Source: Nitrososphaerota archaeon (GTDB lineage Archaea; Thermoproteota; Nitrososphaeria; Nitrososphaerales; Nitrosopumilaceae). Taken from it: 37,444 nt of DNA. How positions within the stretch are numbered: the first letter of the stretch is position 1; each line of letters opens with the position of its first letter. Positions 1 through 37,444 of the stretch are shown here, one piece after another. The notes beneath the pieces are model-generated. The model saw only the letters and a list, made by a program, of their open reading frames with translations. It was not told the origin of the DNA and searched no databases. The stretch is from assembly GCA_013288545.1 (NCBI GenBank), contig JABDBR010000011.1:3759-41202 (forward strand). Reading direction: 5' to 3'. The translations under genes and the position numbers were made by a program.

Positions 1-985
1 TCATCAAAGACTGCCTCACTAACAGAATCACTATCACTAGTTGATACTATTGTTGCACCAAAATCAAAGATAGTGTCTCTAACTGATTCACTATCCCTAG
101 TTGATACTATTGTTGCACCAAAATCAAAGACCGCCTCACTCTCAGAATCATTATCCTTGGTTGATCCAACTCTTGCTTTTACTAAAGCAAAGACTAATTC
201 ACTCTCAGAATCCCTTTCCCTATCTGATACAATCACTAAATCAAACTCCAAGTCTCTCTCAGAATCACTCTCCCTAGCTGATACAATATCCAAGACACAA
301 TCACAGTCTCTCTCAGAATCACTCTCCCTATCTGATACACTTGTTTCATCCAAGACAAAGACCGCCTCACTCTCAGAATCACTACCACTAGCTGATACCG
401 TTACTGCACCAAAATCAAAGATAGTGTCTCTAACTGATTCACTATCACTAGTTGATACTATTACCACAACTCAATCTACATCTGTATCACTCTCAGAATC
501 ACTCTCCCTATCTGATACAATCACTAAATCAAACTCCAAGTCTCTCTCAGAATCACTCTCCCTATCAGATCCAGTCCTTTCTTCGATAAAAGCAAAGACT
601 GCCTCACTAACAGAATCACTACCAATCTCTGATTCAGTCACAACCATTTCATCAAGGACTGCCTCACTAACAGAATCATTACCAATCTCTGATTCAGTCA
701 CCAAGAAAATTGTAAAATCACTTGCAGAGATAATGTCAATCACAGACCCAGGTCTTTCCTCAATAAAGGCAAGAGTTGTATCACTTTCAGAATCACTTTC
801 ATTATCTGATGTATACAACAAACAAACAATCAAGTCTCTCTCAGATTCATTTGGAATCGCAGATGTAGCTCAAATCCGTACTGGCACTATTTCACTAAGC
901 GATGGTCTTACCATATCTGATATAACAAATAAACAGATTGTTATCAACATGGCTGATAATCTATCCATGAATAGCTCAACTACTG
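1..985 (+). repeat. In-frame tandem coding repeats (about 16-17 units of 51-63 bp)
   Basis: Units follow the pattern S-L-(S/T)-(E/D)-S-L-(S/P)-(L/I)-(S/V/A)-D followed by a variable 6-10 residue spacer such as TITKSNSK, TIVAPKSK or PVLSSIKAK. Several units are nearly identical in DNA, for example the blocks around 190-260, 490-560 and 540-570. Units decay toward the 3' end, where SLSDSFGIAD, SLSDGLTISD and NMADNLSMNS are the last recognisable copies. Spacer types recur out of order, which suggests unit duplication and shuffling by recombination. The array starts before the window. Confidence 0.9.
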
Positions 986-3219
986 CAGTATCTAATCTTA
1001 AGCCAAATCAAAATCTAGTTGAGACTAATCAAAAATCTATCACTATTGATCCAATCAAGCCTGAATTGCTTGTAGTAACTAATAACATTGCACTTTCAAA
1101 TGTAACCATACCCTCAACAGTAACAAATCCTTCTATCAATTATACAGCTGTAAAACATACTAGTGGTAGTACAACATCTGTACAGATTACCAATTCACTT
1201 ACAATTACCAAAGACACTAGCGGTAATACACTACCTGAAGTAAAAATGACAATTCCAGCTGGTACTACTATAACTGGTACATCATGGGATGCAAGTCTTA
1301 TACTGCCAACCACGCAAAGCTCATCAACAATATCGTTGCCTGCATCGCCAAATCAAGTAAATACGCCACAAACTATAATCAAAGTAGGATCTGATGTATC
1401 GCTTTCGTTTAATAATCCTGTCAGACTTGCATTTGTTGGACAGGCTGGAACACGCACAGGTTTCTTCCATTCTAATCCAACAGTGACAGAAATCACAGCT
1501 ATCTGTACCTCTGATAGCACTTTGGGAATTCCTTCTGGGTCTAATGAATGCAAGATTAATGTAGGATCTGATCTTATTGTCTGGACAAATCATTTTACTG
1601 GTTTTGCAACATGGACTTCAAGCACAAGTACACCTGGAACTGCTCCTAGTACTTCAACTTCAGGCGCAGGTGGAGGGGCTACCGGTGCAGGTGCATCCGG
1701 AACCGGAGCATCTGCATCAAGTAATGGCGGAGGAGCAGGACCTTATCTTAAGATCCAAAAAATATCATATGATGTATGTGACAAACAAATTGTAAGAATC
1801 CAAGTTGCAACAGAAGTTAATAGTACAAATCCAATGGTAATAGTTCGTACATCAATTACTGGTGTAGTTACTGCAAAACTTGTTGCAGATCAGCCATATG
1901 CACAAGAAAATGTCAATGCCACAATCAGAAAACTAGTCTATGAAGCTTCCGTTAATCCAAAAGAAACTTCATTTGAGGTACTTGCATTAGAGTCAATTGG
2001 GCACAACATATTCTCCGTAGGAAAAACAGTTGAGGTTACTGGTTGTAGTGAGGATCTTGATTTCACAAAAGTTGAGTTGACAACACAACCAGTTACAATT
2101 GACCTTGCGGTACCAAAGATATTTGATATTAAATTCCAAGCAGGTAATGGAACAAAACAACTTGCATTAGAACCAACAACTCAATTTGTGAACAACCAGC
2201 CACTTTCAGTATATGCAATTGTAGATACGCCTATATCGATTACCGCCTCAGATCTACGATTCATGGGAATTGAAGATAATCAAACTGGACAATATCATGA
2301 TATCACAATGAATGTAGTTCCATTACAAATATCAAACAGCACATATCTACTATCTGGAACAATTCCATCCGAATTGCTGCAAGCACCTGGTATGAAATAT
2401 TGGATTCATGTAGAAAACAATGCAGGCAAGAAAGTTGATTCAGATACTGCTACAATTGGAGTAAAACCAAGTTATCCTGTTCTTCTTGGTGGTATAGAAT
2501 TGGATGCCAAGATGGCAAGAATAGAAGGAACTACGGGTCATCCTACTGCGTACTTGACCAATAACTCTACGGGATCAGTCTATGGATATGTTGAATTGAT
2601 AGTTAATGGAACTGCTGCATACACTTCCCCATCACAGATATTCAATACTGGACAAAATATGGTAAATCTAGAATGGAAGACTCCAACGGTTGGCAAGATA
2701 TCCCAATATCAATTGCAGGCAAGAGCAGTGATCTTTGGAAAATCAATTGATACTATGCCATCATATGTTACTACATTCCCTGGAACAGTCAACTTACCTA
2801 TATCCAAACTAGTTAATGTGAGTGATATCTCAATAGGAAATAATACCATAGCAAAAGCATCTACACTTTATTCATCATTTGTAAATGATGGTACTATGCG
2901 ATTCCAAGTGACTGCATCTGATGGTACATGTGTAATAGGAGCAAGTGATAATTGTCTTGTCAGCAAATCTACATTGGGACTGGCTGGTAACATGAAGACA
3001 GTTACAATTGGTGATCAAGTTTACAGAGTGAGATATTCTGGCTCTGATGATTCTCTTGAGCGCTTTTCTATAACCTCTGTTGATTCACTAAGTGGAAACT
3101 GGAAAGTCGAGATTGATTCTACAAATGGACTAATTCCAACTGTTCATGCTATGGATGATGTACCACTCAAAGTAAAATACAGAGCAGTAGACACCCCATT
3201 CATATCTGAAAATTCCTAG
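1..3219 (+). CDS. Large repeat-containing extracellular protein (3' part, N-terminus outside window)
   Basis: The frame is open from base 1, so the gene begins upstream; the GTG at 73 lies inside a repeat and is not a credible start. About 1072 residues are visible. Residues 1 to about 325 are tandem 17-21 residue units built on a core like SLSESLSLSDT. Next comes a Thr/Ser-rich beta-type region, then a Gly/Ala/Ser-rich linker (about 1618-1742) that leads into a segment beginning GPYLKIQKISYDVC. The rest is low-charge, Thr/Val/Asn-rich sequence with many N-x-S/T sequons, typical of secreted thaumarchaeal surface proteins. No C-terminal membrane anchor is visible, so attachment to the cell is unexplained. 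No enzymatic motif was recognised. An adhesin or cell-surface structural role is inferred from composition only. The family is not identified. The next gene is convergent. Confidence 0.85.
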   Translation, partial: SSKTASLTESLSLVDTIVAPKSKIVSLTDSLSLVDTIVAPKSKTASLSESLSLVDPTLAFTKAKTNSLSESLSLSDTITKSNSKSLSESLSLADTISKTQSQSLSESLSLSDTLVSSKTKTASLSESLPLADTVTAPKSKIVSLTDSLSLVDTITTTQSTSVSLSESLSLSDTITKSNSKSLSESLSLSDPVLSSIKAKTASLTESLPISDSVTTISSRTASLTESLPISDSVTKKIVKSLAEIMSITDPGLSSIKARVVSLSESLSLSDVYNKQTIKSLSDSFGIADVAQIRTGTISLSDGLTISDITNKQIVINMADNLSMNSSTTAVSNLKPNQNLVETNQKSITIDPIKPELLVVTNNIALSNVTIPSTVTNPSINYTAVKHTSGSTTSVQITNSLTITKDTSGNTLPEVKMTIPAGTTITGTSWDASLILPTTQSSSTISLPASPNQVNTPQTIIKVGSDVSLSFNNPVRLAFVGQAGTRTGFFHSNPTVTEITAICTSDSTLGIPSGSNECKINVGSDLIVWTNHFTGFATWTSSTSTPGTAPSTSTSGAGGGATGAGASGTGASASSNGGGAGPYLKIQKISYDVCDKQIVRIQVATEVNSTNPMVIVRTSITGVVTAKLVADQPYAQENVNATIRKLVYEASVNPKETSFEVLALESIGHNIFSVGKTVEVTGCSEDLDFTKVELTTQPVTIDLAVPKIFDIKFQAGNGTKQLALEPTTQFVNNQPLSVYAIVDTPISITASDLRFMGIEDNQTGQYHDITMNVVPLQISNSTYLLSGTIPSELLQAPGMKYWIHVENNAGKKVDSDTATIGVKPSYPVLLGGIELDAKMARIEGTTGHPTAYLTNNSTGSVYGYVELIVNGTAAYTSPSQIFNTGQNMVNLEWKTPTVGKISQYQLQARAVIFGKSIDTMPSYVTTFPGTVNLPISKLVNVSDISIGNNTIAKASTLYSSFVNDGTMRFQVTASDGTCVIGASDNCLVSKSTLGLAGNMKTVTIGDQVYRVRYSGSDDSLERFSITSVDSLSGNWKVEIDSTNGLIPTVHAMDDVPLKVKYRAVDTPFISENS

Positions 3220-3226
3220 TGTACTG

Positions 3227-3236
3227 TTTTGTTTTA
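3227..3236 (+). terminator. T-rich stretch after the surface-protein gene
   Basis: Two T4 runs separated by G follow the stop codon at 3217-3219 within 20 nt. Archaeal transcription can stop at such T-tracts without a hairpin. The stretch lies in the 33-nt gap between two convergent genes. Assignment is by position and composition only. Confidence 0.35.
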
Positions 3237-3252
3237 GAATATAATTTACAAC

Positions 3253-4710
3253 TTAAGGAAAAGCAGTTGCCTGTGCAAGATGAGAATCAAGTTCTGAGAT
3301 CTTTATTCTTTCTTGAGTCATTGAATCACGATTTCGTATTGTCACAGTACCGTCTTCTAATGTCTGGTGATCAATTGTAACTGCAAATGGTGCACCAACT
3401 TCGTCTAGTCTTCTATATCTTCTTCCTATTGCTCCGGAATGATCCAAGAATGCATCATATTTTTTTCTTAACATGATGTAAACCTCATCAGTCTTTTCAG
3501 CCAATCCATCTTTTTTTACAAGAGACAAGACACCAACATGGACTGGTGATAGATATGGCTCTAGGGAAAGGACAACTCTATCATTTTCCTTGTCTTCGCG
3601 AAGCCTGTGCTCTATCATGGTATAGAGACTTCGGTCTATTCCCATTGATATCTCAAATACATGTGGTAAAACCTTGATTTCATCATCCATTACCTCAAAT
3701 TTTTCTTTGCTTGTGTTGGCATGGCTTTTCAAGTCATAATCAGATCTATAATTACACGCCACAAGCTCAAGCCAGCCTGTATTGGTTTCAACCTCAAAGT
3801 CAAATGCAACGGTAGCATAAAACGCCTTTTCCTTTTCTCCTAATTTTCTAAACCTGCTTCTCGCAACATCAATTCCTGTTTTTTGATAAAACTCTACCAG
3901 CAAGCCAAGATAATATGCCACAAGCTTGTTTGGAACTATGCCTGAATCAAGTGCCTCTTTACATGTCATGTTCTTTATGGTATCATCAATCATTATCCTG
4001 ATCTGGGTGTTTTCCACCTCTGAGAACTTTGCCAGATCATCAAGCTTGTTAGGATTACAAAAGACCTCGATCTCTGCTTGGTAAAACTCTCTTAATCTAA
4101 GAAGGCTCTGTCTTGGCGAGATCTCATTTCTGAAACTCTTTCCTATCTGGGCAATGCCAATTGGAAGCTTTCCTCGCATTGTCTTGAACAGCCTTGGAAA
4201 ATCAACAAAGATGGATTGACATGTCTCAGGCCTTAGATATGCTGGTTCTCCTTGGGCTCCTATTCCAACCTTGAACATCATGTTGAATTTTTTAATGTTT
4301 TCAAGACTTCCCTTGCATTTGGTGCATACGATCTTTTTCTCTGCTATAATTTTATCAAATTCTGCCAGGTCTGCATTTTCAGGAATTACTATTGAAGTGA
4401 TCTCTGCAATCATCTTGTCTGCTCTGAAGATTGATTTACATTTTGTACATGTTGCAATTGGGTCAGCAAAACTTGCAAGATGACCTGATGCCACAAAGAC
4501 ATTCTCTGACATGATCTGTGAGCCGTCAATTTCCCACATCCTGTCTCTTCTTACCAGTTCCCTTCTCCACAGTTCGATGAACTTGTTTTTTAGGCTGACT
4601 CCAGATGGACCATATTCCCAAAAACCTGCCTGCGCATCAGAATAAATCTCGCAACTGGGAAAATAAAATCCGCGTTCCAGTGCAAGTTGTATTATTTGTT
4701 CATAGTTCAT
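3253..4710 (-). CDS. glyS: Glycyl-tRNA synthetase (class II, dimeric archaeal/eukaryotic type)
   Basis: Charges tRNA-Gly with glycine in the cytoplasm. The 485-residue protein starts with the GlyRS-specific segment EIYSDAQAGFWEYGPSG (about residues 21-37). A four-Cys zinc knuckle follows (C88, C91, C129, C132), then PETCQSIF (about 161-168), the position where relatives usually have PETAQ. Class II motif 2 reads GKSFRNEISPR and motif 3 lies in EISMGIDRSLY, with an anticodon-binding domain at the C-terminus. Length fits the short archaeal form, which lacks the long insertions of eukaryotic enzymes. It starts 21 nt after the stop of nfo on the same strand, so the two are probably co-transcribed. 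A tRNA-Gly gene lies 8 kb away. Family assignment is secure. Confidence 0.96.
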   Translation of the reverse strand: MNYEQIIQLALERGFYFPSCEIYSDAQAGFWEYGPSGVSLKNKFIELWRRELVRRDRMWEIDGSQIMSENVFVASGHLASFADPIATCTKCKSIFRADKMIAEITSIVIPENADLAEFDKIIAEKKIVCTKCKGSLENIKKFNMMFKVGIGAQGEPAYLRPETCQSIFVDFPRLFKTMRGKLPIGIAQIGKSFRNEISPRQSLLRLREFYQAEIEVFCNPNKLDDLAKFSEVENTQIRIMIDDTIKNMTCKEALDSGIVPNKLVAYYLGLLVEFYQKTGIDVARSRFRKLGEKEKAFYATVAFDFEVETNTGWLELVACNYRSDYDLKSHANTSKEKFEVMDDEIKVLPHVFEISMGIDRSLYTMIEHRLREDKENDRVVLSLEPYLSPVHVGVLSLVKKDGLAEKTDEVYIMLRKKYDAFLDHSGAIGRRYRRLDEVGAPFAVTIDHQTLEDGTVTIRNRDSMTQERIKISELDSHLAQATAFP

Positions 4711-4731
4711 GGTACCATCAATTCTTCCTGA

Positions 4732-5574
4732 TCAAGCCAGTTCTTTTGCCTTATTCAAGTTTCCAACATCATCTCGTCTCTCATCAATGGGTGTCTCTAA
4801 AATTATTGGTATTTTTTTCCGATTTATTGTCTTTATGATATGTCCAAGGCCCTTCTCTCCAATTTGTCCTAGTCCAATGTGTTCATGTCTGTCTAGATTG
4901 CTTCCAAGTTCTCCCTTGGAGTCATTCAGGTGTAAAATTTTGAGATGCTCAAACCCTATTGCTTTATCTAATTTTTCAAGTGTGGTTGCAGCGCCCTTCT
5001 CTGTACTCATATCATAACCTGCGGCAAAACCATGACATGTATCAAAACATATCCCAAATCTCTTTGCAGGTTTTAATTGAGATAAGATGGATGCAAGCTG
5101 ATCAAGATCAGAGCCTACACTATTTTTTTGACCTGCCGTATTTTCAAGAAGAATCATTACATCATCTGGGGTATCTTTAGCAGCTTTTGTAAATGCCCTT
5201 ACCAACATTTCAATTCCTTTCTTGTCACCTTCACCCTTGTGACTTCCCAAATGTGCTACAATGTATGGAATTCCTAGCTTGCTACATCTTTTTACTTCAT
5301 CGATTAGGGAATCCGTAGATCTTACAAATGGATCTTCTTCTGGGGAGGAAAGGTTTGGCAAGTAAGGCATGTGGGCTACGGTTGCAAATCTGTCAATCTT
5401 GGTTTTAGCAAGTTTTTCTTTGAAACTGGAAGCGTCATTGCTTGTCAGGGGTTTTGCAGCCCATCCTCGTGGGTTGCGAGTGAAAATCTGAAATGCCGTA
5501 CATCCTGTTGCCACTGCATTATCAACTGCCTTGTCTATCGAGCCTGCAATGGATACATGCAATCCGATCTGCAT
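4732..5574 (-). CDS. nfo: Endonuclease IV (AP endonuclease family 2)
   Basis: Cleaves DNA 5' of abasic sites in base-excision repair, using a trinuclear zinc centre in a TIM barrel. The protein has 280 residues, the usual length. It begins IGLHVSIAGSIDKAVDNA, typical of the family. Zinc-ligand segments are visible in order: VAHMP (H68), LLENTAGQ (E144), FDTCHGFAAGYD (D178, H181), HLNDSKGELGSNLDRHEHIG (H215, D218, H230, H232) and ILETP near the end. A TATA-like box sits 24 nt upstream of the ATG, so the transcript is probably leaderless and continues into glyS. It diverges from priL across about 120 nt. Confidence 0.95.
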   Translation of the reverse strand: MQIGLHVSIAGSIDKAVDNAVATGCTAFQIFTRNPRGWAAKPLTSNDASSFKEKLAKTKIDRFATVAHMPYLPNLSSPEEDPFVRSTDSLIDEVKRCSKLGIPYIVAHLGSHKGEGDKKGIEMLVRAFTKAAKDTPDDVMILLENTAGQKNSVGSDLDQLASILSQLKPAKRFGICFDTCHGFAAGYDMSTEKGAATTLEKLDKAIGFEHLKILHLNDSKGELGSNLDRHEHIGLGQIGEKGLGHIIKTINRKKIPIILETPIDERRDDVGNLNKAKELA

Positions 5575-5592
5575 GTCACTAATTTACTTGGG

Positions 5593-5604
5593 CATAATTT
5601 AAAC
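5593..5604 (-). promoter_or_regulatory. TATA box for nfo-glyS
   Basis: Read on the minus strand the site is GTTTAAATTATG. It is centred 24 nt upstream of the nfo ATG, which fits a leaderless archaeal promoter. Confidence 0.5.
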
Positions 5605-5662
5605 TCGTGGTGAAATAATCTGGTAAATATCTGACCTCCACTTGATGGTCAACAGGATAATC

Positions 5663-5674
5663 AAATTTTTAAGG
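5663..5674 (+). promoter_or_regulatory. TATA box for priL-priS
   Basis: AAATTTTTAAGG is centred about 26 nt upstream of the priL ATG at 5695, the spacing expected for a leaderless start. Confidence 0.45.
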
Positions 5675-5694
5675 TTAGTAAGAACAAAGAAGAC

Positions 5695-6705
5695 ATGTTA
5701 AAGATTGGAGCAAAGGATCTGGCAAAATATCCTTTTCTGACAGAAGCTGGTGAATATCTACGAAATACGGGATTAAGTCTTGAGCAACTGGGAGATCCTG
5801 ACTGGCAACCAATTGTTGAAAAGGCATATGGTAGAATTGTAGTTGCCTCATCTGGTCAAATCTATGGCTCTGATCTTGAGGCACTTGACAATGATTCTGA
5901 GTTACTCTCCTTTCTGGTGGCAATAATTCTGCTCAAGTCTGCAGGTATTGCTACACTGATCCGACGGTTTTCGCTTGCAGAATCTAGGAGGGCTGAAAAG
6001 TATCTGCAACAAGATCTTTGGATAAGCAGGGATAAAAAAAATCTAGAGCTTCCATTAAAAATAATCCAAGATCTGTTTGCAGTTAATGTATCAATTGACA
6101 ATGAAGATTTTGTAATCAAAGTACCAGATTATTTACAACGGGCTGTTCATTTCCACGAAAAAGAATGGAAGTTGGTAAATAGAAGAGTTGCAAATGGCCT
6201 TGTCTATCTGAGCGCACATGAGACAGTCAGATTGATACGCGCAGAGCTTGGGGAATACATCAATGGAAAAATCCAATCAGTCAACGTTGACTCTATCCCA
6301 CAAAGCTTTCGACATAGAGTGGAGGACCTGGTTGCGCTTGCTAAAAAGTTCTCTGATACAACTTATGTCTCTTCAGAATATCCTCCATGTGTAAAACATG
6401 GAATCGAAGTTTTAGAAAAAGGAGAGAACTTGCCTCACTCTGGAAGGTTTTTGCTTGCTACATATCTTCTCTCAAAAGGTCAGACAGTTGATCAAATTGC
6501 TCCTTTATTCAAAAATGCTCCTGATTACAATGAGCGAACTACCAAGTACCAGCTAGCGCATATCTCAGGTTCGTCTGGAAGTGGAACTAAATATCAATGT
6601 CCGTCATGTGAAAAACTACGAAGTGAAAGCCTTTGTTTTGCTATTCCTGACTGTGATGGAATAATAAATCCGGTACAATTTGGCAAAAAGAGAAAGATCC
6701 AATGA
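5695..6705 (+). CDS. priL: DNA primase large subunit PriL
   Basis: Non-catalytic partner of archaeal/eukaryotic primase; its C-terminal 4Fe-4S domain helps primer initiation. The 336-residue protein has the typical N-terminus (DLAKYPFLTEAGEYLRN) and a Cys-bearing C-terminal domain. Candidate cluster ligands are C232 (in PPCVKH), C302 and C305 (QCPSC), C314 (LCF) and C320 (PDCDG); which four bind iron cannot be decided here. Its stop overlaps the start of priS by 4 nt (ATGA), so the two subunits are translationally coupled and probably made in equal amounts. The ATG start is supported by a TATA box at the right distance. Confidence 0.95.
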   Translation: MLKIGAKDLAKYPFLTEAGEYLRNTGLSLEQLGDPDWQPIVEKAYGRIVVASSGQIYGSDLEALDNDSELLSFLVAIILLKSAGIATLIRRFSLAESRRAEKYLQQDLWISRDKKNLELPLKIIQDLFAVNVSIDNEDFVIKVPDYLQRAVHFHEKEWKLVNRRVANGLVYLSAHETVRLIRAELGEYINGKIQSVNVDSIPQSFRHRVEDLVALAKKFSDTTYVSSEYPPCVKHGIEVLEKGENLPHSGRFLLATYLLSKGQTVDQIAPLFKNAPDYNERTTKYQLAHISGSSGSGTKYQCPSCEKLRSESLCFAIPDCDGIINPVQFGKKRKIQ

Positions 6706-7826
6706 ACGAAAAAAATGCTTTGCTAATAGAGAGCGCATTTAAGGAATATTATTTTAATCGATTTGATCTGATACACGTTCCACAAAAGGCCACAGAAAGA
6801 GAGTTTGGGTATCAAAAATTCAACTCTGGAATGACAAGACATCTTGTCATAAAAAATGACAAGGAACTTCATCTTCTGTTAATGAGAGAAGTTCCATCTG
6901 ATGTATACTGTTCAAATGCATACTATTCATTTCCAAATCTTTCAATGTCTGAAAAAGACTGGAAAGGAGCTGACTTGATCTTCGATATAGACGCAAAAGA
7001 CCTTGCCCTTCCATGCAGAAAAGATCATACAATTTTCAAGTGCAACTCTTGCAATAATCATATGATTGAATTCCAGTCACAATGTTCCAAATGCGGATCT
7101 ACAAAGTTTGATATCGTATCTGTGGGCTGCATGAATTGCATCTCCGAGTCTAAAAAAGAGGTGACAAAACTTGTTGATATACTGACAACTGACCTGAATG
7201 TAAAAAAAGAACAGATCGAGGTATATTTTTCTGGAAATGAAGGATTTCATGTTCGTGTAACTAATGCTGATTATGAACAATTGGGTTCGCAAGAAAGGGC
7301 TGACTTGGTAGACTATATTATGTTCAACGGTGCAATACCAGAATCTTTTGGAATTAAAAGACAAAATAATTCCAAGACTTCTCTTCCCACGTTTGAAGAA
7401 AAAGGCTGGCGCGGCAGAGTTGCCCGTAAATTATTTTCATCAAAATCAAAGGCACCCAAAGTAACAAGGGAAATAATTACCAGTGGATATTCTGCATTTC
7501 AAGTACAGCTAGAAGAGATCAAGAGAACGATGGGAGTCCGAGTGGATCCCAAGGTAACAATGGATATTCACCGTATATTCAGGCTTGAGGGATCTATTAA
7601 CAGCAAGAGTGGTCTTTCAAAAATTCAATGTATCAACTTGGATTCTTTTGATCCATTTTTGGAGGCATGTCTGCTTGGAGATGATGATATAGACATCATG
7701 GCAGATTGTCCGATACAAATTAGGCTCAAAAACAAGAAATTTGGACCGTTCAACAATGAAATAGTTTCTCTGCCAAAATATGCTGCAGTTTACATGTTGT
7801 GCAAAGGCCTAGGAAATGCAACCTGA
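6702..7826 (+). CDS. priS: DNA primase small (catalytic) subunit PriS
   Basis: Catalytic subunit of archaeo-eukaryotic primase, which makes primers for replication. The 374-residue protein carries the catalytic metal-binding pair in LIFDIDAKD (D95, D97). A Cys cluster follows (about 102-145, including CNSCNN, CSKCG and GCMNC), consistent with the zinc-binding insertion of archaeal PriS. Further downstream is YFSGNEGFHVRV, the conserved substrate-binding motif (SGxxGxH type), and VDPKVTMDIHRIFRLEGSI near the C-terminus. It overlaps priL by 4 nt in an ATGA junction. All expected motifs appear intact. Confidence 0.95.
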   Translation: MNEKNALLIESAFKEYYFNRFDLIHVPQKATEREFGYQKFNSGMTRHLVIKNDKELHLLLMREVPSDVYCSNAYYSFPNLSMSEKDWKGADLIFDIDAKDLALPCRKDHTIFKCNSCNNHMIEFQSQCSKCGSTKFDIVSVGCMNCISESKKEVTKLVDILTTDLNVKKEQIEVYFSGNEGFHVRVTNADYEQLGSQERADLVDYIMFNGAIPESFGIKRQNNSKTSLPTFEEKGWRGRVARKLFSSKSKAPKVTREIITSGYSAFQVQLEEIKRTMGVRVDPKVTMDIHRIFRLEGSINSKSGLSKIQCINLDSFDPFLEACLLGDDDIDIMADCPIQIRLKNKKFGPFNNEIVSLPKYAAVYMLCKGLGNAT

Positions 7827-7909
7827 CAAACTTCTTTTGACTTATTAATGGTGTTTTGCAAAAGAATCTAGGTAGACATTAATTTGACACAAAGGAAGGT
7901 ATCCTGATT

Positions 7910-10750
7910 TTGTATAATTCATCGACCCAGTCCAGCCCACCTCCGCGTGATGCCGGAAAATACATCAGAATAGGAATTGTTGCTCTAATTGCTATTGTAA
8001 TTTTTGTCCTGACAAGCAATCAAGCAGTAGTATTATACATGAACTCACAAGAGTTTGGCACTCTCTTTACAAAACCATTATACTTTTCATTGGTCTCTGC
8101 AGTGGTTCTGGCATCTATTACGCTGATACGGGTGAATATCAAAAACCGATCATCAATGTCTTGGTATGGCCTCAATGTCGTACTGACATTTTTCAAAAGG
8201 GGAAGTAGCTATTCTGTAACAGAAACCATTCCAAGCTTCAAAGATTACAAACTAAGTGTTCCAAACTTTATCATCTGGCAAATAACAAAGGTTGTGCTTT
8301 TTGGTGCCTTCTTTACAAATCTCATGTTTGGATTTGCAGTTGTATATCTACTTGATGGACATGATCTAGCTATTAGCAGTGTATGGAAAATATTCTCACT
8401 TCCATTTGTTACACCGCCTACAGACCCCTCCTACGCTGCAACACACGTAGTACCAATGATTCCATCACTGACAATTCTTATTCCTCCAATACTTGCTGTA
8501 ATTGGTCTTAGACTTGTACTCTATGTGGGACTTCATAATATAGTTGGACTTGTCACTAGATATCTCCAAGATGCAGCAAAGGGCAAACCCAAGTTTCTAG
8601 ATTACATATCTACAATTGAAGCAATAATTGGAATTGGAATAATCTGGGCTGGCATAAACATGTTTTTCACAGACCAAATTGATTACAATACAAAATATGC
8701 CATAGGTGGTACACTGGCTGCAGGATTTGCTCTTATTGCATTTTATTTTATTGATAAATTCAAGTCTCGAGTAATCATACTTCCTTCAAAACGTGACATC
8801 TACATCCGTGTAATTACTCTGATAATCATTGCTCTCATTGCCGGTTCCATAATGATGGTAAACAACAGCATTGCAGATGCAAGAAAGATAGAATTTCTTG
8901 GTCCATACAAAGCAGAGCAGATTGGTGTAAATCGATATCTGGGGCAATTAGACCAGATAACGGTAGTACCTCATGAAGTAAAACAAAGCTCTGTTTCGGT
9001 AAGCGATATTCCAAGCTATGTTGCACAAAATAATGATCTACTAAGTAAAATCAGAGTCTGGGATTGGGATGCAGCATTTGCAAAACTAAAGCCTGAAATC
9101 GGTCTTATACCATATGTGGATTTTGAAAATAACGACATTCTGAGATTCAATGATACGTTATACTGGACCGCATCGATGAAACCTATACTGCCATCCTCGG
9201 TTACCTTGGAGAATCAATGGTATAATCAACATCTTGTCTATACTCATGTTGACAATGGTTTTCTCACACTTAATGCTCAAAATGGAACAATTGTTGATAG
9301 CAGTAAATTCTTCAGTCAGAGAATGATATACTATGGAGAAGGCGGTCTATTCTCAGATACTTGGGCTGCATATCCTCAGAACAGACAAACTTCAGCCGAA
9401 CTAAATAATGCAACATATAATGGAAGTGGAGGAATAGACGTCAAGCCTCCTATCAGCCAACTCTTTGAACCAAACTTCTTCTTATCATATCCAACTGAAC
9501 CAATTCATATTATTCGATACAGAGATGTGCATGACAGAATGCAGCTTCTATATCCTTATTTCCAGTATGACTTGTTTGGAAAACAGCTAGATATTCTTCC
9601 AGTCAGTGATGGGAAAAAAACATACTGGCTTGTACCGTTGATTGTTGGCTTTGACACCAAAAACATTCCATGGTCATTTAGTAATCCATATTTGAGATTG
9701 GTGGGATATGCACTAGTTGATATCTATGATGGCAAAGTAACTCTGATAAAAACAGGTGATGACTTTTTCACTGACATGTTTACAAGTCAGTATGGTGACC
9801 AGTTTATTCCGATACCATCATGGCTTGACAAACAACTCCGATATCCAGAAGCTCTCTTTAACTGGAAAGTTGACATGTTCAATGTTTACCATGTAACAGA
9901 TACTTCAACATTCATTCAGGCAAAAGATTTCTATGAAGTGCCAGATGGACTTGGAACCTATTATGTGGAGGAAAAACCGCCTGGATTTGACACGCCTACA
10001 TATGTTGGATTGTTGTCTCTTGAACTACGGGGCTCCCAAGGAAGAAACTTGGCAGGTTACATGATAGTACAAAACGATGTTCCAAATCTTGGCAAGATGC
10101 AGTTCTACCAAGTTCCACTTGATTCCAAAACAAAACTTCTAGGACCATCTGCAGTACGTGAAGCGTTAGCAAGGGAATCAGATTTTGCCCAGTTGCAAAC
10201 CCTACTGAGAAATCCTAGGGTGGGAGACAACATTTTGTATAAGATAGGGGATCATGACGTTTACTTTATTCCTGTTTATACCGCAGGTTCTGGTGGTGTG
10301 GTAACACAACTAGGAACAATTGCCGCAGTAGGTGCTGCATTTGACGGTGAATACTTTGTTGGTTTAGGAAATACTCCTCAACAAGCATTTGCTACTTACT
10401 TGGCAAAGGTTAGTGGTGTTGCACCATCTAATGTCACTGTTGCATTGCAACTAGACGAAACCACGAGGGTGAATACAATAAAATCAATACTTACTGATCA
10501 AAAAATAACTATACTTACTCCAAAGTCACTCCAGTTCCCACTTACCTTTGAGGAAGGCCAAGTGTCATTTACACAACAATCTGATCTAGACAATACAAAG
10601 AGTCTCATAGCAGAATTTGTGAAAAACTTTGCTAGCCAAAATGGAGACAGGATATTGTTCTGGGAAGAAAATGGCACGGTAAAATTAGGAGCTGTAGCAG
10701 TACAGGACAGTGTACCAGAACTGCACTATATCACTATAGGTGTAAGATAG
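7910..10750 (+). CDS. UPF0182 family integral membrane protein
   Basis: The 946-residue protein starts at TTG. An AAGGAAGGT Shine-Dalgarno-like stretch lies about 9 nt upstream, and an AT-rich TATA-like stretch lies near 7880. The first 320 residues hold about seven hydrophobic helices (for example 24-42, 66-82, 109-125, 165-185, 220-240, 250-270, 290-305). A long soluble, probably extracytoplasmic domain follows, rich in Trp, Tyr and Asn, with phrases such as RDVHDRMQLLYPYFQYD and YVEEKPPGFDTPTYVG. This organisation matches UPF0182 (DUF in bacteria and archaea), whose biochemical role is unknown. The stop codon abuts the start of a glutamine amidotransferase gene with zero spacing, which implies one operon. 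Confidence 0.85.
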   Translation: MYNSSTQSSPPPRDAGKYIRIGIVALIAIVIFVLTSNQAVVLYMNSQEFGTLFTKPLYFSLVSAVVLASITLIRVNIKNRSSMSWYGLNVVLTFFKRGSSYSVTETIPSFKDYKLSVPNFIIWQITKVVLFGAFFTNLMFGFAVVYLLDGHDLAISSVWKIFSLPFVTPPTDPSYAATHVVPMIPSLTILIPPILAVIGLRLVLYVGLHNIVGLVTRYLQDAAKGKPKFLDYISTIEAIIGIGIIWAGINMFFTDQIDYNTKYAIGGTLAAGFALIAFYFIDKFKSRVIILPSKRDIYIRVITLIIIALIAGSIMMVNNSIADARKIEFLGPYKAEQIGVNRYLGQLDQITVVPHEVKQSSVSVSDIPSYVAQNNDLLSKIRVWDWDAAFAKLKPEIGLIPYVDFENNDILRFNDTLYWTASMKPILPSSVTLENQWYNQHLVYTHVDNGFLTLNAQNGTIVDSSKFFSQRMIYYGEGGLFSDTWAAYPQNRQTSAELNNATYNGSGGIDVKPPISQLFEPNFFLSYPTEPIHIIRYRDVHDRMQLLYPYFQYDLFGKQLDILPVSDGKKTYWLVPLIVGFDTKNIPWSFSNPYLRLVGYALVDIYDGKVTLIKTGDDFFTDMFTSQYGDQFIPIPSWLDKQLRYPEALFNWKVDMFNVYHVTDTSTFIQAKDFYEVPDGLGTYYVEEKPPGFDTPTYVGLLSLELRGSQGRNLAGYMIVQNDVPNLGKMQFYQVPLDSKTKLLGPSAVREALARESDFAQLQTLLRNPRVGDNILYKIGDHDVYFIPVYTAGSGGVVTQLGTIAAVGAAFDGEYFVGLGNTPQQAFATYLAKVSGVAPSNVTVALQLDETTRVNTIKSILTDQKITILTPKSLQFPLTFEEGQVSFTQQSDLDNTKSLIAEFVKNFASQNGDRILFWEENGTVKLGAVAVQDSVPELHYITIGVR

Positions 10751-11296
10751 TTGCTGTTAGTTGTAGACAATGGCTCTGTCTACACTTCATCACTTTTGGA
10801 ATGTATGAAAAATCTGGGTGTGGATTTTGAGCATCATGTGTTCTCTAAAGTATCTCAAACCAACCTTGACAATTATTCCTCCATCATATTGTCAGGAAGA
10901 AGAAAAAATGATATACAAATGAATGTAATAAACTCAAAACTAATCTTACACTCCCTAGACAAAGGCAAATCCTTGCTTGGCATATGTTATGGTGCAGAAA
11001 TACTTGCACTCACTCTTGGTGGAACAATAAAAAAAATGACATCCCCTCGCCATGGATTACATCAAGTTCAAACCGTAACAAGTAATCCTTTATGCAACGG
11101 AAAAATTGCTGCCTTTGAAAGCCACTCATACATGGTATCAAAACTTGATTCTTCGTTTACTCAAATAGCTTCATCTGATGATTGCAAGTTTGAGATATTC
11201 CAGTATGGTAGAAAAAATGTTTTTGGGACACAGTTTCATCCAGAGATGAGTGTGGATGGAAGATCTCTACTTGAAAAATTTTCTACCATTAAATAG
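10751..11296 (+). CDS. Class I glutamine amidotransferase, GMP-synthase-subunit-A-like
   Basis: This 181-residue single-domain glutaminase would release ammonia from glutamine for a partner enzyme. The nucleophile lies in LLGICYGAE (C79) and the His/Glu pair in QFHPE (H163, E165). A second conserved stretch is FESHSYMV. In canonical GMP synthase glutaminase subunits the nucleophile elbow ends G-H-Q; here it is G-A-E, so this may be a paralogue rather than the true GuaA subunit. No ATP pyrophosphatase partner is next door. The TTG start follows immediately on the stop of the UPF0182 gene (TAGTTG), which suggests coupled translation with a membrane protein of unknown function. Substrate is unassigned. 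Confidence 0.75.
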   Translation: MLLVVDNGSVYTSSLLECMKNLGVDFEHHVFSKVSQTNLDNYSSIILSGRRKNDIQMNVINSKLILHSLDKGKSLLGICYGAEILALTLGGTIKKMTSPRHGLHQVQTVTSNPLCNGKIAAFESHSYMVSKLDSSFTQIASSDDCKFEIFQYGRKNVFGTQFHPEMSVDGRSLLEKFSTIK

Positions 11297-11322
11297 TACG
11301 AGTCATTAATCTGGCAGCATCA

Positions 11323-11332
11323 ATTAATATTG
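11323..11332 (+). promoter_or_regulatory. TATA box for the C39-like/TPR gene
   Basis: ATTAATATTG is centred 27 nt upstream of the ATG at 11354. This favours that ATG over the upstream in-frame TTG at 11330, which would lie inside the box. Confidence 0.45.
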
Positions 11333-11353
11333 TACAAATTGTTTGGTTTCTTG

Positions 11354-12298
11354 ATGGACCCAACCCATACATTAGAGATACCAATAGTGAAAGAAGAAAA
11401 TATCTGTCTTCCACTGGTTGTCAGTGCAGTATCAAAATACTGGGGAGTGGACTTGCCATTAAAAGAGGCTGCGGAGATTGCAAAAAAATATCCAAACATG
11501 AAAGGCAGTATACTCATAGAAGGTGTTGAACTTGCAGAAAGACATGGCCTCTCAGGTGTTATCACAAACTCTAGCTTAAAAGAGCTCAAAAAAATGATCG
11601 ACATTGGAGTTCCCCCAATTGTCATATTGCCTGGAGTAAAAGACGTGGTACAGCATGCATCACTCATTGTTGGCTATGACGAAACAGAAAAGACAATCTT
11701 TCACTATATCCCAGAACCTGAAAAGATAGGGGCCATTCCTGAAAAAATATTTGATGAACAGTGGCAAGAAGACGATAGACTGATGATCTTGCTAGTTCCG
11801 CAGGACATACTTCCAGACATCAATACATTTGATGAAAATAAAATACAATCCAACAGGCTTTGCTTTGATGGGGAAAAACAAAGGCTTCAGGGCAAGACTG
11901 ACGAGGCAATAATAACACTAAAGCAAGCACTTGAAATCCACAAGTCAAACTCTACTGCCATGTGTCTCTTGGCTGGAATACTAAATGACAAAAATTCTAG
12001 CGATGCAGTAAATTACTATACCAAGACCATACATCTGAACTCAAAATATTACCTTGCATATAGGGGACTTGGAAATTATTATCTGAAAACAAAAGACTAT
12101 GCCAATGCAGAAAAATACTATACCGCAGCATTGGAGATTGACACCACAAGATTTGCTCCCATTTACAAGAACCGTGGATTGGTAAGATATGAACAACAAA
12201 AACTAGGTGCAGCAAAACAAGACTTTGAAAAATATCTTGAACAAATGCCTGAGGCACGTGACAGGGCTGGAATTGAGCAGGCAATATCGGAACTGTAA
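11354..12298 (+). CDS. C39-peptidase-like domain fused to TPR repeats
   Basis: The 314-residue protein counts from the ATG at 11354; a longer TTG start at 11330 is possible but would overlap the TATA box. The N-terminal domain (about 1-150) resembles C39-like papain-fold peptidases: a Cys early in a helix (C18, in ENICLPLVVSAVSKYWG) and a His-containing strand (H101, in VVQHASLIVGYDE, with D109). The usual Gln before the catalytic Cys is not obvious, so activity is uncertain. Residues about 165-314 form TPR-type helical hairpins, including the units beginning AYRGLGNYYLKTKDY and APIYKNRGLVRYEQQK. No signal peptide or membrane segment is visible. The combination suggests a TPR-guided protease or a catalytically altered binding domain. 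Target is unknown. Confidence 0.7.
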   Translation: MDPTHTLEIPIVKEENICLPLVVSAVSKYWGVDLPLKEAAEIAKKYPNMKGSILIEGVELAERHGLSGVITNSSLKELKKMIDIGVPPIVILPGVKDVVQHASLIVGYDETEKTIFHYIPEPEKIGAIPEKIFDEQWQEDDRLMILLVPQDILPDINTFDENKIQSNRLCFDGEKQRLQGKTDEAIITLKQALEIHKSNSTAMCLLAGILNDKNSSDAVNYYTKTIHLNSKYYLAYRGLGNYYLKTKDYANAEKYYTAALEIDTTRFAPIYKNRGLVRYEQQKLGAAKQDFEKYLEQMPEARDRAGIEQAISEL

Positions 12299-12343
12299 TA
12301 TTTTTCACAAAGGATTTAACGCTCATTTAATAATTTAACATAA

Positions 12344-12757
12344 ATGGATTGCATATTTTGCAAGATAGTAAACGGAACAATTCCTGCAAAAAAGTTGTAC
12401 GAGACTCAATACTCTCTTGCTTTCTTGGATGCTTTTCCACTTGTCCTAGGCCATACACTTGTGATTCCAAAAAATCACTATGGAAAGGTTCAGGACATGA
12501 GCGAGTCAGACAATAGGGATCTATTTGAAACAGTCAGGGTGATATCTGGAAAACTTGAATCCATCTCTCCGTCTGCACTGATTGCAATTCATAACGGCAA
12601 GGAAAGTGGGCAAGAGATACCGCATGTGCATGTGCATATAATTCCCAGAAACTCTTCTGATGGGGCAGGTCCGGTTCATAGTATGTTTTCAAAAAAGCCA
12701 TCTCTTGATGAGGGTGAGTTTGAAAAGATAGCAAAAATTATACAAAATAAAAAATAA
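12344..12757 (+). CDS. HIT-family nucleotide hydrolase/transferase
   Basis: The 137-residue cytosolic protein begins CIFCKIVNGTIPAKK, the usual HINT/HIT start with a CxxC. It contains the histidine triad HVHVHIIPR (about residues 94-102) followed by a C-terminal tail. Members of this family hydrolyse purine nucleoside phosphoramidates or related adenylated compounds; the substrate cannot be told from sequence. The ATG start lies about 27 nt after an AT-rich element (GGATTTAAC). The gene converges on tRNA-Gly, with only 2 nt between its stop codon and the end of the tRNA. Confidence 0.9.
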   Translation: MDCIFCKIVNGTIPAKKLYETQYSLAFLDAFPLVLGHTLVIPKNHYGKVQDMSESDNRDLFETVRVISGKLESISPSALIAIHNGKESGQEIPHVHVHIIPRNSSDGAGPVHSMFSKKPSLDEGEFEKIAKIIQNKK

Positions 12758-12759
12758 AA
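12741..12759 (-). terminator. T-rich terminator of tRNA-Gly, inside the HIT gene 3' end
   Basis: Immediately after the tRNA, the minus strand reads ATTTTATTTTTTATTTTG. This is a T-tract of the kind that ends archaeal tRNA transcripts. It overlaps the Lys/Asn-rich last codons of the HIT gene on the other strand. Confidence 0.5.
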
Positions 12760-12833
12760 TGCGGAGTGCGGGAATTGAACCCGCGATCTTCAGCTTGGGA
12801 AGCTGACGTCCTACCAGGCTGGACTAACTCCGC
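12760..12833 (-). tRNA. tRNA-Gly(CCC)
   Basis: A full cloverleaf folds on the minus strand. The acceptor is GCGGAGT/ACTCCGC, the D stem GTCC/GGAC with an AGCCTGGTA loop, and the anticodon stem TCAGC/GCTGA with loop TTCCCAA, so the anticodon is CCC and reads GGG. The variable loop is AGATC and the T arm GCGGG-TTCAATT-CCCGC. The discriminator is A73, as usual for archaeal tRNA-Gly. There is no intron, and CCA is not encoded. A TATA box lies about 29 nt upstream of the 5' end. Confidence 0.96.
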
Positions 12834-12856
12834 TGGATCGAGATTTGATATCTAAC

Positions 12857-12867
12857 ATTATATAGTT
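12857..12867. promoter_or_regulatory. Shared, possibly bidirectional TATA box (tRNA-Gly and zinc-ribbon gene)
   Basis: ATTATATAGTT reads as AACTATATAAT on the other strand, and the core TATATA is self-complementary. Its centre is about 29 nt from the tRNA-Gly 5' end (minus) and 24 nt from the ATG at 12886 (plus). No other good TATA lies in the 52-nt gap. Confidence 0.5.
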
Positions 12868-12885
12868 TAATCAACAAATTAATTC

Positions 12886-13059
12886 ATGGATGCAAAATGT
12901 CCAGAATGCGACAAAGTTGCAATACTTGATGATGAAGTAACAAATGTCAAGTGTCCCCACTGTGGGTTTGAAGCAAAATATGATGACTATCTTAATTTGA
13001 TGAGGCAAAAGGTAGGGGATATGGCAGAAAACTTTCAGTTTGACAGACCTGGTTTTTAG
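12886..13059 (+). CDS. Small zinc-ribbon protein (57 aa)
   Basis: The short ORF begins ATG with MDAKCPECDKVAIL and continues to VKCPHCGFEAKYDDYLNLM. The four Cys residues in two CxxC knuckles (C5, C8, about C24, C27) predict one rubredoxin-like zinc ribbon. A short acidic/aromatic tail ends FQFDRPGF. The ATG is 24 nt downstream of a clear TATA box, so a leaderless mRNA is likely. Such microproteins are common in archaea and may act in transcription, translation or protein binding; no specific function is recognised. Its stop codon directly abuts the stop codon of the next, convergent zinc-ribbon gene. Confidence 0.75.
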   Translation: MDAKCPECDKVAILDDEVTNVKCPHCGFEAKYDDYLNLMRQKVGDMAENFQFDRPGF

Positions 13060-13182
13060 TTACCAAAACGATCCCTTGTCTGAACAATCTAAATGTGCTC
13101 CGCAGTTTGTGCATACCATGTGACATGCTTGCATGGCAATCATTATCTTGTCACAACGGGGACACTTGATTGGTTCATTCAA
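13060..13182 (-). CDS. Tiny zinc-ribbon protein (40 aa)
   Basis: The frame begins at TTG with MNEPIKCPRCDKIMIAM and has CxxC pairs at C7/C10 and C24/C27 (MVCTNCGAH), with further Cys at 20 and 33, ending in SDKGSFW. The pattern predicts a single compact zinc ribbon, similar in style to the small Sjogren-antigen-type archaeal ribbons, but the family is not identified. The in-frame stop upstream is close, and no ATG is available. A TTTAAAA element at 13204-13213 lies about 26 nt upstream of the TTG, which supports this start. Terminal codons of this gene and the 57-aa zinc-ribbon gene touch tail to tail. Confidence 0.6.
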   Translation of the reverse strand: MNEPIKCPRCDKIMIAMQACHMVCTNCGAHLDCSDKGSFW

Positions 13183-13202
13183 TGATATAGCAACGCTTTT
13201 GC

Positions 13203-13214
13203 ATTTTTAAAAGA
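13203..13214 (-). promoter_or_regulatory. TATA box for the 40-aa zinc-ribbon gene
   Basis: The minus strand reads TCTTTTAAAAAT, centred about 26 nt before the TTG at 13182. Confidence 0.4.
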
Positions 13215-13227
13215 TTTAGGTACAAAG

Positions 13228-13239
13228 ATTAATTAATAG
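13228..13239 (+). promoter_or_regulatory. TATA box for rps6e-eif2g unit
   Basis: GATTAATTAATA is centred about 27 nt upstream of the TTG start of rps6e. A T8 run (13248-13255) lies between box and start codon. Confidence 0.4.
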
Positions 13240-13260
13240 TTCAGAGATTTTTTTTACTAC

Positions 13261-13662
13261 TTGGCTACATTCAAGCTAAACATATCTGACAAGAAAGGAA
13301 GAACCATCACTAAAGAGGTTAAAGAAAAAGAGGCTGGACCATTTTTGGGCTTGACTCTTGGTGCTGAACTTGATGCTGCATTGGTAGGAGAAGCAGGTAA
13401 GCTAAAGATAACTGGTGGCAGTGACAAATCAGGAGTTCCATTAAGAGAAGACATTCACGGCGGTGCACGAAAATATATTTTATTATCAAAAGGTGTTGGA
13501 TTAAGAGATGCTGAAAAGGGACAACGAATTCGTAAACTTGTAAGAGGAAATACAATAACAGAAGAAGTCTATCAGCTAAATTGTTTTTTTGACGGAGAAC
13601 TCAAGGTAGAAGAAAAACCAGCTGAAGGACAAGAAAAAGAATCCGCCGAGAAAAAGGCATAG
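13261..13662 (+). CDS. rps6e: Small-subunit ribosomal protein S6e
   Basis: Component of the archaeal 30S subunit. The 133-residue protein shows S6e hallmarks: FKLNISDKKGRTITKEV at the N-terminus, the GEAGKLKITGGSDKSGVPLRED segment (about 42-63) and RKYILLSKGVGLRDAEKGQR. A degenerate Lys/Glu tail replaces the long phosphorylated eukaryotic tail. The start is TTG, preceded by a TATA box at leaderless spacing. The order S6e, aIF2-gamma and PIN-domain gene on the same strand suggests a translation operon; the next gene begins about 25-31 nt later. Confidence 0.95.
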   Translation: MATFKLNISDKKGRTITKEVKEKEAGPFLGLTLGAELDAALVGEAGKLKITGGSDKSGVPLREDIHGGARKYILLSKGVGLRDAEKGQRIRKLVRGNTITEEVYQLNCFFDGELKVEEKPAEGQEKESAEKKA

Positions 13663-13686
13663 GTTAACATATTAGCTTTTCTTAGC

Positions 13687-14958
13687 TTGTACGTGCACTG
13701 GAAAGAGACTCTTCCTGATTGGTATGTAAAAAAATATGGATACCAACCGTGTGTGAACATCGGAACTGCAGGTCATGTTGATCACGGAAAAACTACTCTA
13801 ATCCAAGCTTTGACTGGTGTATGGACTAGTGCACACAGTGAAGAACTAAAGCGAGGAATTACTATTAAAGTTGGATATGCAGATGCTGCATTTTACAAAT
13901 GTAAAAGCTGTGAAGTACCGTTGGGTTACTCTGTAACACCCAAGTGTAATAATTGTGGAAAGGAAAGTGAATTATCACGTGTTGTTAGTTTTGTAGATAG
14001 CCCAGGCCATGAAAGTCTAATGGCAAACATGCTGTCAGGGTCTGCCTTGATAGATGGTGCAATGCTTCTTGTTGCAGCCAATGAAAAGGTCCCACAGCCA
14101 CAAACAAAGGAACACTTGCTTGCCTTGCAGACACTTGGAATAAAGCAAGTCGTTATCGTTCAAAATAAAGTTGATTTGATATCTTATGAGCAAGCCATGG
14201 AAAACTATGCAGATATTGTAAAGTTTGTCAAGGGGACAAGTGCTGCAAAAGCCCCAATCATTCCAATCTCTGCCCAGTCAAAATTAAATATTGATGCATT
14301 AATTGGTGCAATTGAAACCTCGATACCAACTCCTGAACGCGATGACAAAAAAGACACTGTCATGCATGTACTAAGATCATTTGACATCAACAAGCCTGGG
14401 ACTAAAATCAAAGACATCAAAGGCGGAGTTATTGGCGGTAGCATCATCCAAGGAATATTCAAGGCAGGAGATGAAATTGAGATAAAGCCTGGTTTGGCCA
14501 ATGAAAAAACTGGCAAATACGAATCAATCTTTACAGAGATTGCATCCCTTGGAACAGGTGCAGGTATAGTAAAGGAAGTAAAGGCTGGTGGGTTGATTGC
14601 GCTTGCAACCAAGCTTGATCCTGCCATGACTCGAAGTGATTCATTGATAGGTTCTGTAATAGGCAAGCCAGGTACTCTGCCAGAAAACTCTTACAATGCA
14701 AAAATTGAAGTAAATCTATTTGATACTGCAGTGGGTTCTGGTGAAGAGATCAAGGTATCCGCAATACAAACAGGTGAATCCTTGAGATTGAGTCTAGGGA
14801 CTGCCCCGCTATTGTCCAAAGTAACAAGTGTGAGGGGCAAGACAGTGGAATTACAGTTCAAAAGGCCTGTGTGTATTTTTGAGAACAGCAAGGTTGCAAT
14901 AAGTCGAAGAATATCTGAAAGATGGCGACTAATTGGTGCTGGTGTATCAAGTGGTTAA
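13687..14958 (+). CDS. eif2g: Translation initiation factor aIF2 gamma subunit
   Basis: GTPase core of aIF2, which delivers initiator tRNA to the ribosome. The 423-residue protein contains G1 GHVDHGKT, a switch-1 segment (KRGITIK), a four-Cys zinc knuckle (CKSC...CNNC), G3 DSPGH, G4 NKVD and SAQS, followed by the beta-barrel domains of the EF-Tu/SelB superfamily. The start is either TTG at 13687 or the in-frame GTG two codons later (13693); a TTAACATATTA element at 13664-13674 is about 25 nt from the latter. The alpha subunit is encoded separately at 19.0-19.8 kb. The stop overlaps a GTG start of the downstream PIN gene by 8 nt. Confidence 0.96.
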   Translation: MYVHWKETLPDWYVKKYGYQPCVNIGTAGHVDHGKTTLIQALTGVWTSAHSEELKRGITIKVGYADAAFYKCKSCEVPLGYSVTPKCNNCGKESELSRVVSFVDSPGHESLMANMLSGSALIDGAMLLVAANEKVPQPQTKEHLLALQTLGIKQVVIVQNKVDLISYEQAMENYADIVKFVKGTSAAKAPIIPISAQSKLNIDALIGAIETSIPTPERDDKKDTVMHVLRSFDINKPGTKIKDIKGGVIGGSIIQGIFKAGDEIEIKPGLANEKTGKYESIFTEIASLGTGAGIVKEVKAGGLIALATKLDPAMTRSDSLIGSVIGKPGTLPENSYNAKIEVNLFDTAVGSGEEIKVSAIQTGESLRLSLGTAPLLSKVTSVRGKTVELQFKRPVCIFENSKVAISRRISERWRLIGAGVSSG

Positions 14959-15327
14959 AATCATCTGTGACTCTAGTTTTCTTTTAATTCTTGCTTCAAG
15001 GAGGATAAAAAATATCTCAAGTGTTGAGACAGAAATTGGGGCATTGGAGTATGTCGTTCCAAACATGGTTGTAAAAGAATTAGAAAAAATAACCATGAAT
15101 GATAAAAAAAAAGCTCTGCTGAAAATGCCCTGAAAATCATCAAAAACTTTCAAACAGTTACAATATCCGGAAAATCTGTAGACGATGCACTGGTTTCTTA
15201 TGTAAAAGAAAATGGGGGAATAGTGGCTACAATTGACGCTGAGCTTAAAACGAGAATAAAAAAAAGCGGTGGTTCTGTTCTCTCTGTAGCAAACGATAAG
15301 ATTGTCCTTGAACCAAGTAAACTTTAA
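14951..15327 (+). pseudogene. PIN-domain nuclease (Fcf1/VapC9-like), frame broken at an A9 run
   Basis: From GTG at 14951 the frame reads MVKIICDSSFLLILASRRIKN and then VVPNMVVKELEKI, typical of PIN domains with the first Asp and Glu in place, and stops early at 15133. In another frame the rest of the domain continues without a break (KSSAENALKII, then NGGIVATIDAELKTRIKKSGG) to 15327. Changing the A9 tract at 15104-15112 to A10 joins the halves into a normal 125-residue protein with its acidic residues intact. It may be an assembly or sequencing error, a recent mutation, or polymerase slippage on A9. It overlaps the eif2g stop by 8 nt (GTGGTTAA). Confidence 0.75.
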
Positions 15328-15353
15328 AATTTTAGTAGAGAAATATTTGGGTC

Positions 15354-16010
15354 ATGTTTGAATACAAGGGAATAAAGATAAAATGGCTTGGTCATGATTC
15401 TTTTAGCCTTACTAGCAATGTCAAGATAATAATCGATCCGTACAAAATATCAAAACAGGAAAAGGCAGACTTGATTCTGATTTCACACAATCATTTTGAT
15501 CATCTAAGTGTGGATGATCTAAAAAATGTCTCAACAAAAGATACAACCATTGTTGCTGCAAATGAATGCATTGACATGTTGACGGGGTTTACATTTAAAG
15601 AAAAAATTGGTATCTTACCAGGACAAGAGAAAACTGTACGAGGGATCAAGATCAAGTCCATTCCAGCATATAATCTGGACAAGATAAATCCTCAAACAAA
15701 AAAACCATTTCATCCCAAAGAAGACAATAAGGTGGGCTTCTTGTTTGAATTAAACGGTATTACAATATATCATACTGGTGACACTGATCTAATTCCAGAC
15801 ATGTCTGATCTAAAACCTGATATTGCTCTAGTACCTGTCAGCGGAACCTATGTGATGACAGCACAGGAAGCAGCCAAAGCCATAGAAAAGATCAAGCCAA
15901 AGATTGCAATCCCAATGCATTATGGAGTAATTGTTGGTAGTGAGAAAGATGCTCATGACTTTAAACAACTGGTAAAATCCTGTGAGGTTCAAATACTCAC
16001 AAAAGAGTAA
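15354..16010 (+). CDS. Metallo-beta-lactamase-fold hydrolase (UlaG/UPF0173-like)
   Basis: The 218-residue cytosolic metal-dependent hydrolase begins IKWLGHDSFSL, a typical UPF0173 opening. It then has the HxHxDH motif as HNHFDH (H45, H47, D49, H50), the later ligand segment YHTGDTD and a C-terminal PMHYG. Relatives include UlaG-type lactonases/phosphodiesterases and proteins of unknown substrate, so the reaction is not assigned. The gene follows the PIN gene by 26 nt and precedes the oligosaccharyltransferase fusion by 30 nt, so it probably belongs to the same run of plus-strand genes; no strong promoter was seen between them. Confidence 0.85.
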   Translation: MFEYKGIKIKWLGHDSFSLTSNVKIIIDPYKISKQEKADLILISHNHFDHLSVDDLKNVSTKDTTIVAANECIDMLTGFTFKEKIGILPGQEKTVRGIKIKSIPAYNLDKINPQTKKPFHPKEDNKVGFLFELNGITIYHTGDTDLIPDMSDLKPDIALVPVSGTYVMTAQEAAKAIEKIKPKIAIPMHYGVIVGSEKDAHDFKQLVKSCEVQILTKE

Positions 16011-16040
16011 TAAACAGAGTAAATTCAATCAAAAACTAGT

Positions 16041-18836
16041 TTGATACAAGATGCCAAATTATTCACGGTAAGAAAATTCAACTTTCATTTGAGGCATCTG
16101 CTTGTAATTGGAATTCTTATAATTTCATTTTCCATTTCTGCACTGGTTAGATCTCAAGCTGCTGACTATGGATTTCAACTAAACGAGTTTGATCCATTCT
16201 TCAATTACAGAGCAACACAGTACTTGCTAGATAATGGACTAAATGCATATGTTCATTGGCATGATGATATGAGTTGGTATCCAACTGGAAGAGATGTTTT
16301 TGCCACCGCCCAAGTACCATTGCATGTAACTGATGCAGCTTTATACAAAATATTTGGCGGTGGAATGAGTCTTTATGACTTTACAATAATTTTTCCAGTA
16401 GTTTTCGGTTCCATGACTACAATAGTCATATTTGCTCTAGTGCGTGTCTTGGCTGGTACTAGTGCGGGACTTTTTGCCTCGCTTTTCTTTGCCTTGTCAC
16501 CGCCTATAATAGTCAGAGGTACAATTGGATGGTTCAAGTCTGAACCTCTTGGTTTGTTTTATGGACTATTAGGAGTCTACCTGTTTCTTAGCGGGTTAAA
16601 ATCCGAAAACAAGAAAATTGCCATATCCAAACTGGTAGGTGGCGGATTCTTTCTTGCTGTAGGTTTTGCATCTTGGGGAGGAATAGAGTTCTTCCTTCTT
16701 CCTCTAGGATTGTTCTTTATTGCTCTACCTTTCATACGAAAAGATCACAAGTTCTTGCTTTGGGCAGTTCCATTGTTTGTAGCAGTAACTATGATAATAT
16801 CTGGAGGTCTCTTTGCAAGACCTGGTCCAACTTTTGTATTTGGTATGAGAGGATTTGCAATGATTGGACCTGCCATATTGCTTGTCATAATAATCCTCAT
16901 TCAAAAATATAGTAAAGAACAGCACCGTATCCGTAATAGTCTGATAGCTTTAGCTGCCTTGATAATAATTGGAGTTGTGGTATTATCTGCAGGTCCTTTC
17001 CATTCGGCAAGTTTTCGTTATCTGAATGCAGTAAACCCATTCCTGACCTCTGAGGATCCCCTTGTTGACTCTGTTGCAGAGCATGCCACTCCAACACTTG
17101 CACAAAACTTTAGTTATTTCTCAGTGCTAATGTTGTTTGCGGGCCTTGGAATCTGGCTTGTGTTTAGAAAAAGAAATGGAGATCCAAATGCATCAAGATT
17201 TTCTATTAAAAATGAAATGATTGTATTTGCTCTGATCATAGGCATAGTTGGAGCATATTCCGGTTCTACTTTCTCTAGATTGGAATTGCTTACGGCAACT
17301 TCTGTAATCATACTTTCATCTATAGGACTTGCTATACTTGTTGCCGATATTTTCAAACGCGAAAATAAGGAGGTCAAATTCATTGAATCATCAAAGAAAG
17401 GAACCCACACAAAGAAGGAAATTCCTACAAAGAAGACAAGTGAATTGCTTGGAAAAGTTTCAAAAATAGCATTTGTCGCAGTAATTGTGGCATTATTGCT
17501 GGTTCCAACGCTATATCCAGTAAACGCAAACTGGATATCAATAACAAAATCCCCGCCTACAATTCTTAATGGGGGATCAAACTTTGCCATATCAACTAGT
17601 GACTGGCCAGATGCTCTAAACTGGATCAAAAATAATACTCCAAAAGATTCCGTGGTTGCCTCCTGGTGGGATTATGGATATTGGGTACAGACTCTGGGAG
17701 AAAGAAAGACGCTTGCCGATAATTCCACTGTTGATACAAATATTATTGCCAACATTGCACGAATGCTCCTGGCCTCCCCTGATGAGGCATGGAAGATGCT
17801 AAACAAGGCAGGTGCAAACTATGTTTTAGTTTATGTTGTAGGCCAAAAGTTTGTTTCAAACGGCCAAGATCTTTACATACTCGGAGGCGGAGGAGACGAA
17901 AGCAAGAAACAGTGGTTCATGAAAATAGGGGGCCTTGATTCAACCAAATTCCTCCAAGATGATTCCTTTACACCAACTGATTATTTCTGGAAGAACACTC
18001 TGCTTGGACAAATGTTTCCGTTTACTCCATTAACATACTATGATCCAAACACCCACAATGAATCGCCTACCTATACCACAGGATTTACTGCAATTTACTC
18101 TAAAACTATCAAGTATTCTGAAAATGGCACAGGCCCACTACGTCTAGTGTATGCATCTCAAAGCTTGGACAGGAAAGACTCTGGTGTATTTTCTGGTGTA
18201 TTGATTTATCAAGTAAATCCCAACTACCAACCTCAGACAGGAACAACTTCTCCTGTTAGTACACCACAAAATAATAACACAAGTACAACTCCCGTAAAAC
18301 CTATAACCACTACAACTAGTGGCGGAAACATTGCTGTGATCAATACAAAGTTTGGAGATATAAAATTCAAATTATTTGATAATGTGGCACCAAAAACAAC
18401 AGAGAACTTTATCAAACTTGCTAATTCTGGTTTCTATGACAAAACTGTATTTCACAGGATAATGCCAGGATTTGTAATACAAGGTGGTGATCCAAATACG
18501 ATAAAAGGTGATAGAAGCACATGGGGCCTTGGAGATGCAGGATATACAATTCCACCAGAATTTAGTTCTAGTCTAAATTTCACAAAGTACATGGTAGGTA
18601 TGGCACGTGGCTCTGATGTTAACAGTGGAAGCTCTCAATTCTTTATTACAGTTGGCGATGCACCTTGGTTGAACAACCAGTATACTCTATTTGGCGAGGT
18701 TGTATCGGGCCAAGATGTTGTTGATAAGATAGCGTCACTAAAAACTGATCCAACCACTAATCAACCAGTTGATGCTGAAGCCGCACGTGTAACGACAGTT
18801 ACTGTTGAACCATCATCTAATAGTACATCAAAATAA
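16041..18836 (+). CDS. Oligosaccharyltransferase STT3/AglB fused to a C-terminal cyclophilin
   Basis: The 931-residue protein starts at TTG. The N-terminal part is an STT3/AglB oligosaccharyltransferase: one membrane helix, then the catalytic acidic motif NEFDPFFNYR (E49, D51), about 12 more membrane helices up to residue 495, and a globular domain with the acceptor-binding WWDYGYW motif (W542-W548). A Thr/Pro/Asn-rich linker (about 733-760) follows. Residues about 761-920 are a complete cyclophilin peptidyl-prolyl isomerase with FHRIMPGFVIQGGD (R806, F811, Q814) and APWLNNQYTLFG (W876). STT3 topology places the C-terminus outside the cell. The enzyme would therefore transfer glycans to N-x-S/T sequons and isomerise proline bonds on the same emerging protein. 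One continuous frame supports a real fusion. Confidence 0.9.
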   Translation: MIQDAKLFTVRKFNFHLRHLLVIGILIISFSISALVRSQAADYGFQLNEFDPFFNYRATQYLLDNGLNAYVHWHDDMSWYPTGRDVFATAQVPLHVTDAALYKIFGGGMSLYDFTIIFPVVFGSMTTIVIFALVRVLAGTSAGLFASLFFALSPPIIVRGTIGWFKSEPLGLFYGLLGVYLFLSGLKSENKKIAISKLVGGGFFLAVGFASWGGIEFFLLPLGLFFIALPFIRKDHKFLLWAVPLFVAVTMIISGGLFARPGPTFVFGMRGFAMIGPAILLVIIILIQKYSKEQHRIRNSLIALAALIIIGVVVLSAGPFHSASFRYLNAVNPFLTSEDPLVDSVAEHATPTLAQNFSYFSVLMLFAGLGIWLVFRKRNGDPNASRFSIKNEMIVFALIIGIVGAYSGSTFSRLELLTATSVIILSSIGLAILVADIFKRENKEVKFIESSKKGTHTKKEIPTKKTSELLGKVSKIAFVAVIVALLLVPTLYPVNANWISITKSPPTILNGGSNFAISTSDWPDALNWIKNNTPKDSVVASWWDYGYWVQTLGERKTLADNSTVDTNIIANIARMLLASPDEAWKMLNKAGANYVLVYVVGQKFVSNGQDLYILGGGGDESKKQWFMKIGGLDSTKFLQDDSFTPTDYFWKNTLLGQMFPFTPLTYYDPNTHNESPTYTTGFTAIYSKTIKYSENGTGPLRLVYASQSLDRKDSGVFSGVLIYQVNPNYQPQTGTTSPVSTPQNNNTSTTPVKPITTTTSGGNIAVINTKFGDIKFKLFDNVAPKTTENFIKLANSGFYDKTVFHRIMPGFVIQGGDPNTIKGDRSTWGLGDAGYTIPPEFSSSLNFTKYMVGMARGSDVNSGSSQFFITVGDAPWLNNQYTLFGEVVSGQDVVDKIASLKTDPTTNQPVDAEAARVTTVTVEPSSNSTSK

Positions 18837-18846
18837 AACTAAATCT

Positions 18847-19002
18847 CTACTTGTATCTGTCAGAGATACGATATCTTGCGTACTTGTCATCTGGAGAATA
18901 TTTTCCTGGATGTACAGTGACAGTCTGGTGTCCGCACTTGGGGCATTCGTCTTTTAGGGTGTATCTTTTACACTCTGTACATTTTCTCATCTGAAAGTGC
19001 AT
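18847..19002 (-). CDS. nop10: H/ACA RNP protein Nop10
   Basis: The 51-residue protein reads MHFQMRKCTECKRYTLKDEC followed by PKCGHQTVTVHPGKYSPDD and a basic, Tyr-rich tail ending ISDRYK. This is the Nop10 pattern of a four-Cys zinc ribbon (C8, C11, C20, C23), then the HPxxYSPxD(K)Y motif. In the cell it binds Cbf5 in box H/ACA ribonucleoproteins that make pseudouridine in rRNA. It starts 1 nt after the aIF2-alpha stop (TGACATG), so it is translationally coupled to that gene. The same pairing of aIF2-alpha and Nop10 is widespread in archaea. A shorter start at the second Met is possible. Confidence 0.92.
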   Translation of the reverse strand: MHFQMRKCTECKRYTLKDECPKCGHQTVTVHPGKYSPDDKYARYRISDRYK

Positions 19003-19003
19003 G

Positions 19004-19801
19004 TCAACCTTCTCTTGTCTTCTTTGACTCTTCTCTTGTGAACTTGAAGGTACCGCCCTTTTTCTCTATTGCATCCTGAACAGAGGAGAGAATTGGCTTG
19101 AGTTCCTTCTCGGCCTCCTTGAAGTTTGGAGCAGTAAGGGTAATGCGGTATTTGGGAGCTCCAATGTATGTCACAGAGATCTCCTTCTTGTTTGCTGTTG
19201 AATCAATTAATGCAGCCTTGATTATCTCAATGCCGTTTGATTTGTTGCATGTTAACTCAAAAATCCCGCGTATCTCAACGTGAGGAACTTGAATCTTTGA
19301 GCCAAGCTCTGCAATTACAGTAAGTGCCTTTGGAGGAATACTGAGGTTATCTAGAATGGATATGCCTTTGGCTGAAACCGCGGAAAATGCATCATAAACT
19401 GAGCCGAATTTCTCTACTAGGACATTTTCTAATTTTCCCATCTCAGACTCGGACAAGCTGATGCGAGATTTTAGATTCTCAATTAATGCTTCTTCTTTTT
19501 CACCACGTTTTATCTCTAAAAGTTTCTTCTTTTTTTGATCAGATGATACCTGCTTTAATGACAAGTCTATTTCGGATCTTCGTGGGTCTACACGTTTTAC
19601 AAGTAAGACTTTTTTTTCTCCCACCTTGAGAAATTTTGCTACGTTTCGAATCCAGCCAGTAGCAATTTCTGAAACATGCAAGAATCCCTGGATCTTGTTG
19701 AACTCATCAAGGGAGACATATGCTCCTTGATCCACTATCCTTGATACAGTAGCAATCACAATCTCTCCCACTTCTGGAAAATCTTGGACAGTTGTTGTCA
19801 T
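19004..19801 (-). CDS. eif2a: Translation initiation factor aIF2 alpha subunit
   Basis: Binds aIF2-gamma and initiator tRNA. From the ATG at 19801 the protein has 265 residues; a TTG three codons upstream (19810) is also open. A TATA box 25 nt before the ATG fits a leaderless mRNA starting at the ATG. Residues about 5-80 form an S1 domain (VGEIVIATVSRIVDQGAYVSL and GFLHVSEIA, with the RRSEIDLSLK end), followed by the helical domain and the alpha/beta C-terminal domain (ISVTYIGAPKYRITLTAPNF). Length is normal for the family. nop10 follows after 1 nt. Confidence 0.95.
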   Translation of the reverse strand: MTTTVQDFPEVGEIVIATVSRIVDQGAYVSLDEFNKIQGFLHVSEIATGWIRNVAKFLKVGEKKVLLVKRVDPRRSEIDLSLKQVSSDQKKKKLLEIKRGEKEEALIENLKSRISLSESEMGKLENVLVEKFGSVYDAFSAVSAKGISILDNLSIPPKALTVIAELGSKIQVPHVEIRGIFELTCNKSNGIEIIKAALIDSTANKKEISVTYIGAPKYRITLTAPNFKEAEKELKPILSSVQDAIEKKGGTFKFTREESKKTREG

Positions 19802-19820
19802 GGCTTTCAAATTTATTGTA

Positions 19821-19832
19821 CATAATTTAATG
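19821..19832 (-). promoter_or_regulatory. TATA box for eif2a-nop10
   Basis: The minus strand reads CATTAAATTATG, centred 25 nt upstream of the ATG at 19801. This spacing favours that ATG over the TTG at 19810. Confidence 0.45.
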
Positions 19833-19839
19833 TTGTTGC

Positions 19840-20370
19840 CTAAAAGTCGATTCCTTTTTTTGCTTTTATTCCGGATTTGAATGGATGTTTTATTTCCTTC
19901 ATTTCAGTAACCAGATCTGCCTTTTCTATCACTTCATCCTTGGCATAATTTCCTGTCAGGACCAAATTGACATCATCTGGTTTGTTTGAAATAATTTCCA
20001 AGACATCTTTTAGATTTACTAGGCCAAGATTTACTGCATAATTTATCTCATCTAGTATCACAAGGTTGTAGATCTTTGAATTAATTTTTTCCTGCGCAAC
20101 CCTGAGTGCTTCTTCTGCTACTTTTTTATGATCCTCAATGGGACTCTTGTCATCTATTATTCCAACAAAGCCCTTGCCAATTGCAGTAAGTTCAAATTCT
20201 GGCTCTAGTCTCTTTGACGACGTCATCTCGCCATAGTGCCATGAACCCTTGATGAACTGTATCATGCAAACTTTATGATCATAGCCAACTGCACGAAGAG
20301 CCATTCCAAGAGCTGCTGTTGTCTTTCCCTTTCCCTTTCCAGTGTATACTATGACTAGCCCTTTTGTCAT
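19840..20370 (-). CDS. cobO: Corrinoid adenosyltransferase (CobO/CobA/BtuR family)
   Basis: Transfers the adenosyl group of ATP to cob(I)yrinic acid or related corrinoids, a late step of coenzyme B12 synthesis. The 176-residue protein begins TKGLVIVYTGKGKGKTTAALG with the family's Walker A (about 10-17), then CMIQFIKGSW and the Walker B-like LVILDEINYAVNLGL. It ends HPFKSGIKAKKGIDF, matching the conserved C-terminal GI-A--GIE(D)F motif. It stands at the edge of the cobalamin block, divergent from the reductase-cbiA unit across about 107 nt. The promoter is not clear; a weak TTTTTACC element lies near -27. Confidence 0.94.
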   Translation of the reverse strand: MTKGLVIVYTGKGKGKTTAALGMALRAVGYDHKVCMIQFIKGSWHYGEMTSSKRLEPEFELTAIGKGFVGIIDDKSPIEDHKKVAEEALRVAQEKINSKIYNLVILDEINYAVNLGLVNLKDVLEIISNKPDDVNLVLTGNYAKDEVIEKADLVTEMKEIKHPFKSGIKAKKGIDF

Positions 20371-20438
20371 CTGAAATATTTTTTTGTGCGCTAGGTAAAA
20401 AGATTGGGTTCAAAAACAAGTACCTGAAAAAACCACAC

Positions 20439-20449
20439 CTTATAATATT
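20439..20449 (+). promoter_or_regulatory. TATA box for the reductase-cbiA unit
   Basis: CTTATAATATT predicts transcription from about 20468-20470, 8-10 nt before the ATG at 20478. The longer frame upstream (from 20364) would start before this box, so it is not favoured. Confidence 0.5.
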
Positions 20450-20477
20450 GAACAAGGAAAATTTGAGTAATAATATT

Positions 20478-21707
20478 ATGGCTAAAAGTTATGATTATGA
20501 TGTAGTAGTTGTGGGAGGAGGCCCGGCAGGCCTGTCAGCAGCTTGGAGTGCTGCAAAAAAAGGTCTCAGTGTTGCAGTACTTGAAAGAGATGAGGCAATA
20601 GGACAAAATGTCAGAACAAGCGGTGTAACATGGATCAAGGAGGCAAAATCATTTGGAATACCGTCAGAGTGCTATAACGAAATAAGCAACTATGCATTTT
20701 ACTCTCCAAATAATTATATTATAAAAAAAAGTGATACGGCCCAAGCAGCAGTCTTGGATGTAAGAAAGACATACCAGTTTCTTGCATATCAAGCAGCAAG
20801 TGTGGGTGCAGACATTTTCTTAAGAACCAGTGTAACTGATGCAATAAAAAATGACAAGGGAAAACTAAGTGGGGTAAAGGCTACCTCGCTTAAAGAAGAA
20901 CTAGTTTTTAATTCAAAACTTGTCATTGACGCGAGCGGTTTCTATTCTGTTGTTGGAAGATCTCTTGGAATTGTTATGCCGTGGAAAAGATTTGGGGCAG
21001 GTGCAGAATATGAAGCCTATGTAGATAAAATCAATCCTGACACGTGGTATCTCATGGTTGGCTCGCAGTATTCTCCTGCAGGCTATGCATGGATTTTTCC
21101 CTTGGGAAAAAATAAGGTTCGAATAGGAGTGGGAGTGGGAAAACCCAATTCTCAGGCAGATGCAAGCAAACTCTTGATTGAATTGTTGGAAAAAAGGCCA
21201 AAGCCGCTGAATGATCTTGGCAGAATTGTTCCAGTCGAGTTTCATTATGGTCTGATTCCAAACGAAGGACTCCGACAGTCAACCATAGACGATAATCTCA
21301 TAATGGTGGGCGATTCTGCAGGGCAGGCAAACCCACTGGTCTTGGAGGGAATAAGATATGCAATTGAGTTTGGCAGAACAGCTGGCAAAATTGGTGGCGA
21401 GTCTGTGCTTCAAGGTGATACGTCCAAGGAGTCTCTGAAATCATACGAGCAGACCATGAAAAAAGCAATAGGATCAAAGATAGCGGCTGCAGTAAAAGTG
21501 CAGTATAGGTGGCTGAATCTAAGTGATCAAGAGTGGGACAAGGAAATTGAGATAATAGGTGAGCTCTCTGCTGAAGAATTTCTGAATTTCATCAAGGCAG
21601 ATTTTGGCATGATAAGTATGCTAAAACTTGCAGCACACCATCCAAAACTTGCACTCCAACAACTTTTTCAAATTATAAAAAATACTGACAAAGAACAAGA
21701 GACATGA
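20478..21707 (+). CDS. FAD-dependent geranylgeranyl-reductase-family oxidoreductase
   Basis: From ATG at 20478 the protein has 409 residues; an open extension to 20364 lacks similarity and lies upstream of the TATA box. The N-terminus is a Rossmann dinucleotide fold (DVVVVGGGPAGLSAAWSAAK), with RTSGVTWI, then VIDASGFYSVVGR and the second FAD motif NLIMVGDSAGQANPLVLEGIRYA. Family members saturate isoprenoid chains of archaeal lipids or quinones. Here the gene overlaps cbiA by 4 nt (ATGA), which instead hints at a role connected with cobalamin synthesis or corrinoid reduction. That link is inference from context; lipid or menaquinone side-chain reduction remains the family-based default. Confidence 0.85.
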   Translation: MAKSYDYDVVVVGGGPAGLSAAWSAAKKGLSVAVLERDEAIGQNVRTSGVTWIKEAKSFGIPSECYNEISNYAFYSPNNYIIKKSDTAQAAVLDVRKTYQFLAYQAASVGADIFLRTSVTDAIKNDKGKLSGVKATSLKEELVFNSKLVIDASGFYSVVGRSLGIVMPWKRFGAGAEYEAYVDKINPDTWYLMVGSQYSPAGYAWIFPLGKNKVRIGVGVGKPNSQADASKLLIELLEKRPKPLNDLGRIVPVEFHYGLIPNEGLRQSTIDDNLIMVGDSAGQANPLVLEGIRYAIEFGRTAGKIGGESVLQGDTSKESLKSYEQTMKKAIGSKIAAAVKVQYRWLNLSDQEWDKEIEIIGELSAEEFLNFIKADFGMISMLKLAAHHPKLALQQLFQIIKNTDKEQET

Positions 21708-23059
21708 GGATTCCAAGAATTGTTCTTGCCGGTGCTACAAGTGGAGTGGGCAAGACATCAATAACATCTGCAATAATCCACGGCCTAAAGGAAAAAGGAT
21801 ACTCGGTCCAGCCGTTCAAGGTGGGACCTGACTTTATAGACCCAAGCTATCTCAGCTCTGTCTCAGGAAATATTGCAAGAAACCTTGATGTCTGGATGAT
21901 GGGAAAAAATAGAGTTTTAAAGAATTTTGTACAAAATTCGAATCAAGATATTTCTATAATTGAGGGCGTAATGGGATACTATGATGGTTTTAGCGGAAGA
22001 TCAAGCTTTGCAAGCACGTATGATGTTGCAAATATAACAAAATCTAGCGTAATCCTTGTTTTGGATGCAAGCAAGGCCGCCCGTTCTATTGCTGCAACTG
22101 CACTTGGATTCAAAAATTTTGAGAAAAACTCTAGGATTTGTGGTATCATACTAAATAAAATCGGGAGCAAAAAACACGAAACTTTGTGCAGAGATGCACT
22201 AAAAAAAGTAGGACTCCCGATACTTGGAGTCATTCCAAGAAACACTGATCTCAGTCTTGAATCAAGACATCTTGGCCTTATACCTGTAAGAGAAAAGCAA
22301 TCACTTGATAGAAAAATCAAGTCTGTTGCAAAGTCACTCTCAAGTTTCATTGACATTGAAAAAATAACCAAACTTGCAAAAAACGTGCCCAACCTGCCAC
22401 AAGTTTCTGATACAAAAGACAAGAAAATACAAACCAGAATAGCAGTAGCCCTTGACGAGTCTTTTAATTTCTATTATCAGGACAACTTGGATTCACTAAG
22501 GAGGCTTGGTGCAGAAATTGTATTTTTTAGCCCAGTCTCAGACAAAAAAATACCATCATGTGATGGAATCTACATTGGAGGCGGATTTCCTGAAGTCAAG
22601 GCAAGCCTTCTCCAGAGAAACGATACAATGAAGAAGCTTGTAAAAAAATATGCCGAGGATGGTCTGCCGATTTATGCAGAGTGTGGGGGGCTTATGTATC
22701 TGACAAAATCCATAAGTTACAAGTCTGGAAAATTCAAGATGGTAGGACTTTTTGATGCTGTTACTGTGATGGAAAAGAAACTAAAACTAAATTATACCAG
22801 TGCCAAGATCAGGGCAAGATCCCCATTTTCATTGCAATCAAAAACTATCAAGGGTCACGAGTTTCATTACTCTGAATTGGATCTGTTGTCAAAAGATTCA
22901 AAATTTGCATATGACATGTCTATTGGCATTGGAATAAAAGACAAAAAAGACGGTCTGACAGAGCATAATACACTTGCATCATACATGCATGTTCACTTTG
23001 ATGGCTCGCCAATTGCTGCCAACTTTGTAAAATCATGCATCTCTTATTCGAGAAAGTAA
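21704..23059 (+). CDS. cbiA: Cobyrinic acid a,c-diamide synthase
   Basis: Amidates the a and c side chains of cobyrinic acid with glutamine and ATP. The 451-residue protein has the N-terminal dethiobiotin-synthetase-like domain with P-loop GATSGVGKTS (about 8-17) and KVGPDFIDPSYL, then EGVMGYYDG. The C-terminal class I glutaminase domain carries the nucleophile in YAECGGLMYL and ends with HVHFDGSPIAANF, matching the catalytic His region. The ATG overlaps the stop of the upstream reductase. It converges on cbiC, with 1 nt between stop codons. Confidence 0.95.
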   Translation: MRIPRIVLAGATSGVGKTSITSAIIHGLKEKGYSVQPFKVGPDFIDPSYLSSVSGNIARNLDVWMMGKNRVLKNFVQNSNQDISIIEGVMGYYDGFSGRSSFASTYDVANITKSSVILVLDASKAARSIAATALGFKNFEKNSRICGIILNKIGSKKHETLCRDALKKVGLPILGVIPRNTDLSLESRHLGLIPVREKQSLDRKIKSVAKSLSSFIDIEKITKLAKNVPNLPQVSDTKDKKIQTRIAVALDESFNFYYQDNLDSLRRLGAEIVFFSPVSDKKIPSCDGIYIGGGFPEVKASLLQRNDTMKKLVKKYAEDGLPIYAECGGLMYLTKSISYKSGKFKMVGLFDAVTVMEKKLKLNYTSAKIRARSPFSLQSKTIKGHEFHYSELDLLSKDSKFAYDMSIGIGIKDKKDGLTEHNTLASYMHVHFDGSPIAANFVKSCISYSRK

Positions 23060-23060
23060 T

Positions 23061-23693
23061 CTAGGATTTTGCTGCAAGAATTTTGTAGAGTGCATTGACA
23101 ATGGCAGAAGCACACGGACTGCCTCCCTTTCTACCAATGTTTGTAATGTATGGAACATTTGTGGCACGAAGCTCGTCCTTTGACTCTACTGCGCAGACAA
23201 ACCCAACTGGAATTCCAATTACAAGAGCAGGAGACGTTATGCCCTCTTTTATCATCTGTATCACCTCAATGAGTGCAGTTGGTGCATTGCCTATTGCTAC
23301 TATTCCGTTGTCCATCTGCTTGGCTGCAAGTCTCATTGAAGTCTGGGCACGTGTCTTGTTGAGTTTTTTTGCCTCTTCTATTACCTGAGGATCTGATATA
23401 CTGCATATCACTTGATTCCCAAATTTTTTCATGTTATCCTTGTTAAAACCACCTATGACACCATTGACATCAACTATTATGTCACATCCTTTTTGTAATG
23501 CATCTGTGGCGCTCTGTATTGCATCCTTGTGAAACACTACCTTGTTTTCTCTTGCAAAATCAAAATCTGCAGTAGAGTGGATTATTCTTTTTACTATTAT
23601 CCACTCGTCAGGTGAATATGGATGAGAGCCTATCTCACTGTCTATTATTTCCATACTCTTGTCTTCTATTGACTGGCCCTTTTGGGTAATCAT
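23061..23693 (-). CDS. cbiC: Cobalt-precorrin-8 methylmutase
   Basis: Moves the C11 methyl group to C12 to give cobyrinic acid. The 210-residue protein has the catalytic histidine segment IIHSTADFDFA (H39) and CDIIVDVNGVIGGF, plus the conserved RAQTSMRLA and GIVAIGNAPTAL segments and IGIPVGFVCAVESK near the C-terminus. All are standard for CbiC/CobH. It is the last gene of the minus-strand cbiD-cbiG-cbiX-cbiC unit. Its start overlaps cbiX by 4 nt, and its product feeds CbiA, encoded convergently next to it. Confidence 0.95.
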   Translation of the reverse strand: MITQKGQSIEDKSMEIIDSEIGSHPYSPDEWIIVKRIIHSTADFDFARENKVVFHKDAIQSATDALQKGCDIIVDVNGVIGGFNKDNMKKFGNQVICSISDPQVIEEAKKLNKTRAQTSMRLAAKQMDNGIVAIGNAPTALIEVIQMIKEGITSPALVIGIPVGFVCAVESKDELRATNVPYITNIGRKGGSPCASAIVNALYKILAAKS

Positions 23694-24436
23694 GTCTCTA
23701 CCTCTTGGGTCCTCTCAATGATGAGGTCGATCATCTTCTGATCTGCTCCTATGTGCTGTGTAATCAAAACTTTTTTCAACTTGTGCTTCTCTAATGCTGG
23801 CCTAAGATCAGCATTGATATCTGTTTTTACATGTGCTCCCTCATGCAAAAAGTAAAAGACAACCACCAAGACCTCTGGATCTCTTCTCTTGCAGGCCTCT
23901 ATTCCCTGTTCTATGTTTGGCTCTTCGATTTCAAGAAAACAATAATCTACATTTCTATACGAGCGACCAAGCTCGCCTACAACATATTTTATTGACATTT
24001 TTGCATTAGGATCTTTGCTTCCGTGTCCTATTACCAAGACATCTATCTTGTCACTTGTCAATGAAACTCCGCCTTTGTCAAGTGCAGACTTGATCCTGTT
24101 CTCAACTAGTTTCACAAGAGTCATGTGCATGGACATGGGTTTTGTGACAAGAAACTTGACATTTGTTGTTGCTTGGTATTTCATGACTTCGGTAACGGCT
24201 GCCTTTACTTTTTTTCCCGGATACAAAAAGTATGGAACTATAGTAAGTGAATCAATGTCAGTTTTTAGACACTTTTTGATTCCATCGTCGATGTATGGCA
24301 GTGTAACTTCTAGAAAACAATACTCGGCAAAAGCATAACCGCCCTTAGTCTTTACTTCCTTGCAAATAGTTTCAAGCTCCTCGCCAGCTTCTCTTTCCTT
24401 ACTTCCTCTATCTATTAACAGCAGTCCACGCTTCAA
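23690..24436 (-). CDS. cbiX: Sirohydrochlorin cobaltochelatase, two-domain CbiX type
   Basis: Inserts Co2+ into sirohydrochlorin at the start of the anaerobic-type cobalamin pathway. The 248-residue protein is a tandem of two CbiX-like halves. The C-terminal half has the metal-binding histidines in VIGHGSKDPN (about residue 137) and FYFLHEGAHVKTD. In the N-terminal half the matching positions are degenerate: LLIDRGSKERE has Arg instead of His, and VPYFLYPGKKVK lacks the histidine. Catalysis is therefore expected only in the second half. It overlaps cbiG and cbiC by 4 nt each. A chelatase for another tetrapyrrole is possible, but context favours cobalt. Confidence 0.88.
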   Translation of the reverse strand: MKRGLLLIDRGSKEREAGEELETICKEVKTKGGYAFAEYCFLEVTLPYIDDGIKKCLKTDIDSLTIVPYFLYPGKKVKAAVTEVMKYQATTNVKFLVTKPMSMHMTLVKLVENRIKSALDKGGVSLTSDKIDVLVIGHGSKDPNAKMSIKYVVGELGRSYRNVDYCFLEIEEPNIEQGIEACKRRDPEVLVVVFYFLHEGAHVKTDINADLRPALEKHKLKKVLITQHIGADQKMIDLIIERTQEVET

Positions 24437-25497
24437 TTTGATCTCCTTGCTATTGCAATTGTAAGGTTTGGAGGAAATTTATGTTTCTGTACAATCAACT
24501 CTCCTCCGGAGGCCCTGATTGCAGCAGCCTCTGATACACTTGGTGTACCCTCAAATGTTTGCACAACATCTGAAGGATTGGGTGTGGTTATGGCAGAAAG
24601 GTCTGTCTTGTCAAAATATTCTAGTGACACTTTCATCTCAGCTGATAATTCCTGTAGTCCCTTTACGTCAGCTTCTTTTTTAATTGATGCAAATTTTGCA
24701 ACCGACTTTGGACTCATCTTGAATTTTGAGAGGCAGAAATTCATTCCCTCTTTGATTGTATCCTTTGTGGTATCCCAGTGCAGGCCCACTCCCACAACTA
24801 ATGTCTTTGGCCTGTAAATTACAACACGGTCTTGGATATCCTTGTTTTCTATTATCTTATCCGAGATGATGAGAAATCCCTTGCAGTCAGATGATATCAT
24901 CTCATCAAATGATTTGTAAATTTGCACATTTTTTGGAAGCTCTTTTTTTGGCATCCACCAATCTTTCTCCCCTGCATCTTGATAGACACCAATTTTTTCT
25001 TCATTTACCATAAAAGCGCTAACCTTTGTTACAGTAGAGATTTCATCAATGCTCCAGCCAAACTCTCTTCCAAGCAGGTCAACTGCAATTGTCTTGTTCA
25101 CATCTGCTGCTGTGGTGATAACTGCAGTGGCACCAAGGGTGGAAGCTATTTTTTCTGCAAGCTCGTTTGCACCCCCGAGATGGCCCGAGAGTGTACTTAT
25201 GACAAATTTTGCAGTGTCATCAATTACAACTACTGCTGGATCTGTCTTTTTGTCCTTCATGTGAGGTGCAATCAATCGTATAACGGCACCAAGGGAAAAA
25301 ATGCATACTAGCGCTTCATTGTTTTCGAATAACTCTTTCACTTTTAGAGTTGTTGACTCGTCAAACCACTCTATGTCTTTTCCATCCTGGCGGAGCTTTG
25401 ATGGGGAAAACACCTTCCATGTTGGAAAGTGTTGTTTGAGTAAATGTGCTGTATCAATACCATTTTTTGTTATTGCAAGTATGGCTACGTTATCCAC
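24433..25497 (-). CDS. cbiG: Cobalt-precorrin-5A hydrolase CbiG
   Basis: Opens the delta-lactone of cobalt-precorrin-5A and releases acetaldehyde during ring contraction. The 354-residue protein starts NVAILAITKNGIDTAHLLKQ. It has the central conserved segment VCIFSLGAVIRLIAPHMKDKKTDPAVVVID, split here only by description, and LSGHLGGANELAEKIAS. A C-terminal domain begins TLVVGVGLHWDT and includes the CbiE-like VQTFEGTPSVSEAAA. The arrangement matches CbiG, including the C-terminal domain. It overlaps cbiX by 4 nt and starts 12 nt after cbiD, so it lies within one operon. Confidence 0.92.
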   Translation of the reverse strand: MDNVAILAITKNGIDTAHLLKQHFPTWKVFSPSKLRQDGKDIEWFDESTTLKVKELFENNEALVCIFSLGAVIRLIAPHMKDKKTDPAVVVIDDTAKFVISTLSGHLGGANELAEKIASTLGATAVITTAADVNKTIAVDLLGREFGWSIDEISTVTKVSAFMVNEEKIGVYQDAGEKDWWMPKKELPKNVQIYKSFDEMISSDCKGFLIISDKIIENKDIQDRVVIYRPKTLVVGVGLHWDTTKDTIKEGMNFCLSKFKMSPKSVAKFASIKKEADVKGLQELSAEMKVSLEYFDKTDLSAITTPNPSDVVQTFEGTPSVSEAAAIRASGGELIVQKHKFPPNLTIAIARRSN

Positions 25498-25509
25498 AAA
25501 ATTATCTTT

Positions 25510-26625
25510 CTAGGTCTCAAGATATTTGTTACTCTTCGGAAAGATCCCAATTACTTTACCATCAAAGTCAAACATGATGACCTCAATCTCAAATTTGTTA
25601 TCAGAATATTTTCCAAGCTGTTTGTGGGCCTCTGAACATATCATGTCAAAATAGCCAGAAATGTTTTTTTCATTTATTATTTCAAATACGTGCCTTGCAG
25701 TGTTTGCCTTTCTTATGGCATCCTGTACATCTTGTGGGGCGCCGCACCTTTTTGCCAATTCTGACAAAAATTCCATGTCGACCTTTGAGCCCTTTACATG
25801 GGTCTGTTTTACACCCATTGACATCTTTGCAAGTTTTCCTATGAATCCTGCAACATGAGCCTTTTTGATTCCCTTCTTTGCACAGACCTGAACTGTATAC
25901 CCTGAAAAGTCTCCCATCTGCACAAAACAGTGGTCCGGCAGGTCAATTATCTTCCTGGTAAAATCTTCGCTTCTTCCACCTGTTGTTAATACAACAGTAT
26001 CATCACCCATTGCCCTTGTAACCTCAATACTTTGCCTAATTGACGCTGCAAACGATGCTGTAGAATATGGTACCACTATACCGCTTGTTCCAAGAATTGA
26101 GATGCCTCCAATGATTCCAAGTCTTGGATTGTCTGTCTTGATGGCAAGCTCTCTTCCATTTGGTACAGATATCATCACCTTGATTCCATTTTTTGCAAGA
26201 ATGTCTTTTGCTATCTCTGAAATGTTTTCTCTGATCATTTTTTTCGGTGTTGGGTTTATGGCAGCAGACCCTATCTCTAGTCCTAGCCCTGGCTTGGTAA
26301 CCCTGCCAACTCCTTCTCCTCCGTCCATTTCTATCTCCCCAGGTTTTTCAGTTAGTGTAACCTGTGTTATTATCTCTGCCCCGTGAGTTACATCTGGATC
26401 ATCTCCACCATCTTTTATTACTGTACACGTGGCGTTGCTTTTGTCAAACTTGCAATCTTCAATTTTTATTCGAATCTGTGATTTTTTTGGTAGTGTAACA
26501 TCAACAAAATCTATTTTATTTTGATTCATGATTGAAAGTAATGCTGCCTTTGCGCCAGCTGTTGCACAGGTTCCTGTAGTAAAACCCATCCTCATCTTTT
26601 CATTTGGCTTGTCTTCTTCTGACAT
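25510..26625 (-). CDS. cbiD: Cobalt-precorrin-5B C1-methyltransferase CbiD
   Basis: Methylates C1 of the corrin ring using S-adenosylmethionine. The 371-residue protein starts at ATG and shows the signature RMGFTTGTCATAGAKAAL (about 12-29), then DGGDDPDVTHGAEI and GEGVGRVTKPGLGLEIGSAAINP, and later VVLTTGGRSEDF and HVAGFIGKLAKMSMG. It is first in the minus-strand cbiD-cbiG-cbiX-cbiC unit, with a TATA box 25 nt upstream. A bacterial-type MetK, which makes its methyl donor, is encoded 3.6 kb away. Confidence 0.96.
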   Translation of the reverse strand: MSEEDKPNEKMRMGFTTGTCATAGAKAALLSIMNQNKIDFVDVTLPKKSQIRIKIEDCKFDKSNATCTVIKDGGDDPDVTHGAEIITQVTLTEKPGEIEMDGGEGVGRVTKPGLGLEIGSAAINPTPKKMIRENISEIAKDILAKNGIKVMISVPNGRELAIKTDNPRLGIIGGISILGTSGIVVPYSTASFAASIRQSIEVTRAMGDDTVVLTTGGRSEDFTRKIIDLPDHCFVQMGDFSGYTVQVCAKKGIKKAHVAGFIGKLAKMSMGVKQTHVKGSKVDMEFLSELAKRCGAPQDVQDAIRKANTARHVFEIINEKNISGYFDMICSEAHKQLGKYSDNKFEIEVIMFDFDGKVIGIFPKSNKYLET

Positions 26626-26645
26626 GAGATGACTTAGTTTCTTGC

Positions 26646-26655
26646 GTATTAATCC
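26646..26655 (-). promoter_or_regulatory. TATA box for cbiD operon
   Basis: The minus strand reads GGATTAATAC, centred 25 nt before the cbiD ATG in the 37-nt gap after the dnaJ-like gene. Confidence 0.4.
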
Positions 26656-26662
26656 GTTAAGG

Positions 26663-27103
26663 TTATTTCAGTATTGTCGATAAAATTATCCAGAGAGCCA
26701 TTGCTCCTAGTCCACCATACAGTACGATGTGGGTAAGCATTGCGGAACCTTCCTTTTCCTGATTGTGTTCATAATTTTGTTCTGCCTTGGCTCCAAAATC
26801 ACGTCTAAACTCTGCAAAGTTTGGACCAAAATTAAATTCCTCACTTGGGGCCTTGTCATACTTTTTCCAAAAATCAGAATATTTTGTGGCCACCTCACTT
26901 TCTGAAATCTTGTCTTTTTTCTTTTCCTCACTTCTTAGCTGCTGGTATGCCTCTGTTACCTTCTTGAATCGTGCTCCGTCGAGGTCGTCCTTGTTTCTGT
27001 CTGGATGATATTTCAGAGAAAGCTGTCTGTATGCATTTTTTATCTCCTTTTGGGATGCTCCTGCTTGGACGCCTAAGATCTGGTGACAGTCTGCCGTGTT
27101 CAA
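26663..27103 (-). CDS. J-domain protein with C-terminal membrane anchor
   Basis: The 146-residue protein starts at TTG. Residues about 5-65 form a J domain: HQILGVQAGASQKEIKNAYRQLSLKYHPDRNK with the HPD motif at H33-D35 is the DnaJ hallmark that stimulates Hsp70 ATPase. No Gly/Phe-rich or zinc-finger region follows, so this is a type III J-protein. After a charged spacer the last 24 residues form one hydrophobic helix (LTHIVLYGGLGAMALWIIL), which suggests tail anchoring with the J domain in the cytoplasm. An ATAAAG element lies close upstream. Its upstream region is occupied by a TnpB insertion sequence, whose left end begins 41 nt before the start codon. Confidence 0.88.
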   Translation of the reverse strand: MNTADCHQILGVQAGASQKEIKNAYRQLSLKYHPDRNKDDLDGARFKKVTEAYQQLRSEEKKKDKISESEVATKYSDFWKKYDKAPSEEFNFGPNFAEFRRDFGAKAEQNYEHNQEKEGSAMLTHIVLYGGLGAMALWIILSTILK

Positions 27104-27144
27104 GTATGTTGTGATATGGTATAAAGACCAAAATTAACTTTGAT

Positions 27145-28382
27145 AAGCGAGAAATCTCACATGCTTTAGTAGTGGGATGAAAGCGAACTTCAAATCAACA
27201 AAAATACTATTATATGAAAAATACATAAAGAACAGAAAACAAAATGAGGAACTACAAATTCAGACTCTATCCAACGGTATCACAAGAAGATGTATTGGTG
27301 AACAATATCAATGTGTGCAGGTGGGTTTACAACAAATTCATTGAATATTCAAAGAAAGGAACTGTTTCCCAGTTTGATTTGCAGGACTATCTGATGGAAT
27401 TGAAACAACAGGAATCTTGGCTATACAATTACAATGCAAAGATGTTACAAATGGTATGTGTACAGATGTCTGGATCTCAAAAAGCATTAAAATCATTGAA
27501 AGAAAATGGCAGAAAAACTGGCAGTCTAAGGTTTGCAAGATATGGGGAATATCGAACTTTTATCTACAACCAGTCAGGTTACAAACTAGAAAATGGTAAA
27601 CTAATACTTTCAAAAATAGGAGATATCAAGATCAAACAACACAGGGAAATTCAAGGTAAAATCAAACAGGTAATAATAACTAAAACCAAGTCAGGCAAGT
27701 GGTATTGCTCTGTAACTTGTGAATTAGACAAGACACAGCTTCCAATAATCAATTTCAAAAAGGTGGTTGGAATAGATGTAGGTATCAAGAACTTTACATA
27801 CGATTCTGATGGATTCGTAGCACCAAACCCACTTAATCTAAAAAAATTATTGAAACCATTGATAAGAGTGCAAAAAAAGATGGCAAGGAGAAAGTATGGA
27901 TCAAACAACTATCTCAAGGCAAAGAAGTGGTATCAAATAATGCATGAAAGAATAGCAAGCAGGAGAAAAGACTTTCATCATAAACTTTCAACAATATACG
28001 CAAGAAAATATGATGTAATAGTTGTTGAAAAACTAAACCTGACTGGCATGGTGAAGAACCATCACCTAGCGAAAAGTATCCTGGATTCTGGATGGAATGA
28101 TTTCCTACAAAAATTGGAATACAAAACCAAGATGTTGATCAAGGTTGATCCAAGAAATACCTCAGTTGAATGTAGTGAATGCAAAACCAAAGTTCCAAAG
28201 ACTCTGGCAATCAGGATACATAGTTGTCCTCAGTGTGGGTTGGAAATAGACAGAGATCATAACGCCAGCATAAATATTTTGCATAAAGTAATACCGTCGG
28301 AAAGACGGGAATCAACGCCTGTAGAGATCTCAAAGAGGTCAGTGACTCAGGAAGCTCATGTCTTTAGACATAGGCAGTTCAC
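27145..28382 (+). mobile_element. IS200/IS605-group element carrying only tnpB (IS1341-like)
   Basis: The left end is marked by TTGAT at 27140-27144, then an imperfect hairpin at 27154-27178 (ATCTCAC paired with GTGGGAT, loop TTTA). The right end has a hairpin at 28358-28371 (ATGTC-TTTA-GACAT) and closes with AGTTCAC at about 28376-28382. There are no inverted terminal repeats or target duplication, as expected for this group. No tnpA is present, so the copy depends on a transposase elsewhere. It sits between two divergent genes. The exact ends are inferred from hairpins and from the TTGAT motif known for ISDra2-type elements. Confidence 0.7.
27154..27178 (+). repeat. Left-end subterminal hairpin of the IS element
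   Basis: Stem ATCTCAC/GTGGGAT with a G-U pair, one bulged A, an inner stem and a TTTA loop. The same TTTA loop occurs in the right-end hairpin, as expected for structures recognised by one TnpA. Confidence 0.55.
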
Positions 28383-28395
28383 TTTGTCGGCATAA
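27244..28395 (+). CDS. tnpB: TnpB RNA-guided nuclease
   Basis: Relative of Cas12 that uses an omega-RNA from the element's right end to cut DNA. The 383-residue protein has an N-terminal helix-turn-helix/WED region (RNYKFRLYPTVSQEDVLVNN) and all three RuvC catalytic residues: D178 in VVGIDVGIKNF, E262 in VVEKLNLTGM and D338 in DRDHNASINI. A zinc finger (C310, C313, C328, C331; CSEC and CPQC) lies between the last two. The ORF appears intact and probably active. The last codons (LSA and stop) lie beyond the inferred right end, so they are supplied by flanking DNA. An ATTATATGA element at about 27207-27215 could be its promoter. Confidence 0.93.
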   Translation: MRNYKFRLYPTVSQEDVLVNNINVCRWVYNKFIEYSKKGTVSQFDLQDYLMELKQQESWLYNYNAKMLQMVCVQMSGSQKALKSLKENGRKTGSLRFARYGEYRTFIYNQSGYKLENGKLILSKIGDIKIKQHREIQGKIKQVIITKTKSGKWYCSVTCELDKTQLPIINFKKVVGIDVGIKNFTYDSDGFVAPNPLNLKKLLKPLIRVQKKMARRKYGSNNYLKAKKWYQIMHERIASRRKDFHHKLSTIYARKYDVIVVEKLNLTGMVKNHHLAKSILDSGWNDFLQKLEYKTKMLIKVDPRNTSVECSECKTKVPKTLAIRIHSCPQCGLEIDRDHNASINILHKVIPSERRESTPVEISKRSVTQEAHVFRHRQFTLSA

Positions 28396-28402
28396 CCTGT
28401 GT
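28240..28402 (+). ncRNA. Predicted omega-RNA (right-end RNA) with 20-nt guide
   Basis: By analogy with ISDra2, the scaffold is the 3' end of tnpB plus the right end, finishing with the 28358-28371 hairpin and TTCAC at 28378-28382. The guide would be the next 20 nt, 28383-28402 (TTTGTCGGCATAACCTGTGT). The segment GGAATCAACGCCTGTAGAG at 28309-28327 resembles conserved right-end sequence of such elements. The 5' boundary is only approximate. Confidence 0.5.
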
Positions 28403-28408
28403 TTTTGT

Positions 28409-29263
28409 ATGAATCCGTCAGTTGTGATATCAGGTGCAAATGGCTTTGTAGGAAGAAACGTGGGCATGTTTCTCTCAAAGAATGGATTTCAAACTATATC
28501 TCTTGTGCGCAAGGGCAAGACTGTAAACTTTGGAAAGACAATAACCTCTGAAACACTTTCTGAAACTAGTCTTGTATCAAAGATACAAGATGCTGATACA
28601 TTCTTGCATTTTATTGGCCAAGGAAGGCAAACTGTAGACTCTGATTATGAAAAAGTCAATGTAGGTCTTACTAGAAATGTTATATCTCTCTGTAAAAAGG
28701 CAAAAATAAAAAAAATAATCTACATCAGCGGCTTGGGAGTTGACAAATCTGCAACACTTGGATACTTTATTTCAAAATACAAGGCAGAGCAAGAAATAAT
28801 CAAATCTGGACTTGATTATACAATTCTTCGAGCATCATACATGATAGGACACGATGATCCTCTCTCAAAAAATCTGCAGCAACAAATGAAAAAAGGGGAA
28901 ATAATAATTCCTGGCTCTGGCAATTATAGATTCCAGCCAATATTCATAGGCGATGTATCTAGAGTTATAGCAAAGTCTGTGATGGAAAAAAAATTCTCAA
29001 GAAAAATAATTGATCTAGTGGGACCACAAATGGTGTCGTACAATGCTTTTGTAAAGAGATTCTCACATGGAAAAACCGGAATGAAAAAAATAGATTTTGA
29101 GGATGCATATCATGACGCATTGCATAACAAGGGACCATTTGGTGTAGATGATCTGAGCATAATGGTGGGTGATTACATTGGAAACCACAAAAAACTTGCT
29201 AGTCTTGCACAGATGAAATTTAAAAGATATGAGACAGTCTTAGAGTCCAGAGGCTTGTCTTAG
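28409..29263 (+). CDS. Atypical SDR / NAD(P)-dependent epimerase-like protein (NDUFA9-type)
   Basis: From the ATG at 28409 the protein has 284 residues; the longer frame from 28358 would begin inside the IS element. It opens with [19 protein letters not shown], the GxxGxxG nucleotide-binding motif of SDRs. The active-site region is atypical ([27 protein letters not shown], with YxxxK present as YFISK or SKYKA), then [13 protein letters not shown] and a [13 protein letters not shown] segment typical of the NDUFA9/complex-I-associated group. Substrate is unknown. The IS right end is 26 nt upstream, so the native promoter may be separated or replaced. The last 24 nt overlap the end of convergent metK. 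Confidence 0.82.
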
Positions 29264-30403
29264 TATACTGGCCTTGTCAGTTTTTTCCCAGCTAAATTCT
29301 GGCTCGTTTCTTCCAAAGTGCCCATATGCTGCAGTCTTTCTGTATATTGGATTTTTTAGTTTCAGCTGAGAAATTATGGCAGAAGGACGCATGTCAAAGT
29401 GTTTTCTTACTATATTTTCAATCTGCTCTTCAGGAATTTTGCCAGTGTCAAATGTATTCACAGTAAGTGATACTGGCTCTGCAACTCCAATTGCATATGC
29501 AACCTGGACCTCACACTTGTCTGCAAGGCCTGCTGCAACCACGTTCTTTGCGATATATCTGCACATGTAGCATGCAGACCTATCTACCTTTGATGGATCT
29601 TTTCCAGAAAATGCACCGCCTCCATGTCTTCCCATGCCGCCATAAGTGTCCACGATTATTTTTCTTCCAGTCAGGCCTGCATCACCTGGTGGACCGCCTA
29701 TGACAAATCTGCCGGTTGGGTTTATGTGAATTTTTATCTTGTCATTCCACAACTGTCCACAAACTGGCTTGATCACTTTATTGATTATCTCTTTTCTGAT
29801 CTGTTCATTTGTAATATCGGGAGAATGCTGGGTTGAAATTACAATTGCATCTATGCGCTTTGGCTTGCCGCCTTCATACTCTACTGTAACCTGAGACTTG
29901 CCATCTGGTCTTGCCCATGGCAATTCTTTTTTCTTTCTTGCCTCTGCAAGACGCTTTGTAAGCTTGTGTGCAAGTAAAATTGGCATCGGCATAAGATCTT
30001 CTGTCTCATTTGTTGCATATCCAAACATGAGCCCCTGGTCTCCTGCACCCTGGTCTTTGTTATCATTAGCTGTAACTCCCATGGAAATGTCTGGGCTTTG
30101 TGCATGAAGTGAAACCAGAACGCTGCAGGACTCTGAATCAAAACCATACTGTGGATCGTCATATCCAATTTCTTTGATTGTCTTTCTAACTACATCCTGT
30201 ATGTCAAATCTTGCCTTTGATGTAACTTCGCCAGCCACAACAACAACACCAGTTGTTGTCAGTGTCTCAACTGCAACCCTTGAATCTGGATCTTGCTTTA
30301 GAAATTCGTCCAAGATTGCATCAGATATCTGGTCACAAATCTTGTCTGGATGACCCTCTGTAACTGATTCTGAAGTAAAAAGATAGCTTCTAGGAGAGGC
30401 CAT
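29240..30403 (-). CDS. metK: S-adenosylmethionine synthetase, bacterial-type MetK
   Basis: Makes S-adenosylmethionine from ATP and methionine. The 387-residue protein shows bacterial/eukaryotic MetK motifs: [20 protein letters not shown] at the N-terminus, the signature [12 protein letters not shown], and the second signature [19 protein letters not shown]. Most archaea carry a divergent MAT family instead; this form is characteristic of thaumarchaea and some others and is of bacterial origin or common ancestry. It lies 11 nt after lsm on the same strand. Its 3' end overlaps the convergent SDR gene by 24 nt. Confidence 0.96.
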
Positions 30404-30414
30404 GATATAATTTC

Positions 30415-30660
30415 CTATAACTCATTTTCTAATTTTATGAAAAGTACGTTGTTTCCTCTGACGATAACTCTGCCGTAATTTGCAACTATTTTACCATTGC
30501 TAATCTCTTCGGCATCTGTCATGATTAGATTCATGTATGAATCGACATTGTTCATCTTACCTTTGTATTCGATTTCACTTTTTAGTCGAACGGTAACTTT
30601 TTTGTTAATGCCTTTTTGCAATGTTGTTAAAGGTCTTTTTGGAGTTGCTGCTTGTGACAA
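30415..30660 (-). CDS. Sm-like (Lsm) RNA-binding protein
   Basis: The 81-residue protein starts at TTG, right after an in-frame TGA. The Sm1 motif is visible ([28 protein letters not shown]) and the Sm2 motif ([17 protein letters not shown]), giving the five-strand Sm fold. Archaeal Lsm proteins form heptameric rings that bind U-rich RNA and act in RNA processing or turnover. It is followed by metK after 11 nt, so the two are probably co-transcribed. The promoter is not obvious; the upstream 95 nt are shared with a divergent RecA-like gene. Confidence 0.93.
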
Positions 30661-30718
30661 TCACAAATCACTTGTCACCACTGCTTGAAATAGGGAATAA
30701 AAGCCTTCCCGATCATCA

Positions 30719-30732
30719 CTTATACTATATCA
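30719..30732 (+). promoter_or_regulatory. TATA box for the RecA-like ATPase gene
   Basis: CTTATACTATATCA is centred about 30 nt upstream of the TTG start at 30756. It lies in the 95-nt gap shared with divergent lsm. Confidence 0.45.
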
Positions 30733-30755
30733 TTTCTGATAATTTCTAGATTAAA

Positions 30756-31403
30756 TTGATTTCCACTGGTCTTCTGGGACTTGATGATCTGTTGGGTGGT
30801 GGTATTACATCTGGTACGATAATCGATATTTTTGGACCGGGGGGAAGCGGAAAGACACAGCTTGCGATGCAGATTTCTATGAATTCGTTGCAAGATGGAA
30901 TTGTACTATACCAAGACACAACTAGATTTCAATCAGAAAGGATGTTGCAGCTAATCAAGCTACGAGGTTTGCAACCATCACTTCTTGACAACATGATTAT
31001 AGCCAGAATGACAAATACTGCAGAACAACTAGAATATGTCAACAAGATATCTGAATTAAAACCAAAACTTGTTGTAATAGAGAATGTCACAGACCTGTTT
31101 TCATTTGAATATTCTCGTGAGACAAGCCTGCTTGAGAAACATGTTAGATTCATGGAATACATGCATGCATTGAGCATGGTATCTATTGGTACAAAGATTC
31201 CTGTTGTAGTGACAAATATCGTGCGAAATTCAGATGGTCAGGAAGTTGAAAACCTGTCCAAGTCAATTAGCATGTTTACCCACAAGAAGATCAAACTGGA
31301 AAAAGATGGGACAATGTACAAGGCCCGCGTACTGCCTTCGTTTGGAAAAAACAAAGAGATGGGATATACAATAACCGAAGCAGGATTGGTAGAATCACCT
31401 TAA
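30756..31403 (+). CDS. RecA-superfamily ATPase, RadB/KaiC-like
   Basis: The 215-residue protein starts at TTG with ISTGLLGLDDLLGGGITSGTI, the typical opening of RadA/RadB/KaiC proteins. Walker A is GPGGSGKTQ (about 28-36) and a Walker B-like strand is KLVVIENVTDLF. There is no N-terminal helix-hairpin-helix domain, so it is not RadA. Size and domain content match RadB recombinase paralogues, which assist homologous recombination, but single-domain KaiC-like ATPases look similar. The nearby helicase and RPA genes support a DNA-repair role by context only. Confidence 0.8.
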   Translation: MISTGLLGLDDLLGGGITSGTIIDIFGPGGSGKTQLAMQISMNSLQDGIVLYQDTTRFQSERMLQLIKLRGLQPSLLDNMIIARMTNTAEQLEYVNKISELKPKLVVIENVTDLFSFEYSRETSLLEKHVRFMEYMHALSMVSIGTKIPVVVTNIVRNSDGQEVENLSKSISMFTHKKIKLEKDGTMYKARVLPSFGKNKEMGYTITEAGLVESP

Positions 31404-31414
31404 CCTATTTATCA
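31404..31414 (+). promoter_or_regulatory. TATA box for the microprotein-helicase unit
   Basis: CCTATTTATCA is centred 27 nt upstream of the ATG at 31436, consistent with leaderless transcription of the 41-residue ORF and the helicase that overlaps it. Confidence 0.4.
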
Positions 31415-31435
31415 CTCTGATGGTACCAAAATGGC

Positions 31436-31561
31436 ATGGCAGGAATTTTTGACTATATACCAATTATCGCCGCTGTATTATTTGGTATTGGTTTAGTTGG
31501 TGTAATGGTATACGAACGATCTAGAACAAGACAAAGCACAGAACCCGAATCAACTGCTTGA
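31436..31561 (+). CDS. 41-residue single-pass membrane microprotein
   Basis: The ORF begins MAGIFDYIPIIAAVLFGIGL and continues VGVMVYERSRTRQ to a polar tail. One hydrophobic helix of about 21 residues (8-28) is followed by positively charged residues, predicting N-out/C-in topology. A TATA box 27 nt upstream supports expression. The stop codon overlaps the proposed CTG start of the Lhr-like helicase by 8 nt, so the two may be translationally coupled. No family is recognised; another, out-of-frame ATG 5 nt upstream yields only 21 residues. Confidence 0.6.
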   Translation: MAGIFDYIPIIAAVLFGIGLVGVMVYERSRTRQSTEPESTA

Positions 31562-34256
31562 GTTAGAAGAAAAGTTTCGTAATCTTGGTTTTGCGCACCT
31601 AACTGAGATACAACAAAAAGCTGTTCCTGTAATATTTCAAAAAATTGATTCCTTGGTGGTGGCACCCACAGGATCTGGAAAGACAGAGACTGCGGTAATT
31701 CCAATATTTTCAAGAGTTGCGCACTCCAAAAAGCAGGACAAGATAAAAGTATTATACATCACTCCACTTCGTGCGCTAAATCGAGATGTCTTTAAGAGAA
31801 TTATAAAATATGCTGAAGGTGAAGGCCTCAGAATTGAGGTACGGCATGGAGATACATCGCAGTCAATGAGACGCAAGATAAACCTGGCACCTCCTGACAT
31901 CTTGATTACCACACCTGAAACTTTGATCATATTGCTTTCACAACCTGTAATGCTAAAGGCACTTGACGAAATAGAATGGATGGTAATAGATGAGGTGCAT
32001 GAACTGTTGGGTAATGAGAGGGGAGCCCAGCTCTCGCTTAGCCTTGAAAGACTCCAGGCAAACACGAAATATCCAATAACCAGAGTAGGGCTGTCTGCAA
32101 CGGTAGGAAACACTGCAGAGGCCGCCAAGTTTGTAGTTGGGACAAAAAGAAAATGCAAAATAATTGAGGATCATTCCATTCGAAAATATGATGTCGAGGT
32201 AAAGTACATAGAAGGTACGATAACCGATGTGGTGGACCATGTTATTGAATATGTGACAAAAAACTATCCATCCTCTCCTGTTTTGCTATTTACAAATACA
32301 AGAGGAGAATCAGAGTATATTGCGTCTGTACTAAAGGAGCGTTCAAGCATTGCAATAGAATTGCACCATGGATCTCTTTCTCAGCAGGTAAGAGAAGAGA
32401 CAGAAGACACGCTACGGGCTGGCAAGGCAGGAATAGTTGTCTGCACTTCATCACTTGAGCTTGGACTTGACATTGGATCTGTTGAACTTGTAATTCATTA
32501 TGGCTCGCCAAGACAAGTCTCAAAGCTTATGCAAAGAATTGGGCGAAGCAGACACACAAGAGGATCTTCTGCAAAGGGACTGATTGTAACAAACAACCCT
32601 GATGATGAGATTGAGGCGCTTGCAATATTGGAGCGTGTCAAGGAAAAATCAATCGAGGATCAGATAATTCATGACGGTGCACTAGATGTTCTTGCACACC
32701 ATCTTGTCGGGATGACAATGCAGTTTGGTACTGTATCACTTGACTTGGCACTAGGTATGATACAACAGGCCTACTCGTTTAGAAACGTTACCGTAACAGA
32801 ACTAATCGAGGTGCTTGAGGTATTGCAGAATGGAAACATCATATTCTTTGACAAGGAAGAGATGACCTTTACAAAAAGGGGGCGCTCGTTTAGGTATCAC
32901 TTTGAGAATTTATCCACAATTCCAGACATTTTAAAATTCAAGGTATTTGACACTGCATCCAAAAAAATAATCGGCAGCCTTGACCAGAGGTTTGTAGGGG
33001 ATAATGGAGAGCAAGGAAGTGTGTTTGTACTACGAGGGATGCAGTGGAGGATACTAAATGTCGATGACAGCTCCCTTAAGGTAAATGTAGAGCCGATATC
33101 ATCTGCTGGGATAAACGTGCCATACTGGGAAGGTGAGAACATTCCAGTTGATTATATTACTGCAAGAAAAGTTGGCATGGTCAGAACAAAAACAATCGTG
33201 ACACCTTTTACAAATAAAGTAATTGACAATCTCAAGCTTGGAGTAATTCCTGACGAAAAAAACATTGTAGTAGAATCGCAACGAGTGAGAAATACCCTAG
33301 TGATACATTCTTGCTTTGGGACAAGAATCAACTCTACTCTTGCAATGCTATTGTCTGCAATGATATCTGCAAAGAGTGGTCATCTTGTTGATTCACGATC
33401 TGATGCGTATAGGATAATGTTATCATCAAATGGAAGGATACTGGAACAGTCTGTGCGCGATGTCATTGCAGATGAATATGATCTGCAAGATATAGTACAG
33501 GCATCACTTGCTGGAACGCATAACGTAAACTGGAGAACATGGTGTGTTGCAAAAAAGTTTGGAATCGTAGGAAGAGAGGCGGTATATGACAGAAAATCTG
33601 CAAGATTCTTGTATGAAAGATATTCAAAGACCGCACTTGCAAAAGAAGCACTGCGGGAACTGTTCCATGACAAGTATGACTTGCAAAATACCTCGCAACT
33701 ATTACAAAAAATAAAATCAAATGAAATAAAAATAACTTGGGTTGAAGTTGATGGTTTTTCAAAACTTGTAGAACCCATACTGGACCATACCACAAAATAC
33801 TATGCGTCTCCTGCAAATATGGACAAGGGAATACTTGATTTAGTAAAATCTAGATTGTTAAAGACACGTCATAGGCTGGTATGTGTAAGGTGTGGCAAGT
33901 GGGAAAAAGTAATAGAGACAGGTCAGATAAGCGAGATTCCGTTATGTCCTTATTGCAAGTCACGACAGATATCTGCGACATTTTACTCTGACTATGACTT
34001 GCCAAAAATAGTTCAAAAGAAAATTGCGGGCAAAAAGATTACTGCTGAAGAGAGCCACAAGTTTGCCAGAGCCTGGAAGGTGTCATCACTTCTTGCAAAC
34101 TTTGGCAAGACTGCACTTGTTGTAATGTCAGGATATGGAGTGGGTGCTGATACTGCTGCAAGGATATTGCGAAACATGGTGGGCGAAGAAGAGATCTACA
34201 AGCAAATTTACGAAGCAGAAAGACAATATGTTACAACCAGGGGATTTTGGGACTAG
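31554..34256 (+). CDS. Lhr-like ATP-dependent helicase (superfamily 2)
   Basis: The frame is open from 31506, and no ATG, GTG or TTG precedes the TTG at 31653. That TTG would remove the conserved segment LEEKFRNLGFAHLTEIQQKA before Walker A. The best start is therefore CTG at 31554, giving 900 residues. Motifs in order: APTGSGKT, ITPLRAL, TTPETL, VIDEVHELLG (DEVH), GLSAT, the helicase C region FTNTRGESEY, CTSSLELGLDIG and QRIGRSRHTRG. A winged-helix/Lhr region follows, and a C-terminal zinc knuckle (CVRCGKW...CPYCKSR). Lhr proteins are 3'-5' DNA/RNA helicases in repair. The stop shares CTAG with the convergent RPA gene. Confidence 0.9.
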   Translation: MLELEEKFRNLGFAHLTEIQQKAVPVIFQKIDSLVVAPTGSGKTETAVIPIFSRVAHSKKQDKIKVLYITPLRALNRDVFKRIIKYAEGEGLRIEVRHGDTSQSMRRKINLAPPDILITTPETLIILLSQPVMLKALDEIEWMVIDEVHELLGNERGAQLSLSLERLQANTKYPITRVGLSATVGNTAEAAKFVVGTKRKCKIIEDHSIRKYDVEVKYIEGTITDVVDHVIEYVTKNYPSSPVLLFTNTRGESEYIASVLKERSSIAIELHHGSLSQQVREETEDTLRAGKAGIVVCTSSLELGLDIGSVELVIHYGSPRQVSKLMQRIGRSRHTRGSSAKGLIVTNNPDDEIEALAILERVKEKSIEDQIIHDGALDVLAHHLVGMTMQFGTVSLDLALGMIQQAYSFRNVTVTELIEVLEVLQNGNIIFFDKEEMTFTKRGRSFRYHFENLSTIPDILKFKVFDTASKKIIGSLDQRFVGDNGEQGSVFVLRGMQWRILNVDDSSLKVNVEPISSAGINVPYWEGENIPVDYITARKVGMVRTKTIVTPFTNKVIDNLKLGVIPDEKNIVVESQRVRNTLVIHSCFGTRINSTLAMLLSAMISAKSGHLVDSRSDAYRIMLSSNGRILEQSVRDVIADEYDLQDIVQASLAGTHNVNWRTWCVAKKFGIVGREAVYDRKSARFLYERYSKTALAKEALRELFHDKYDLQNTSQLLQKIKSNEIKITWVEVDGFSKLVEPILDHTTKYYASPANMDKGILDLVKSRLLKTRHRLVCVRCGKWEKVIETGQISEIPLCPYCKSRQISATFYSDYDLPKIVQKKIAGKKITAEESHKFARAWKVSSLLANFGKTALVVMSGYGVGADTAARILRNMVGEEEIYKQIYEAERQYVTTRGFWD

Positions 34257-35650
34257 TTCTTGCGTGTGATTACAGAATATGCCGTAAGGAACAATTCTGT
34301 TCTATTTTCTAGGCCTGCCTTTGCATTTACTGCAGTGACTGTGATTATCTCTCCTTGGGTGAACTGTTCCAATAATCTTGCCTGTGATCTCCAGCCCTTG
34401 AGCCAGATCTGTCCGGTATCATCTTCTACAAATGTCTCAGAAAGCAATACTGTCTCGCCAGTCTTTGTCTGGATCTCGCGTTTTTCTGGAGACTTTAGAA
34501 TAATTGCCTCTACACAATAAAGTGTCTCTGCTGGTTTTATTTCCTTTATTTTTGTTCTAATCTCTGGTAACGTTGGGATACCTTGATCATCTATTTTTCT
34601 TACAAAAGAGTCGCCCTCTAGCATGATTGATTTTCCGTACACCTTTGATGGCATGCATTCGATTACATCTCCCATGACAAGATCCTTTGTCACAAGTGCG
34701 GTATCTGTAATGGATACAAGCTTCTTGTCCTGTGTTGTGCCAAGAATCAATGTGTTTCCAGAATCGCTTTTTGTCATGGATAAAATCCTGATTGTAATCG
34801 GCTGGATCTCTGTTGCGCCCTCTATCTCTAGTACGGTTCCTTCATCACCGTGGAGCTCAAGTCCCATCTGGCCCACCTTTGTCTTGACTCCGATCAATCT
34901 TGTCTTTGCACCTGATGTCACAACCTTTGGTATTGTACTTTCATCTTTATTCCACAAGACTACACGTACGATGGTTCCGTCCTTTCCCTTGAGTCTTAAT
35001 TGTAATGATTTTCCTGGTTCTCCCTTGAAGTTTGTAAATTCTGATGTCCTAAGGTTTCCATCCAAAATTCCTGTAACTACTAGATTCTGCTGGTTCTCTT
35101 TTACATTGCTTACATCATCTGTTATTGCATCCAAAGATGGTATGGTACTAGTGGTACCGTTTGGTTCTATGTTGGAACCCGAACCTACATTGATTATTGG
35201 ATTTCCTTTCATGTCTGATTTTACATATGCCTTGATTATCTTGACTAAATCTCCCGGTTTGAGGTTCTCAATTCCTGGCAAGTTTGCTTTTTCATCCCAT
35301 AACTTTACCTGTGCTCTTGAGTCACCGTCATAAACTGTCATGGTACGTAACAAGAACTGGGAGCCGTCCTTGCGTGAAAATTGTTTTACTGGATAAACGT
35401 TCATCACTCTGGTTGCAAGGGTTATCTCCTTTGCACCGACATAGAGGTCTTTTAGGCCCATCTCTACCTTTAGGGGCTCGTTTAATGATACCCCCAAGTC
35501 TGATGCTATGAGAAACAGTGCACCTTGGTCTGTCAGATACCCTGCACCGATCTTTTCTTTCTTTCTTTGTATCATTTCATTGATCTGCTCTTTTGAGAGA
35601 TCGGGCTTTTGTTCTAATAATTTGCTTAATAATGAATCAAATTCTGACAA
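34253..35650 (-). CDS. Replication protein A, OB-fold ssDNA-binding protein
   Basis: Binds single-stranded DNA in replication and repair. From TTG at 35650 the protein has 465 residues and starts MSEFDSLLSKLLEQKPDLSK. An open extension to 35731 adds 27 residues of basic, unlike sequence, but a TATA box at 35674-35685 lies 29 nt before 35650 and so inside the extension. A helical N-terminal domain (EQINEMIQRKKEKIGAGYLTDQGALFLIA) precedes at least three OB-fold segments, for example RVMNVYPVKQFSRKDGS and VVTGILDGNLRTSEFTNFKG. The C-terminal one ends before GQIWLKGWRSQARLL. No zinc finger is obvious. It is convergent with the helicase, sharing stop-codon bases. Confidence 0.88.
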   Translation of the reverse strand: MSEFDSLLSKLLEQKPDLSKEQINEMIQRKKEKIGAGYLTDQGALFLIASDLGVSLNEPLKVEMGLKDLYVGAKEITLATRVMNVYPVKQFSRKDGSQFLLRTMTVYDGDSRAQVKLWDEKANLPGIENLKPGDLVKIIKAYVKSDMKGNPIINVGSGSNIEPNGTTSTIPSLDAITDDVSNVKENQQNLVVTGILDGNLRTSEFTNFKGEPGKSLQLRLKGKDGTIVRVVLWNKDESTIPKVVTSGAKTRLIGVKTKVGQMGLELHGDEGTVLEIEGATEIQPITIRILSMTKSDSGNTLILGTTQDKKLVSITDTALVTKDLVMGDVIECMPSKVYGKSIMLEGDSFVRKIDDQGIPTLPEIRTKIKEIKPAETLYCVEAIILKSPEKREIQTKTGETVLLSETFVEDDTGQIWLKGWRSQARLLEQFTQGEIITVTAVNAKAGLENRTELFLTAYSVITRKN

Positions 35651-35673
35651 TGGAAACCTGATGGAAAGTGTAT

Positions 35674-35685
35674 GATATAAAAATT
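35674..35685 (-). promoter_or_regulatory. TATA box for the RPA gene
   Basis: The minus strand reads AATTTTTATATC, centred about 29 nt upstream of the TTG at 35650. It argues against the longer start at 35731. Confidence 0.5.
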
Positions 35686-35764
35686 GTTTTAGTAAGCGAT
35701 CTTTTTTTGATGCATGTTTATGAAACCACAAAATTTCAGTAGATAGATTAGTGAGGGAAAAAGA

Positions 35765-36700
35765 TTGTATGTATTGTATACCATAGAGGTAAATTCGCTT
35801 TCAAAATCATATGGTAATTTTACTGCAGTAGATGGCATTGATCTCAAGGTGGAACGGGGAAAGATCTTTGGATTTTTGGGACCAAATGGTGCAGGCAAGA
35901 CCACTACCATGAAGATGCTTACTACGTTGATTCCTCCAAGCGGGGGCAAGATGAGCATTTTGGGAATTGATGGTATCAAGTCTCCACTTGAGATACGAAA
36001 AAAGATTGGAGTAGTATTGCAGCAGCCAAGCTACGAGCCCACGCTAAGTGTTGAAAAGTCCCTTGAAAAATATGGTATGATGTGGAATGTTGAAAAAAAG
36101 ATACGAAAGGACAGGGCAGAAGAACTTCTCACTGCCTTTGATCTTGTGGATATCAGGAAAAAGAAAAATGATGACCTATCCATTGGACAAAGACGAAGGG
36201 TGCAGGTTGCGCGTGAATTTATGCATGACATGGAGTTGTTGTTTTTAGACGAGCCAACAGTTGGCCTTGACCCGTCTGCAAGAAGGGGTCTGCTTGATTA
36301 CATCAAAGGAAAGGTAAAAGATGGACTAACGATATTTTTTACTACACATATCTTAGAAGAAGCGGAATATCTCTGCGACGATATTGCCATAATAAACAAA
36401 GGAAAGATAATTGCAGTTGATACTCCAGCGGATTTAAAAAACAAGTTTGGGCGGGAAAAGACCATCAAGATTCACATATCAGAGCAAAAAAACGTGGAAT
36501 CTTTGTTGTCTGGCATACAAGACTGTACCATCGAATACGATTCTGGTGTTGTGATTACAGTACGCTCTAGTCAGTCAGAACAGGTTTTGCAGGATATTTT
36601 AAAGATACTTGCATCAAATGATATCCCAGTAGAGGACCTAAGTGTTGTTCCAACAAGTCTTGAAGAGATATTTCTTTCAGTGGTGAAAAACTCTGCATGA
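35765..36700 (+). CDS. ABC transporter ATPase (DrrA/ABC-2 export type)
   Basis: The 311-residue ATP-binding subunit has Walker A GPNGAGKTTT, a Q-loop in VVLQQPSYEPTLSVEK, signature LSIGQRRRVQVA, Walker B LLFLDEPTVGLDPSARRG and the H-loop in FTTHILEEAEYL. A C-terminal extension of about 80 residues follows, as in DrrA/NatA-type exporters. The signature has IGQ in place of the usual SGG/SGQ, which is common in this subgroup. The start is TTG at 35765, with an SD-like GAGGG 7-8 nt upstream and a TTTATG element at about 35718-35723. An alternative TTG lies 9 nt downstream. The ABC-2 permease gene follows directly with overlapping ends. Confidence 0.93.
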   Translation: MYVLYTIEVNSLSKSYGNFTAVDGIDLKVERGKIFGFLGPNGAGKTTTMKMLTTLIPPSGGKMSILGIDGIKSPLEIRKKIGVVLQQPSYEPTLSVEKSLEKYGMMWNVEKKIRKDRAEELLTAFDLVDIRKKKNDDLSIGQRRRVQVAREFMHDMELLFLDEPTVGLDPSARRGLLDYIKGKVKDGLTIFFTTHILEEAEYLCDDIAIINKGKIIAVDTPADLKNKFGREKTIKIHISEQKNVESLLSGIQDCTIEYDSGVVITVRSSQSEQVLQDILKILASNDIPVEDLSVVPTSLEEIFLSVVKNSA

Positions 36701-37444
36701 AATAATCCGACTGGTAAACCGTAACCTTACGATTTCACTTAACATGGGATTTGTGATATGGCAGATTATCTTTCCGTTAATTTACATCTTTGTTGCAGGC
36801 TTTGCGTATACTGCACTAATACACCAGGTGCCGTTTGGAAACAAGACACTTGACTATCCTGCCTTTATTGCAACAGGGATGATTGGGTTCAATATAATGA
36901 ACAGCACTCTGATTTCTGGAATAATAATCTGGAACGACAGAAGGCATGGAATGTTTGAGCAGATCTTGGTTGGGCCGTTTACTCGTGCACAGTATATTCT
37001 ATCAAATGTGTATACCATTGGAATAATTGGCCTAGTCAGTGCTGCAATGATTACTGCAGTGGGATATCCATTGTTCTTCAAGCAAGTCGAGTTTAACATA
37101 TTAACTGTACCACTAGTTGTGTTTGCATCAATTACAGGTTCTATCTTGTTTGGCTCTATTGCGTCAATCATATCTACTAGATTGAAATCAAGTGAGGGGT
37201 TTAACGTTGTAATCAATACTGTATTTTTGTTCTTTGCATTTGTGAGTACTGCATTTTATCCAGCACAAGGAGCTCCGCCGATTTTGTCTACAGCATTTTA
37301 TTTCAACCCGTTGACGTATCTTGTAGATATTGTACGCGCTGGAATATTTGGATACTTTAATGAATTGGTTGCAACTGAGATGACAGTTTTAGGTATTGGT
37401 GCTGTGGTGTTGTTTTTGGTTGCAACTAAGTTACTGTCAAAACT
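36693..37444 (+). CDS. ABC-2 type permease (partial, runs off the window)
   Basis: The frame runs to the last base. Conserved sequence starts before the first ATG (36744): HEIIRLVNRNLTISLNMGF is the usual amphipathic helix ahead of the first membrane segment (VIWQIIFPLIYIFVAGFAY). The frame opens after a TGA at 36681-36683, and the only near-cognate start at the right place is CTG at 36693, overlapping the ATPase stop by 8 nt (CTGCATGA). An ATG in that overlap (36697) hits a stop after two codons. About five membrane helices are visible, with the ABC-2 motif near LVDIVRAGIFGYFNEL. It partners the upstream ATPase; cargo is unknown. Confidence 0.85.
   Translation, partial: MHEIIRLVNRNLTISLNMGFVIWQIIFPLIYIFVAGFAYTALIHQVPFGNKTLDYPAFIATGMIGFNIMNSTLISGIIIWNDRRHGMFEQILVGPFTRAQYILSNVYTIGIIGLVSAAMITAVGYPLFFKQVEFNILTVPLVVFASITGSILFGSIASIISTRLKSSEGFNVVINTVFLFFAFVSTAFYPAQGAPPILSTAFYFNPLTYLVDIVRAGIFGYFNELVATEMTVLGIGAVVLFLVATKLLSK

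Follow-up and report, generated by a model that had tools for sequence, protein, structure and literature searches.

AglB joined to a cyclophilin in ammonia-oxidizing archaea

Oligosaccharyltransferases of the AglB/STT3 family (GT66) are known from the solved structures of Archaeoglobus AglB (3waj/7e9s), human STT3A (6s7o) and yeast Stt3 (8agc), and cyclophilins of the PPWD1/PPIL/CWC27 type from 2a2n, 1zkc and 4r3e. In Nitrososphaera viennensis, which has a single aglB, glycosylation has been shown experimentally (PMC12153357). AglB has been detected in the proteomes of this species (NSAF 0.031-0.044) and of Nitrosopumilus piranensis (0.002-0.007), values that are not directly comparable across species (PMC12153357 Table 1). 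The glycoproteomics paper makes no mention of cyclophilin.

Prolyl isomerases have been described at comparable sites. NmPin of Nitrosopumilus maritimus, a small membrane-associated protein of the parvulin fold, has been proposed to help surface (S-layer) proteins fold (PMC4922055). Eukaryotes, as the earlier note on this DNA pointed out, use separate proteins for glycosylation and prolyl isomerisation; the polypeptides are indeed separate, but the contrast is incomplete, given that FKBP11, a prolyl-isomerase-family protein of the FKBP fold, binds the human STT3A-Sec61 translocon in a ribosome-dependent manner, beside STT3 on the extracytoplasmic side (PMC12804085; PDB 9n9j). A survey of archaeal prolyl isomerases found 122 cyclophilins, 106 of which were kept after curation, and mentions multi-domain proteins with an N-terminal cyclophilin only (PMC8530231).

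Here we analyse a gene of an ammonia-oxidizing archaeon in which AglB is followed, in the same frame, by a cyclophilin. Both domains belong to well-known families. We found no published description of an AglB-cyclophilin fusion in the open-access papers searched, although automatic annotations may already list the two together. The reading that we favour, with moderate confidence, is that of a surface AglB carrying a tethered prolyl isomerase that would serve exported proteins, the whole deriving from a single ancient fusion.

The fusion gene and its locus

The window, by which we mean the whole stretch of 37,444 nucleotides that was analysed, comes from the genus that holds the Candidatus Nitrosotalea records (best identity 92%, L153). 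Its aglB-cyclophilin fusion gene (16041..18836, + strand) consists of one open frame, 931 codons long, with a TTG start, 0 internal stops and an in-frame TAA 18 bases 5' of the start. Pfam matches on the product are to STT3 (residues 46-484, E 9e-27), to the STT3/PglB/AglB core (536-586) and to Pro_isomerase (766-910, E 7e-46), while NCBIfam yields sub-threshold matches only, to archaeal STT3 and bacterial peptidylprolyl isomerases. The STT3/AglB part (residues 20-735) thus leads through a disordered Ser/Thr/Asn linker into a complete cyclophilin (763-925); among solved structures, the N-terminal part is closest in sequence to human STT3A/B and the C-terminal part to PPWD1/CYP71/PPIL-type cyclophilins. 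The earlier note had proposed STT3 and cyclophilin in one frame, with coordinates and motifs that proved right (NEFDPFFNYR, WWDYGYW, R806, F811 and Q814 were all located), and its proposal is borne out by the open frame without stops, by both Pfam domains and by the recurrence of the architecture in dozens of genomes, well beyond what chance would produce.

The source genome is a draft (1.39 Mb, 57 contigs, 85% complete), which would be compatible with an assembly artefact or with an accidental read-through joining two genes. However, the identical architecture is present in at least 7 single-contig genomes (G040, G079, G109, G132, G136, G070 and G093), and it recurs across several families. 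An assembly artefact is thereby excluded, and the explanation as a whole is left with a negligible probability. We take G132, which is fused, to be Nitrososphaera viennensis, and G109 presumably represents N. gargensis. Relatives with separate domains had also been suggested as a sign of an artefact; some relatives are indeed unfused, but not all of them are, and in those the fusion was lost secondarily. The gene product is a true fusion protein, encoded in a single frame that recurs in independent single-contig genomes, with selection acting on both parts. The join between AglB and cyclophilin is real, ancient and maintained by selection in many ammonia-oxidizing archaea.

The neighbours of the gene are conserved as well. 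A hydrolase of the metallo-beta-lactamase fold (PRK00685-like; 15354..16010, + strand) lies upstream, with the eIF2 gamma gene further upstream beyond it, and the eIF2 alpha gene (19004..19810, - strand) lies downstream; the hydrolase and eIF2 alpha, both identified by profile matches, are conserved beside aglB, the latter in fused and unfused Nitrosopumilaceae. In many Nitrosopumilaceae, AglB genes lie between eIF2 gamma and eIF2 alpha whether or not they are fused, which identifies the unfused genes as orthologues occupying the same locus. Elsewhere in the window, an IS605-type TnpB/OrfB gene (27244-28395, + strand) adjoins a cobalamin biosynthesis cluster and a gene for a DnaJ-domain protein.

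Predicted architecture of the protein

The membrane part of STT3/AglB (residues 21-499; 16101..17537, + strand), delineated by Pfam STT3, hydropathy and AlphaFold2 helices, ends with a last hydrophobic segment at residues 476-499 and is followed by the extracytoplasmic catalytic domain (505-730; 17553..18230, + strand), recognised from sequence, Pfam, the AlphaFold2 model and structural matches. The family motifs are retained in sequence and alignment. The first acidic motif, NEFDPFFNYR (residues 48-57; 16182..16211, + strand), lies in the first external loop, and its NEFDP (48-52) is invariant and aligned with HEFDP of STT3A. SVAE (344-347; 17070..17081, + strand), the equivalent of the SVSE/TIXE motif, is invariant, as is the catalytic WWDYGYW (542-548; 17664-17684) of the C-terminal domain among aligned AglBs, and D619-E-S-K622, the DxxK/DK motif, is invariant or nearly so. 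At the position of the second acidic motif (DxD/DxE), where human STT3A has D-N-E, the alignment places K166-S167-E168 (16536..16544, + strand). In nearly all of the Nitrososphaerota AglBs that we examined, both fused and unfused, the final acid is kept and Lys takes the place of the first. The gene is the sole STT3 in its genome. As one component of the favoured reading, in whose parts taken jointly we have moderate confidence, the best explanation of these sequence features is that the product would be the cell's only AglB-type N-oligosaccharyltransferase.

A multi-span membrane domain followed by an external C-terminal domain is indicated by Pfam STT3, by hydropathy and by the match of the AlphaFold2 model to STT3/AglB structures, with sidedness assigned by homology. 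Hydrophobic segments span residues 20-499; beyond residue 505, the maximal mean hydropathy over 19 residues is 0.73, and no transmembrane-like segment was found by hydropathy. Because no such segment follows the catalytic domain, the cyclophilin and the WWDYG domain should share one side of the membrane, the outer one in this family. The extracellular C-terminus anticipated by the earlier note is therefore supported by prediction. The AlphaFold2 model, built from 28 aligned sequences (mean pLDDT 74, pTM 0.58), has both domains folded; pLDDT exceeds 80 over most of the cyclophilin and falls below 50 in the linker. Foldseek matches the model to STT3/AglB structures of human, yeast and archaeal origin, and also, separately, to cyclophilins.

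The linker (residues ~733-761; 18237..18323, + strand), rich in Thr, Ser, Pro and Asn, had been described as Thr/Pro/Asn-rich from the letters alone and is disordered in the model. It holds no Met codon in the window sequence, which makes an internal start within it unlikely. Across the window's genus (24 sequences), the median dN/dS is 0.59 for the linker and 0.089, 0.095 and 0.094 for the STT3 membrane part, the STT3 soluble part and the cyclophilin, respectively; synonymous distances are high, which makes the ratios approximate, yet the linker clearly differs from the other parts. The cyclophilin is under purifying selection equal to that on STT3, and the linker is not. N-glycosylation sequons occur in the linker (the overlapping N745 and N746), in the cyclophilin (N846) and in the C-terminal tail (N927). 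A total of 126 sequons were counted across 87 linkers, versus 86 expected from shuffling, an excess that is only suggestive because related rows are not independent. Judging from the sequence, the tether between AglB and the cyclophilin is probably flexible and glycosylated.

An exposed, disordered and fast-evolving linker could also be a site of processing, with the precursor cut into an ordinary AglB and a cyclophilin that is released or associated with the S-layer, so that the fusion would be an export route only. Comparison of the linkers reveals no conserved cleavage motif, however, and sequons in the linker and in the C-terminal tail fit a protein retained at the surface. We consider such cleavage very unlikely and favour a cyclophilin that stays tethered to AglB.

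The cyclophilin itself (residues 763-925; 18327..18815, + strand) has a complete fold: the Pfam Pro_isomerase match covers positions 3-149 of 159, and the domain is matched by PDB 2a2n with a TMt of 0.87. R806, F811 and Q814 lie in the stretch FHRIMPGFVIQGGD (18450-18491, + strand) and, together with A855 and F868, correspond to Arg55, Phe60, Gln63, Ala101 and Phe113 of human CypA, a set that hardly varies across two alignments, of 22 and 28 sequences. The equivalents of Arg55, Phe60, Ala101, Gln111 and Leu122 (R806, F811, A855, Q866 and L877) are invariant, Gln63 is kept in all aligned rows but one (L098, with H), and Phe113 is nearly invariant. Relative to CypA, Met61 is replaced by Val, Asn102 by Arg and His126 by Tyr. 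The active-site set that had been listed for this domain, R806, F811, Q814 and W876, is present in full and its first three members are conserved, but W876 corresponds to Trp121 of CypA, a cyclosporin contact rather than a catalytic residue, and W occupies this position in just 9 of 22 sequences in the alignment, most relatives having Phe or another residue there. Since the active-site equivalents are conserved, the domain is likely an active isomerase.

FKBP11, the closest parallel in function, suggests another role. At the STT3A translocon this protein, whose nominal catalytic site is buried, has been argued to act as an adaptor and not as an isomerase of the nascent chain (PMC12804085), and the fused cyclophilin might likewise bind a client or partner without being a working isomerase. 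The loss of the active-site Gln in L098 and the variable Trp position would be consistent with such a role; on the other hand, a pure binding module would not need the full set of Arg55, Phe60, Gln63, Ala101 and Phe113 equivalents, which are nearly invariant across families. This makes an adaptor doubtful, next after the anchor alternative discussed below, and a catalytically competent tethered isomerase remains the reading that we prefer.

Distribution, origin and losses of the fusion

The whole protein was compared with 400 genomes of the class and then with 46 representative genomes, followed by frame-by-frame domain mapping. The earlier note had proposed a search of relatives for a C-terminal Pro_isomerase on STT3, and the domain turned out to be widespread in the ammonia oxidizers of Nitrososphaerota: the fusion is found in most Nitrososphaeraceae genera, about half of the sampled Nitrosopumilaceae genera and two deeper ammonia-oxidizer families. 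Three states can be distinguished. Fused frames of ~890-990 aa occur in Nitrosotalea and relatives, Nitrosotenuis, other Nitrosopumilaceae genera, nearly all Nitrososphaeraceae (including Nitrososphaera and Nitrosocosmicus) and two deeper genomes, namely, G137, from the family of Nitrosocaldus (inferred name), and G112. Unfused frames, mostly of 710-760 aa, occur in Nitrosopumilus, Nitrosarchaeum, Nitrosopelagicus, Cenarchaeum-like genera, Nitrosopolaris and all non-ammonia-oxidizing families. Neither protein is found in the Nitrosocaldus-like genus g23 (six genomes, one of them single-contig) and in g15, a genus with 0.8-Mb genomes. Of the two species with AglB proteome values, N. viennensis belongs to a fused genus, which lends support to the fusion being expressed, and N. 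piranensis to an unfused one.

Several observations accompany this survey. No STT3/AglB was detected in G067, G077, G080, G099, G164 and G360 (g23) or in G124, G147 and G289 (g15), and no cyclophilin was found in these two genera where checked, so that both functions are apparently missing together. Nitrosopumilaceae-type AglB contigs in genomes labelled Chitinophagaceae and SAR202 bacterium (L183 and L221) are probably mis-binned, and two differing unfused AglBs per bin, in G374 (two loci) and in a Nitrosopumilus MAG (L184/L185), reflect either duplication or a mixed bin. Outside the class, within the phylum, no AglB fusion was seen among 37 cyclophilin-bearing genomes, in which nearly all cyclophilin frames are at most 290 aa long and three reach ~600 aa (G451, G531 and G632). 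The two that were read, those of G531 and G632 (L243 and L244, family f47), are solute-binding-like extracellular proteins of ~540-600 aa with a C-terminal cyclophilin; G451 is of the same genus. No relatives of the fusion were found on viral contigs.

In an AglB tree from which the cyclophilin columns were excluded, rooted on the unfused non-ammonia-oxidizing families, all fused proteins fall within one ammonia-oxidizer clade (100/100), where they are paraphyletic, in agreement with an earlier quick tree. Forcing the fused proteins into one clade is rejected (AU p 5e-26), as is forcing the unfused ammonia-oxidizer forms into one clade (p 3e-5); with the paraphyly of the fused forms, this rejects independent recent fusions for AglB. 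The tree supports one gain at or near the base of the ammonia oxidizers, followed by at least 3 or 4 losses, as the simplest history. The lineages inferred to have lost the fusion are Nitrosopumilus, Nitrosarchaeum, Nitrosopelagicus and Nitrosopolaris. In Nitrosopolaris-like Nitrososphaeraceae (L067/L229 and L200), the unfused AglB ends in a Ser/Thr/Pro/Asn linker of ~80 aa with the cyclophilin absent, and these tails are stumps left by the loss. Decayed cyclophilin pieces with stops lie 3' of AglB in G317, and L165 has a frame break within the cyclophilin that may be a sequencing error.

The cyclophilin tree places the fused domains of Nitrosopumilaceae and Nitrososphaeraceae together, with weak support, and those of G112 and G137 (families f2/f5) near the membrane-anchored cyclophilins of sister families. 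In the best tree the f2/f5 domains stand apart from the other fused ones, which would allow for two origins or for the replacement of a domain, although the AU test does not reject placing all fused domains in one clade (p 0.32). In sister families that lack the fusion, the cyclophilin is a separate protein in which a hydrophobic anchor at the N-terminus and a short Ser/Thr/Asn linker precede the domain; it is a plausible precursor of the fused domain. Most likely, the gene for such a separate anchored cyclophilin would have been placed behind aglB once, with AglB taking over the role of the anchor. In a Nitrosocosmicus-like genome (G070), a second, secreted-looking protein of 484 aa (L132) ends in a cyclophilin whose place in the tree is with the AglB-fused domain of its own genus (100/99) and which was apparently copied along with an Asn-rich linker; a similar secreted-looking protein of 453 aa with a C-terminal cyclophilin, in Nitrosocosmicus-like G100 (L239), is not among the sequences of the tree.

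Possible function and relation to known systems

In the favoured reading, AglB would transfer glycan to the sequons of chains emerging from the Sec channel, and the tethered cyclophilin would isomerise prolyl bonds either in those chains or in others being exported nearby, such as S-layer and other surface proteins, with tethering raising the local isomerase concentration at the exit site. Isomerase activity, action on the clients of glycosylation and, with them, a coupling of N-glycosylation to prolyl isomerisation form the part of this reading that we infer; S-layer proteins and other glycoproteins are probably among those served. A more specific version, which we regard as tentative, is that the cyclophilin acts on prolyl bonds located around sequons, or after them, at the Sec exit and so controls site occupancy and surface-protein folding, an ancestral trait that separate secreted isomerases would have replaced in Nitrosopumilus-type lineages. 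Coupling is not essential for AglB, because the fusion has been lost several times.

Against the favoured reading, we counted that many Nitrosopumilaceae, fused and unfused, also carry a separate secreted cyclophilin. A separate cyclophilin in a mostly secreted-looking frame of 394-923 aa is present in 17/17 unfused versus 8/15 fused Nitrosopumilaceae sampled (Fisher p 0.002, relatedness ignored). This supports a general need for a surface isomerase. Strict complementarity between the fusion and the separate protein was rejected, as 8 of the 15 fused Nitrosopumilaceae have both and some Nitrososphaeraceae have neither; G195 and G248 are exceptions without detectable cyclophilin. The window genome has two cyclophilins, the fused domain and a stand-alone protein of 165 aa. 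One of the secreted-looking frames (L152:893-3661; G037, Nitrosopumilaceae g8) encodes 923 aa and combines a cyclophilin with a glucose/sorbosone dehydrogenase and a DsbA-like thioredoxin domain.

Since this pattern of separate cyclophilins fits a tether as well as it fits a coupled machine, the main rival is that AglB is a mere membrane anchor for an extracellular cyclophilin, with uncoupled activities, an old anchor having been replaced by chance and the join kept because the cell needs one surface cyclophilin. The simple transmembrane helix that anchors the same domain in sister families and the long, variable, disordered linker are in keeping with it. Nevertheless, the join has persisted throughout a very deep clade and both of its parts are under purifying selection; among the fused lineages examined, none was seen to have reverted to a simple anchor. 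We therefore judge mere anchoring rather unlikely, although a more serious contender than an adaptor or a cleaved precursor, and retain the tethered isomerase serving exported proteins as our reading.

If so, the fusion would be a natural covalent link of N-glycosylation to prolyl isomerisation, steps run by separate proteins in other organisms, and may bear on S-layer construction in ammonia oxidizers. It spans at least 4 ammonia-oxidizer families, several of them cultured, and its repeated natural losses serve as controls, so that the positioning of a folding enzyme at the oligosaccharyltransferase is directly testable in a simple system.

The protein shares with AglB/STT3 the fold, NEFDP, WWDYG, the SVSE-like and DxxK motifs and the organization as a single catalytic subunit, and differs from the matched solved structures in its C-terminal cyclophilin on a disordered linker and in the K-S-E form of the second acidic motif. 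With PPWD1/PPIL/CWC27-type cyclophilins it has in common the complete fold and the Arg/Phe/Gln active site; unlike them, the fused domain is predicted to be extracytoplasmic, is joined to a glycosyltransferase and carries the substitutions at positions 61, 102 and 126 and the variable Trp121 described above. The membrane-anchored cyclophilins of non-ammonia-oxidizing Nitrososphaerales (L135, L137, L138 and others) are up to ~54% identical to the fused domain, likewise preceded by a Ser/Thr/Asn linker and predicted to lie outside, but have one N-terminal transmembrane helix instead of AglB. NmPin is a further archaeal prolyl isomerase with a proposed role at the surface, but it is a separate parvulin from Nitrosopumilus, one of the lineages in which the join between AglB and cyclophilin was lost. 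FKBP11 at the human STT3A translocon differs in fold, in being a separate protein whose binding depends on the ribosome and in its proposed non-catalytic role, whereas the archaeal link is covalent and made by a cyclophilin; in placing a prolyl-isomerase-family protein beside STT3 on the extracytoplasmic side, the fusion is its archaeal parallel.
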